From positions 1 to 38,617 of the IMG/VR virus record IMGVR_UViG_3300032245_000616: a stretch of DNA of 38,617 nt, one strand, 5' to 3'. The position numbers and the translations under genes were made by a program. Origin of the DNA: a virus. Shown one piece after another: positions 1 through 38,617 of this stretch. Position 1 is the first letter of the stretch, and the number at the start of each line of letters is the position of its first letter. The notes beneath the pieces were generated by a model that saw nothing but the letters and a program-made list of their open reading frames with translations, made no database searches and was not told the DNA's origin.

Positions 1-123
1 ACTGCGCTGGTTACGCTCTTCAAGTCATCGTTGAGTTGCTTGACGAATGCCTCGGAAGATGTCCGCTGCGCAGAATTGGAAGGCAGATCGGCTAGAAGTT
101 TATTGGCCGTAGCAAGCCGTTCA
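1..123. repeat. 123-bp terminal direct repeat, left copy (circular-contig overlap)
   Basis: Bases 1-123 are identical to 38495-38617. The repeat lies inside a reading frame that continues correctly from one end to the other (start codon at 638, stop at 37387). This is what an assembled circular molecule with a short overlap looks like. A real terminal repeat of T7 type would normally lie outside genes, so I read this as circularisation or permuted packaged DNA. Confidence 0.95.
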
Positions 124-638
124 TTGATGCCAGCAATCTGAGCGTTGCCACGATCAATCACGCTGTTTAGGCGGGATAGCTTTGAGTTGTTGTAATCGTC
201 AACGATGTTCTTGTCGGAGACTTGGAAGTTCAACATCGACCCAAGATCAGACGATCCGTAGTTACGCCCAGCGGAAAGCTGTGCCAAGGCTTGGTTAAAT
301 TCTGGACCAGCATTAGGATTTTGCATTCCACCTCCACCAGCAGTCAATGCTTGAATTTGCGATGCAAGAGAGTTGCGGGTATTTTCTTGGCTAGTCACAT
401 CGGCAAGACGCTTTTCGTAGGTGTCTTGGAGATTCTTAATATTTTGTTGTTGTTTTTTTGCAACTTCATTTTGAGCATCAACTATGTTTGTGTATGGGAA
501 ATTTCCAGAATTTTCATCGTAGCCACGCCAATCCATATTGCGAGGATTAGGAGTTAACAACGTAGAAATAGTGCCATCTTCATTGACGGCATACCTTGTT
601 GGGCGATTTTCTTGTATGCCAATATTTTTTACAGCCAT
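1..638 (-). CDS. Internal virion-like coiled-coil protein, N-terminal part (split by contig ends)
   Basis: ATG at 638 opens a frame that is still open at base 1 and continues in frame at 38617, ending at 37387; the full product is 581 aa. The part here is about 212 codons. It starts MAVKNIGIQENRPTRY and then has a Gln/Asn/Lys-rich helical stretch (VAKKQQQNIKNLQDTYEKRL), a short Gly run and more predicted helix. There is no signal peptide or membrane segment. It follows the 161-aa gene after one base and precedes the 321-aa and 2067-aa genes, so a place among the ejection or inner-core proteins is likely by position. The exact role is unknown. Confidence 0.85.
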   Translation of the reverse strand, partial: MAVKNIGIQENRPTRYAVNEDGTISTLLTPNPRNMDWRGYDENSGNFPYTNIVDAQNEVAKKQQQNIKNLQDTYEKRLADVTSQENTRNSLASQIQALTAGGGGMQNPNAGPEFNQALAQLSAGRNYGSSDLGSMLNFQVSDKNIVDDYNNSKLSRLNSVIDRGNAQIAGINERLATANKLLADLPSNSAQRTSSEAFVKQLNDDLKSVTSA

Positions 639-639
639 T

Positions 640-1125
640 TTATTTAGTACCAAGAGTTAGGTCTGGATTGCCAATATTCGTGCCAATCGTGCCATAGAAA
701 TCCACTGGTCCTAGCTGGCGATTAAACGCTACGTTTGACTCAACTGAGCTATAGGGCGATGTGCCATAAAGACGCTCGAATTGCCTAGTCATCTGATCGC
801 CTAATCCACGATTCAAGGCATACGCCTGTGGGCTAGTCTCGTACTGCCTTCGCAATCCTTCTAGGGTGCGTTGCGGTCCGTACTGACGCTCAAGTTGCAT
901 CCCGGCCTGTACCCCGGACTGCTGGTCAAGTGCTGACAACTGGCGCTCCAGGGAACGTTGTTGGGGCATGTACTGAATTCGCAGCTTGTTCTCGAGCTCG
1001 GCCATGCCTGGAGCCTTCTCCATGTACGTTTCAATGTTTTTCTTGTACGCCTCGGCATTGGCCTGCGCTACGGCCGCGGGATCGGGCGGGGGAGGGGGCG
1101 CGGGAATAGAAGGTGAGCCACCCAT
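640..1125 (-). CDS. Small internal virion-type protein, proline-rich N-terminus
   Basis: 161 aa. It begins MGGSPSIPAPPPPPDPAA, a proline-rich disordered stretch common at the start of small podovirus core proteins. A charged helical region follows (AELENKLRIQYMPQQRSLER, then YGPQRTLEGLRRQYE). The start ATG overlaps the stop of the upstream 122-aa gene by one base (TAATG), which implies translational coupling. It stops two bases before the 581-aa gene. Its place between nozzle and core genes suggests a virion component; the function is unknown. Confidence 0.8.
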   Translation of the reverse strand: MGGSPSIPAPPPPPDPAAVAQANAEAYKKNIETYMEKAPGMAELENKLRIQYMPQQRSLERQLSALDQQSGVQAGMQLERQYGPQRTLEGLRRQYETSPQAYALNRGLGDQMTRQFERLYGTSPYSSVESNVAFNRQLGPVDFYGTIGTNIGNPDLTLGTK

Positions 1126-1493
1126 TAGACCCTTGCCTTTTTCATAAAATTCATATAGTCATAACTCCTGTATCTTCCAGAACGGTTAAACGTAATACGC
1201 TTACGAATGCCAAAACGCTCCCAAAGGAGAAGCAACAGGCACCTCAAGGAGATAGCACCCTTTGAGGAGATCGTCAAGTCTACAAAGACATTGTCCCCAT
1301 CCTCAGAGTGAACGTAGTGGTCAGGCTTCTGGCCCTCTTTAAGGCACCTGGCTAGCGCTACCCCGGCAATGCCATTTGAGTCCTCGACGATGCCGACCAT
1401 GCCCTGCTTCTCGAACCAATTAAACCAATCAGATAGGTTGTGCCACATCCCCTCCGGCACCCCGGACGCTTCAATATATTCTATAGCGGTCAT
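1125..1493 (-). CDS. Conserved small phage protein, possibly GNAT-like
   Basis: 122 aa. The start at 1493 is chosen because its ATG shares bases with the stop of the nozzle gene (ATGA). A longer frame reaching 1598 would overlap that gene heavily. The pattern is a helix with Trp residues (WHNLSDWFNWFEKQG), a strand (GMVGIVEDSNGIAGVALARC), then VFVDLTISSKGAISLRCLLL and a basic end. This strand-helix order recalls small acyltransferase-fold proteins found beside podovirus tail and core genes. I cannot see a clear acetyl-CoA loop, so the GNAT idea is tentative. Confidence 0.75.
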   Translation of the reverse strand: MTAIEYIEASGVPEGMWHNLSDWFNWFEKQGMVGIVEDSNGIAGVALARCLKEGQKPDHYVHSEDGDNVFVDLTISSKGAISLRCLLLLLWERFGIRKRITFNRSGRYRSYDYMNFMKKARV

Positions 1494-3346
1494 ATTACCT
1501 TCTGAATCTCGATCGTGTCTGGGTTGGCGGCCGCTACAATTTGTCGAATTGCCATCTTGTTTGCAGTGCTTGAAATCTTTATATTCAGCAGACGCCACTT
1601 CTCGTACTTACGAAGATCGCTTGCAATCCGTTTTTTTACTGTCGTTGGAAGCGTTGCCGGGAGGACAAACGGAAGAGTCAGCACCGAGCTCGCAATGTTC
1701 AGCCCGGACTGAACGCTGATGTCTCCAGTATCGACGTCTCTTTGAATAAAGATATTGGCACTATTAGAAAACGAGTCATCAAAGATGACCTCGAAATGCG
1801 AGCCGTATTTGGCAGCAAACGTATCCCCAAAATTAAAATCTTTTGTGCGAACATAGGACTCGTAGTTTGTGCCTGCGTCCAGGTAGTCTGACGAAACCGT
1901 TCCAGCCGGGGACTTGTATCCAGCATATTGCTCAATAACTCCGTTTACCTTTTTGAACATAGCCCTGGTGCCTGCCTGGTTGAAATTCGTAAGAGTAAAC
2001 TGCATTATTTTTGGGCTCCAGGTTCCTTCAAATGCCCCGAGCACAGTGTTGTAAACTATAAGCGTATCATTGGTGTTGTTTGATCCTGTTGGAACTGCCA
2101 GAAAATATCTATTGTCGTAGTAAATTGCTGTAGAAATTCTGATTGAGTCAGTGTTTATGGTTTGGATGACGTCTTTGACAACTTCCGAGATTGGTACGCC
2201 AACCGAGCTAAAGTCGTCTGCAACCGATCGGACTAGGGACCGAATTCCGTTGTCTGATAGAAACAGGATATCGCTACTTACCTGGACTGCAGTCCCGGAT
2301 GCTACGCAACCAGTGTTATTCGATATGATGGACACGACCCAATCGGCTGCCGTCGTGGCGTCGCTAGGGATGTCAACCTGGAAGACTCGGCGCTTTTTGA
2401 ATACGATTATTCTGTTTTTATAATATGGTACAATTGCCGTGATCTGATCTCCGTCGTCTCCGTTCACGACAATGCTGTTTGCTGTATCCCATACGGCAGG
2501 ATCGAGAATGTCTGACGCGTAAAGAGTATTCCTTGTATCTCCAGATCCAACCCCAAAAAGCCTGTTTTCAGTATTGATTAAAAGCCTAAGATTTTGGGGT
2601 GGCGGACTTACGGTTGCCGTTGCAGTTGCTCCAGATCCATTACCAATAATTGTAACTGTCGGCGCGCCAGAGTAGCCATAACCACCATCATTAACTATAA
2701 TTTCTGAAATAACTCCACTTGCAGAATTCACAACTGTTGTAAGCGTTGGGAATTGTCCTCCCCACTGTGGTCCTGTCACGATTGCCGTCGCGCTTGTGTA
2801 TCCGGTGCCACCACTGGTTATCGTAATTGCCCTAACCTTCCCTCCCTGCCTTACCACAATATCTCCGTCCCAATAATGCAGATCACCGTCGGCGTCAGCT
2901 ATGTACATCTTGTTGTTAAATTGTGCCATGCTCACTTCGACGGCAGAACCAATAGAATATCCGTTAGCCCATTTTTGTGTGCTCGTTCCAAACAGGCTTG
3001 TGTTTGCGATCCATGTCGAATCTGCCGGGTGTATTGTCGCACTCCCGCTTGAATTGATGCTGTAGAATCTTCCGTTTGTCACGGTAAGCAATTGCGACGT
3101 TGATCCTGTTTCGTAGTACCGCATCCCACCGATAGATCCTGTCCCACTAGTAGCCCCGGTGGCAAAACTTGAAGTTCCAACCCTGGTCTCAAGATTCCCC
3201 TTTGGGGAAAGGGTCATGTTGTACAACTGCTGTACTTGATTTTCGCCTAGGAGATCAGACTGCAGTCCGCTGGCCTGGCCCCCGGTAAAATTGCGAATTC
3301 CGTCAAAGGACAAGACTTCGTCTAAATTGTCCTGGAAATATGGCAC
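1490..3346 (-). CDS. Tail nozzle / stabilisation protein (beta-propeller type)
   Basis: 618 aa. The protein is rich in beta-strand motifs such as NRLFGVGSGDTRNTLYASDI, KNRIIVFKKRRVFQVD and DILFLSDNGIRSL, the repeat pattern of podovirus nozzle proteins (P22 gp10 or T7 gp12 class). It follows the adaptor-like gene, the expected order. Residues about 170-240 carry two related inserts, SGGTGYTSATAIVTG and DGGYGYSGAPTVTIIG, a beta-sandwich-like module that has been duplicated. It should sit at the bottom of the tail and close the DNA channel. The call is by pattern and position. Confidence 0.75.
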   Translation of the reverse strand: MPYFQDNLDEVLSFDGIRNFTGGQASGLQSDLLGENQVQQLYNMTLSPKGNLETRVGTSSFATGATSGTGSIGGMRYYETGSTSQLLTVTNGRFYSINSSGSATIHPADSTWIANTSLFGTSTQKWANGYSIGSAVEVSMAQFNNKMYIADADGDLHYWDGDIVVRQGGKVRAITITSGGTGYTSATAIVTGPQWGGQFPTLTTVVNSASGVISEIIVNDGGYGYSGAPTVTIIGNGSGATATATVSPPPQNLRLLINTENRLFGVGSGDTRNTLYASDILDPAVWDTANSIVVNGDDGDQITAIVPYYKNRIIVFKKRRVFQVDIPSDATTAADWVVSIISNNTGCVASGTAVQVSSDILFLSDNGIRSLVRSVADDFSSVGVPISEVVKDVIQTINTDSIRISTAIYYDNRYFLAVPTGSNNTNDTLIVYNTVLGAFEGTWSPKIMQFTLTNFNQAGTRAMFKKVNGVIEQYAGYKSPAGTVSSDYLDAGTNYESYVRTKDFNFGDTFAAKYGSHFEVIFDDSFSNSANIFIQRDVDTGDISVQSGLNIASSVLTLPFVLPATLPTTVKKRIASDLRKYEKWRLLNIKISSTANKMAIRQIVAAANPDTIEIQKVI

Positions 3347-3349
3347 GGA

Positions 3350-4048
3350 CTAAACCCCTATGTCTGTGATGCTGTATTCGCCTAAACTTGACGGTGTGAT
3401 GACTTTTATTCCTCCGACCTGGCTCATCTCGTACTGTGCCATCTGCGCCAGGTCAGCATTTGCGGTCGATACAACTGCCTGGGCCTTGGCGTACTGACGC
3501 TCACGCTCGAGGGCGTCGGCATGGGTAAGAGCTAGGACAACATGCTGGACGTGGGGGAGACGCAACTCGTCGTTAAGAGCGGAAGAGCTCGGAGGAAACT
3601 CAACAATATTATTCTGCCTTGTTACGCATGTAACTTTTTCTATCACCTTCAATGTGGTTGTGCTGGTTGTGTTGAGCAGTGGATACAAGTCAATCTCGGA
3701 AGTCCCGGACGTGTTCCGGCCCTTGAAATAATACTGAGTTGGAGTCCCGGTCCTTTCCTGGTCAAGCAAGTCAGCGTCCTGGCTCACAATTGTCTGAAGG
3801 TCTACAGATAACAACTCGCTGTCTCCGTATGCTACGGACAATGGATTTTCAACAAGAGATCCAAGCGTCACCGTCCTGGTCGAAGTTGAGACGGAGTATG
3901 TTGAATTTGTGATGCTTTCACGCCAGGGGGCAAAGTTCCACACGCGCCTGTAGTTAAGCGATGCCGACTTCTGCAAGAAAGTAAGTGTATCCGAGTCGGT
4001 CTTACCAACCTTCTCCCCAGCGTACTGGGCGATTTCAGATAGCGTCAT
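3350..4048 (-). CDS. Head-tail adaptor / tail tube A-like protein
   Basis: 232 aa. The N-terminus (MTLSEIAQYAGEKVGK) and the motif LNYRRVWNFAPWRESI match the layout of podovirus adaptor proteins that plug onto the portal ring: a helical bundle around a beta-rich insert. The C-terminal half has a long helix (ADALERERQYAKAQAVVSTA). It lies directly before the nozzle gene, three bases away, as expected for a gp4/gp11-like partner pair. The start at 4048 follows the 32-aa gene with no gap. Confidence 0.75.
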   Translation of the reverse strand: MTLSEIAQYAGEKVGKTDSDTLTFLQKSASLNYRRVWNFAPWRESITNSTYSVSTSTRTVTLGSLVENPLSVAYGDSELLSVDLQTIVSQDADLLDQERTGTPTQYYFKGRNTSGTSEIDLYPLLNTTSTTTLKVIEKVTCVTRQNNIVEFPPSSSALNDELRLPHVQHVVLALTHADALERERQYAKAQAVVSTANADLAQMAQYEMSQVGGIKVITPSSLGEYSITDIGV

Positions 4049-4147
4049 TTAGCTTGAGGAAATTGAATTAGGATCAATCTCAACTTCGTTTTCGTCAAAG
4101 TATTTTACTTCGCCAGTTGTACAGTTTGATTCAATTCTTGCTATCAT
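4049..4147 (-). CDS. Tiny 32-aa protein between fibre and adaptor genes
   Basis: 32 codons filling the gap between two structural genes. It starts MIARIESNCTTGEVKYF and is acidic toward the end (DENEVEIDP). It has a good ribosome site (AAGGA, seven bases before the ATG), and its stop codon touches the next start. No known domain is visible. The fit of RBS, start and stop into a 102-base gap is the main support. Confidence 0.55.
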   Translation of the reverse strand: MIARIESNCTTGEVKYFDENEVEIDPNSISSS

Positions 4148-4150
4148 AAA

Positions 4151-5368
4151 TTATCCTTCGTACATGATGTTGACTGTTCCTGCTGTAAAGGCTTGATTAT
4201 TAGTTGTAGTAATTCTGACTCTATCCAATGTTCCACCCAATGTCTTTGATCCAGACCCATTTCTTACTGATGATCCAGTATCTAAATATGTATTTGTTGT
4301 CATTACCCAAGCATTTGATCCAAGGGTTGTAATAACCATTGCTCCTTTTGTCGTATAAGATGCGTTTTGTGTTCTGATGCCAAACGCAGTTGTAAAGACA
4401 GAGACATCAGAGGTTGCTAGATAGTCAAGGTTTTCAATTCCAGATGATGTTCCAATTTGAACAAATAAATCAGTTGCTCCGCTTATGTTATGACGTACTC
4501 CATTAAACATAACTGTGATTCGCTTCACCCAACTAGGAATGCTGGTAAAATCAACCGCCGTGCCGCTGGTTGTTGCAACAGCATTGGCAAGAGTTAGGGG
4601 TTGCGATAGCTTGGCTGGTGTGATAGAGCCGTCAGCAGGGGTTGAAGAGAATGTTCCAGTTGTTGCTGAAGTAATCCTGCCCTTGGCATCAACAGTTATG
4701 AATGGGATTGCAGAAACGCTTCCATAGGAACCAGCGGTAACTGCCGTTGTCCCAAGCGTTCCTGTTCCCCGGCTAATCGTAAAGTCACCAGCGAGTGTGG
4801 TGGATAGATTGGTAATAGTTCCAGTAGTGCTGTTTAGAGTAGCAATAGTTCCAGTAGTGCTGTTAAGCGTAGCAATCGTTCCAGACGTAAACACGCCTGC
4901 TGTGCCAGTTGTAGTACCAGCGGTAAGCGTGGGAATCAATGCCGTTGTAATCGTTCCGTTTGTAATCGTTCCGTTGGTAATCGTGGCCGCAGTCGATGTA
5001 GTCGTTCCAGCGGTAAGGCTAGGGATTGTTCCAGTTGTAATCGTCGCACTGGTGCTAACTGTGCGATTGCCAGTGGCAGTTCCGTAGGTGAGGTTTTCGG
5101 AAAAATTGGCATTCACATATGTCCCGCCTGTCAACGCGTCTTCAAACAGATTGTAAACCGTCGTCCGATTCGCAGCTATTTGAGGACTTCCTATCGCTGA
5201 CGAATTCGCAATAAGCAATAAATCCCCGGTACCTACAGACGTCCTTTCTTCCTGGGTCGAGATTAGCCCGGCATAAATATTCGTGTCGTCAATAAGGTTG
5301 TGCAGACCCGCGGCCGTGACCGTGCCATTGGTTAGGAAGTCAGTATTTCGATCTAGTATGTTTGCCAT
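4151..5368 (-). CDS. Thr/Gly-rich tail fibre-like protein
   Basis: 405 aa. The first half is a low-complexity array of short Thr/Gly/Ile units (TTGTIATLNS twice, then TTGTITNLS; also ITNGTITNGTI), the pattern of a beta-helical or triple-stranded shaft. The second half (after about residue 260) is ordinary globular sequence with a pattern like SIPSWVKRITVMFNGVRHN, a beta-sandwich tip. The second half uses more A/T-ending codons than the shaft, which may mean the tip was acquired separately. The start at 5368 follows the previous stop by one base. A receptor-binding or side-fibre role is inferred from shape and position. Confidence 0.65.
   Translation of the reverse strand: MANILDRNTDFLTNGTVTAAGLHNLIDDTNIYAGLISTQEERTSVGTGDLLLIANSSAIGSPQIAANRTTVYNLFEDALTGGTYVNANFSENLTYGTATGNRTVSTSATITTGTIPSLTAGTTTSTAATITNGTITNGTITTALIPTLTAGTTTGTAGVFTSGTIATLNSTTGTIATLNSTTGTITNLSTTLAGDFTISRGTGTLGTTAVTAGSYGSVSAIPFITVDAKGRITSATTGTFSSTPADGSITPAKLSQPLTLANAVATTSGTAVDFTSIPSWVKRITVMFNGVRHNISGATDLFVQIGTSSGIENLDYLATSDVSVFTTAFGIRTQNASYTTKGAMVITTLGSNAWVMTTNTYLDTGSSVRNGSGSKTLGGTLDRVRITTTNNQAFTAGTVNIMYEG
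4816..4875 (-). repeat. 30-bp tandem duplication in the fibre-like gene
   Basis: Two adjacent 30-bp units, each beginning AGTTCCAGTAGTGCTGTT on the plus strand, differ at only a few bases. They encode the repeated decapeptide containing TTGTIATLNS. A partial third unit follows on each side. Confidence 0.8.
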
Positions 5369-5369
5369 A

Positions 5370-6164
5370 TTAAGTTGTAAACCTCATTGCGGTTGCAAAG
5401 ATTGTTCCTGCGGGGACTGTGCCTGCGGTTGCTCCCTTGCTGTTGACGACATACCTTACAACATTTGAAGCCACAGGGAAGAAGTCGGTTACGATTTGCG
5501 TGGTTCCAGTTGTCGATCCGAGCGAATTGATTGATCCGATAACTATGTCCCCCAACTCGGCTCCGGTGAGCAAGAATGTTCCGTTTGTCGTGTCTGCCGT
5601 ATTGTGCGCCGCCACAACAGCGGAGCCAAAGGATGCCGTAGCATATGATACTTTTGTTATACTTGGTCCAGCAGCTCCACCAATCTCAAGCGTTCCAACC
5701 GTGGCAAGCCCGGTATTGTTAATCGTCGTGGAGGCAATCGTGCCGATCGTTGCCGTTCCGGTAGACATGGTCACGTTAGTTCCAAATGTTACCGGGCCAA
5801 GCTGAAGAGGGATTGTAGCAGTGCTGATTGTGGCAGTGCTGATTGTAGCGGTGCTGATCGTTGCTGTGCTGATTGTAGCTGTACTGATCGTAGCAGTGCT
5901 AATGCTGGCAGTTGCGATCGTTGTCGTGCCTGTGGAAAAAGTGGTGTTGGAACCAAACGTGACCGGGCCCAGGAGCGTCGAAGCACCATCCACTGCAAAC
6001 GTTCCGGTGCTCTTTGCCCCTGTGGTGCATATCTGTAACGCCGAGACGCCTGCCTCGTCTCCACTAGAAACGGCTCGCATGGTTCCGTCGACAATGTTAC
6101 TACCAAACGTCTTTAGGAGTTGGTTGTAGCTAGTGCTGATTGTCTGTGTGCCAAGTGTAGCCAT
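5370..6164 (-). CDS. Repeat-rich structural protein with STATI pentapeptides
   Basis: 264 aa. The core contains about seven tandem copies of the pentapeptide S-T-A-T-I (residues about 85-120), flanked by two copies of a LGPVTFGSNTTFSTGT-like segment (GPVTFGTNVTMSTGT after the array). Regular five-residue repeats of this kind are typical of left-handed beta-solenoids. The C-terminal 90 residues look globular. The start codon shares bases with the stop of the upstream 75-aa gene. It is probably a fibre or decoration component; the precise role is unknown. Confidence 0.7.
   Translation of the reverse strand: MATLGTQTISTSYNQLLKTFGSNIVDGTMRAVSSGDEAGVSALQICTTGAKSTGTFAVDGASTLLGPVTFGSNTTFSTGTTTIATASISTATISTATISTATISTATISTATISTATIPLQLGPVTFGTNVTMSTGTATIGTIASTTINNTGLATVGTLEIGGAAGPSITKVSYATASFGSAVVAAHNTADTTNGTFLLTGAELGDIVIGSINSLGSTTGTTQIVTDFFPVASNVVRYVVNSKGATAGTVPAGTIFATAMRFTT
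5812..5910 (-). repeat. 15-bp coding minisatellite (STATI array)
   Basis: Six complete 15-bp units (5821-5910) plus a partial one. The plus-strand unit is GTGCTGATTGTAGCA with scattered changes. Differences fall mostly at third codon positions, so the peptide repeat is kept while the DNA drifts. The copy number could change by slippage or recombination. Confidence 0.85.
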
Positions 6165-6391
6165 TAGTGATTTATCCTGTTTTTAACTAGGTCCCAGGCA
6201 ACGGAAAACAGCAGCCCGGCGACCCCAGCAATTGCAAATATCCTGGAACGGAGGTGCTCCAGGGCAGAAACTCTATTTACCACATCTGCGTAGTTTGACA
6301 AGCTGGTCTCGACCATTTGATACAATTGCACCTGGCGCTCTTCCATCCTGGCAAGTTTGACCTCTATGCTCCAGACCTGGTCATCACTCAT
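6164..6391 (-). CDS. XhlA-like coiled-coil membrane protein (lysis candidate)
   Basis: 75 aa. Residues 1-48 form a charged helix with heptad character (EVKLARMEERQVQLYQMVE). One C-terminal membrane segment follows (IFAIAGVAGLLFSVAWDLV) with a short basic tail. This order resembles XhlA-type lysis accessory proteins. It overlaps the upstream 90-aa gene by eight bases and sits in a run of three short membrane or lipoprotein genes (6164-6772). A lysis role is plausible but unproven. Confidence 0.65.
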   Translation of the reverse strand: MSDDQVWSIEVKLARMEERQVQLYQMVETSLSNYADVVNRVSALEHLRSRIFAIAGVAGLLFSVAWDLVKNRINH

Positions 6392-6656
6392 TGCGATACT
6401 CCAGGTACTTGAGGCTTACCGCAAGATGTACGACCGCACCGACGACCTCGTCCCGGTCCCTTCCGTCGTCCACCATCCTCTTGATTGATCTGTTGACTGA
6501 CAGGAGGTGCTTTACTGCTCCAATATACTTCGTCCCACTGGCAATCCTGTTGTTGTCGTCGGCACACTTCATTGCCTCCTTGAAACAGGCGTAATCTTTT
6601 GCCGTCAGCAATAAACGCAAACCCAGGATTGTGATCCATGTGGCGATGCGTTTCAT
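6384..6656 (-). CDS. Small protein with N-terminal membrane segment (inner spanin candidate)
   Basis: 90 aa starting at the ATG that overlaps the stop of the 39-aa lipoprotein gene (ATGA). Residues 1-18 (MKRIATWITILGLRLLLT) form a short hydrophobic anchor with an N-terminal charge, and the rest is a charged helical domain. Inner spanins have this plan and are encoded next to an outer lipoprotein, as here. The soluble part is not an obvious coiled coil, so the spanin idea is an inference from context. Confidence 0.6.
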   Translation of the reverse strand: MKRIATWITILGLRLLLTAKDYACFKEAMKCADDNNRIASGTKYIGAVKHLLSVNRSIKRMVDDGRDRDEVVGAVVHLAVSLKYLEYRNE

Positions 6657-6772
6657 TTGACATTACCAGCGTCTTCAGCCGCGCTCATATCGGAGTAGCG
6701 TGGAAGTCCGGTATTATCCGCAGGACGCGGAGAACATGAGCAGAGCAAGAGGGCGATGAGGATGAATGGCAT
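6653..6772 (-). CDS. Tiny lipoprotein, 39 aa (outer spanin candidate)
   Basis: 39 codons. Its ATG shares one base with the upstream stop (TAATG) and its own stop overlaps the next start (ATGA). The N-terminus MPFILIALLLCSCSP is a signal segment ending in a lipobox-like LCSC, with Cys13 the likely lipidated residue. The mature part would be only 27 residues, short even for Rz1-type proteins, and has two prolines near its start. Position beside a gene with an N-terminal anchor supports a spanin-type pair. Confidence 0.6.
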   Translation of the reverse strand: MPFILIALLLCSCSPRPADNTGLPRYSDMSAAEDAGNVK

Positions 6773-7542
6773 TATTGTACGTCTATTAAGTAATAGGTTG
6801 ACTGAAAAATCGCTGAAGGGCTTGCTGTCGGTGCTACGCTCGCATTATTTGAGCATTGAATTTCTGGACCAAATCTATTTGTACTAGTGTCGTTTGTTGG
6901 ACCACCAGTAAGGGTGAGAAGCGGAACTTGCCCAATATTGATGTTTGGATTTATGGATGAGTCTGCCCCATATAGATAGATGTTGCCAACTCCGTCCGAT
7001 TCAATCACCAAGCCAAAAAAACGATTGTCAGATGATGCAAGGCCAAACCCATTAGTCAATGTGGTGTAGGAAGTGGGCGTTAAATATGCTGAATCAAACC
7101 CAATTAGCCTTGCTTGTATCACTCCAGATTGCAGGGCAAATTCAGCACCAAAACCTTTAATTGTTAGCCCATTTGCTCCTGCTGCTGGAGCGTCAACTGA
7201 ATTTCCAGTTCCACCAAACACGATTCTAATAACAGAGTTTGTGCTGCCAATGTACATCATTCCACCAATTGAAAATCTTATTCTTTTGGCGTAATCAATC
7301 TTCCCAAGTCCTGCTGTCATTAGGGCTTGGGTTGGATCAAAATATCCAACTTTTGCTGTTCCAGCAGCAGCAGATCCAGCATTTATGCTTAAATTAAATC
7401 CAAGAGTATTGCCACCAGTGGAAGTAGCTCCAACTCCAGCACTCTTAAAATAAGACCCAGCATTACCAACACGAAATGCTCTTGTTCTTCCAGTAGAAAA
7501 AAGAAAGTTATCGATGTTGCTAGGATTCTTAATGAGAGGCAT
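6772..7542 (-). CDS. Beta-rich tail or decoration protein
   Basis: 256 aa. It is rich in Gly, Ser, Thr and Asn with alternating strands (for example RIRFSIGGMMYIGSTNSVIR and GNIYLYGADSSINPNINIG). It could be a jelly-roll or lectin-like fold. No catalytic motif is visible. An AGGAG site lies about seven bases before the ATG. The gene is richer in A/T-ending codons than the capsid and terminase genes, which may mean it came in as a separate module. A surface or receptor-binding role is a guess from location. Confidence 0.6.
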   Translation of the reverse strand: MPLIKNPSNIDNFLFSTGRTRAFRVGNAGSYFKSAGVGATSTGGNTLGFNLSINAGSAAAGTAKVGYFDPTQALMTAGLGKIDYAKRIRFSIGGMMYIGSTNSVIRIVFGGTGNSVDAPAAGANGLTIKGFGAEFALQSGVIQARLIGFDSAYLTPTSYTTLTNGFGLASSDNRFFGLVIESDGVGNIYLYGADSSINPNINIGQVPLLTLTGGPTNDTSTNRFGPEIQCSNNASVAPTASPSAIFQSTYYLIDVQ

Positions 7543-7551
7543 TGCCTGCTC

Positions 7552-8217
7552 CTAACTGACTTGCGTCACCCGCGCCGTGCCAGCAGTCGCAAAGATGCCG
7601 CCAATCAAACCAGTGTATTGAAATGGCACTTCATAGTAATCTCCTGGACTCATTCTTACGGTGTAAGATGATGTGCTTGTTGTTGCCGTGCCAATTGTGA
7701 CGTAAAGATTTCCTCCAACTTCATTGAATATTGTGCAGCCAAGTCTGCTTGTATTTGAAGCTGCAATAGTTCCATAACTTGTGCTTGTAAACGTAGTGGG
7801 CCCAGTTCCTCCAGATGTAGAGGTATTTGAATTTATGTTTACTCTGCCGTTTGTGTCGACACTGACAGCACGAAGATTTGTTCCGTCTGTTCCTCCGTAA
7901 AGATTTGCTATTGTGGGTATTGTTGTTCCGGTTGTTCCAGCAGAACTCAGGTTAACGTCAAGTCTCTGCTTCCCAGCAATTGAACTTGATGCTATAGCAT
8001 TCCCAGATCCATCACGAATATTTGCTACAATAGTTCCTGTTGTAAGCTGTGCGATTGTTCCATTTGTTACTACGGAACTTCCGTTTGTGACTATAATGCC
8101 ATCGGCAACGTCAGCCTGTAGCGTAGTTAATAATGCCTCAATGTCAGTTAGGTTGGCATTGATGGACACGGTCCCGCCAGTAAGGCTAGAGATAATCTCC
8201 TCTATCTGGCGACCCAT
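7552..8217 (-). CDS. Virion decoration/fibre protein with C-terminal beta-sandwich
   Basis: 221 aa. The N-terminus MGRQIEEIISSLTGG is helical. A Thr/Gly-rich middle (TNGTIAQLTTGTIVAN) follows, and the last 80 residues have the pattern IFNEVGGNLYVTIGTATTST then SPGDYYEVPFQYTGLIGGIF, which recurs at the C-terminus of many phage head-fibre or decoration proteins. The order and composition fit a surface structural protein. The function is inferred. Confidence 0.65.
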   Translation of the reverse strand: MGRQIEEIISSLTGGTVSINANLTDIEALLTTLQADVADGIIVTNGSSVVTNGTIAQLTTGTIVANIRDGSGNAIASSSIAGKQRLDVNLSSAGTTGTTIPTIANLYGGTDGTNLRAVSVDTNGRVNINSNTSTSGGTGPTTFTSTSYGTIAASNTSRLGCTIFNEVGGNLYVTIGTATTSTSSYTVRMSPGDYYEVPFQYTGLIGGIFATAGTARVTQVS

Positions 8218-8227
8218 GATTTACTCC

Positions 8228-8473
8228 TTACGGAAGGTCTTTGTACAACGCAAACGGACCACCACTAACGTATATAACTCGCGTGATATCACCTAGAATC
8301 GATGAACCATGCCACATTGCTACGTTTGTATATGCTGTTCCGCTTACCGTAAGACTAATCGTTCCAGTGGTTAAGGCTACGACTCCATCAAAGTTTCCAT
8401 CACTTGTTCCAGTGGTGGAAATGATAGCAGTCCCGGCCTCGCCTAAGGCGAGTCGAGATGATACGCGTGACAT
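8228..8473 (-). CDS. Small Thr/Gly-rich structural protein
   Basis: 81 aa. The protein is mostly short beta strands with STTGTSDG and LTTGTISLTV, matching motifs in its neighbours. It starts five bases after the stop of the 63-aa gene. Probably a decoration or tail component; no family was recognised. Confidence 0.6.
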   Translation of the reverse strand: MSRVSSRLALGEAGTAIISTTGTSDGNFDGVVALTTGTISLTVSGTAYTNVAMWHGSSILGDITRVIYVSGGPFALYKDLP

Positions 8474-8478
8474 ACAGT

Positions 8479-8670
8479 TTAGCTGTAGACCGGGATCTTG
8501 TACGAGGTGCCGTTGAGCTTAACGGTAATTCCCAGGGTCGAAGTACCAGAAACAAATGTTCCGGTAGTTGCAGTTGTGGTGAATTCCATTGCGGTAGCTT
8601 CTGTTCCAGAATTAATCCGAACAGGCTTGCCTTTTGCTTTCAATTCGCGGCGAATGTTGATTTGACTCAT
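8479..8670 (-). CDS. Small structural protein, 63 aa
   Basis: 63 aa. It has a basic start (MSQINIRRELKAKGKPVRIN) and then a Thr/Gly-rich strand region (TTTATTGTFVSGTSTLG). Its ATG lies within the end of the 97-aa gene (ATGA-type overlap). It is likely one of the set of small virion proteins that follow the capsid gene. Confidence 0.6.
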   Translation of the reverse strand: MSQINIRRELKAKGKPVRINSGTEATAMEFTTTATTGTFVSGTSTLGITVKLNGTSYKIPVYS

Positions 8671-8960
8671 AGATCTAATTTCCTATGTTTTGCCCAAACT
8701 TGTTTGATTGTATCGGCTTTATGTCTTGGGCGGAACTTCGAGCCGAGTTTTTGTTCTAACGCTTGATAGCCTTTTAGAATGTTGCGACCGTCCATGGCCG
8801 CTGGATGATATGCTGGTTCTGAACCACAATTAACAAGTCTGAAGCTAGAGGGAAAATTGCGTCTTTTTAGCTTACTTGGGACATTGTCCCTTTCATCTAC
8901 CGGACGCTCGAGCGTTACAACGCCCCCGGTGTCCCTGTCTTCATACTCGTAGAGTGGCAT
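8667..8960 (-). CDS. Small protein with FmdB-like N-terminus
   Basis: 97 aa. It begins MPLYEYED, the start seen in FmdB-type zinc-ribbon proteins, but the cysteines that would bind zinc are absent (only one Cys, in LVNCGSEP). The C-terminus is basic and helical (FRPRHKADTIKQVWAKHRKL). Its ATG overlaps the upstream stop by one base (TGATG). Small proteins of this type occur next to phage capsid genes; the role is unknown. Confidence 0.65.
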   Translation of the reverse strand: MPLYEYEDRDTGGVVTLERPVDERDNVPSKLKRRNFPSSFRLVNCGSEPAYHPAAMDGRNILKGYQALEQKLGSKFRPRHKADTIKQVWAKHRKLDL

Positions 8961-9211
8961 CAGTCTTCCGTCATTTCTCCACCGTCCATCTTGACGGCTT
9001 CATTCCGAAGACGTTTGCCTTCAGATTCAGCATCTAAAGACTCTTTAGCAATCTCTGCCTCAGCTTCGCTTATGCGAACCATGGCAACGCCATCTTTGAT
9101 CTCAACAACTTCTCCGGTCAGATCAACCATGTCGCCAACCATTGGCTCGGCCTGTTCAGTCTCTTGCGAGATGGCTAGGTTTTCAATCGGAATATTTACC
9201 ATGTTAGTCAT
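8960..9211 (-). CDS. Small acidic protein downstream of capsid
   Basis: 83 aa if started at 9211, where an AAGGGG site precedes the ATG by six bases. The frame is open further up to 9304, but that part overlaps a strong hairpin and has poor coding character, so the shorter form is preferred. The protein has a small beta unit (MVDLTGEVVEIKDGVAMVRI) followed by an acidic helix (EAEAEIAKESLDAESEGK). Function unknown. Confidence 0.65.
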   Translation of the reverse strand: MTNMVNIPIENLAISQETEQAEPMVGDMVDLTGEVVEIKDGVAMVRISEAEAEIAKESLDAESEGKRLRNEAVKMDGGEMTED

Positions 9212-9230
9212 TTTTGACCCCTTGCCTTTA

Positions 9231-9266
9231 GGCTCGGGCCCGGGGAGATTTTTGCCTCCCCGAGCC
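9231..9266 (-). other. GC-rich mRNA hairpin after the capsid gene
   Basis: GGCTC...GAGCC (9231-9235/9262-9266) and GGGGAG...CTCCCC (9242-9247/9256-9261) can pair into one bulged stem with an A/T-rich loop. It sits just downstream of the capsid stop in the minus-strand message. No run of T follows, so it is more likely an mRNA-stabilising or processing hairpin than a full terminator. Confidence 0.6.
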
Positions 9267-9308
9267 TTCGCTTCGGGCCCGATCATTAATACGATCGCGC
9301 CCATTTAA

Positions 9309-10325
9309 TTAGCTGACTTCAGAACGACTAAACACGACTCGGTAGAACGCTCCGTTCAACTGAACCGCGGTGTAGTACGTTTTGACAGCGACCGAGGTTA
9401 CCAAATCCAGAGGGTCGGACTTGTCCGGACCTTCTGCAATCAGAACCTTGGGGCTATAAGGCGAATCCCCTGTGAGGGAAGGTACGCCGAATGCCTGGTC
9501 ACCGAGCACAATGTTCGCCAAGAAAGGCGCAGTGCTGGAGTTGTAGGCCGCTGCCGCAGTGCCAGAGATGGCGCTGGAGGAAGCAGAACCGAAGGACAGG
9601 ATGTTGTGCGACAACAGAGTCTTCACTCCGTAGTACGTTCCAACTTCGCCTTTCAGCAAGCTATCCGTGCCAGAGTAACGATGAGCCTGGATATAGTCGT
9701 CATCGTTGAGGATCGAACGAGCAGTACGAGGATCTGCAACCAGGATGTAACCACCCTTGATTGTAGGAGCCTTGTCAACTCGGAGAGCAGTCACGGAATC
9801 GAGCAAGTCGAGTGCCGTGAAGGCCGAGTTAGCTGCTGTCGCGGCAATGAATGCCGTTGAGTTGCTGTTCTGCGCGTAGCGGATTGAGGTCGACAGAGTA
9901 CCAGTTCCGGAGGTAGTTCCGGTAGTTAGTACGCGGTGAACCAATGTGTCGGCATGCAACGCATGATCTTCTGCCAATTGAGTCGTGGCCTGTGCCATGG
10001 AATCAAACAAGTTTGTGGCTTGCAAGATGTCGGACAGTTTGACCAAGCTGGCAAATTGCTGGAGAGTCGCTCCAACAGTCGACAGTGTTAACTCACGTTC
10101 GTTATTGCCAGGGTTTGTGCCTTCCGACGTTACTTCGATGATTTTGCTGATGCTAGGGTTGTCGTATCTAAAAAAGCGAATCTGCTTGTTTCCGTTTTTA
10201 CGCGGAAGCGCCGCTTTCATTCCAAATTGTTCCATCTGAAGGATGGGCAATTGACGTTGGAGCAACTCTTTCGAAAAGTACTCCTGGTAGGCCGCTGCGA
10301 GCGAGCCAGAGGTTACTAGTGCCAT
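9309..10325 (-). CDS. Major capsid protein, N4-gp56 type
   Basis: 338 aa. The N-terminal half shows the signature of N4-gp56-like capsid proteins: a helical start (YFSKELLQRQLPILQMEQFG), then PRKNGNKQIRFFRYDNPS and the acidic EVTSEGTNPGNNERELTLSTV segment. GGYILVADPRTARSIL and LVTSVAVKTYYTAVQLN lie further on. This is the HK97-fold shell subunit. The start at 10325 has an AGGAG site about ten bases upstream. It directly follows the scaffold-like gene, the usual order. The family call is from recognised sequence pattern. Confidence 0.85.
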   Translation of the reverse strand: MALVTSGSLAAAYQEYFSKELLQRQLPILQMEQFGMKAALPRKNGNKQIRFFRYDNPSISKIIEVTSEGTNPGNNERELTLSTVGATLQQFASLVKLSDILQATNLFDSMAQATTQLAEDHALHADTLVHRVLTTGTTSGTGTLSTSIRYAQNSNSTAFIAATAANSAFTALDLLDSVTALRVDKAPTIKGGYILVADPRTARSILNDDDYIQAHRYSGTDSLLKGEVGTYYGVKTLLSHNILSFGSASSSAISGTAAAAYNSSTAPFLANIVLGDQAFGVPSLTGDSPYSPKVLIAEGPDKSDPLDLVTSVAVKTYYTAVQLNGAFYRVVFSRSEVS

Positions 10326-10352
10326 ATAATTTTATCTCCTGTTGTCTAAACC

Positions 10353-11309
10353 CTAGTTGGCGTCGTCAAATTCTACTGCCATTCGGCGAAGCTCGGCACC
10401 TTGTTCAGCTACGGATAAATCCCTAAACTGTTTCTTTGGTGCCGGTGTTGACGGTGAGCCAACTCCAGGTTGTAAACGTTTTTTGAACTCCGCATTTTCT
10501 TTGCGGAGCTTTTCGACTTCATCTGCTAATCCGGTTGAGTTATCCGTTTTAAGAGCAAGCTGTGCGATCTCGACTGCATCGACGATGCCGTCAGGATACT
10601 GGCGAAGAATTGCTTTTGAGTTAAGCAGTTCTGCTACTTTTTTATGTAGGTTTGAATTTGAATCCTTTAGATCTGGATGCTTATCAACCAATCTGTTTAG
10701 ATTCTCGTTCCAAGCCTTCTCGCCCATCTCCTTAACTTTTCTCTCTTGAGATTGTACTTCGTACTTTTCAACCTCTTGAGCTCTCTTATCGGCCTGCTCG
10801 GCTAGGTCTTCTCGACCCTCTTCCCGAAACTGCTTCGCAGCGTTTCGGTAGTCGGTCGCGTCAAACTTGCCTGCTGGTCTCTCCTGGTCTGCCTTCCGTG
10901 CCTCTTCACGTTCGCGCATGAATTCCTGGCGCTCACGTTCCAAGCGTTCCTTTTCGGCTTTAGATTCCGCCTTAGCTTGCTGAATGGCATCCCATTCTTT
11001 CTGCTGACGGTTCTTTAGCTTCTCGTACTTGCTGGGTTCCTTGGCCTTGTCGGATGACTCAACCGGACTCTCAGACTCTGTCGTTGTTAAAGAACTATCA
11101 CCTTTTTGATCCACGACTTCGGTCGTAGAAGGCGAATTTTCTGTTTTAGGTTCTGTCGTCGACGTGGGATTCGACTCGGTCTTCTCCACTGGTTCCGACG
11201 TTGGATCCGCTTCCGTTTTCGCTTCCACTTTATCTGGAGGGATAATCCCATCCTCAATCATGGCCGCTCTTCGTAACGATTCCGCCGTTAGTTCTATTCC
11301 ATCACCCAT
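10353..11309 (-). CDS. Capsid scaffolding-like protein
   Basis: 318 aa. Very acidic and charged with a long disordered N-terminal half rich in Thr, Ser, Glu and Pro (residues 30-95), then long coiled coils (KAESKAEKERLERERQEFMR and KRAQEVEKYEVQSQERKVKE). It ends in a small helical domain (RDLSVAEQGAELRRMAVEF). That layout and its place right before the capsid gene fit the internal scaffold that shapes the prohead. An AAAGGGG site precedes the ATG. Confidence 0.8.
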   Translation of the reverse strand: MGDGIELTAESLRRAAMIEDGIIPPDKVEAKTEADPTSEPVEKTESNPTSTTEPKTENSPSTTEVVDQKGDSSLTTTESESPVESSDKAKEPSKYEKLKNRQQKEWDAIQQAKAESKAEKERLERERQEFMREREEARKADQERPAGKFDATDYRNAAKQFREEGREDLAEQADKRAQEVEKYEVQSQERKVKEMGEKAWNENLNRLVDKHPDLKDSNSNLHKKVAELLNSKAILRQYPDGIVDAVEIAQLALKTDNSTGLADEVEKLRKENAEFKKRLQPGVGSPSTPAPKKQFRDLSVAEQGAELRRMAVEFDDAN

Positions 11310-11391
11310 GCTAACCCCTTTACTCCAGCCCCGGAATGGTTAACGATCCCGGGCGGGAATTTGACTAGTCTTTGTACTCCGCGGGTAACCT

Positions 11392-11679
11392 CTAGTCGTC
11401 TGCCCCTCCCGCGGGATGAGTGGCATCAATTCCAAGGGAATCGATAACTGCCACTGCAGATCTGAAGCCTATTGCGAATCCACATGCTGTCAAGTCGCCT
11501 TTTTGAACTGCGCTAGAATCCTGTCGAATTGTCATATTTCTGAGGATCGCGGCGAACCTTACGCCATGCTCTGATCTCATGAAACTTCCAAGGGCCCTGG
11601 CGTCGTCCCCGGTCCATTCCGGTTCGTCGACCCATTTGGTAAATCGAATAAAATTTGAGATCGCTCTTAGTTTTGTCAT
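11392..11679 (-). CDS. Small hypothetical protein
   Basis: 95 aa. The start at 11679 is chosen because the ATG overlaps the stop of the methyltransferase gene (ATGA); a longer frame begins at 11694. The protein has a Trp-rich helical start (FIRFTKWVDEPEWTGDDARA) and then LRNMTIRQDSSAV and an Ala/Gly-rich hydrophobic helix (ACGFAIGFRSAVAVIDSLGI). No family recognised. An 82-base stretch without a gene separates it from the scaffold gene. Confidence 0.6.
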   Translation of the reverse strand: MTKLRAISNFIRFTKWVDEPEWTGDDARALGSFMRSEHGVRFAAILRNMTIRQDSSAVQKGDLTACGFAIGFRSAVAVIDSLGIDATHPAGGADD

Positions 11680-12200
11680 ATGATTATCCCCCATGAACTA
11701 TCTGTGAATATCCTTGCGGTAACTCCCATAAACCTTTGCTTTAGAGCATCATGCACACTTTCCATGTTTATGTCATGACCAGCAAGAATTCCTCCTGGCC
11801 TAACCTTTGGTTTCCAGGCGTCGATATCCGCCAATAGTGCCTCGGCTCGGTGGTCCCCATCTAGGTACACAAGGTCAATCGACGCGTCTTCAAACTGTTT
11901 TGATGCGTCGACGCTTTTCATCTTGATGTGCTTGATATTCGAAAAGTTTGCAACATTCTCAAAATATTTTTTTTCAACCTCTTCCATGTTTGCGCTCGAA
12001 GCATGGTCATTCGGATCATACCCATTCAGCCATGGGTCAACAGTTGTAACGTCATTAAAATATTGTGCCATAAGTATGGCATTTTCTCCAGAGAATGTCC
12101 CAACCTCAACTGCGTTCTTTTTTAATCCGATTTCGTTGGCCCAATTGTATAACAGCCTAAGAGCATTCAACTGCTCCTCCGGTCTCATTAGCGCTATCAC
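11676..12200 (-). CDS. Class I SAM-dependent methyltransferase
   Basis: 174 aa from the GTG at 12200, which overlaps the portal stop (GTGA); ATG at 12188 is an alternative. Motif I is NAVEVGTFSGENAILMAQ, then TTVDPW (acidic end of strand 2) and IDLVYLDGDHRAEALLADID, followed by WKPKVRPGGILAGHDIN. This is the Methyltransf_24/TylF-like layout, a group that methylates sugars or small molecules. It is an odd cargo between portal and capsid genes. It may act on a sugar made or moved by the phage glycosyltransferases, but that link is a guess. Confidence 0.8.
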   Translation of the reverse strand: MIALMRPEEQLNALRLLYNWANEIGLKKNAVEVGTFSGENAILMAQYFNDVTTVDPWLNGYDPNDHASSANMEEVEKKYFENVANFSNIKHIKMKSVDASKQFEDASIDLVYLDGDHRAEALLADIDAWKPKVRPGGILAGHDINMESVHDALKQRFMGVTARIFTDSSWGIII

Positions 12201-14104
12201 GCCATTGGTTGTTGCATGTTTCCTGGCATCTGTCCAGCCATTCCCGGGGGCGGGAGTTGCCCCTGCGCGCCCTGCAGTTGTCCCTGCTGCTGTTGTTTTG
12301 CCTTGTTCATTTTCTTGAGCTCGGCAGTAATTGCCCGGGCAGTGTTCGGATCGATCTGTTCGAGCGCCTGCAAGTGCTGATCCAAATGCTGACCAATCGC
12401 TTGTGCTGTAGCCTGGTCAACCTGGCGGAATCCTTTTTCGGCCGCTTGCTGAAAGTCAAAGATGATCTCAAGGTGGGCACGATGATCGTCGGTCGGCTTG
12501 ATCGCAATCGGAAACGCGGTCGTCATCATCGCTGCGAGCTCTTTCGCCTGTTCTTCCCTCTGCTCCTGCTGGTTCATCATTGGATCTTGGACCAGGCGAC
12601 GTACCAAGCTGGGGTCGTCGAGTTCGAGTACCGACTTAACAAGTTCAGCCTGGTTGATGAATGGAGACTGTCCGAGCAGTTGCATCCGAGCCACTGCCTT
12701 TTGAAGTTGAAACTGGCGAGTTTGGAAATCGTACCCGCCCTTGGGCATGATCGAATACTGTTCGTGCAATGCCTCCGGAGGGACGGTTCCAGTATCTTCC
12801 GCATATCGGAAGTTGAGATCTTTCTTGTCGTACTGCAGATAGATCGACCAGCACTGACGGAACAGGCGACCTAGCGACATGCGGAAAAGACGGTTTCTTA
12901 AATCAGCACCCGCGGACCCGGTGTTCACCAACGCTTGAATTTCAGTCGCTGTTTTTCTGGAGCTACCGGGTTCCGAGGGGTTGTTGCCTACGCCAAAATC
13001 AATCGTTCCAACTCTCTGCTCTGCCTCTGCGCGTTCGTCGTACATGACTCGCATGAAGTCCATCGGAGGGGTGGTCATCTGAACAGGCTTAATGCCCTGG
13101 GGCAGGATCTGCCCGGGTTGCATTTTTAGATTCGCCATGTTGAGGGAGACAGGATTGTCGGCCTGGAACAACGGACGGTTTGCCAGTTCCAAGAAGTCGA
13201 GCATGGAGTTCTTTAGCTTCGCCAGGGTCATCTCATTGGCAGCCAGGATCTCTGCAAGTCCGCGGGATGAGTAGAATCCTCCGTTGGTCAATTCATAGCT
13301 AAACTCTGTGAATGGGCACTGCTTGTGCTTGTAGGGAAGGACAAAATCTTTGCGCACTGGATCAGTTGTAGCTAGGGGCGAGTATGTGCAAACATTCCAC
13401 TCGTTGTCTTCGTTCCTGGTGTAGATCTCCCAAAGAATGATTCGGTCCGGTCGAGAGTCGTAGGTGATGCCTTCACGCTGGTAAACGGCTTGTTCCTTTT
13501 CGGTATTGATGCCCTCAAACTTGGTCCCGCGTCCGGCAATTCTCTTGATGAAATCCTCGTCCTGGTTGTAGGCCGCTACGCGCTTGTACTGCTCCACAGA
13601 TAGAACCATGACATGGCAAAGGTAGTCGGCGTCGTCCAAGGCGACGGTCTGGTCGGGTACGATAAACCTGGTCGGATCGATTGCCTGGAAGATGATCTCC
13701 TTCTTGCCCTCGTCCCAAATTGATTTGAGTACGGCACGACCGAACAAGAGCATGTCGTCGATTAGGCGAACGATCTCAAATTGGAATGCAGTACGCTCCC
13801 GGATCTTGTAGTCAAAGTATCGTTCTGCCGTAACGGTAAGCGGAACCAACTGCTGGCGCATGGGAACAAACCCGGCAACAACATCGTTGCCGAGGGCCGA
13901 GTTAACGTAGTTGGGTTTAAGTCTTTCAATGATGCGATCGATCAACGCGACGTGCATGTCTGCCGCGGTGGGCCATGGCTTAACTTTGCGACGCATTCCG
14001 AACGTTCGCATCTCATAGAACTGCCTCTGCCGGGCGTCCCATGTTGCGCGGTTCTTCAGATCCCGGAGGATACGCGTATGAAGTTCGTTATTTATTGGTT
14101 CCAT
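12197..14104 (-). CDS. Portal protein
   Basis: 635 aa, the usual size for a podovirus portal. It has a helical start (HTRILRDLKNRATWDARQRQ), the RERTAFQFEIVRLIDDMLLF region, and EPGSSRKTATEIQALVNTGS, which looks like the portal crown/stem transition. The C-terminal 120 residues are Gln-rich helix (QAIGQHLDQHLQALEQIDP) ending in a Pro/Gln/Gly-rich tail (GQLQGAQGQLPPPGMAGQ). Twelve copies would form the DNA channel at one vertex. It is followed by the methyltransferase and scaffold and preceded by terminase, a standard head-gene order. Confidence 0.85.
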   Translation of the reverse strand: MEPINNELHTRILRDLKNRATWDARQRQFYEMRTFGMRRKVKPWPTAADMHVALIDRIIERLKPNYVNSALGNDVVAGFVPMRQQLVPLTVTAERYFDYKIRERTAFQFEIVRLIDDMLLFGRAVLKSIWDEGKKEIIFQAIDPTRFIVPDQTVALDDADYLCHVMVLSVEQYKRVAAYNQDEDFIKRIAGRGTKFEGINTEKEQAVYQREGITYDSRPDRIILWEIYTRNEDNEWNVCTYSPLATTDPVRKDFVLPYKHKQCPFTEFSYELTNGGFYSSRGLAEILAANEMTLAKLKNSMLDFLELANRPLFQADNPVSLNMANLKMQPGQILPQGIKPVQMTTPPMDFMRVMYDERAEAEQRVGTIDFGVGNNPSEPGSSRKTATEIQALVNTGSAGADLRNRLFRMSLGRLFRQCWSIYLQYDKKDLNFRYAEDTGTVPPEALHEQYSIMPKGGYDFQTRQFQLQKAVARMQLLGQSPFINQAELVKSVLELDDPSLVRRLVQDPMMNQQEQREEQAKELAAMMTTAFPIAIKPTDDHRAHLEIIFDFQQAAEKGFRQVDQATAQAIGQHLDQHLQALEQIDPNTARAITAELKKMNKAKQQQQGQLQGAQGQLPPPGMAGQMPGNMQQPMA

Positions 14105-14348
14105 TATTCCTTACCCTTACTTCGTATTCTAAATCGTTTACCGTGTTGATCGCGTCGTATGCCCAGGATTGAACGTTAGGGGTAGATCTTGTGACCTCTT
14201 CAAACCTTGGGTCGTTGATCAGTCTGTCCGCGTTCCCCGACGTTCTCACCACCGGGTCTACGGTTGCGCAACCACCAAGCGCTACCACCAAAAGAAGCGT
14301 CGATGCGACTGCGAGCGTCAGACCATTCTTTCCTAATTGCAGATTCAT
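14088..14348 (-). CDS. Lipoprotein (outer spanin candidate)
   Basis: 86 aa from the ATG at 14348. Residues 1-27 form a signal peptide with basic start, hydrophobic core and a clean lipobox (LTLAVASTLLLVVALGGC; Cys27 lipidated). The mature part is soluble and charged. The gene overlaps the 74-aa GTG frame by 149 bases in a different frame, which is the arrangement of Rz/Rz1 spanin pairs. It also overlaps the portal start by 17 bases. Confidence 0.75.
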   Translation of the reverse strand: MNLQLGKNGLTLAVASTLLLVVALGGCATVDPVVRTSGNADRLINDPRFEEVTRSTPNVQSWAYDAINTVNDLEYEVRVRNNGTNK

Positions 14349-14424
14349 TGCGCTCACGTTCCCCGGGGAACAATCCAACAATTGCCTTCAGCAATTCGAT
14401 AAGAGCGCCAATCCACGAAAACAC
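14200..14424 (-). CDS. Small membrane-anchored protein overlapping the lipoprotein gene
   Basis: 74 aa from a GTG at 14424. It starts with one hydrophobic helix (FSWIGALIELLKAIVGLFPG), then a charged helix (ERERNESAIRKEWSDARSR). The gene begins six bases after the holin-like gene and shares most of its length, out of frame, with the lipoprotein gene. In lambda the inner spanin gene encloses the outer one in the same way. The protein is shorter than most inner spanins, so this is a moderate inference. Confidence 0.5.
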   Translation of the reverse strand: MFSWIGALIELLKAIVGLFPGERERNESAIRKEWSDARSRIDASFGGSAWWLRNRRPGGENVGERGQTDQRPKV

Positions 14425-14430
14425 AAAATG

Positions 14431-14592
14431 TTATTTGGCGTCGGCAGCCTTGATCAGTCCAACTCCGGCGATGATCGCGGCGATGAGTATTCCAAGATCG
14501 GGCACTTTGCCTGTCTTCAAAAATTCCACCGCTGCTCCAGCGACGGCTACTACGATTGACAAAACTCCAGTTGCAGTTGTTTTCCAGTTCAT
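14431..14592 (-). CDS. Small membrane protein, holin-like
   Basis: 53 aa. It starts MNWKTTATGVLSIVVAVAG and has two hydrophobic stretches separated by a short Lys/Gly turn (FLKTGKVPDLG), with the second segment ILIAAIIAGVGLIKAA. An amphipathic plus a hydrophobic segment in a protein this size, upstream of two likely spanin genes, fits a small holin. It lies 17 bases after the large terminase stop. The ATG has a GGAGGAAAACAAC leader, a good ribosome site. Confidence 0.65.
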   Translation of the reverse strand: MNWKTTATGVLSIVVAVAGAAVEFLKTGKVPDLGILIAAIIAGVGLIKAADAK

Positions 14593-14609
14593 GTTGTTTT
14601 CCTCCCGGT

Positions 14610-16169
14610 TTATCCCCCGACATCCCAGCCGGACATTTCGTTGTCCGCGGATGCCTGCTTCATTAGTTCAAGCAAAGATGGACGCGTGTATGCCATTGTC
14701 AAGTCGTAGTCAATCCCTGAGTTGTCGCATGCCATCGCAACCGCGTCGGCCCTGTCAGGAGATGCTACCCCGCGGGACCGCATTGCGTCTTTCGACTCTA
14801 GGCCCAGCTTCCCGCGTGACGTTGCCTGGGCTCTCCTGGTTACTAACTGACTTTTGAGAATATCGTCTTCGGGCAGGATAATGTCGCAAGTGTCAATCTT
14901 TCGGGCTAGTCGGTGCCACATCTCGGAACCCTTGTTCTGGTACGCGTCGTTGTCCCTGGCGTTGCCACCAAAGTTAATCCGGTTCACGGTCCATCCGGCT
15001 TCGTTCAGCGCGTCGCACATCGGCAGACCCAGGCCCCCGGCGTCGGCGAATACTTGCTCCGGCTTAACCCCAGCTTTCTTTAGTTCCATAATGATCCGCC
15101 CGACCGTTGCCATCGTATCCCTTTCGCGCCATGTGATCAGCGGAAGGATTCGGTTGCCTTCCCGGATTGCGATCACGTTTTCGTCGCCACCCGCGGAAAA
15201 GTCTATGCCAGCTGCCCTGTCTGCCCCGCTTGGGACAGGAGGGTTATTCACGCAATTGTCGTAACTACCCAAGCTCACGACTAGGCGCTCTTCGCCCAGA
15301 TCCATGAATTCTGCCTTGAGCATTGACTGAGTAAATGGGCTGTTGATGCCATAGCGTTGCTGAATCTCCTGTATGTACAAAGGACTGATATGGGGACAGT
15401 CCCAGGCTGTCGCCCGGGTCTTTTTCCACAGATCTGCCTCCTTTGTAAAGCATCGGTAGAACTGACCCACCGGAGCCCCCGGCGAACTGGCGACCAGCAA
15501 TCTAGTTGGTTGGCACCGAAACACTGAAACGTAGATCGGATCTTGGACGGTCTTGGCTTCGTCGACAACGTACATGAGCGGAGCGGTTTCATGGTTCGCA
15601 GCGTGGAAACCTTCCGCCCGGCCTGCTGACTCGTTGTCATTGCCTGCTGTAAACCCCAAAATTCGGCTTATACGCCCCGAGGCGTGCTTGAAACGGATTT
15701 CCCCACTGGTGACCTCAACCATGTCGCCAAAGGGCCTTAGAAGGGCTTTAATCGCAGGCCATAGTACGGATTCGACCTGGCGATAGACTGACGCGGTAAC
15801 GACCGACAAAGACTCCTCAAAGCATACCATGTGCCAGACTAGGGCCGGGGCGATGACGTTTGACGTCTTGCCGGAACCGTTCGCAGCCACTAGCGCTACC
15901 CGGCTATAGATTGGGGCCAGGTTATTCATGACCTCCTTTTGCCAGGGGTACAGATTCAGCCTGAGAACACCCTCCGCGAATCCTGCCGGGGTAGCTTGTT
16001 CGTCAACCTTCGATGCTGGGCCGGGTTTCGATGACCCCTTTTTATTTCTAGCCGAATTTCTGAGGGGGGTCGCGCGCGCGCGCGCGCGTGGTGGGGGCCC
16101 CCCGGGGGGGGTGTCGTGGGGGGGCGAATTTTCCTGGGGTGTCGTATTCACAATTTTATTGACTTCCAA
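14610..16169 (-). CDS. terL: Terminase large subunit
   Basis: 519 aa from a TTG at 16169; GTG at 16151 is an alternative start. The ATPase part has Walker A VAANGSGKT (about residues 94-102) and Walker B LMYVVDEAK. The nuclease part shows AAGIDFSAGGDENVIAI, EQVFADAGGLGLPM and SPDRADAVAMA, giving the acidic metal ligands of an RNase H-like fold. The first 60 residues are disordered and Pro/Arg/Lys-rich, partly coded by a (CG)9 tract. The enzyme cuts and pumps DNA into the prohead with the portal. No clear RBS is seen at either start. Confidence 0.9.
   Translation of the reverse strand: MEVNKIVNTTPQENSPPHDTPPGGPPPRARARATPLRNSARNKKGSSKPGPASKVDEQATPAGFAEGVLRLNLYPWQKEVMNNLAPIYSRVALVAANGSGKTSNVIAPALVWHMVCFEESLSVVTASVYRQVESVLWPAIKALLRPFGDMVEVTSGEIRFKHASGRISRILGFTAGNDNESAGRAEGFHAANHETAPLMYVVDEAKTVQDPIYVSVFRCQPTRLLVASSPGAPVGQFYRCFTKEADLWKKTRATAWDCPHISPLYIQEIQQRYGINSPFTQSMLKAEFMDLGEERLVVSLGSYDNCVNNPPVPSGADRAAGIDFSAGGDENVIAIREGNRILPLITWRERDTMATVGRIIMELKKAGVKPEQVFADAGGLGLPMCDALNEAGWTVNRINFGGNARDNDAYQNKGSEMWHRLARKIDTCDIILPEDDILKSQLVTRRAQATSRGKLGLESKDAMRSRGVASPDRADAVAMACDNSGIDYDLTMAYTRPSLLELMKQASADNEMSGWDVGG
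16071..16111 (-). repeat. (CG)9 tract plus G/C homopolymer runs in terL
   Basis: Eighteen bases of perfect alternating CG at 16071-16088 are followed by runs of five or more G and C to 16111. In the protein this gives RARARA and PPGGPPP near the N-terminus. The tract is prone to slippage and can adopt unusual DNA shapes. It lies at the start of the large terminase gene. Confidence 0.85.
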
Positions 16170-16202
16170 ACCCCATATAATATAATTCTAATATTGGTCG
16201 TT

Positions 16203-16871
16203 TCATTTGTCGCACAATGAGTCTTGTGTGGTTATTGCCTCAATAACAGACTTCGACCCCGACTTTCCGGCATATTTAATTTTGTTCGCGTTGACCAACA
16301 GCGCAGCGTCGGCCGCGGTAAAATGTACGTTCGCTACCGATCCTCCGACCTGGACTCTTGCCTGTTGCCCGAAGTGCTCCTGGGCCCTGCGCTCGATGCG
16401 CCATGCAGCCGCTTGCCAAGTCCCCTTTTCTGCCGCTCTGTCAATGACTTCCAACGCGCGGGTGATGTGGAGTGACTCCGCTTTTTTTAAGCGTTCGCTG
16501 ATGTGGGGCCTGGCGGATAGGAATGCTGATAGCGTGGACTTTGCGATTCCTAATAAGTCCGCAATCATAGCATATGGGAACCCTTTACTCAGCGCAGTCT
16601 CGACTATTGTCAGGTGCTCCTCAGTAATCTTAGGCAATCCCCTGGCGCCAATGGCAACGTCCGGGATGTAGTTCGGAACTTCATTCATGAGCCTGCGCTC
16701 CTTGTCCAGGCGCTTCTCATCCACCTTCTCAATCTTCTTCTCGGGGAAGCGCAACTTCATGCGCCTCTTTTTCTGCTTCGAAACCGGAGCCTGCTCCGTT
16801 ATTGCATCAGAGGCTAGATCCTTTGGACTCGTAGTAATTGGCAAGTCGCTGGAGTTTCCAGATGCATTCAT
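16203..16871 (-). CDS. terS: Terminase small subunit-like, HTH DNA-binding
   Basis: 222 aa. The N-terminal 75 residues are basic and disordered (KQKKRRMKLRFPEKKIEKVD). A helix-turn-helix follows (GFPYAMIADLLGIAKSTLSA), then a long amphipathic region for oligomer formation (AWRIERRAQEHFGQQARVQ). Small terminases bind the packaging start site and hand DNA to the large subunit, and this gene lies directly upstream of the large subunit gene. It overlaps the 65-aa gene by 65 bases. Confidence 0.75.
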   Translation of the reverse strand: MNASGNSSDLPITTSPKDLASDAITEQAPVSKQKKRRMKLRFPEKKIEKVDEKRLDKERRLMNEVPNYIPDVAIGARGLPKITEEHLTIVETALSKGFPYAMIADLLGIAKSTLSAFLSARPHISERLKKAESLHITRALEVIDRAAEKGTWQAAAWRIERRAQEHFGQQARVQVGGSVANVHFTAADAALLVNANKIKYAGKSGSKSVIEAITTQDSLCDK

Positions 16872-17004
16872 TAACTAATGTCTCCCCAACTTCGTCACTG
16901 CATCTCTTGTTGCAATTAGTAAGCAACTTCCAGAATGCTGAACATGCTGATTTGAGCTTAATGTTTTCATCAATGATCGATTTGATTTTAGCTTCGTCTG
17001 CCAC
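16807..17004 (-). CDS. Small hypothetical protein, first gene of the late region
   Basis: 65 aa from a GTG at 17004, placed by a strong GGAGG site seven bases upstream; TTG at 17010 is also in frame. The protein is mostly one amphipathic helix (KIKSIIDENIKLKSACSAFW) with four Cys. It overlaps the small terminase by 65 bases in another frame. No family recognised. It is the first gene downstream of the regulatory gap, so it opens the late operon. Confidence 0.6.
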   Translation of the reverse strand: MADEAKIKSIIDENIKLKSACSAFWKLLTNCNKRCSDEVGETLVNECIWKLQRLANYYESKGSSL

Positions 17005-17195
17005 ATGCAACCCTCCCGGTAGTTAGAAAACCCCGCGCCCGGGAACCGCTTTCACCCCTCCCGGGTCGCAACCAATTCCCCAACCCACCCCATAAGAACT
17101 GGCTTGCGTCAACGTATTGCATCCAGACCAACGCGCAAGTCTTTCGTGTTTCACCCATTCTTTCTGGTAAGAATTAAAAAGGCATATGGTAAACT

Positions 17196-17273
17196 GAAAA
17201 GCCCCCGCGGTTGGAGCGGTACCGCTAGCGAAGCGAAGCGGGGGGACTTTAGTCCCCCGCTCTAACAGGGGGC
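17196..17273 (-). terminator. Large branched intrinsic terminator
   Basis: On the minus strand GCCCCC (17273-17268) pairs with GGGGGC (17206-17201) and is followed by TTTT. Inside are a strong hairpin (17238-17260, arms GGGGGACT/AGTCCCCC) and the palindrome AGCGGTACCGCT (17215-17226). This would end early transcription after the 65-aa gene. The TATAAT box just upstream means a short structured RNA of about 80 bases could also be made here. Confidence 0.65.
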
Positions 17274-17319
17274 TGTTTCACCATTATATACATATAAGGG
17301 GAACGAAATGGTGAAACAG
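17273..17319 (-). promoter_or_regulatory. 13-bp perfect inverted repeat around a TATAAT box
   Basis: CTGTTTCACCATT (17273-17285) and AATGGTGAAACAG (17307-17319) are perfect inverses separated by 21 bases. On the minus strand the sequence reads TATATGTATATAATGGTG, placing a consensus TATAAT at the edge of one arm. No good -35 box is visible at 16-18 bases. The most likely reading is an operator that covers a promoter. A hairpin in the early-gene message is the alternative. Confidence 0.55.
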
Positions 17320-17365
17320 AGTAGAACCCGGGTTTTACAGAGTAAGGCGAAATGACTGTTTTAGC

Positions 17366-17563
17366 CTAGTTTTGAGCACTAAAACCAACCACCGGAAGTT
17401 CTTTCCCGGCCCAATTCCTGTTCCCTTTAGGCGCCCCACCCTTCTTACCATTAGCGATCGATGCCTTGGCCTTAGCCTCCGACCTCACCTTGCCGATCCT
17501 GGACGCGAATAACGCCACCGGGACCGCACATCTGCAACTAGGACATTCAATTGATTGACTCAT
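17366..17563 (-). CDS. Small Cys-motif basic protein
   Basis: 65 aa from the ATG at 17563, which overlaps the Mom-like stop (ATGA). It has CPSCRCAVP near the start, a possible half zinc site, then a basic Gly/Lys/Ala-rich region (KVRSEAKAKASIANGKKGGA) of a kind common in small phage proteins that may bind nucleic acid. It is the last gene before the terminator. No defined function. Confidence 0.65.
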   Translation of the reverse strand: MSQSIECPSCRCAVPVALFASRIGKVRSEAKAKASIANGKKGGAPKGNRNWAGKELPVVGFSAQN

Positions 17564-18225
17564 TCTTGCCTCCATTCTTTCCATTCTTTCCAGTTTTGTA
17601 TCTCCCATTTCAGCAACGGCTTGTCCTTCTGATTGCAGAAATAGACAAACCTATGCTTCCTGGTCCGCGGAACGATCACTGCCTCTTCCATGGTCCGCGA
17701 GTGCCTGCTGTGCTTGTTTCCGACAACCTTGTCACCAGAAGATCTCTTGTCAGATAGTCCGGTATAGATCCAGTTCGTTGCCGAGTAGATCATTCCATTG
17801 TGTCCGGCCCCGGTATCAGCATAGCTAACCAGGATTAAGTAGGGCCGCAACCTCGTTAGCTCACGAATGCTCCAGGATATAAATCTGCTCTCAGAATTCT
17901 TGGGGCACTTATCGTCGAGCCATAGTCTATTCAACTCGTAGACCCTGGACGCATTCTCTGCCCCGCATATGCCCCTGCATAGATGGGGCGACGCGGGTTT
18001 GCCGAACGAGATCACTCCCAGAAGTTCACTGCCATGGAAGCATCCGAACGACCAGTTGCAAGGCACGGCCCGGTGCGCGTAGTGGTTGGCGACGACTACT
18101 TCATTCATCGTCTTTGACCCTATGGCCCGGAATTTAAGTTGGAGCGCAGAGGTAGGAATTGCACCTCCGTTCTCCCCTTGGAATAGGGGAAGTTCTACTA
18201 CTGAACTATCTGCGCGTAAACTCAC
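17560..18225 (-). CDS. Mom-like DNA adenine modification protein (GNAT fold)
   Basis: 221 aa from the GTG at 18225, which overlaps the upstream stop (GTGA) and has GAGG just before it. ATG at 18108 would give 182 aa. The Mom pattern is clear: VVVANHYAHRAVP, then SFGCFHGSELLGVISFGKP, YELNRLWLDDKCPKNSESRF and LILVSYADTGAGHNGMIYSA followed by NWIYTGL. In phage Mu, Mom converts adenine to a methylcarbamoyl form that blocks host restriction. The C-terminal tail here is basic and Trp-rich. The first 39 codons overlap a tRNA-like gene, so the true start is uncertain. Confidence 0.8.
   Translation of the reverse strand: MSLRADSSVVELPLFQGENGGAIPTSALQLKFRAIGSKTMNEVVVANHYAHRAVPCNWSFGCFHGSELLGVISFGKPASPHLCRGICGAENASRVYELNRLWLDDKCPKNSESRFISWSIRELTRLRPYLILVSYADTGAGHNGMIYSATNWIYTGLSDKRSSGDKVVGNKHSRHSRTMEEAVIVPRTRKHRFVYFCNQKDKPLLKWEIQNWKEWKEWRQE
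18140..18215 (-). tRNA. tRNA-Gly(UCC)-like gene with encoded CCA
   Basis: A 76-base cloverleaf. Acceptor arms GCGCAGA/TCTGCGC pair perfectly and are followed by T and CCA. D-arm GTTC/GAAC encloses AGTAGTA. The anticodon stem TCCCC/GGGGA encloses TATTCCAA, reading UCC. T-arm GGAGG/CCT(A)CC encloses TGCAATT. Compared with ordinary tRNA-Gly it has one extra base in the anticodon loop (8 bases) and one bulged A in the T stem. It is either a variant tRNA or one losing function. It lies wholly inside the longest reading frame of the Mom-like gene. Confidence 0.65.
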
Positions 18226-18497
18226 CAGGTCCTCATCTCATCGATGAACCCGATCGTCTTATCCCGACGCTCCTTCAGCACTGCCAGGAGCCTGTCGGTC
18301 ATGTCGACCTCGAACAGATCTCCATTGCCTCCGAGCAGTCCACCGTCCCGGTTTAGATAGCGCAGGATCTTCGGCTTGTTGCTAGCACTCTCCATGATCT
18401 CGCAGATCCCATAGTCCCGGTTGTATCGGTAGTACTTGCCCGGAACAATCTGCTCGAACGTGAGCGCTCCCTCTTCTTTGTCGTCGTAGTAGTTCAT
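18222..18497 (-). CDS. Small hypothetical acidic protein
   Basis: 91 aa from the ATG at 18497, chosen for its GGAGG site five bases upstream. It starts MNYYDDKEEGALTFEQIVPG and has KYYRYNRDYGICEIMES, then a LLGGNGDLFEVDM segment that looks like a small beta domain. Its stop overlaps the Mom-like GTG. No family recognised. Confidence 0.7.
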   Translation of the reverse strand: MNYYDDKEEGALTFEQIVPGKYYRYNRDYGICEIMESASNKPKILRYLNRDGGLLGGNGDLFEVDMTDRLLAVLKERRDKTIGFIDEMRTW

Positions 18498-18561
18498 GGT
18501 TTCCTCCAGTACATTTTCCACATAAACACGGTGCACAATATTAAGCAAGGACTGAGTAGGA

Positions 18562-19020
18562 TTAGATCAGACATTTTGCCTCGAATTTCTTCCACTCGGT
18601 CACCTTCTGGATTGAGGGCGCCTCGATGCCCAGGTAGAACTGGATGCCCTTTGTGTCCGTCACGAACTTCTTGCCTTTGTTGACTCCTTCGAGCACCTCG
18701 AAGACAAACGACTTGTTTGCCCGGCCCCTGTACCCGCACAGGCGAGCAGTGCCCTTCGAGGTCTTAAACTCCTTGGTCAAATGCTCCTCCTTCAGTCCGT
18801 CGAATCCATGGCGAACAATCGACCGCAAGTCTGCCAGGTCTTTGGTCACAATCTCTCCGCCTTCCTCAACCGACCGGACCTCCATCTTGAATGTGGCAGT
18901 GTCCGCGTTGTAGGTGCAATTGCCTAGCTTGAGGTTGAACTGCTTGTTGACCTTGTTGAGCTCCGCCAGGAGCGGGTCAATCTGATTACGAATTATGTTG
19001 AGTGTGTCTTTGTTGATCAT
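18562..19020 (-). CDS. Conserved-looking hypothetical protein, 152 aa
   Basis: 152 aa from ATG at 19020. An N-terminal helix (NIIRNQIDPLLAELNKVNKQ) is followed by a strand-rich domain (TARLCGYRGRANKSFVFEVL). The neat alternation suggests a small folded protein, perhaps nucleic-acid binding by its positive charge, but no motif proves it. It lies in the small-gene run after the helicase. Confidence 0.65.
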   Translation of the reverse strand: MINKDTLNIIRNQIDPLLAELNKVNKQFNLKLGNCTYNADTATFKMEVRSVEEGGEIVTKDLADLRSIVRHGFDGLKEEHLTKEFKTSKGTARLCGYRGRANKSFVFEVLEGVNKGKKFVTDTKGIQFYLGIEAPSIQKVTEWKKFEAKCLI

Positions 19021-19039
19021 GTTGGTTGGTCTTTCTTGG

Positions 19040-19372
19040 TTATGAATTGCATTCACTGCACTTGCACTTACTAACGCCTTGGAGAAATGTGTAAGCCTCC
19101 TCGACGCTGGACTCATGGACCTGGTGGGCCCCGGTCCCGGCATTATCTACCCAGCCTGGCTTGAGGTAGATCCAGAATCCGTCACCATTGTCGCCAGTGC
19201 GCTTGATGTACTCTTTGACCTGGGGGTCGTTCAGTTGCGAACCGCGATAGTCGCGCTCGTCACTGATTGAATCTACCCGGTGGTCGCGCTTGATCTTTTC
19301 GATTAATTTATTTTCGTTTACGCGACCCACTTTGACCGGGGTTGCTTCGGTTTTTGTTGTTGTGTTGCTCAT
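19040..19372 (-). CDS. Hypothetical protein, 110 aa
   Basis: 110 aa. It has a Thr/Lys-rich start (MSNTTTKTEATPVKVGRVNE), then a helical segment and GDGFWIYLKPGWVDNAGTG, ending with three Cys in KCKCSECNS that could bind a metal. The 88 bases upstream of its ATG hold two hairpins but no clear RBS. No family recognised. Confidence 0.6.
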   Translation of the reverse strand: MSNTTTKTEATPVKVGRVNENKLIEKIKRDHRVDSISDERDYRGSQLNDPQVKEYIKRTGDNGDGFWIYLKPGWVDNAGTGAHQVHESSVEEAYTFLQGVSKCKCSECNS

Positions 19373-19383
19373 GGTTAGAATTT

Positions 19384-19457
19384 AACCCATCTCCTGGGTT
19401 ATGTCTACAAGTATTTTCAATACAATGTGTAAGTTGTTGATATTGAATGAAATACTT
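19384..19457 (-). other. Two hairpins between helicase gene and the 110-aa gene
   Basis: AAGTATTT (19409-19416) pairs with AAATACTT (19450-19457), extended by TCAATA/TATTGA. A second hairpin, AACCCA/TGGGTT (19384-19389/19395-19400), has GGAGA in its minus-strand loop. They may set the relative level of the two genes by pausing or mRNA processing. Neither is followed by a clean T run on the minus strand. Confidence 0.5.
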
Positions 19458-19460
19458 TTT

Positions 19461-20879
19461 CTAGAAACCTGGGGCTGGAACGCGGTAAACCTCGCCAAAC
19501 TGCGATTTATCCTTCATCAACTTGCCGGACTTCACCAAGCGCGTGAGGTATCTCGAGAGGGTTCCCCGCGGAATTCCCATAGCAGGATCTGCTTTCTCCC
19601 ACACCTCCTTGAACGATGAGCCTTTCTCCTTGTCAACGCACGCCATCACTTCGTCGTCCTCGTATGCCTTCTTCGATCCTTCGGTTGGTCGCGCGTCGTC
19701 CGGATTAAATTCTGCTGTGCGTTTCATCAACGGAAATTCCCATTGCACGCAAAACGGATCGATCGGCGAGAAGTCTCTCATCGTCGGCTCGACGATCAGC
19801 ACATTCTCTTCCTTGTGCGGATGCATAACGAAGATGCTGTCCGGGTCCCGGGCAAACACCGTACTGCCTGACATCTTATCAAACCCGGCCCTGTTGCCGT
19901 GGCCCTTGCTGAAGTGATGCCCGAACACGACGCTCGCGTTTGTCTCTACCGCAATGCTGTCCACCTCGTTCATCAGCGTAGCCATCTCTCCGGCGCTGTT
20001 CTCATCTCTCTCTCCGTACAGCTTGTAGATCGGGTCAAAGCATATCAGTCCGAACTCTCCGATCCTTAGCTGGTCGATTATCTTGGGCCGCAACGCACTC
20101 AGGTCCGCCGAGTGTCCTCGCAGATTCCAAACGAACAACTGGTCGTTAGGTATCTGAATGCCTAGTGCCCGGCACACGGATCTTATCCGCTCCCGAAACG
20201 AGTACTGCTGGATCTCGAAGTTAATGAACAGCACCCGAGTCTTGCGAGTAGGCATCTCCCAAAACTTTGTGCCAGACGCCACACATATCGCCAACTGCAA
20301 CAGCGTCCACGTCTTCATGCTCTTGCTGGTTCCGCCTAGCACCATCTTGCAACCGCGGTGCAGGGCACCAAAGATAATTTCCTCCGGCTTCTCAATCGCC
20401 AATTCATCTAGAGCGCTAGCCTCCATGATGAGTGGGAGATTCCCACTGCCCCATGGCTTGCTTGCCCCGGCCAGGATGTTCCTAATATCTTCCGGGCACG
20501 CGTCCTGTTCTTCCATCGCACCGAGCGCCTTGAGCGCAGCTGCGTGCATGTTCCGCATCCGGGTAGTCTTCCGCAACCTGGGCAACCAATAGTCCATCTT
20601 GGAAGCGGAGGTGATCGATCCAGACATAATCTTTAGACTGAATTCGTGCACATACTTCGGATGCTCCTTGCCGACAAACTCGCCCATGGCGACAGCGTCA
20701 GGTGGCACGCCATCCCTCAGCCCCCGGGCGACGCACCGGGCTACTGGTTGGTAGTAGTTGTGCGGGTCGAGGATCTCAGCCTTGTTCCTGTCTAAAATAA
20801 TTGGGTCGGTGAAGCATGCCGACAGCACTGCCCACTCAGCCTCGTTGTCCCGAGGTGGTCCGTAAGAGTCTTGGTTCAT
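19461..20879 (-). CDS. Replicative DNA helicase, RepA/DnaB-like AAA_25 ATPase
   Basis: 472 aa from ATG at 20879, which overlaps the upstream stop (ATGA). The N-terminal part (EWAVLSACFTDPIILDRNKA) looks like a DnaB N-terminal domain. Walker A is VLGGTSKSMKTW (about residues 180-191) and Walker B FGLICFDPI (about 276-284). SVVFGHHFSKGHG matches a later RecA-fold motif. The C-terminus (FKEVWEKADPAMGIPRGTLS, then RYLTRLVKSGKL) is a winged helix. It is the only replication motor in the genome, so the phage probably borrows the host polymerase. Confidence 0.8.
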   Translation of the reverse strand: MNQDSYGPPRDNEAEWAVLSACFTDPIILDRNKAEILDPHNYYQPVARCVARGLRDGVPPDAVAMGEFVGKEHPKYVHEFSLKIMSGSITSASKMDYWLPRLRKTTRMRNMHAAALKALGAMEEQDACPEDIRNILAGASKPWGSGNLPLIMEASALDELAIEKPEEIIFGALHRGCKMVLGGTSKSMKTWTLLQLAICVASGTKFWEMPTRKTRVLFINFEIQQYSFRERIRSVCRALGIQIPNDQLFVWNLRGHSADLSALRPKIIDQLRIGEFGLICFDPIYKLYGERDENSAGEMATLMNEVDSIAVETNASVVFGHHFSKGHGNRAGFDKMSGSTVFARDPDSIFVMHPHKEENVLIVEPTMRDFSPIDPFCVQWEFPLMKRTAEFNPDDARPTEGSKKAYEDDEVMACVDKEKGSSFKEVWEKADPAMGIPRGTLSRYLTRLVKSGKLMKDKSQFGEVYRVPAPGF

Positions 20880-21040
20880 TGTGGTTGTGTCCCCCACATG
20901 TCCTTCCAGACGGTCTTGCGCATTTGCAGAATGACTCGCCACACATTGTCAGGGAAGATCCAGCACTTCTCGACCTGGAACTGTTCTGCCAGTTTCTTTA
21001 GTTCGTTAGGGACCGCGCACTTGTAGTCGTCGATCTTCAT
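20876..21040 (-). CDS. Small protein coupled to the helicase gene
   Basis: 54 aa. Its start overlaps the upstream stop (ATGA) and its stop overlaps the helicase start (ATGA). It begins MKIDDYKCAVPNELKKLAEQ and has a Trp-rich second half (CWIFPDNVWRVILQMRKTVW). The double coupling supports a real gene and suggests a partner of the helicase, but no family is recognised. Confidence 0.7.
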   Translation of the reverse strand: MKIDDYKCAVPNELKKLAEQFQVEKCWIFPDNVWRVILQMRKTVWKDMWGTQPQ

Positions 21041-21399
21041 CGGTTCCCCTTCCTGGACTGATGAAACTTCCTGTTCTCATTCTCCATACACTTCTCAGGG
21101 GTCAACTTCTCCAGGCGCCGGACGACGTCGCGGTGGTCCACGTTGGCTCCGGCAACCATGAGCCATGTAGCCATTGGTTCACCGCGGACCGCGCGCACTA
21201 GTTCCTCGGACTCCGTATACGTTTTATATCCGTCACCTTGCCATGCAGTGCGCACTGGCTTGGCAATCTGTACTAAGCCGGACAGGATTCTCCTGCGGTT
21301 CAGTAGTTTAATATCTGAGATCATCTGCACGACGACCTCTCCTGCTAGTTGCCTGTACCGTTCGGTCAGGTCTCCTTTCGTGAGTCTGGTTGATTGCAT
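21037..21399 (-). CDS. Hypothetical protein, 120 aa
   Basis: 120 aa from ATG at 21399, with AAGGA eight bases upstream. It is largely helical and basic (TERYRQLAGEVVVQMISDIK and REPMATWLMVAG-like turns) with a strongly charged C-terminus (CMENENRKFHQSRKGNR). It overlaps the previous gene by 34 bases. No family recognised; a role in replication is possible from position. Confidence 0.65.
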   Translation of the reverse strand: MQSTRLTKGDLTERYRQLAGEVVVQMISDIKLLNRRRILSGLVQIAKPVRTAWQGDGYKTYTESEELVRAVRGEPMATWLMVAGANVDHRDVVRRLEKLTPEKCMENENRKFHQSRKGNR

Positions 21400-21617
21400 G
21401 GTGGAGTTCCTTTCGTTGGGGTTGTTGTCTTATCTTCTACAAAACTTCCTGTCAACAAGTCCAGCTTGTATCCATTGCCGTGCCAGTAGTCGTAAAGCAT
21501 CGCGTTAATTATTCTTCCTTGGTTGCCGAATTCTTCAGGGAACAAGTTCCCCGGAGCTAGGCCGAAATCCTTCACAAGTGCCCCGAACTTGAGTGTTGTC
21601 AGCTTGTAGATTTTCAC
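21366..21617 (-). CDS. Hypothetical protein, 83 aa
   Basis: 83 aa from a GTG at 21617, with AAGGA at good spacing upstream. It has KFGALVKDFGLAPGNLFPEE, then INAMLYDYWHGNGYKLDLLT. It overlaps its upstream neighbour by 83 bases in another frame. Both genes have their own ribosome site or coupling, so both are kept. Function unknown. Confidence 0.6.
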   Translation of the reverse strand: MKIYKLTTLKFGALVKDFGLAPGNLFPEEFGNQGRIINAMLYDYWHGNGYKLDLLTGSFVEDKTTTPTKGTPPCNQPDSRKET

Positions 21618-21777
21618 TCAGTTCCTTATTGAATAGCAGGGCCGCGTCGACGTTGGTAATGATCTGCCGAACTGATGGAGCGTGAGTATGGTCAGACGCA
21701 TCTCTCTGCACAACAAGCATCCTCTTAGTTGCCTCGAGGATGTCACGTTGCCACTTGATGGTTTTCTCCAAACTCAC
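21535..21777 (-). CDS. Hypothetical protein, 80 aa
   Basis: 80 aa from a GTG that overlaps the upstream stop (GTGA). The first 60 residues are a charged helix pair (LEKTIKWQRDILEATKRMLV and RQIITNVDAALLFNKELSEN). The last 20 lie in the overlap with the next gene and may be poorly constrained. No family recognised. Confidence 0.55.
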   Translation of the reverse strand: MSLEKTIKWQRDILEATKRMLVVQRDASDHTHAPSVRQIITNVDAALLFNKELSENLQADNTQVRGTCEGFRPSSGELVP

Positions 21778-21929
21778 CGATTCTTGCTCTTGCCAGCTGC
21801 GTTGAGTGCGATCGCTACCATCTGCTCAAAGCTCCTGGCCTTACCTCCGGCCCCGCGCTCCTTGCCTTTCTTCTTATTATCCTTAATCAGTTCCCGCATG
21901 TTCTTCGATACGTTCTTTCCGAGTGGCAT
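21774..21929 (-). CDS. Small basic phage protein, 51 aa
   Basis: 51 aa beginning MPLGKNVSKNMRELIKDNKK and ending SFEQMVAIALNAAGKSKNR. Small basic proteins with this 'MPL-G-S-K ... Q-A-V-A-I-A-L-A-GKSK' layout are widespread in phages of many hosts, usually unannotated. The gene has an upstream AAGGA site and ends in a GTGA overlap with the next gene. Confidence 0.7.
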   Translation of the reverse strand: MPLGKNVSKNMRELIKDNKKKGKERGAGGKARSFEQMVAIALNAAGKSKNR

Positions 21930-21932
21930 AGT

Positions 21933-22223
21933 TTAGTTTCCTTTCTGTTTGTTGTTTACCGACATTGAGTGCATGAAGATTGGAGTCTGTTCACCGACGT
22001 ATGAACAGGCAATATTAAAATCAAAATATTCTTCCGCGTCATCGTTGCTCATTCCCTGCTCTTGCAGAATCTCAATGATCTTGCCTATGTCGTAGACCGC
22101 GCGGATCTTTTCACCAAACGGAATTGCGACTCCGACGAATGCCTTGTCGAGTCCGTCTGCCAACATCATTGTCTCCGCCTCTTCTCCGTACATCATGACC
22201 AATTCTTCAATATGTTCGTTCAT
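21933..22223 (-). CDS. Conserved small phage protein, 96 aa
   Basis: 96 aa from the ATG at 22223 (ATGA overlap). The core reads MLADGLDKAFVGVAIPFGEK, then YDIGKIIEILQEQGMSNDDA and EEYFDFNIACSYVGEQTPIF. Small proteins with this layout recur in early regions of unrelated phages. The function is not known to me. Confidence 0.7.
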   Translation of the reverse strand: MNEHIEELVMMYGEEAETMMLADGLDKAFVGVAIPFGEKIRAVYDIGKIIEILQEQGMSNDDAEEYFDFNIACSYVGEQTPIFMHSMSVNNKQKGN

Positions 22224-22810
22224 GCTGTCTCCTCCCCCACTACATCGTCCCAGGTCGCTTCCTCGCCATGCCAGGTCTCGCGCTGTCCGCGCAGCCACTT
22301 AGGCTTGTCGCCTGGTTTAGTAAAGCTCGACTCATTCCATAGGACATTGTTGCCCGGGACAACAGTCATGCGTCCGTTGTTTAGTCTAATGAAGTGGTGA
22401 GACTTAGTCTGCTCCGGGGCCATGGAGAATCCGTCTCCGTAAGGTTCAGCAGTAAACATGTATCTCCCAACCTCCCATGTCTTCTTGCTAGCGATCCACA
22501 CCCTGCAGGACAGACCCATCAGATATTCGTATTCGATCGTCGTAAAGTTCCACCCAAAACAATCCCACCTCTGCGCGTCGTTCAGATCCCAATCGGCAAT
22601 AGCTACCTCTCCATGAGCCAAGGCATGCAGTGGAAGTCCGCGGTAGATTGCCCCGCACTTCAACATGACAGTGCATCCCCAGGCCCGGCCAGGGATCGCG
22701 GTCAGCCCGAACCAGACAGCGTCATCTATCTCCTGCTTCACACCGTCCGACACAAATGCCATGTCGACCTTGACGTATAGGTGGCGAGGAAGGCTGGCTG
22801 CGTGGGTCAT
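22220..22810 (-). CDS. Hypothetical phage protein, 196 aa
   Basis: 196 aa; start and stop both overlap neighbours (ATGA). It is Trp-rich with strands such as GCTVMLKCGAIYRGLPLHAL and WDCFGWNFTTIEYEYLMGLS, then CRVWIASKKTWEVGRYMF and RMTVVPGNNVLWNESSF. This gives a compact beta-rich fold. No active-site motif or family is recognised. Confidence 0.7.
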   Translation of the reverse strand: MTHAASLPRHLYVKVDMAFVSDGVKQEIDDAVWFGLTAIPGRAWGCTVMLKCGAIYRGLPLHALAHGEVAIADWDLNDAQRWDCFGWNFTTIEYEYLMGLSCRVWIASKKTWEVGRYMFTAEPYGDGFSMAPEQTKSHHFIRLNNGRMTVVPGNNVLWNESSFTKPGDKPKWLRGQRETWHGEEATWDDVVGEETA

Positions 22811-22986
22811 TTGACCTTCTTCCGGGGCAAATTGTTCTTAACCTTCTTCCAAACTGACTCGTCCTTATCAAAGCCGAGAGACCAGTTCATGACCTTGTTG
22901 TAGATCGAATACCCATATCCAAACCGCATGAACGTCCTTGAGATCAAGTCTCCTATCCAATAAAAAGTCCAGGCTAGCGCTCTCAT
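22807..22986 (-). CDS. Small aromatic-rich protein, 59 aa
   Basis: 59 aa from the ATG at 22986, which overlaps the stop of the 26-aa gene (ATGA). It begins MRALAWTFYWIGDLISRTFM, a hydrophobic aromatic helix that may sit at the membrane, and ends with a very basic tail (KKVKNNLPRKKVK). The frame extends further up to 23112, but that part overlaps other genes and lacks coding character. Confidence 0.6.
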   Translation of the reverse strand: MRALAWTFYWIGDLISRTFMRFGYGYSIYNKVMNWSLGFDKDESVWKKVKNNLPRKKVK

Positions 22987-23063
22987 TTGTTCAGCTTGTC
23001 GCAGTACATGAGGAGTACTCCAAAGACAACCATCCAAAACATGATTATAAAGAAATCGCTCAT
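22983..23063 (-). CDS. Tiny 26-aa membrane peptide
   Basis: 26 codons starting at an ATG that overlaps the oxygenase stop (ATGA) and ending at a stop that overlaps the next start (ATGA). The sequence is one hydrophobic span (FFIIMFWMVVFGVLLMY) with a short charged end. Being coupled on both sides is good support for translation despite its size. Confidence 0.6.
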   Translation of the reverse strand: MSDFFIIMFWMVVFGVLLMYCDKLNK

Positions 23064-23623
23064 CGCCACTGTCCTCCAGTAAACCAGGCGACCAGCACCC
23101 ACCTGGAACCAAAGAACACTGGCAGTGCTTGGTGCCTGATGTAGGTGGGGAACATCGTTGCCGATCCCCGCTTCTTTACATCTTTCGCGTTATGCAAGTC
23201 GCACTCAACCCTGAGTCCTCCGCCCAGAAACTCTGATGGATCTGATAGATTGATCACCATGGTTAGCTTGCGATCGCTACCGTCGAAGCAGTCGAAGTGA
23301 GGCAGGAAAAACTGACCGGGCCTATAGCGCAGGATCTGCAGTTGCTGAATGCCTGTGATGTCAAACTTGTAGTGCTCTTCGTTTAGGTCGCTAGCGACAT
23401 TCCTCACCACTTCGTATAGCCACTTGTAATGTTCCGCGAACGGCACCCAGCAAGATGAGCATGTCCTGGTGAATGAAGACTTGGTCGTGCCGTCCTTCTT
23501 CATGACGTGGGATCTCCTCATGCCTATGACCTCGGCATCATCGCGAATCATATTGCACTGCCCCTGCGTCAACACGTCCGGCTCGCACACTGCTGTTAAA
23601 ATCTTTTGCTTAAACTGGTTCAT
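23060..23623 (-). CDS. 2-oxoglutarate/Fe(II) oxygenase, prolyl-4-hydroxylase-like
   Basis: 187 aa. The double-stranded beta-helix core shows the iron ligands: H109-x-D111 in FFLPHFDCFDG and the distal His164 in FPTYIRHQALPVFF, with Arg174 ten residues later in the place that binds 2-oxoglutarate. Strands LTMVINLSDP and EFLGGGLRVE match the prolyl-4-hydroxylase subgroup. Such enzymes hydroxylate Pro, Lys or other residues, and rarely bases. It lies downstream of two glycosyltransferase genes in one coupled run, so hydroxylation followed by glycosylation is possible; the substrate is unknown. Confidence 0.8.
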   Translation of the reverse strand: MNQFKQKILTAVCEPDVLTQGQCNMIRDDAEVIGMRRSHVMKKDGTTKSSFTRTCSSCWVPFAEHYKWLYEVVRNVASDLNEEHYKFDITGIQQLQILRYRPGQFFLPHFDCFDGSDRKLTMVINLSDPSEFLGGGLRVECDLHNAKDVKKRGSATMFPTYIRHQALPVFFGSRWVLVAWFTGGQWR

Positions 23624-23871
23624 TGCACCATCTCGTTTAGTGCAGCTTTCAAAGCGTACTGGAACAGAGCATCCTTGTCGCTCGCGATGTGGATGCGCCC
23701 GGCCTCAACGATTGATTCGTAGACATCCTTGTCCACGTCCAAGCCCAACTCATAGCAAACAACTTTCTTCTCAGAAATTATTTTGATCAGACCTGTTTTA
23801 GGTTTGCTTGGATTTCCTTTGTCTTTGCTAGGATATCTTCTGGCTTGATTGATTTTAGAACGTTGCACCAT
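23620..23871 (-). CDS. Small hypothetical protein between glycosyltransferase and oxygenase
   Basis: 83 aa from ATG at 23871, which has a strong AAGGAG site seven bases upstream even though it overlaps the preceding gene by 85 bases. The N-terminal 25 residues are basic; the rest reads KIISEKKVVCYELGLDVDKD, then YESIVEAGRIHIASDKDALF, a small alpha/beta unit. The stop overlaps the oxygenase start (ATGA). No family recognised. Confidence 0.65.
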   Translation of the reverse strand: MVQRSKINQARRYPSKDKGNPSKPKTGLIKIISEKKVVCYELGLDVDKDVYESIVEAGRIHIASDKDALFQYALKAALNEMVQ

Positions 23872-24851
23872 TTGGGTTCTCCTTTTATCGCGTTGACTGC
23901 ATCTTTACATTTGTCCTTGGGTTGCTCGTACACCGAGCATGGGGCGTGGGGACAAACATCTTTAGGGAAGATTGACTTCACATACTTGTAGTACTTCGAG
24001 GTGTGCTCAGGTCCGTAAGGTCCGTACAGCCCTACGGTTGGCGCGTCGAATACCGCGGTCATGTGCATGATTGCCGACTCCGGGCAAACTGCCATGTCGC
24101 AACGCGCGGCCAGGTGCAACAGCGTCCTAACATTGCGCAGTCTTCCCTGCAGATTGATTAGCCTATTGTGCGTGACGGATAAGGGAGGATCGTCGTGGCC
24201 TACTGCGACAACGTGCCAATCCTTATTCTCCTTTAGGAACGACTTGATGAATAGTCCTGCCTCGTAGGTTGGGTAGCTCTTCCACAGGCTAGATCCACTG
24301 ATCGAATAAAGTAGGAATGGTCCGGCAACGTCGAATCCAACCGTAGCAAGTTCATGCTGATCCTTTTCCATCAGCTTTGCGTATGGCTTCTTAAACTGAT
24401 CGTCAACCTCTACGCCCCAGGATCTGTAGACGTAGTCATACACGTTTCCGTCTAGGTGTGCGGTCTTCGACAAGATATCGTCAAGACAGACGTGGCCTTT
24501 GTACGACTTCCAGGTGGCGATTGTGGGTGCTAGCGGTAGCGCCCTGACTCCTGCAAATCCTTCCCACAATCCAAGATGACGTTGGGGAACGTAGACATCG
24601 ATCCTTCCGTCTCCCTCGTAGTGTTGCATTGCCCTGGCGATGCCCATGGCGATGAACTGATCCCCGATCGCCCCGCCCCGGTACAGGCAAGCGTATCCTC
24701 CGGAGGCACAACCAACCCTGTACGGTATCGTGTACGCGTCTGCATGTGTGCCGGGTATCCCGCGGACTTCATCCGGGACTACGATTGAATCGTGCGGATG
24801 GTGGAGCCGATCGTCCAACATCATGGGATCTTTTAGGGTCAATATTCTCAT
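23787..24851 (-). CDS. GT9 (heptosyltransferase)-like glycosyltransferase
   Basis: 354 aa. It shows the GT9 layout: ACLYRGGAIGDQFIAMGIAR near residue 55 (the nucleotide-fold G-rich loop), HVVAVGHDDPPLSV in the second domain, and AARCDMAVCPESAIMHMTAV, then DAPTVGLYGPYGPEH, for sugar-nucleotide binding. Family members add heptose or other sugars to lipopolysaccharide. A phage copy could alter host surface sugars, virion proteins or DNA. The start overlaps the GT8-like stop (ATGA), so the two are made together. Confidence 0.75.
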   Translation of the reverse strand: MRILTLKDPMMLDDRLHHPHDSIVVPDEVRGIPGTHADAYTIPYRVGCASGGYACLYRGGAIGDQFIAMGIARAMQHYEGDGRIDVYVPQRHLGLWEGFAGVRALPLAPTIATWKSYKGHVCLDDILSKTAHLDGNVYDYVYRSWGVEVDDQFKKPYAKLMEKDQHELATVGFDVAGPFLLYSISGSSLWKSYPTYEAGLFIKSFLKENKDWHVVAVGHDDPPLSVTHNRLINLQGRLRNVRTLLHLAARCDMAVCPESAIMHMTAVFDAPTVGLYGPYGPEHTSKYYKYVKSIFPKDVCPHAPCSVYEQPKDKCKDAVNAIKGEPKWCNVLKSIKPEDILAKTKEIQANLKQV

Positions 24852-25492
24852 GGTAATACCTTGTCCATTTCCTCAATCCACTTTGCCCTGGCATCTCCGT
24901 AGATCCCGGCTGCGTGTGGCATGAAACCATCCGACTGCTTCTTGTCTTTAGGCGTGTTGATCTCCATCGCGTTCCATTCCCAACTCAGGAAACGGATAGA
25001 GTAACCGAGCATTCTGGCCCGGTAGTTTGTGAAAGTCTGCTCGGGGAATGCGAATGGGGCGTACACGAAATTGGCCCAGGCGCCTGCATGTTGCTTATCG
25101 CAAACCATGACTCCGGTATTAAAGTATCCTTGCGTCCACCTAACCGATCCGAGCAGTGCCTGGGATAGAATCATCTCGTTCGCCCGACCCCAATGTAGCT
25201 GGTCGCCGTGAGGAGCGTCGGCACAAGCGTAGAAGTGTCCGTGAGGGAAAGTCTCGAATGGGTTTACGCACTCGCGCGAAATCAATACATCGCTGTCAAC
25301 GAACAGAGTCCTGTCAGCATTCTGCACCGCGTCGACTAACGACATCTTGGCTAGCAGTCCGATCGGCTTCTCCGGCTTGATGACTACAAGATCTGCGCCC
25401 CAGCGCGTCGACGCCTCTTTTATCCTAGGGAGGGAATGCTTCTCAAACCATTCCGGCAACTGGCAACTAACCGTTACTATTTGCTTCTTCAT
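24848..25492 (-). CDS. GT8-like glycosyltransferase
   Basis: 214 aa from the ATG at 25492 (MKKQIVTVSCQLPEW); the frame extends upstream but that part lies over other genes. The metal and nucleotide-sugar site is the D66-S-D68 motif in RTLFVDSDVLISRE. Family features follow: WTQGYFNTGVMVCDKQHAG and the late His193 in GFMPHAAGIYGD. GT8-type enzymes transfer glucose or galactose with retention. It forms a coupled pair with the GT9-like gene and overlaps its upstream neighbour by 26 bases. Confidence 0.75.
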   Translation of the reverse strand: MKKQIVTVSCQLPEWFEKHSLPRIKEASTRWGADLVVIKPEKPIGLLAKMSLVDAVQNADRTLFVDSDVLISRECVNPFETFPHGHFYACADAPHGDQLHWGRANEMILSQALLGSVRWTQGYFNTGVMVCDKQHAGAWANFVYAPFAFPEQTFTNYRARMLGYSIRFLSWEWNAMEINTPKDKKQSDGFMPHAAGIYGDARAKWIEEMDKVLP

Positions 25493-25619
25493 GAATCCCG
25501 GCCTCCTTAATTGCCTTCGCCAGCCCCTCCGGGACAATCTCAATCCTTCCGGTGGAATCAAAGATATCTCCGTTTGAAGTCACTGCGTAGTATCTTTCAC
25601 CCCACTGGACGTAGATCAT
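25467..25619 (-). CDS. Small hypothetical protein, 50 aa
   Basis: 50 aa from the ATG at 25619 (ATGA overlap). It has two strand pairs (MIYVQWGERYYAVTSNGDIF) and a helix (EGLAKAIKEAGIHEEA). The upstream extension of the frame overlaps another gene and looks non-coding. Function unknown. Confidence 0.6.
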   Translation of the reverse strand: MIYVQWGERYYAVTSNGDIFDSTGRIEIVPEGLAKAIKEAGIHEEANSNG

Positions 25620-25813
25620 GTTGCCTTCCTCTCCTCCATAAATCTCTGGATGATTTGATGCAACCGATAGTTTTCCCAGGACAGATACTCCATAATGCGC
25701 TCCACTCTTGTCGACTCGTCCTTGTGGAGAAACACTGCTAGCGGGTCCTCCCATGTTGTTGTCTCCGGGCCGATATGTATGCTGGTGCTATTTGTTGTCA
25801 CGGATTTTGTCAA
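25616..25813 (-). CDS. Small hypothetical protein, up to 65 aa
   Basis: TTG at 25813 or GTG at 25801 could start it; neither has a strong ribosome site, so the start is uncertain. The second half is a charged helix (ESTRVERIMEYLSWENYRLH). Its stop overlaps the start of the 50-aa gene (ATGA), which supports its reality. No family recognised. Confidence 0.5.
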   Translation of the reverse strand: MTKSVTTNSTSIHIGPETTTWEDPLAVFLHKDESTRVERIMEYLSWENYRLHQIIQRFMEERKAT

Positions 25814-25919
25814 TTTTTTCGATTGCGATCATGCTCACCCAAACTAGTGGCGCAAGTACAATCACAATAGTTGTGATTAATCCAATTAAGAATATCAACT
25901 CAATTACACGCCCAGCCAT
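25788..25919 (-). CDS. Small membrane protein, 43 aa
   Basis: 43 aa starting at an ATG that overlaps the upstream stop (TAATG). Most of it is one membrane span (ELIFLIGLITTIVIVLAPLV) followed by a short charged tail (EKIDKIRDNK). Small single-span proteins like this occur in phage early regions; the role is unknown. The longer frame up to 25997 is not supported. Confidence 0.65.
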   Translation of the reverse strand: MAGRVIELIFLIGLITTIVIVLAPLVWVSMIAIEKIDKIRDNK

Positions 25920-26284
25920 TAATGTATCTTCCCTTCCTTGGCCTTGTAGAGCGTGAACACGGCCCGAACCAGTGCTCGCTCCAGGTGATCGATACAAGTT
26001 TCGCCGGAACCATCCGGAGAAGACGTGTTGCCATCGATCTGTTGCATTGCCCGGGTCATGTGGGCAATTGCCCTATCCGAGTTGTAGCGGAGCGAATTTT
26101 TGTGGAACCATTCTCCAAACCTGGACTTGTTTGACCCCCGGTTCATGATCTTTCTGATCACACCGCTCGCATAGGTGGCTACGTCTTCGATCGTTGGTTC
26201 TGTATGGTCCTTGACCGGGAGCCCCTCCTGGAGCTCGCGGACTGCTGTGCCCAGCGAATTGATTGCTTCCATGATTGATTCCAT
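25919..26284 (-). CDS. Hypothetical phage protein, 121 aa
   Basis: 121 aa starting two bases after the upstream stop. The last 55 residues (DRAIAHMTRAMQQIDGNTSS then IDHLERALVRAVFTLYKAK) resemble the 'DxxxRH...DHLxHA' pattern seen in several uncharacterised phage proteins, some linked to nucleotide metabolism. I cannot place it in a known enzyme family. It is one of a run of small early genes. Confidence 0.65.
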   Translation of the reverse strand: MESIMEAINSLGTAVRELQEGLPVKDHTEPTIEDVATYASGVIRKIMNRGSNKSRFGEWFHKNSLRYNSDRAIAHMTRAMQQIDGNTSSPDGSGETCIDHLERALVRAVFTLYKAKEGKIH

Positions 26285-26285
26285 A

Positions 26286-26558
26286 TTAGCAGTCCCACTT
26301 TCTCAGGCTTTTATTGATCCTGCTGTTAGGGTCCCGGGCAGTCTTAGCCGAGGTCAACTTCTTCTTCATGCCCGACATGCGAGCACAAAAAGATTTGCGC
26401 CTCGCAGCTGATGTTTCAGATCGGGCAGCCTGCTTCCTACTGACCGGGGCCTTCAGATTCCCGCCTGTAGACTGATTGTAGCTACGACGTCCGGCCTCAT
26501 TTAGACCACCTTCCGGGTTCTTGCCTAGAGCTCTTTGCCATGCTGGACTATCGGCCAT
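26286..26558 (-). CDS. Small conserved phage protein (DUF6321-like)
   Basis: 90 aa from the ATG at 26558, which has an AAGGAGG site directly upstream. The pattern WQRALGKNPEGGLNEAGRRS, then YNQSTGGNLKAPV, ARRKSFCARMSGM and a C-terminal LRKWDC is a small family found in many phages, to my recollection labelled DUF6321. It is basic with conserved Cys and Trp; a nucleic-acid link is possible. The family name is from memory and needs a search. Confidence 0.75.
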   Translation of the reverse strand: MADSPAWQRALGKNPEGGLNEAGRRSYNQSTGGNLKAPVSRKQAARSETSAARRKSFCARMSGMKKKLTSAKTARDPNSRINKSLRKWDC

Positions 26559-26706
26559 AACCAACCTCCTTTGCTGTTAGTTTTGACTGCTCAAATGCTT
26601 TCGCAGTTGGAGCTCCTTTAGAGCCGGGTTTCCTCATTCTCTCTTTTGAGCCAGCCTTAATTCTTGCCCTCTTTTTGTGTATGTTCGCGTATAGTCCTGG
26701 TTTCAT
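26548..26706 (-). CDS. Small basic phage protein, 52 aa
   Basis: 52 aa starting MKPGLYANIHKKRARIKAGS and including MRKPGSKGAPTAKAFEQSKL. This 'GLYANIH-K-R ... MRKPG-KGAPTAKAF' type is common beside the DUF6321-like gene in phages. It has a good RBS (AAGGAG) and its end encloses the RBS of the next gene. Highly basic; function unknown. Confidence 0.75.
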   Translation of the reverse strand: MKPGLYANIHKKRARIKAGSKERMRKPGSKGAPTAKAFEQSKLTAKEVGYGR

Positions 26707-26723
26707 TTTTATTACTCCTTTTG

Positions 26724-27596
26724 TTAAGCCACACCTTTTGGTTTGAATTTCTTGTCAAAGCACCACAACGCCAGGCAGTGCTGAAAAGCACTCCAGCCAT
26801 CCTCCAACTCCTGCTCGCTCCACTTGTAAACAAACGGAGCGGACGGAGTCTTGGACGATAGTATCACCGACATGCAGTGCACTTCTTTGCCCAGGGCCTT
26901 CCTATAGGCCCCTAGTTGCATTGCGTCGTGTGGGTACACCGGGCGCCTGGATGCTGTCACCTTCTCCGGGTCGAACGATCTGTTCTTCAGATCGATTAGG
27001 CATGTGCCATACTCGGAGTGATCGATCAGTGCGTCTGCCTTTCCGGCATATCCAGCACCGACCAGCACTTTTTCTTCCCAATGCGCCTTGACAACCTGGG
27101 AATTGATCCACTCCACCATGTGCTCTGCAAATGGGAGGAGATCCTCGCGAATCTCAATATCCTTTATGGATACAGGCTCCTTCTTTTCGCGTAGCAGTGG
27201 TAGCAACCTCTCCTGGACGTCGTGCATAGCAGTGCCATGGTTCGACGCTTTCTTAGTCACTGCCTTGCTCAATTCCTCAACTGCCGAGGCCCAATCTTCC
27301 AGGGACTCACCGGGAAGTCTCGGGCGCTCGTCGGCTGCGAGTAGGACCTGGGTTATTTTCCAGGCGTTGAGTTGTGGGGCGTCCTTCACTTTCATCACTG
27401 AAGTGACCGACGGTAGCAAATCAATTCCCTCCTTGGCTAGCTTCCTCACGTCGCGGAGCGTTGTTGGGCGATCGCGCCCTTCAGCGTCCGGGACCGTGTG
27501 GAAAGCCTCTCCGTCAGTCGAGTACCAGTGCGCGGAGAATTCCGCGGACACTAATCTCGTCGGTGTTTCCGAATAAGTAGAGAGTTCCAGTGCCAT
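26724..27596 (-). CDS. PD-(D/E)XK exonuclease, RecB/Cas4-like
   Basis: 290 aa from the ATG at 27596, which overlaps the SSB-like stop by one base (TAATG). Motifs in order: NHGTAMHDVQ (about residues 119-126), GYAGKADALI with the acidic Asp188, TCLIDLKNRS with D202-x-K204, and DAMQLGAYRKAL with the conserved Gln227. This is the RecB-type nuclease core that binds two metal ions and degrades DNA ends. With the SSB-like partner next door it could form a recombination or end-processing pair. No annealing protein is seen. Confidence 0.75.
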   Translation of the reverse strand: MALELSTYSETPTRLVSAEFSAHWYSTDGEAFHTVPDAEGRDRPTTLRDVRKLAKEGIDLLPSVTSVMKVKDAPQLNAWKITQVLLAADERPRLPGESLEDWASAVEELSKAVTKKASNHGTAMHDVQERLLPLLREKKEPVSIKDIEIREDLLPFAEHMVEWINSQVVKAHWEEKVLVGAGYAGKADALIDHSEYGTCLIDLKNRSFDPEKVTASRRPVYPHDAMQLGAYRKALGKEVHCMSVILSSKTPSAPFVYKWSEQELEDGWSAFQHCLALWCFDKKFKPKGVA

Positions 27597-28213
27597 TAGA
27601 ACGGTGCTCCGTCGTCGGTCGCCGCGGTAGATTTGACTCCACCGAGCTCTTTCGACAGAAGGACTTTTTCCTGTAGCCACTTCGGCAAGTTGGTAAACTC
27701 GCCACCCTGGCCCTGCTCAATCTCATACGAGATAAGATTGTTTACGCGCTCAGGAACGACCATGCCTTTGGGCAATTTGGATGCCGATCCGATCGCAGCG
27801 TAGGTCTTGCCGGACGTCTGGCTAACCTTGTGAACTACGTTGAGCAGTGCCGACTTCCCAAGGAAGTCTGTCACCTTGAATGAGGCAAGTTGCTTCGCGT
27901 TGAGCGCTGATCCGAGCCAGCCCTCAACAAACTTCCGAAGCGACGCCTTCGGTCCGATCGACGCGGTAAACTCCGCGGAACAGACCAACGGCTTTTTGAT
28001 GATGGTGACCTTGCCATTCTCTACTTGTTCAAAGTCGTCGTTCTGGTCGCAGACTTCAAACCCGATCCGGATCTTCTTCAACTCCTTCGTCTCGCCTTGG
28101 TAGGTGCTCTTCTGAGTACCCATGTCAACGACCGAATAACAGATTGCGGGATGCGCTCCCGCTTCTACGATCGGTCTTTCTTTTGTGCTTTTCTCGCTGA
28201 GTACTAATGCCAT
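27596..28213 (-). CDS. SSB-like / phage replication ssDNA-binding protein
   Basis: 205 aa. The central 120 residues are strand-rich (HPAICYSVVDMGTQKSTYQG, then KKIRIGFEVCDQNDDFEQVE and GKSALLNVVHKV), consistent with an OB-like fold. The end TAATDDGAPF is an acidic tip with a final Phe like bacterial SSB tails that recruit partner enzymes. This type of protein regularly sits before phage exonucleases. The start at 28213 has an AAAGGAG site upstream. Confidence 0.65.
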   Translation of the reverse strand: MALVLSEKSTKERPIVEAGAHPAICYSVVDMGTQKSTYQGETKELKKIRIGFEVCDQNDDFEQVENGKVTIIKKPLVCSAEFTASIGPKASLRKFVEGWLGSALNAKQLASFKVTDFLGKSALLNVVHKVSQTSGKTYAAIGSASKLPKGMVVPERVNNLISYEIEQGQGGEFTNLPKWLQEKVLLSKELGGVKSTAATDDGAPF

Positions 28214-28226
28214 ATGTGTGTCTCCT

Positions 28227-28640
28227 TTATGGTTTATTTGGGTTTATCTGAGGTGAAGTCTGACGAATGTCTTTTGCGTGTGCGACTGCTGGCAACACGA
28301 TTGGAAGACTATTGTTTACTAGATCGATCCAATCCTTAAATTTCATTGTGACGTGCCATTCGGTTTGATTTCTTCGATGACAGACAATAGGCGTCTTAGC
28401 AGTTTTTGAATCGTTGGCAGACTGTTGCATCCAGTCATAAATTTTGGTTTGCTGGCAGTACTTAACCTCGATATGGAAGGGCCAGAATTCTGATTCGACC
28501 AGTACGTCACTAGCTCCGCCATCCGGAGACCCGCAGAATTGCTGGGCGCGCCTAGCCTTCCATCCAGCCTCACTGAGCAGGCTTGATACCTCGCGTTCAC
28601 CGCGTTTCCCCTTGTTGCGTGACATCTTTCCTCCGCCCAT
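28227..28640 (-). CDS. PD-(D/E)XK endonuclease, Holliday-junction-resolvase-like
   Basis: 137 aa from ATG at 28640 (AAGGAGGTCACC just upstream; ATG at 28625 also has a GGAGG). Motifs: KGKRGEREVSSLLSEAGWKA (Glu17), GGASDVLVES (Asp45) and FHIEVKYC (E58-x-K60), the three catalytic positions of Hjc-type resolvases. It may cut branched DNA during phage replication or packaging. It is the second of the two nuclease genes that open the early region. Confidence 0.75.
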   Translation of the reverse strand: MGGGKMSRNKGKRGEREVSSLLSEAGWKARRAQQFCGSPDGGASDVLVESEFWPFHIEVKYCQQTKIYDWMQQSANDSKTAKTPIVCHRRNQTEWHVTMKFKDWIDLVNNSLPIVLPAVAHAKDIRQTSPQINPNKP

Positions 28641-28671
28641 GGTGACCTCCTTGTTTCAAGATCACCGGACT

Positions 28672-28689
28672 CTGCCAGAAACATGGCAG
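28672..28689 (-). promoter_or_regulatory. Short inverted repeat before the resolvase-like gene
   Basis: CTGCCA (28672-28677) and TGGCAG (28684-28689) face each other across six bases in the 95-base gap between two genes. A TTGACC on the minus strand (28697-28692) lies just upstream, but no convincing -10 box follows at the right distance. It may be a small operator or a hairpin in the message; evidence is weak. Confidence 0.3.
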
Positions 28690-28735
28690 TCAGGTCAATA
28701 CATTATTTTGGGGGATTATTAATTAGCTTGACTTG

Positions 28736-29125
28736 CTATATCTTCGACAGGCTCATCCAGGCAATTGAATCTTCTGGAGACGCGGAACGTGTCGCTTTCA
28801 TTTTTCTTGAGTCAAATACCCAAAGCAAATCCTTGTCCAGCGCGACCAGGAATATTAGGTCGATGCACTTGCCATACTTCCTCTTGTCGACTCCGCGCCC
28901 GGTGCTGAACTTGTAGCTCGGGCCCCTTCTGCCATTGCTGTGCAACCGCGGGGCGCCGCACGACTTGACCTGGATTCTTTTGAATGTTCCGTCCTTCTCC
29001 GCAACGATGTCGTACCCGGCGTTGTCCTCAAATGGGGTCAACACGTTCCACCCGGAAGCGAGGAGTCCTGCGATTACCCTGGCGACTCCTACCGCTCCTG
29101 TCTGACGATTACCCGGTTGGGGCAT
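28736..29125 (-). CDS. PD-(D/E)XK endonuclease, group-I-intron-endonuclease-like
   Basis: 129 aa from ATG at 29125; an ATG at 29170 is possible and neither has a strong RBS. The core RQTGAVGVARVIAGLLASGW, then LTPFEDNAGYDIVAEKDG and FKRIQVKSCG, matches the I-Ssp6803I-type nuclease with Asp39 and the Q52-x-K54 pair, where Gln replaces the usual Glu. Such enzymes are intron or free-standing homing endonucleases. No intron is visible around it. It overlaps the lysozyme-like gene end by 17 bases. Confidence 0.75.
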   Translation of the reverse strand: MPQPGNRQTGAVGVARVIAGLLASGWNVLTPFEDNAGYDIVAEKDGTFKRIQVKSCGAPRLHSNGRRGPSYKFSTGRGVDKRKYGKCIDLIFLVALDKDLLWVFDSRKMKATRSASPEDSIAWMSLSKI

Positions 29126-29933
29126 TCCCGAAAAGCCGATATCTGTTCGAGACTCTATTCTGGAGACCATTGAGGAACTTTTTACGTTCTGGGTTCTGCT
29201 CCGCAAGTTTTCTCTCGTAGGTCATCTGCTCGACAGAAACGTTCCTCATTACCTCTGATGGGTTCAGTCCCTCCAGGGCCTTAAGCGTCTGAGGCCCAAG
29301 AGCTCCGTCATCCTTCACCCCGATTGCGCGTTGCAGGAACTTTGTTGCCCCTCCGACCCCGCGGTTGAATGCCAGGTCCTGGAAGAATGGTCGGTAAGGC
29401 TCAGGAAGTTTAGACGTGAAAGGTTTGGTATATTCTACGACGTACCTAGCAGCTGCGTCCCTGCGCTCTCCTGCTGGAAGATTCTTCAGCATCTCGGCGG
29501 CCGCGGGGTGGTACTTATCATTGATCCCGGCGACTTCGTAGCTCCCGCCCATATCCCCGGAAGGGAGATTGTAGACCATGACGTTCCCGGACTTGTCCTT
29601 CCTGGCCTCCATGTCAACTGTTGCCAGGGCTGAGTCGTATTCATTCTTCGGGACCTTCGGCCCGATTAAGTTTTGGTCCTGCATAATATTTTTAGTCACT
29701 TGGTCCTCCATTGCTCTTTGTGTTGTCTCTGATCGAATGTCGTCCATCGTCGCCGCGGACCGCATGCGATCGGACATTGCGACTAGGCGTTGACCCTTCT
29801 CGTCAGTCCACCCGGCCCTCTGTGGCTCCTGCATCGGCCTGGACGCGTTTTGCCTGTCAAATTCTCCGGCCCCAAATGGGGTAAAATTTCTGCTTGCGCT
29901 TAGTTCCGGGATCTGTGTTAGAATGTTTGCCAT
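29109..29933 (-). CDS. Virion-associated lysozyme-like protein (GH108/PG-binding type)
   Basis: 274 aa. The first about 95 residues are polar and helical, probably for virion attachment. Next comes TVDMEARKDKSGNVMVYNLP and GSYEVAGINDKYHP with a likely catalytic Glu109. Last is a peptidoglycan-binding unit, FFQDLAFNRGVGGATKFLQR then VKDDGALGPQTLKAL (about 183-220). It probably opens the cell wall during DNA entry or helps lysis. The ATG at 29933 shares a CATG palindrome with the plus-strand gene. A TAGGA site lies eight bases upstream. Confidence 0.75.
   Translation of the reverse strand: MANILTQIPELSASRNFTPFGAGEFDRQNASRPMQEPQRAGWTDEKGQRLVAMSDRMRSAATMDDIRSETTQRAMEDQVTKNIMQDQNLIGPKVPKNEYDSALATVDMEARKDKSGNVMVYNLPSGDMGGSYEVAGINDKYHPAAAEMLKNLPAGERRDAAARYVVEYTKPFTSKLPEPYRPFFQDLAFNRGVGGATKFLQRAIGVKDDGALGPQTLKALEGLNPSEVMRNVSVEQMTYERKLAEQNPERKKFLNGLQNRVSNRYRLFGNAPTG
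29914..29922 (+). promoter_or_regulatory. Extended -10 promoter candidate for the plus-strand gene
   Basis: TGTTAGAAT fits the TGn-TANNNT extended -10 form. It ends nine bases before the ATG at 29932, so transcription would start only a few bases before the start codon. It lies within the lysozyme-like coding sequence. No convincing -35 is seen, which extended -10 promoters do not need. Confidence 0.4.
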
Positions 29934-30204
29934 GAAGAAAATCCTATTGTTGGTCGCCTTGTCACTCGGTCACTGTTTCGCCGGGGATCTCACAGATGCA
30001 ACTGGGAACTACGGTGGTTCCGTCTACCGCACTTCTTACAGTACATCCACAGGGGAATACGGTGGCTCCATCTTTAGGAACAGGAATCTCTCCGACGCTT
30101 CCGGGAATTACGCTGGATACCTCACAAGGAATGGAAGCATCGTCGACGCCAAGGGAGCCTACGGAGGTTTTATTTCCAGGTTTGGAGATACCGACGTTGA
30201 GTGA
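29932..30204 (+). CDS. Secreted four-repeat protein, beta-flower-like, on the opposite strand
   Basis: 90 aa on the plus strand, the only clear gene in that direction. MKKILLLVALSLGHCFAG is a classic signal peptide. Four repeats follow, each built as (D/S)-(A/T)-x-G-x-Y-(G/A)-G-x-(I/V/L)-x-R: DATGNYGGSVYR, STGEYGGSIFR, DASGNYAGYLTR and DAKGAYGGFISR. Conserved residues use different codons between repeats, which points to selection on this frame. Fourfold short repeats of this sort fit the recently named beta-flower fold. No RBS precedes the ATG, but a TGTTAGAAT extended -10 lies at 29914-29922, so a nearly leaderless message is possible. It ends two bases from the stop of the giant gene. Confidence 0.75.
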   Translation: MKKILLLVALSLGHCFAGDLTDATGNYGGSVYRTSYSTSTGEYGGSIFRNRNLSDASGNYAGYLTRNGSIVDAKGAYGGFISRFGDTDVE

Positions 30205-30206
30205 GG

Positions 30207-33200
30207 TCATTTTTTAGCCTCCAATTGCTTTTTAATTAGCCTAGACTTTACTGCTGATTCTAGGTCTTGAGTCTGAACATTTCCGGAAGTTGCGCCTCGA
30301 ACTCCGCGTCCAGTTCGTCTGCCACCGTCCTGTCTGGCCACGCCACGCTCAGGTAGTTTTCCCGCGTTAGGGGTAGTCCCTCCCTCAGTAGGAACCTGAC
30401 CGCTCCGTCTTGCCCAGCTAGGGTCTTCAATTCCTCCTGCGAATTTGCTGATTGTGTTTCTTGCGTCATTTATATTTACCTTTCCCTTAGTATAGCTCTT
30501 CCAGACGTCGTCGACAAATGCTTTATTTTTAGCCTGACCCTTGAACGTTGGCTTAAATAGACCTCGGATCGCCTCCCAGGTGATGCTCTGCATTTCCCGC
30601 GGGAGCACCCCTCGTTCCTTCGCTGCGTTCCTATAAGCCTCGGCAAATAGCGCGTAGGTCCCGGAGGCGCCGACAATTTTAGATGATGGTCCTCCACCAA
30701 GGTTGTGAAGCACCTCTGTGGACCCACCGGACAGGGGTCGCAGCAATCCAGCCGCAACAGCGTGAGTGTCGATTGTTACGTCTCCAAATTTTGAATTGGG
30801 CTGAAGGATGTTGTTGAAAAAGTTCCTGACTTTATGCTCTTCTCCAAGTTGGTTATGGATGTTTTCTCTGGCTCCATTCCCAAGAATGCTGATGCCCTTC
30901 TCAATTTGAGGGAACGATCCCCATGCCACCTTTCCTTCGCTTCTGTCGTCGTTGAGCTTCTTCCCTAGCGTCTTTCCGTTCGGGCTATAAACGTCGAATG
31001 ACCTGGAGTTGTTGACCTCGTCCCAGGCCCTTAAAAACACTGCCTTGTCAAATGTGTCGCTGATCTGATTATATCTTTTGCCAAGCAAATTCTTCTTTGC
31101 AGCCCTTGCCAAGATCGCTCTTTTAGGATCAGACTTTAGCCAGTTAAACATCTCAGGAGAAAATACCTCTTTCAACTTGTTAGTATTAATGTCGATTACC
31201 CTGTTCGCCAAGGATACGTTCATAAACCAATCTTTTTGAGGTGACAGTACTGCGAGCACTCCGGCATTCTGCCTTGTCTCGGTACCATACTTTTTGGCCC
31301 ATTCCTCGGAGATTTTCCTTGCTCCGTCGTACCACTTCTTTGCTTCGTCGCGTAGCTCCGGCTTGAAGGAATCGTAAAGATACAAAAGATTTCCCTTAAC
31401 GTGATCGACAAATTCTCCAAGGATTCCTTCGGTCGTTTTACTCCTTGGACTAAATCCAGGGTATTTCTTAACAAGATCTGCCTGTTTTTTTGCTAGCTCT
31501 TTGTCTTTCAGAATGACGTCAAGGCCGATCGTCAGCTTTTCGGTAAGCGGATTTTCAGTCGCTTTGACTGCCTTTGGATTCCTTTGGCTAACCCAAAATT
31601 CTTCGTCTTTGACTTCTTCCGGGCTTGCTGGGGCAAACTGCTTCTGCTCCTCACCACCGATTAGGCTGGTAAACTTTGGCTCATTCTTGGTGGTCCCGGA
31701 AAACTCTTTTTCCAACTCCTGCATCTTGCGAACCCCGGCAACAACCTCCGGAGTAATGTCAATCTTCCACATTGGGATCTGATCTGGCTCTACAATTCTT
31801 GAGCCAGGATTAGATGCCATTGATTCCATTGCGCTTTTCTTTCCATCCATTGGCAGCGTCCTGCCATCCTGGGTTATCACATAATATCGGTCGTTCGTTA
31901 TGGACGACTTCTCTACAGGGGCTCCGTACTGCTTCATGTACTTTCCAATTTCAGACGGAAGCATTTGGTCGTAAAACTTTGCCATTCCTGCCTTGCTATT
32001 TTCAGCCATGCCAGGATATCTCTCTTGTTGCTCGGCTCCAACCGTCCAACCAATCCACTTCTTCCCGGAATCAACTGCCTCGGCCAGAGCTCTCTTGAAC
32101 ATCTGAATCGGCCAATCCTTTCGGAATGGGGCGTCCGGAACGCTCTTGTATGGATCTGTCTTGCTTTCTCCTTCCGCCCTGTACCATCTTGTTTGATCCT
32201 CCCTGCTTAACTTTTCAAATTCAATTGGATCACCATACTTCTTTCTGAATTCATTCTCTAATTTTACAAGACTATCATCTTCCTTGTATCCATACTTCCT
32301 GCCTTCCTGGTGTCTATCGCTTTGAATCTCTTCAATAAATAATCCATCTCTGCCAGCAGAATCGGGCCTTTCGTCTAGGCGCATATGCGCGATATAGTCA
32401 GTAACTTTTGGGTAATGCTTTGAAATGTATGCTTTTTCAATTGACTCATTTGGAAGTTTCGCGTCGTATGCTCTTGCAAGGTCAACAATTTCCTGTGTCA
32501 CCGTGTCGTTAAACTCAACGACCCTGTCATTCGTTGATATGTCCTCGCCACTAATTCTTCCGTAATCAAGTTCATCCAATCCGGCTGCGCTTATGTCTGT
32601 CAGGAAACCATCCGCATCTTTTGCGTTCTTAAATTCAATTCTGTAGGCACCTTTTCTTTTTGTTCCTTGGTCCTGTTTCCTGGACAGCACAACTTCTCTG
32701 TAATTCTTCCCGCCAGGAATTGTGAACCCACCAAACCTTGGCGCATTCCCTGACACTGATGCCCTATCAAATTGCTCTGCCCTTGCGTTCAAGTGCTCTG
32801 CTTTTTTCATCATGCGATCAAAAGTTTCGTAAGCCTTGCTTTCACCAATTTTTCCAAGATTTGTTGGAGAATTCTTTAGGAAAGCCCTTGCTTCCTCTTC
32901 CGCAGCCATTGCCATCCTTGTGAGTTGGCTGGATGTAGAAATATTGTCGCGACGATTCTGCAAGTCCATCATTTCACCGTAGGCACCATCGCCCATCTCG
33001 TCGTCCATTCCTCCCAGTGGATTAGCTGAATCTGCGACCTCAAGCTCATTCAGTCTTGCAATATCATGATCGTTTAAGGCAGTTTTTGAGCCTTTTGTCG
33101 CACCATACCTAGTCTCCTCAAGTTGCACCTTGCCCTTCCCGGCCAGGAATTCTTCCAGCTTATCTCTTGGCACCTTCCCCGCGTTCTCGCTTGCAAGTCT

Positions 33201-36200
33201 ATCAATCTCTTCATTAATTCCTGACCACTTAATATCTTCCTCATTCACGCCGCGGGTCTGGCCTGGCTTAATGATTGCCTTTACTTGCTCCGGAGTAGCT
33301 AGCCTTGGCATCTTGTCACGAATAGCCTTCTGGAGCGACACGTCTCCGGGCGCCAAGTTTGCGGCCTGCTTCTGGTAGTCAAAGAAGAATCCTGTGCGTC
33401 CGGTATCGCGGGAGTTGGCAATACGGTCCAGGCGGTAGGATTTGACCAGGCTCCCCGGAGGGCGCCCTTCGGCTGCGTACATGGGATTCGCATTTTTGTT
33501 GGCAATGTTTGTAATGCCGAATAGGTAGTTGATCGCGTTGCGCTTATCGATCCCGATCCCTGTCTCTCCTGGTCTCTCGTTGGCATGGTTGTCCAGGTAC
33601 TTCATGACGTCCTTCTCGTAAGACGCCAGGTCTCCGCCCCACACCTCGTTGATCCGGCCCTTGCCACTCCTGGCAAAATCAAGCATGCGACCGCGCAGAG
33701 CAGATATGTCCACTGCCTGGGCCAGGATGTTCCCGGCCTTGGATAGGCGCCAACCCAGGAACGCGATCTCGGACTGCCCAACCTTAATGTTGCCTAGTCC
33801 GCGCTTAACAGACTGAGCCCAGCTTCCATCCTCGCCTGTTCCGATCTTTTGGTACCAGACCGAAAATGTCCTACCCCCCTGACGACTGTCCTGGAGGGTC
33901 TTGGCTACTTCCTTCGTGAAATCGTTAAAACTGTCGAGGTTAAAGAATCCCTCCGGGAGGGTATTGCCACCGACGTATGGTTTGCCATCGGACTGAATCT
34001 TGACGCCAAACTCAGGGCTCCCGCGCTCCAGGACCGCGTTGGGGTCGTACATTTTGGCAACGTCTGCCACCCTGGCCTTGTCAACTGCCAGAATCGATGC
34101 CGGGTCTTTGGCTCGAACAGTACCGTCCGGGAACCTTACCGCAAAATCGTTTTCCTCAAGATTTGTCTTTCTGTTGCGAGTGAATTGGATTGCTGGATTG
34201 TTAGCCAGGTTTCTGTTTCCTGGCCCCGGGACTAGCGTCACGTCCTTCTGCTTTTCTGCCTTCTCTAGTCCGTCAAGATACTTGTCGCGGTCCCGGAACC
34301 ATCTTGAGGTCAACTCTCGAAGCTGTTTAGACGGAACAAGAGGATTGTCTTTGAATAGAGTGTCAATATTCGTCGGCTTGGGCCCTGTTGTGTCGATACC
34401 AAACTTATTCAAAAGCCTTCCAACAGGGGCCAGGAATCCTTCCTGTAGAGAAAGAAGATCTGTGCCTGGAAGAGTTTTGCGTCGCAAAGAATCCAAGTCT
34501 TTCCCTCGGAACTCGCCCACAAACTGTTCCGCTAATACCTCGTCCGCAATCCAGTCCAGATCCCCAGCCCCAGGTTCGGAGCGCTGAGATCCTTCACGTA
34601 GCTCGTTTGCCTTGGCGCGCACTTCAGCCTCGGTTGGTGTTCCCCGGCCCTGGCGCTCGCCCTCCAAAAGTTTCCTGGCGTACTCATTGCCAAATCTGCG
34701 AAGACCTTCTTCACCATATTCTGACATGACTGCCATTCGCCCTTCAGACTTATTGATCGCTGGTGACTTCATGATGGCATGCATGATCTCATGTTTAACC
34801 GTGTCACCGGAGGATCGCATGTCGTCCATGTTTACCAAAAGCCTTGTCGTGCCCGACTTATCCGGTACTGCCTTAACAACTCCGGCCGCGTTGATCCCGG
34901 CATTCTCGGGCATCATGAACGAATCGCGACTATGAAATTCAACCTGGACGTCAGGTGCCATCATCTGGAGAGTCGCGGCGTCTAGGAACGGTCTGTTATC
35001 CTTGCGGACATAGTCGGCAATCTTATTTACGTCCAGGCCAAGATCCGCCTGCCTTGCGAACAGCCTGTTGACATCACCCTGCTTTGCGAGCGCCTTCTTT
35101 GCTGGGATCGTTGCGACTCCCTTGACTGCTCCGCCGAGTCCACCAAGACCTCCTCCAATAACCAATCCACCCCCGATCCCCTCCTCTTCTCCACCTGACG
35201 CTACATAGCCCAACCCTGCGCCGACGGCCGCAGATTTGACAGCGCCCTTGCCTGTCTCCAGGCCAAGTTCAGCGGCCCCTTGCGTGATCGGAGAAGATGC
35301 GATCGATGTGTTCGCGGCCTTTCTAAGCCACTCAGGATTCTTCTGATTCTTCGCAACGCGCTCCATGACGGTCATCCTAGACAGTCCTGTCATCGCCTCT
35401 TCCCCGGCGATCCGGACTGCCTGCGCTCCGCGTTCAGCAATCTCTGCCCCGGCCCTAACTCCTGCAACTTTGGCCCCGATTGGGAATGCCCCTGGGATGC
35501 CTATTGCGGCCGCTCCTGTAGCGATTGCTCCTGCAGTCTTCGGTGCAGTTACACCAGGCAGAACGCGCTGAATGCCTTGCCCAACCTTTTCGACCCCAAG
35601 ATCGATAGCTCCTCCTGTTGCCCGGGCCGCGGTCTCAATCCCTCTGGCAATTTTCGTTGTGGCGCCTAATCCTTTTCCAGCAACTCCGGCCGCCTTCGCT
35701 CCTGGCCCAATGAATGGAACTGCGAGCGTTGGATCTAGGACCATACTCGCGGCCTCAGCGGCCTTTGGAGCAAACGTTCCTTCTGGAAGTCCAATAATGC
35801 TTTTTCCTTGAGCCCTTTCGGCGTTGATCTTGTCAACTGCCTGCATCTGATAGTTCTGGTCAATCGTTTTTTGATTTAAGTAGGACTTATAGTCGTCTTG
35901 TAATCCAAGTGCTCCAGCCGCCATGAATGGAGCCTTTTCGATGAATTTAGATGCTCCAACTGCCATGGTTCCAAGGTCGACAGTTCCCCTGGCCCCTGCT
36001 TCAAGCAGTGTAGCTGGAAGAGAAGGCTCGCCCGGCCTTGGCTCGCGCATCGATGCCGTTTTGATTAGTTCTGGAATGCCTTCTTTAATTATTGGACCCA
36101 AATACTCCGCGGCCCCGGTCATTCCCGCACCAATCCTGCTCATTGCCCCAGGTTCAGTAGCTTTTAGAATGGAAAATTCTTCTGGGCTAGCTATGAATGA

Positions 36201-36410
36201 AGGATCTGATTCGTCCTGAGATCTTAGGAACGACGAGGTCGACGCCTCGTCCATGACAGGCTTAGAGTCGACAAATGAAACTCCGCCTTGGTATGCGTTG
36301 TGGACTAGCGACGCTTCTTCTTGCGTAAACTCAAAATTCGGATTGTCGCGGTATTGGCGCAGCAAATAATTTGCTGCCTCCAATGGGTCCTGGATGATTT
36401 CGTCGGCCAT
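30207..36410 (-). CDS. Giant internal virion protein with zincin (HEIMH) and polyvalent domains
   Basis: 2067 aa. In order: a polar N-terminus; an Ala/Gly-rich hydrophobic zone (about 210-440, such as VPFIGPGAKAAGVAGKGLGA) that could insert in membranes; a zincin-like site KHEIMHAIMKS (H540-E-x-x-H544) with later acidic residues (ADEVLAEQFVGEF) that could be the third ligand; a long middle with GLFIEEIQSDRHQEGRKYGY, a motif common in phage polyvalent proteins; and a C-terminal domain (about 1640-2000) with NAGVLAVLSPQKDWFMNVSL. Such giants are carried in the virion and injected with the DNA. The protease and the other activities are predicted, not shown. Confidence 0.8.
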   Translation of the reverse strand: MADEIIQDPLEAANYLLRQYRDNPNFEFTQEEASLVHNAYQGGVSFVDSKPVMDEASTSSFLRSQDESDPSFIASPEEFSILKATEPGAMSRIGAGMTGAAEYLGPIIKEGIPELIKTASMREPRPGEPSLPATLLEAGARGTVDLGTMAVGASKFIEKAPFMAAGALGLQDDYKSYLNQKTIDQNYQMQAVDKINAERAQGKSIIGLPEGTFAPKAAEAASMVLDPTLAVPFIGPGAKAAGVAGKGLGATTKIARGIETAARATGGAIDLGVEKVGQGIQRVLPGVTAPKTAGAIATGAAAIGIPGAFPIGAKVAGVRAGAEIAERGAQAVRIAGEEAMTGLSRMTVMERVAKNQKNPEWLRKAANTSIASSPITQGAAELGLETGKGAVKSAAVGAGLGYVASGGEEEGIGGGLVIGGGLGGLGGAVKGVATIPAKKALAKQGDVNRLFARQADLGLDVNKIADYVRKDNRPFLDAATLQMMAPDVQVEFHSRDSFMMPENAGINAAGVVKAVPDKSGTTRLLVNMDDMRSSGDTVKHEIMHAIMKSPAINKSEGRMAVMSEYGEEGLRRFGNEYARKLLEGERQGRGTPTEAEVRAKANELREGSQRSEPGAGDLDWIADEVLAEQFVGEFRGKDLDSLRRKTLPGTDLLSLQEGFLAPVGRLLNKFGIDTTGPKPTNIDTLFKDNPLVPSKQLRELTSRWFRDRDKYLDGLEKAEKQKDVTLVPGPGNRNLANNPAIQFTRNRKTNLEENDFAVRFPDGTVRAKDPASILAVDKARVADVAKMYDPNAVLERGSPEFGVKIQSDGKPYVGGNTLPEGFFNLDSFNDFTKEVAKTLQDSRQGGRTFSVWYQKIGTGEDGSWAQSVKRGLGNIKVGQSEIAFLGWRLSKAGNILAQAVDISALRGRMLDFARSGKGRINEVWGGDLASYEKDVMKYLDNHANERPGETGIGIDKRNAINYLFGITNIANKNANPMYAAEGRPPGSLVKSYRLDRIANSRDTGRTGFFFDYQKQAANLAPGDVSLQKAIRDKMPRLATPEQVKAIIKPGQTRGVNEEDIKWSGINEEIDRLASENAGKVPRDKLEEFLAGKGKVQLEETRYGATKGSKTALNDHDIARLNELEVADSANPLGGMDDEMGDGAYGEMMDLQNRRDNISTSSQLTRMAMAAEEEARAFLKNSPTNLGKIGESKAYETFDRMMKKAEHLNARAEQFDRASVSGNAPRFGGFTIPGGKNYREVVLSRKQDQGTKRKGAYRIEFKNAKDADGFLTDISAAGLDELDYGRISGEDISTNDRVVEFNDTVTQEIVDLARAYDAKLPNESIEKAYISKHYPKVTDYIAHMRLDERPDSAGRDGLFIEEIQSDRHQEGRKYGYKEDDSLVKLENEFRKKYGDPIEFEKLSREDQTRWYRAEGESKTDPYKSVPDAPFRKDWPIQMFKRALAEAVDSGKKWIGWTVGAEQQERYPGMAENSKAGMAKFYDQMLPSEIGKYMKQYGAPVEKSSITNDRYYVITQDGRTLPMDGKKSAMESMASNPGSRIVEPDQIPMWKIDITPEVVAGVRKMQELEKEFSGTTKNEPKFTSLIGGEEQKQFAPASPEEVKDEEFWVSQRNPKAVKATENPLTEKLTIGLDVILKDKELAKKQADLVKKYPGFSPRSKTTEGILGEFVDHVKGNLLYLYDSFKPELRDEAKKWYDGARKISEEWAKKYGTETRQNAGVLAVLSPQKDWFMNVSLANRVIDINTNKLKEVFSPEMFNWLKSDPKRAILARAAKKNLLGKRYNQISDTFDKAVFLRAWDEVNNSRSFDVYSPNGKTLGKKLNDDRSEGKVAWGSFPQIEKGISILGNGARENIHNQLGEEHKVRNFFNNILQPNSKFGDVTIDTHAVAAGLLRPLSGGSTEVLHNLGGGPSSKIVGASGTYALFAEAYRNAAKERGVLPREMQSITWEAIRGLFKPTFKGQAKNKAFVDDVWKSYTKGKVNINDARNTISKFAGGIEDPSWARRSGQVPTEGGTTPNAGKLPERGVARQDGGRRTGRGVRGATSGNVQTQDLESAVKSRLIKKQLEAKK

Positions 36411-36416
36411 GACCGA

Positions 36417-37382
36417 CTAGCGGTTTTGAATTACCTTGCGAGTACGAGGATCGTATCCGCCAAATCCGGATGGGCTCATTGGACGTTGTGCGGTTTGTTG
36501 TGGCATCTGTTGTTGCCCAGCCTGCCCGGTTTGTTGGCCCTGCGATTGATCGTCCTGGTTTGACTTGGGCAACTCGACGGTTCTTCCAGCAATGCTTTTA
36601 TAGTCTTCGGCCCTTGCCTGCAGTCTTGTTCTCATGCTCTTAATCGCAGCGAGCGTCGTTGCTGTTGTTGGTCCTGTAATAGGATTATTAAAGCCAACGG
36701 ATACAGGAGTTGTTCCCATTGGAATCGCAAACTTTCTGGCTGCCTCAACCTCGCCCTCTCTTGCCACAGATCCTGGATCAAGAACTTTAGCTAAAGACAC
36801 TGCAAATAGATATGGAATCTGAGCCATTTTTGCTGACCCCTCTGGGTCGACAGTCTCATAATTCCCATACTTTTTAACATTATTTTCAAGTTCATCTGCC
36901 ATGCGATACGCTTCTCGGATATTTGACTCAAATGCAAAATCTGCCTGAGTCAATTCCTTGCCCTTAGCGACAAGGGCCTTTTCTCCGGCGTCAGCAACGT
37001 TCATCATGATCCTACGCTTCTCGGGGTCCTGCTCCATCATCGCCTTTTCTTTGTAGTACTTAACCTTGTTGACCTGACGATCGACGTATGCGTCAACAAG
37101 TTCTTCTGGCAACCCAGCCGGGACCACAATGCTTGTACCAGGAGCAGTCCTTGTCCCGGTTGTCTCTGAAAGCCTGTTCATTAGCGCAGCCTGCTCGACA
37201 GGATCGCTCGATGCCATCAATGCTTGCCCAACCCTCTTTGCCTCCTGCTCTGGATAGAGTCTCTGCTTGAGCATCTCAACTCGAAGTGCGCGATCTTGAT
37301 CTTCCATCGCCTGGCGAGCGTCTTCTTTTCTGTATTCTTCGGCCTGAGATGGGAATGGGAATAAAGCTCTTGGTCCTGCCAT
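36417..37382 (-). CDS. Internal virion / core-type protein
   Basis: 321 aa. It is largely helical and charged (EEYRKEDARQAMEDQDRALR, then PEKRRIMMNVADAGEKALVA) with a short Gln/Pro/Gly-rich tail (DQSQGQQTGQAGQQQMPQQT). No signal peptide or catalytic motif. It lies between the 581-aa coiled-coil protein and the 2067-aa giant, six bases from the latter, so it is likely one of three core or ejection proteins encoded together. Confidence 0.75.
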   Translation of the reverse strand: MAGPRALFPFPSQAEEYRKEDARQAMEDQDRALRVEMLKQRLYPEQEAKRVGQALMASSDPVEQAALMNRLSETTGTRTAPGTSIVVPAGLPEELVDAYVDRQVNKVKYYKEKAMMEQDPEKRRIMMNVADAGEKALVAKGKELTQADFAFESNIREAYRMADELENNVKKYGNYETVDPEGSAKMAQIPYLFAVSLAKVLDPGSVAREGEVEAARKFAIPMGTTPVSVGFNNPITGPTTATTLAAIKSMRTRLQARAEDYKSIAGRTVELPKSNQDDQSQGQQTGQAGQQQMPQQTAQRPMSPSGFGGYDPRTRKVIQNR

Positions 37383-37386
37383 AAAA

Positions 37387-38617
37387 TTATTTTATCTTGC
37401 TGTCCATCCATTTTCGGATGATGGACTTGATTTTTGGTTTGTTGCGTATCGATTCCGCAATTCTTTCTCCGTACTCAGTGTAGAAGTTTCTCAGATTATC
37501 GGACGCCTTGGTCAGCATCCACTCGCGGAACTGAATCCACTTAGGATTTTCTTCTCCATAAACTTCTCTAGCGACCCAACAGAAAATGGGCCCACCATCA
37601 GATCCACCAATTATTCCTCCTGGAACAACCTTTCCAAAGATGCCACCGGCGGCGGAAAGATAATTAGGAGTAGAATACGCGCTAGCGACTTGAGCCTGCG
37701 CCCCAACTTGGGCTCCGTATGTGCTGGCCTGGTAATTGGCTTGCGAGCGATAAAGATCATTAAACGCCTGAGTAAGGGCGACAGGAATGTTTTGATCAAC
37801 TGCTTGGTAGAAAGGCGCAGCGGTAGATGTCTGCTGATTAAACCCACCAGGAAGCGATTGGTTCGCTTGGATATAGCCCTGCATCGCACCCTGCTGTTGT
37901 GCTGTCCTGGCCTGGGCCAGATTGCCAATGCTAGGTCCTCCGGCAATGAATCCAGCCGCGGCTCCGAGCCTATTCTGCTGGATGCCTTCGCGAAGTAAAA
38001 GATCGCGAGCTCTAGCTGCGCCAGATGTTTCGCCAGAACCAAGGAACTGTTGCGCGGCCCCAAACCGAGCCAGTTTGCGCTGTTCCCCGGCTGCTCCGAT
38101 CTGCGCGGCCTCCTGCACTGCTGGTCCGAGGCCAAAGATATTGCCCCGGGCAGTTTGAGCTCCGCGGATTGCCTGCTCGTACCCGCGACGTTCTTCGGCA
38201 CCAATGGTGGAGCCAAGTCGAAGCTGGTTCATTGCCTCTTCCTCAATCGTTCTACGAAGTTGCTCTGTCTCGGGAGTGGTTGTGGGCCCAAGCGGTTGAG
38301 TAGCCATATCCCTGTACTGCCTTCCCAGACTAACCGCTGTCCTGTAAGAATCCGGATCGATCTGGTAAAGTTGCTGAGAGGCGCGTTCTTCGGGTAGCTG
38401 GACGAATGATCGGAAAGATGTGATCTCCTTTAGCCCTTCTGGGCTATCAATCGTAATTGGCGTGAAATTCTTTTGCATATCCTGCGCGCTTGTTACTGCG
38501 CTGGTTACGCTCTTCAAGTCATCGTTGAGTTGCTTGACGAATGCCTCGGAAGATGTCCGCTGCGCAGAATTGGAAGGCAGATCGGCTAGAAGTTTATTGG
38601 CCGTAGCAAGCCGTTCA
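37387..38617 (-). CDS. Internal virion-like coiled-coil protein, C-terminal part (split by contig ends)
   Basis: This continues the gene that starts at 638. The TTG at 38517 is only an internal Leu codon, not the start. The part seen here is rich in Ala, Gln and Gly with long helical runs (for example RRTIEEEAMNQLRLG and ARTAQQQGAMQGYIQANQ) and a Gly/Ser-rich hinge (GGIFGKVVPGGIIGGSDGG) before a basic C-terminus ending KPKIKSIIRKWMDSKIK. Such proteins are typical of the inner core or ejection proteins of podoviruses. No catalytic motif is visible. Five bases separate it from the 321-aa gene. Confidence 0.85.
   Translation of the reverse strand, partial: ERLATANKLLADLPSNSAQRTSSEAFVKQLNDDLKSVTSAVTSAQDMQKNFTPITIDSPEGLKEITSFRSFVQLPEERASQQLYQIDPDSYRTAVSLGRQYRDMATQPLGPTTTPETEQLRRTIEEEAMNQLRLGSTIGAEERRGYEQAIRGAQTARGNIFGLGPAVQEAAQIGAAGEQRKLARFGAAQQFLGSGETSGAARARDLLLREGIQQNRLGAAAGFIAGGPSIGNLAQARTAQQQGAMQGYIQANQSLPGGFNQQTSTAAPFYQAVDQNIPVALTQAFNDLYRSQANYQASTYGAQVGAQAQVASAYSTPNYLSAAGGIFGKVVPGGIIGGSDGGPIFCWVAREVYGEENPKWIQFREWMLTKASDNLRNFYTEYGERIAESIRNKPKIKSIIRKWMDSKIK
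38495..38617. repeat. 123-bp terminal direct repeat, right copy
   Basis: This is the second copy of bases 1-123. Removing one copy gives a circle of 38,494 bp and restores one intact 581-codon gene over the join. Confidence 0.95.

Follow-up and report, generated by a model that had tools for sequence, protein, structure and literature searches.

Comparative data indicate that one compact module, made up of short repeats, an AT-run and a covarying branched hairpin, appears to travel with the helicase gene in a group of uncultivated phages; judged from its sequence, it is on balance probably the phage replication origin or a helicase/primase loading site. The module was examined in the virus record IMGVR_UViG_3300032245_000616, the whole 38,617 nt of which is referred to here as the window and which carries a 123-bp direct repeat at both ends. 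The relatives carrying the element are dozens of uncultivated lake phages, in which its shape is kept despite changed letters, and the nearest annotated relatives of these phages infect Verrucomicrobia. It is rare for the replication origin of a dsDNA phage to be located when the phage is known from metagenomes alone; if the assignment is true, the module would supply a signature of sequence and structure by which origins of this kind could be found.

The element lies on the minus strand (Table 1). A first-pass annotation had described a perfect 13-bp inverted repeat, the hexamer TATAAT, a branched fold and TTTT on this strand, and all of these were found exactly as described, with the coordinates confirmed. 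The arms of the inverted repeat, at 17273-17285 (+) and 17307-17319 (-), are the only exact copies of CTGTTTCACCATT in the window. The AT-run sits between them, and the stem-loop begins about 10 nt after the AT-run. In the outer stem AGCCCCC (17274-17268) pairs with GGGGGCT (17206-17200), enclosing a second stem and two hairpins. Beyond this three-way shape, the element is not known to share anything with the phi29 pRNA.

Table 1. Coordinates of the element and of its presumed helicase partner in the window
Feature	Position	Strand	Remarks
Direct repeat copy CTGTAAAACC	17331-17340	-	CTGTTAAACC in many relatives; next copy 21 bp downstream; presumed protein-binding repeat
Inverted repeat, left arm CTGTTTCACCATT	17307-17319	-	Nearly invariant within the clade
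AT-run TTATATGTATATAAT	17283-17297	-	Includes TATAAT 17288-17283; presumed unwinding tract
Inverted repeat, right arm AATGGTGAAACAG	17273-17285	-	Overlapped by TATAAT
Branched stem-loop, three-way junction	17200-17274	-	Outer AGCCCCC/GGGGGCT, inner GAGCGG/CCGCTC, hairpins GGGGGACTAAAGTCCCCC and CCGCTTCGCTTCGCTAGCGG
TTTT after outer stem	17197-17200	-	Conserved in most of the clade but not farther out
DnaB-like/RepA-like replicative helicase	19461-20942	-	Winged-helix-like C-terminal region; presumed partner of the element

Comparison with shuffled sequences bore out the stability that had been claimed for the fold. Folded as RNA, the segment 17190-17325 (-) reached -55.8 kcal/mol (z = -5.85) and none of 200 shuffles was as good; with DNA parameters the same segment gave z = -5.76, again with 0/200 shuffles as good. 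The earlier reading had also been tied to covariation of the stems among relatives, and this was present. A TerL search recovered 34 related loci, with the noncoding region alignable in 21 distinct sequences. Across alignment A6 (25 distinct sequences of relatives) 99.6% of cells were paired, and 26 cells carried changes on both sides, where shuffles gave 8.6. When the divergent homologue L226, described below, was added (A7), double changes were found in 14 of 42 pairs, compared with 3.6 in shuffled and 0-3 in slid controls. One-sided stem changes were few, and most of them give G-U pairing when read on the minus strand.

Relative to the window, the element of the clade has 0-2 changes per 13-nt arm and 1-11 changes in the 73 stem positions, while fourfold sites of TerL differ between the relatives and the window at 16-44%. 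Part of this low divergence may stem from recent exchange by recombination, because some relatives have the same element with other flanks. The suggestion that TATAAT works as a promoter was not upheld: it is replaced by CAGAAT in six of the 21 distinct relatives, no -35 sequence fits at 16-18 nt and a sigma-70 scan was empty there. The hexamer is therefore not the conserved feature, which is instead the longer, preceding CCyTATATA run.

A covariance model of the clade detected one further copy, L226 (E = 3e-10). Its layout is the same, with TGTTTC arms, CCC-TATATATATATA, GAAACAG and a three-way junction, but the stems are largely different. This element lies directly behind a helicase gene, the product of which is 68% identical to the helicase of the window. 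The TerL proteins of L226 and L124 are 98% identical, whereas their helicases are only 41% identical, and the element found at this position in L124 is a different one. As TerL is near-identical and both helicase and element differ, the type of helicase is what the element follows, though simple linkage alone could also produce the pattern. An inverted-repeat pattern scan returned 41 contigs and, outside the clade, the fold was present only on that of L226.

The wider comparison covered 80 of ~550 TerL relatives. A counterpart of the element was found directly behind the primase-helicase gene in phages with 52-56% TerL identity and also in L122 and L124; across the family, element and helicase gene were paired, and the helicase types came with different types of repeat. 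The set with primase-fused helicases comprised L122, L124, L126, L128, L129, L132, L144, L155, L158, L160, L162, L163, L169, L172 and L173, and L137 is similar. Wherever downstream sequence was readable, repeats came first after the helicase stop codon, then an AT-run and then a hairpin. About four short direct repeats precede a TATATATA run, at about -52, -40, -28 and -14 relative to it. A run of this type is also found in L226 and most relatives, and ~9-16 nt beyond it is a hairpin of 60-80 nt that is often branched. The repeat motif, which was picked after viewing the sequences, was observed 30 times against 2.8 expected (0/1000 shuffles). Three or more direct repeats beside an AT-rich tract were present in most of the primase-helicase relatives, and the repeats of L137 and L144 depart from the motif. 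The four copies of L169/L172 have all switched together to a CTGAAG type, as would be expected of binding sites. A covariance model of the Y fold found no homologue in L122-L124. In the outer stems of the distant hairpins (alignment A11), pairing reached 98.3% and 5/10 pairs had double changes.

T3-T5 directly follows the stem in L126, L160, L162, L163 and L169/L172, and no T-run directly follows the outer stem in L226, L122, L124, L128, L137 and L155. A product ending in a terminator, as proposed in the first-pass annotation, is consistent with the TTTT of the window but does not hold as a general product of the element. Its proposed control of entry into the late genes was not supported, as the distant counterparts lie directly behind the primase-helicase gene and are usually far from late genes; the association with late genes belongs to the window clade.

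The helicase of the window matches DnaB-like and primase/helicase families, and its closest PDB match by sequence is RepA of RSF1010 (E = 2e-7). The AF2 model as a whole is of low quality (mean pLDDT 59); a Foldseek search with it placed DnaB first and RepA further down. The last 60 residues were modelled as H-H-H-E-E at pLDDT about 80, and in the model this C-terminus looks like a winged helix. The C-terminal region can be aligned across all helicase types and differs between repeat types, and the differences in the presumed recognition helix are only suggestive of repeat binding. The helicases of the relatives are extended at the N-terminus, and the additional part matches PrimPol weakly (6zp9, E = 0.06). 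Both helicase types, DnaB-like and primase-helicase, are encoded on contig IMGVR_UViG_3300020042_006551 (L300; helicase 90%), which ends before the element region.

Since the element has the components of known origins and in most relatives is also placed as they are, the best explanation, in which we place moderate confidence, is an origin in which the repeats would bind protein, the AT-run would be the site of unwinding and the stem-loop would serve to load helicase and primase. The repeats surrounding the AT-run would be bound by a replication protein, for which the winged-helix-like C-terminus of the phage helicase is the best candidate, and the AT-run would melt. Exposed on one of the strands and acting as DNA, the branched stem-loop would then be the platform where the helicase ring and primase assemble, so that replication would start here. 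Several observations count against an origin. In the window clade the element is ~2 kb behind the helicase gene with other genes between, and the window has only two direct repeat copies and one inverted copy. The poorly modelled helicase of the window has a DnaB-like N-terminus, and no primase domain was found in it. In several lineages TTT or more comes after the stem, and this, like the one-sided changes that leave G-U pairs, fits an RNA. The GC skew has no sign change at 17.2 kb of the window and does not support an origin there.

An origin is more likely than a small-RNA gene, which we consider unlikely. For such a gene the repeats would be activator or operator sites and the AT-run a -10 sequence (TATATA, in another register and not TATAAT), giving a structured RNA of ~80-90 nt that ends at the T-run. 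In most lineages the stem does begin where a transcript would be expected to start, ~9-16 nt past the AT-run, and the T-runs of the window clade and of the lineages listed above, together with the bias to G-U on the minus strand, point the same way. However, there is no conserved -35, the sigma-70 scan found no promoter, and the T-run is missing in other lineages. There is also no conserved loop sequence suited to pairing with a target, no second match to the arm sequence that could serve as a target in the window, and no Rfam 15 family at or above its gathering threshold. We give about the same low weight to a terminator or insulator that would lie in the early operon's 3' untranslated region and divide the operon from the next promoter (candidate at 17138-17111). 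The element is indeed placed between the early genes and the conserved promoter-like TTGCGC-N16-TACGTT upstream of the late genes, and it has a GC-rich stem followed by TTTT, but several relatives have the hairpin without the T-run. A simple terminator would also leave unexplained the conserved repeats, AT-run and primary sequence, given the divergence at TerL fourfold sites.

A late switch of the lambda type, in which a Q-like antiterminator on the inverted repeat would bypass a promoter and its immediate terminator, seems very improbable. The element is upstream of the terminase genes, and a precedent is known in Q/AlpA binding sites that are embedded in a promoter and have a terminator after them (PMC9371919, PMC6606751). 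Against this, no Q-like protein was found among the early genes scanned, a search that distant homologues could escape, and in most relatives the counterpart is not beside late genes. The functions of origin, small RNA and terminator are not mutually exclusive. A structured RNA from a repeat-controlled promoter might be used at the origin as a primer or helicase-loading guide, with the module being both small-RNA gene and origin and inherited with the helicase; we regard this combination as a little less likely than either the small-RNA gene or the terminator.

Other candidates were examined and set aside. A short plus-strand ORF, for which the loop of the hairpin offers an AAGGGG-like site, has a frame that ends early in most relatives. 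A DnaA-type initiator was looked for in the window and none was found. For a host-derived repeat, there was no convincing match in 388 genomes (from the phylum of a Verrucomicrobia MAG) and none by blastn against phages and plasmids, and in IMG/VR the core pattern was confined to this phage clade where checked.

A number of other features were seen in the same phages. The TTGCGC-N16-TACGTT sequence at 17138-17111 (-), downstream of the element, is a candidate late promoter. It is followed by a leader (17102-17026, -) with two apparently covarying hairpins, CCAGTTC/GAATTGG and CCCGGGA/TCCCGGG, plus GGGGTTTTC, and the layout of promoter and leader is kept in L122-L124. In L160, L126 and L129, extended -10-like sequences (TGGTATAAT, TGGTATATT and TGGTATACT) are found past the hairpin, on its downstream side, and just upstream of a conserved small gene encoding MxxPRGLYANINAR. 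A second long palindromic region, between the element and this small PRGLYANINAR gene, is common to L226 (3060-3200) and L124 (1490-1620). A Mom-like DNA modification gene at 17560-18225 (-) is present at the same place in some relatives and absent in others. The 5' part of the ORF as listed is overlapped by a tRNA-like cloverleaf at 18144-18215 (-; Rfam 33.5 bits, ARAGORN negative), and the ORF may start further in (ATG at ~18108). A 15-bp tandem repeat of GATTGTAGCAGTGCT type is found at 5796-5930 inside a minus-strand gene.

Among known systems, the 6S RNA/pR'-tR' region of lambda also has a TATA-like sequence closely before a terminator-like fold, upstream of late genes, but here no Q homologue was found, a -35 is lacking and the position in relatives is not tied to late genes. 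The lambda ori has four repeats (iterons) and then an AT-rich region (PMC7466680), much as in most of the distant relatives. However, the lambda repeats are inside gene O, whereas the phage element is behind the helicase gene, has a repeat core of 6 bp at 11-16-bp spacing and is followed by a branched hairpin. The oriV of RSF1010 combines repeats with hairpins recognised by the primase (PMC4434180, PMC4234260), and its RepA helicase is the closest solved relative of the phage helicase by sequence. The RepC repeats and ssi hairpins of this system resemble the arrangement seen here, but a search for RepC gave none, the hairpin of the phages is branched and longer, and the phage repeats are short.

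The Sulfolobus plasmid pRN1 has a stem-loop of ~100 nt, 54 bp behind a gene for a PrimPol-helicase-winged-helix protein, that is required for replication and is conserved in structure but not in sequence, and phages BIP-1 and BPP-1 have similar loops behind their primase genes (PMC4234260). Iterons are absent from pRN1, as noted by the authors of that work. It differs further in its SF3 helicase, where the phages have regularly spaced repeats, an AT-run and a RecA/DnaB-like helicase, which in the window clade has no fused primase domain. In part of the phages the arrangement is similar, with a long stem-loop ~50-100 bp behind a primase-helicase-winged-helix gene; this gene-adjacent position is seen in L226 and the primase-helicase relatives, while in the window the ~2 kb of other genes intervenes. 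In BPP-1 the loop is likewise branched and followed by TerS. As in pRN1, structure has been kept through sequence change, both in the clade with L226 and in the distant hairpins (double changes in A7 and A11). If the origin assignment is true, the module would unite an iteron-type origin with a stem-loop origin of the pRN1 type.
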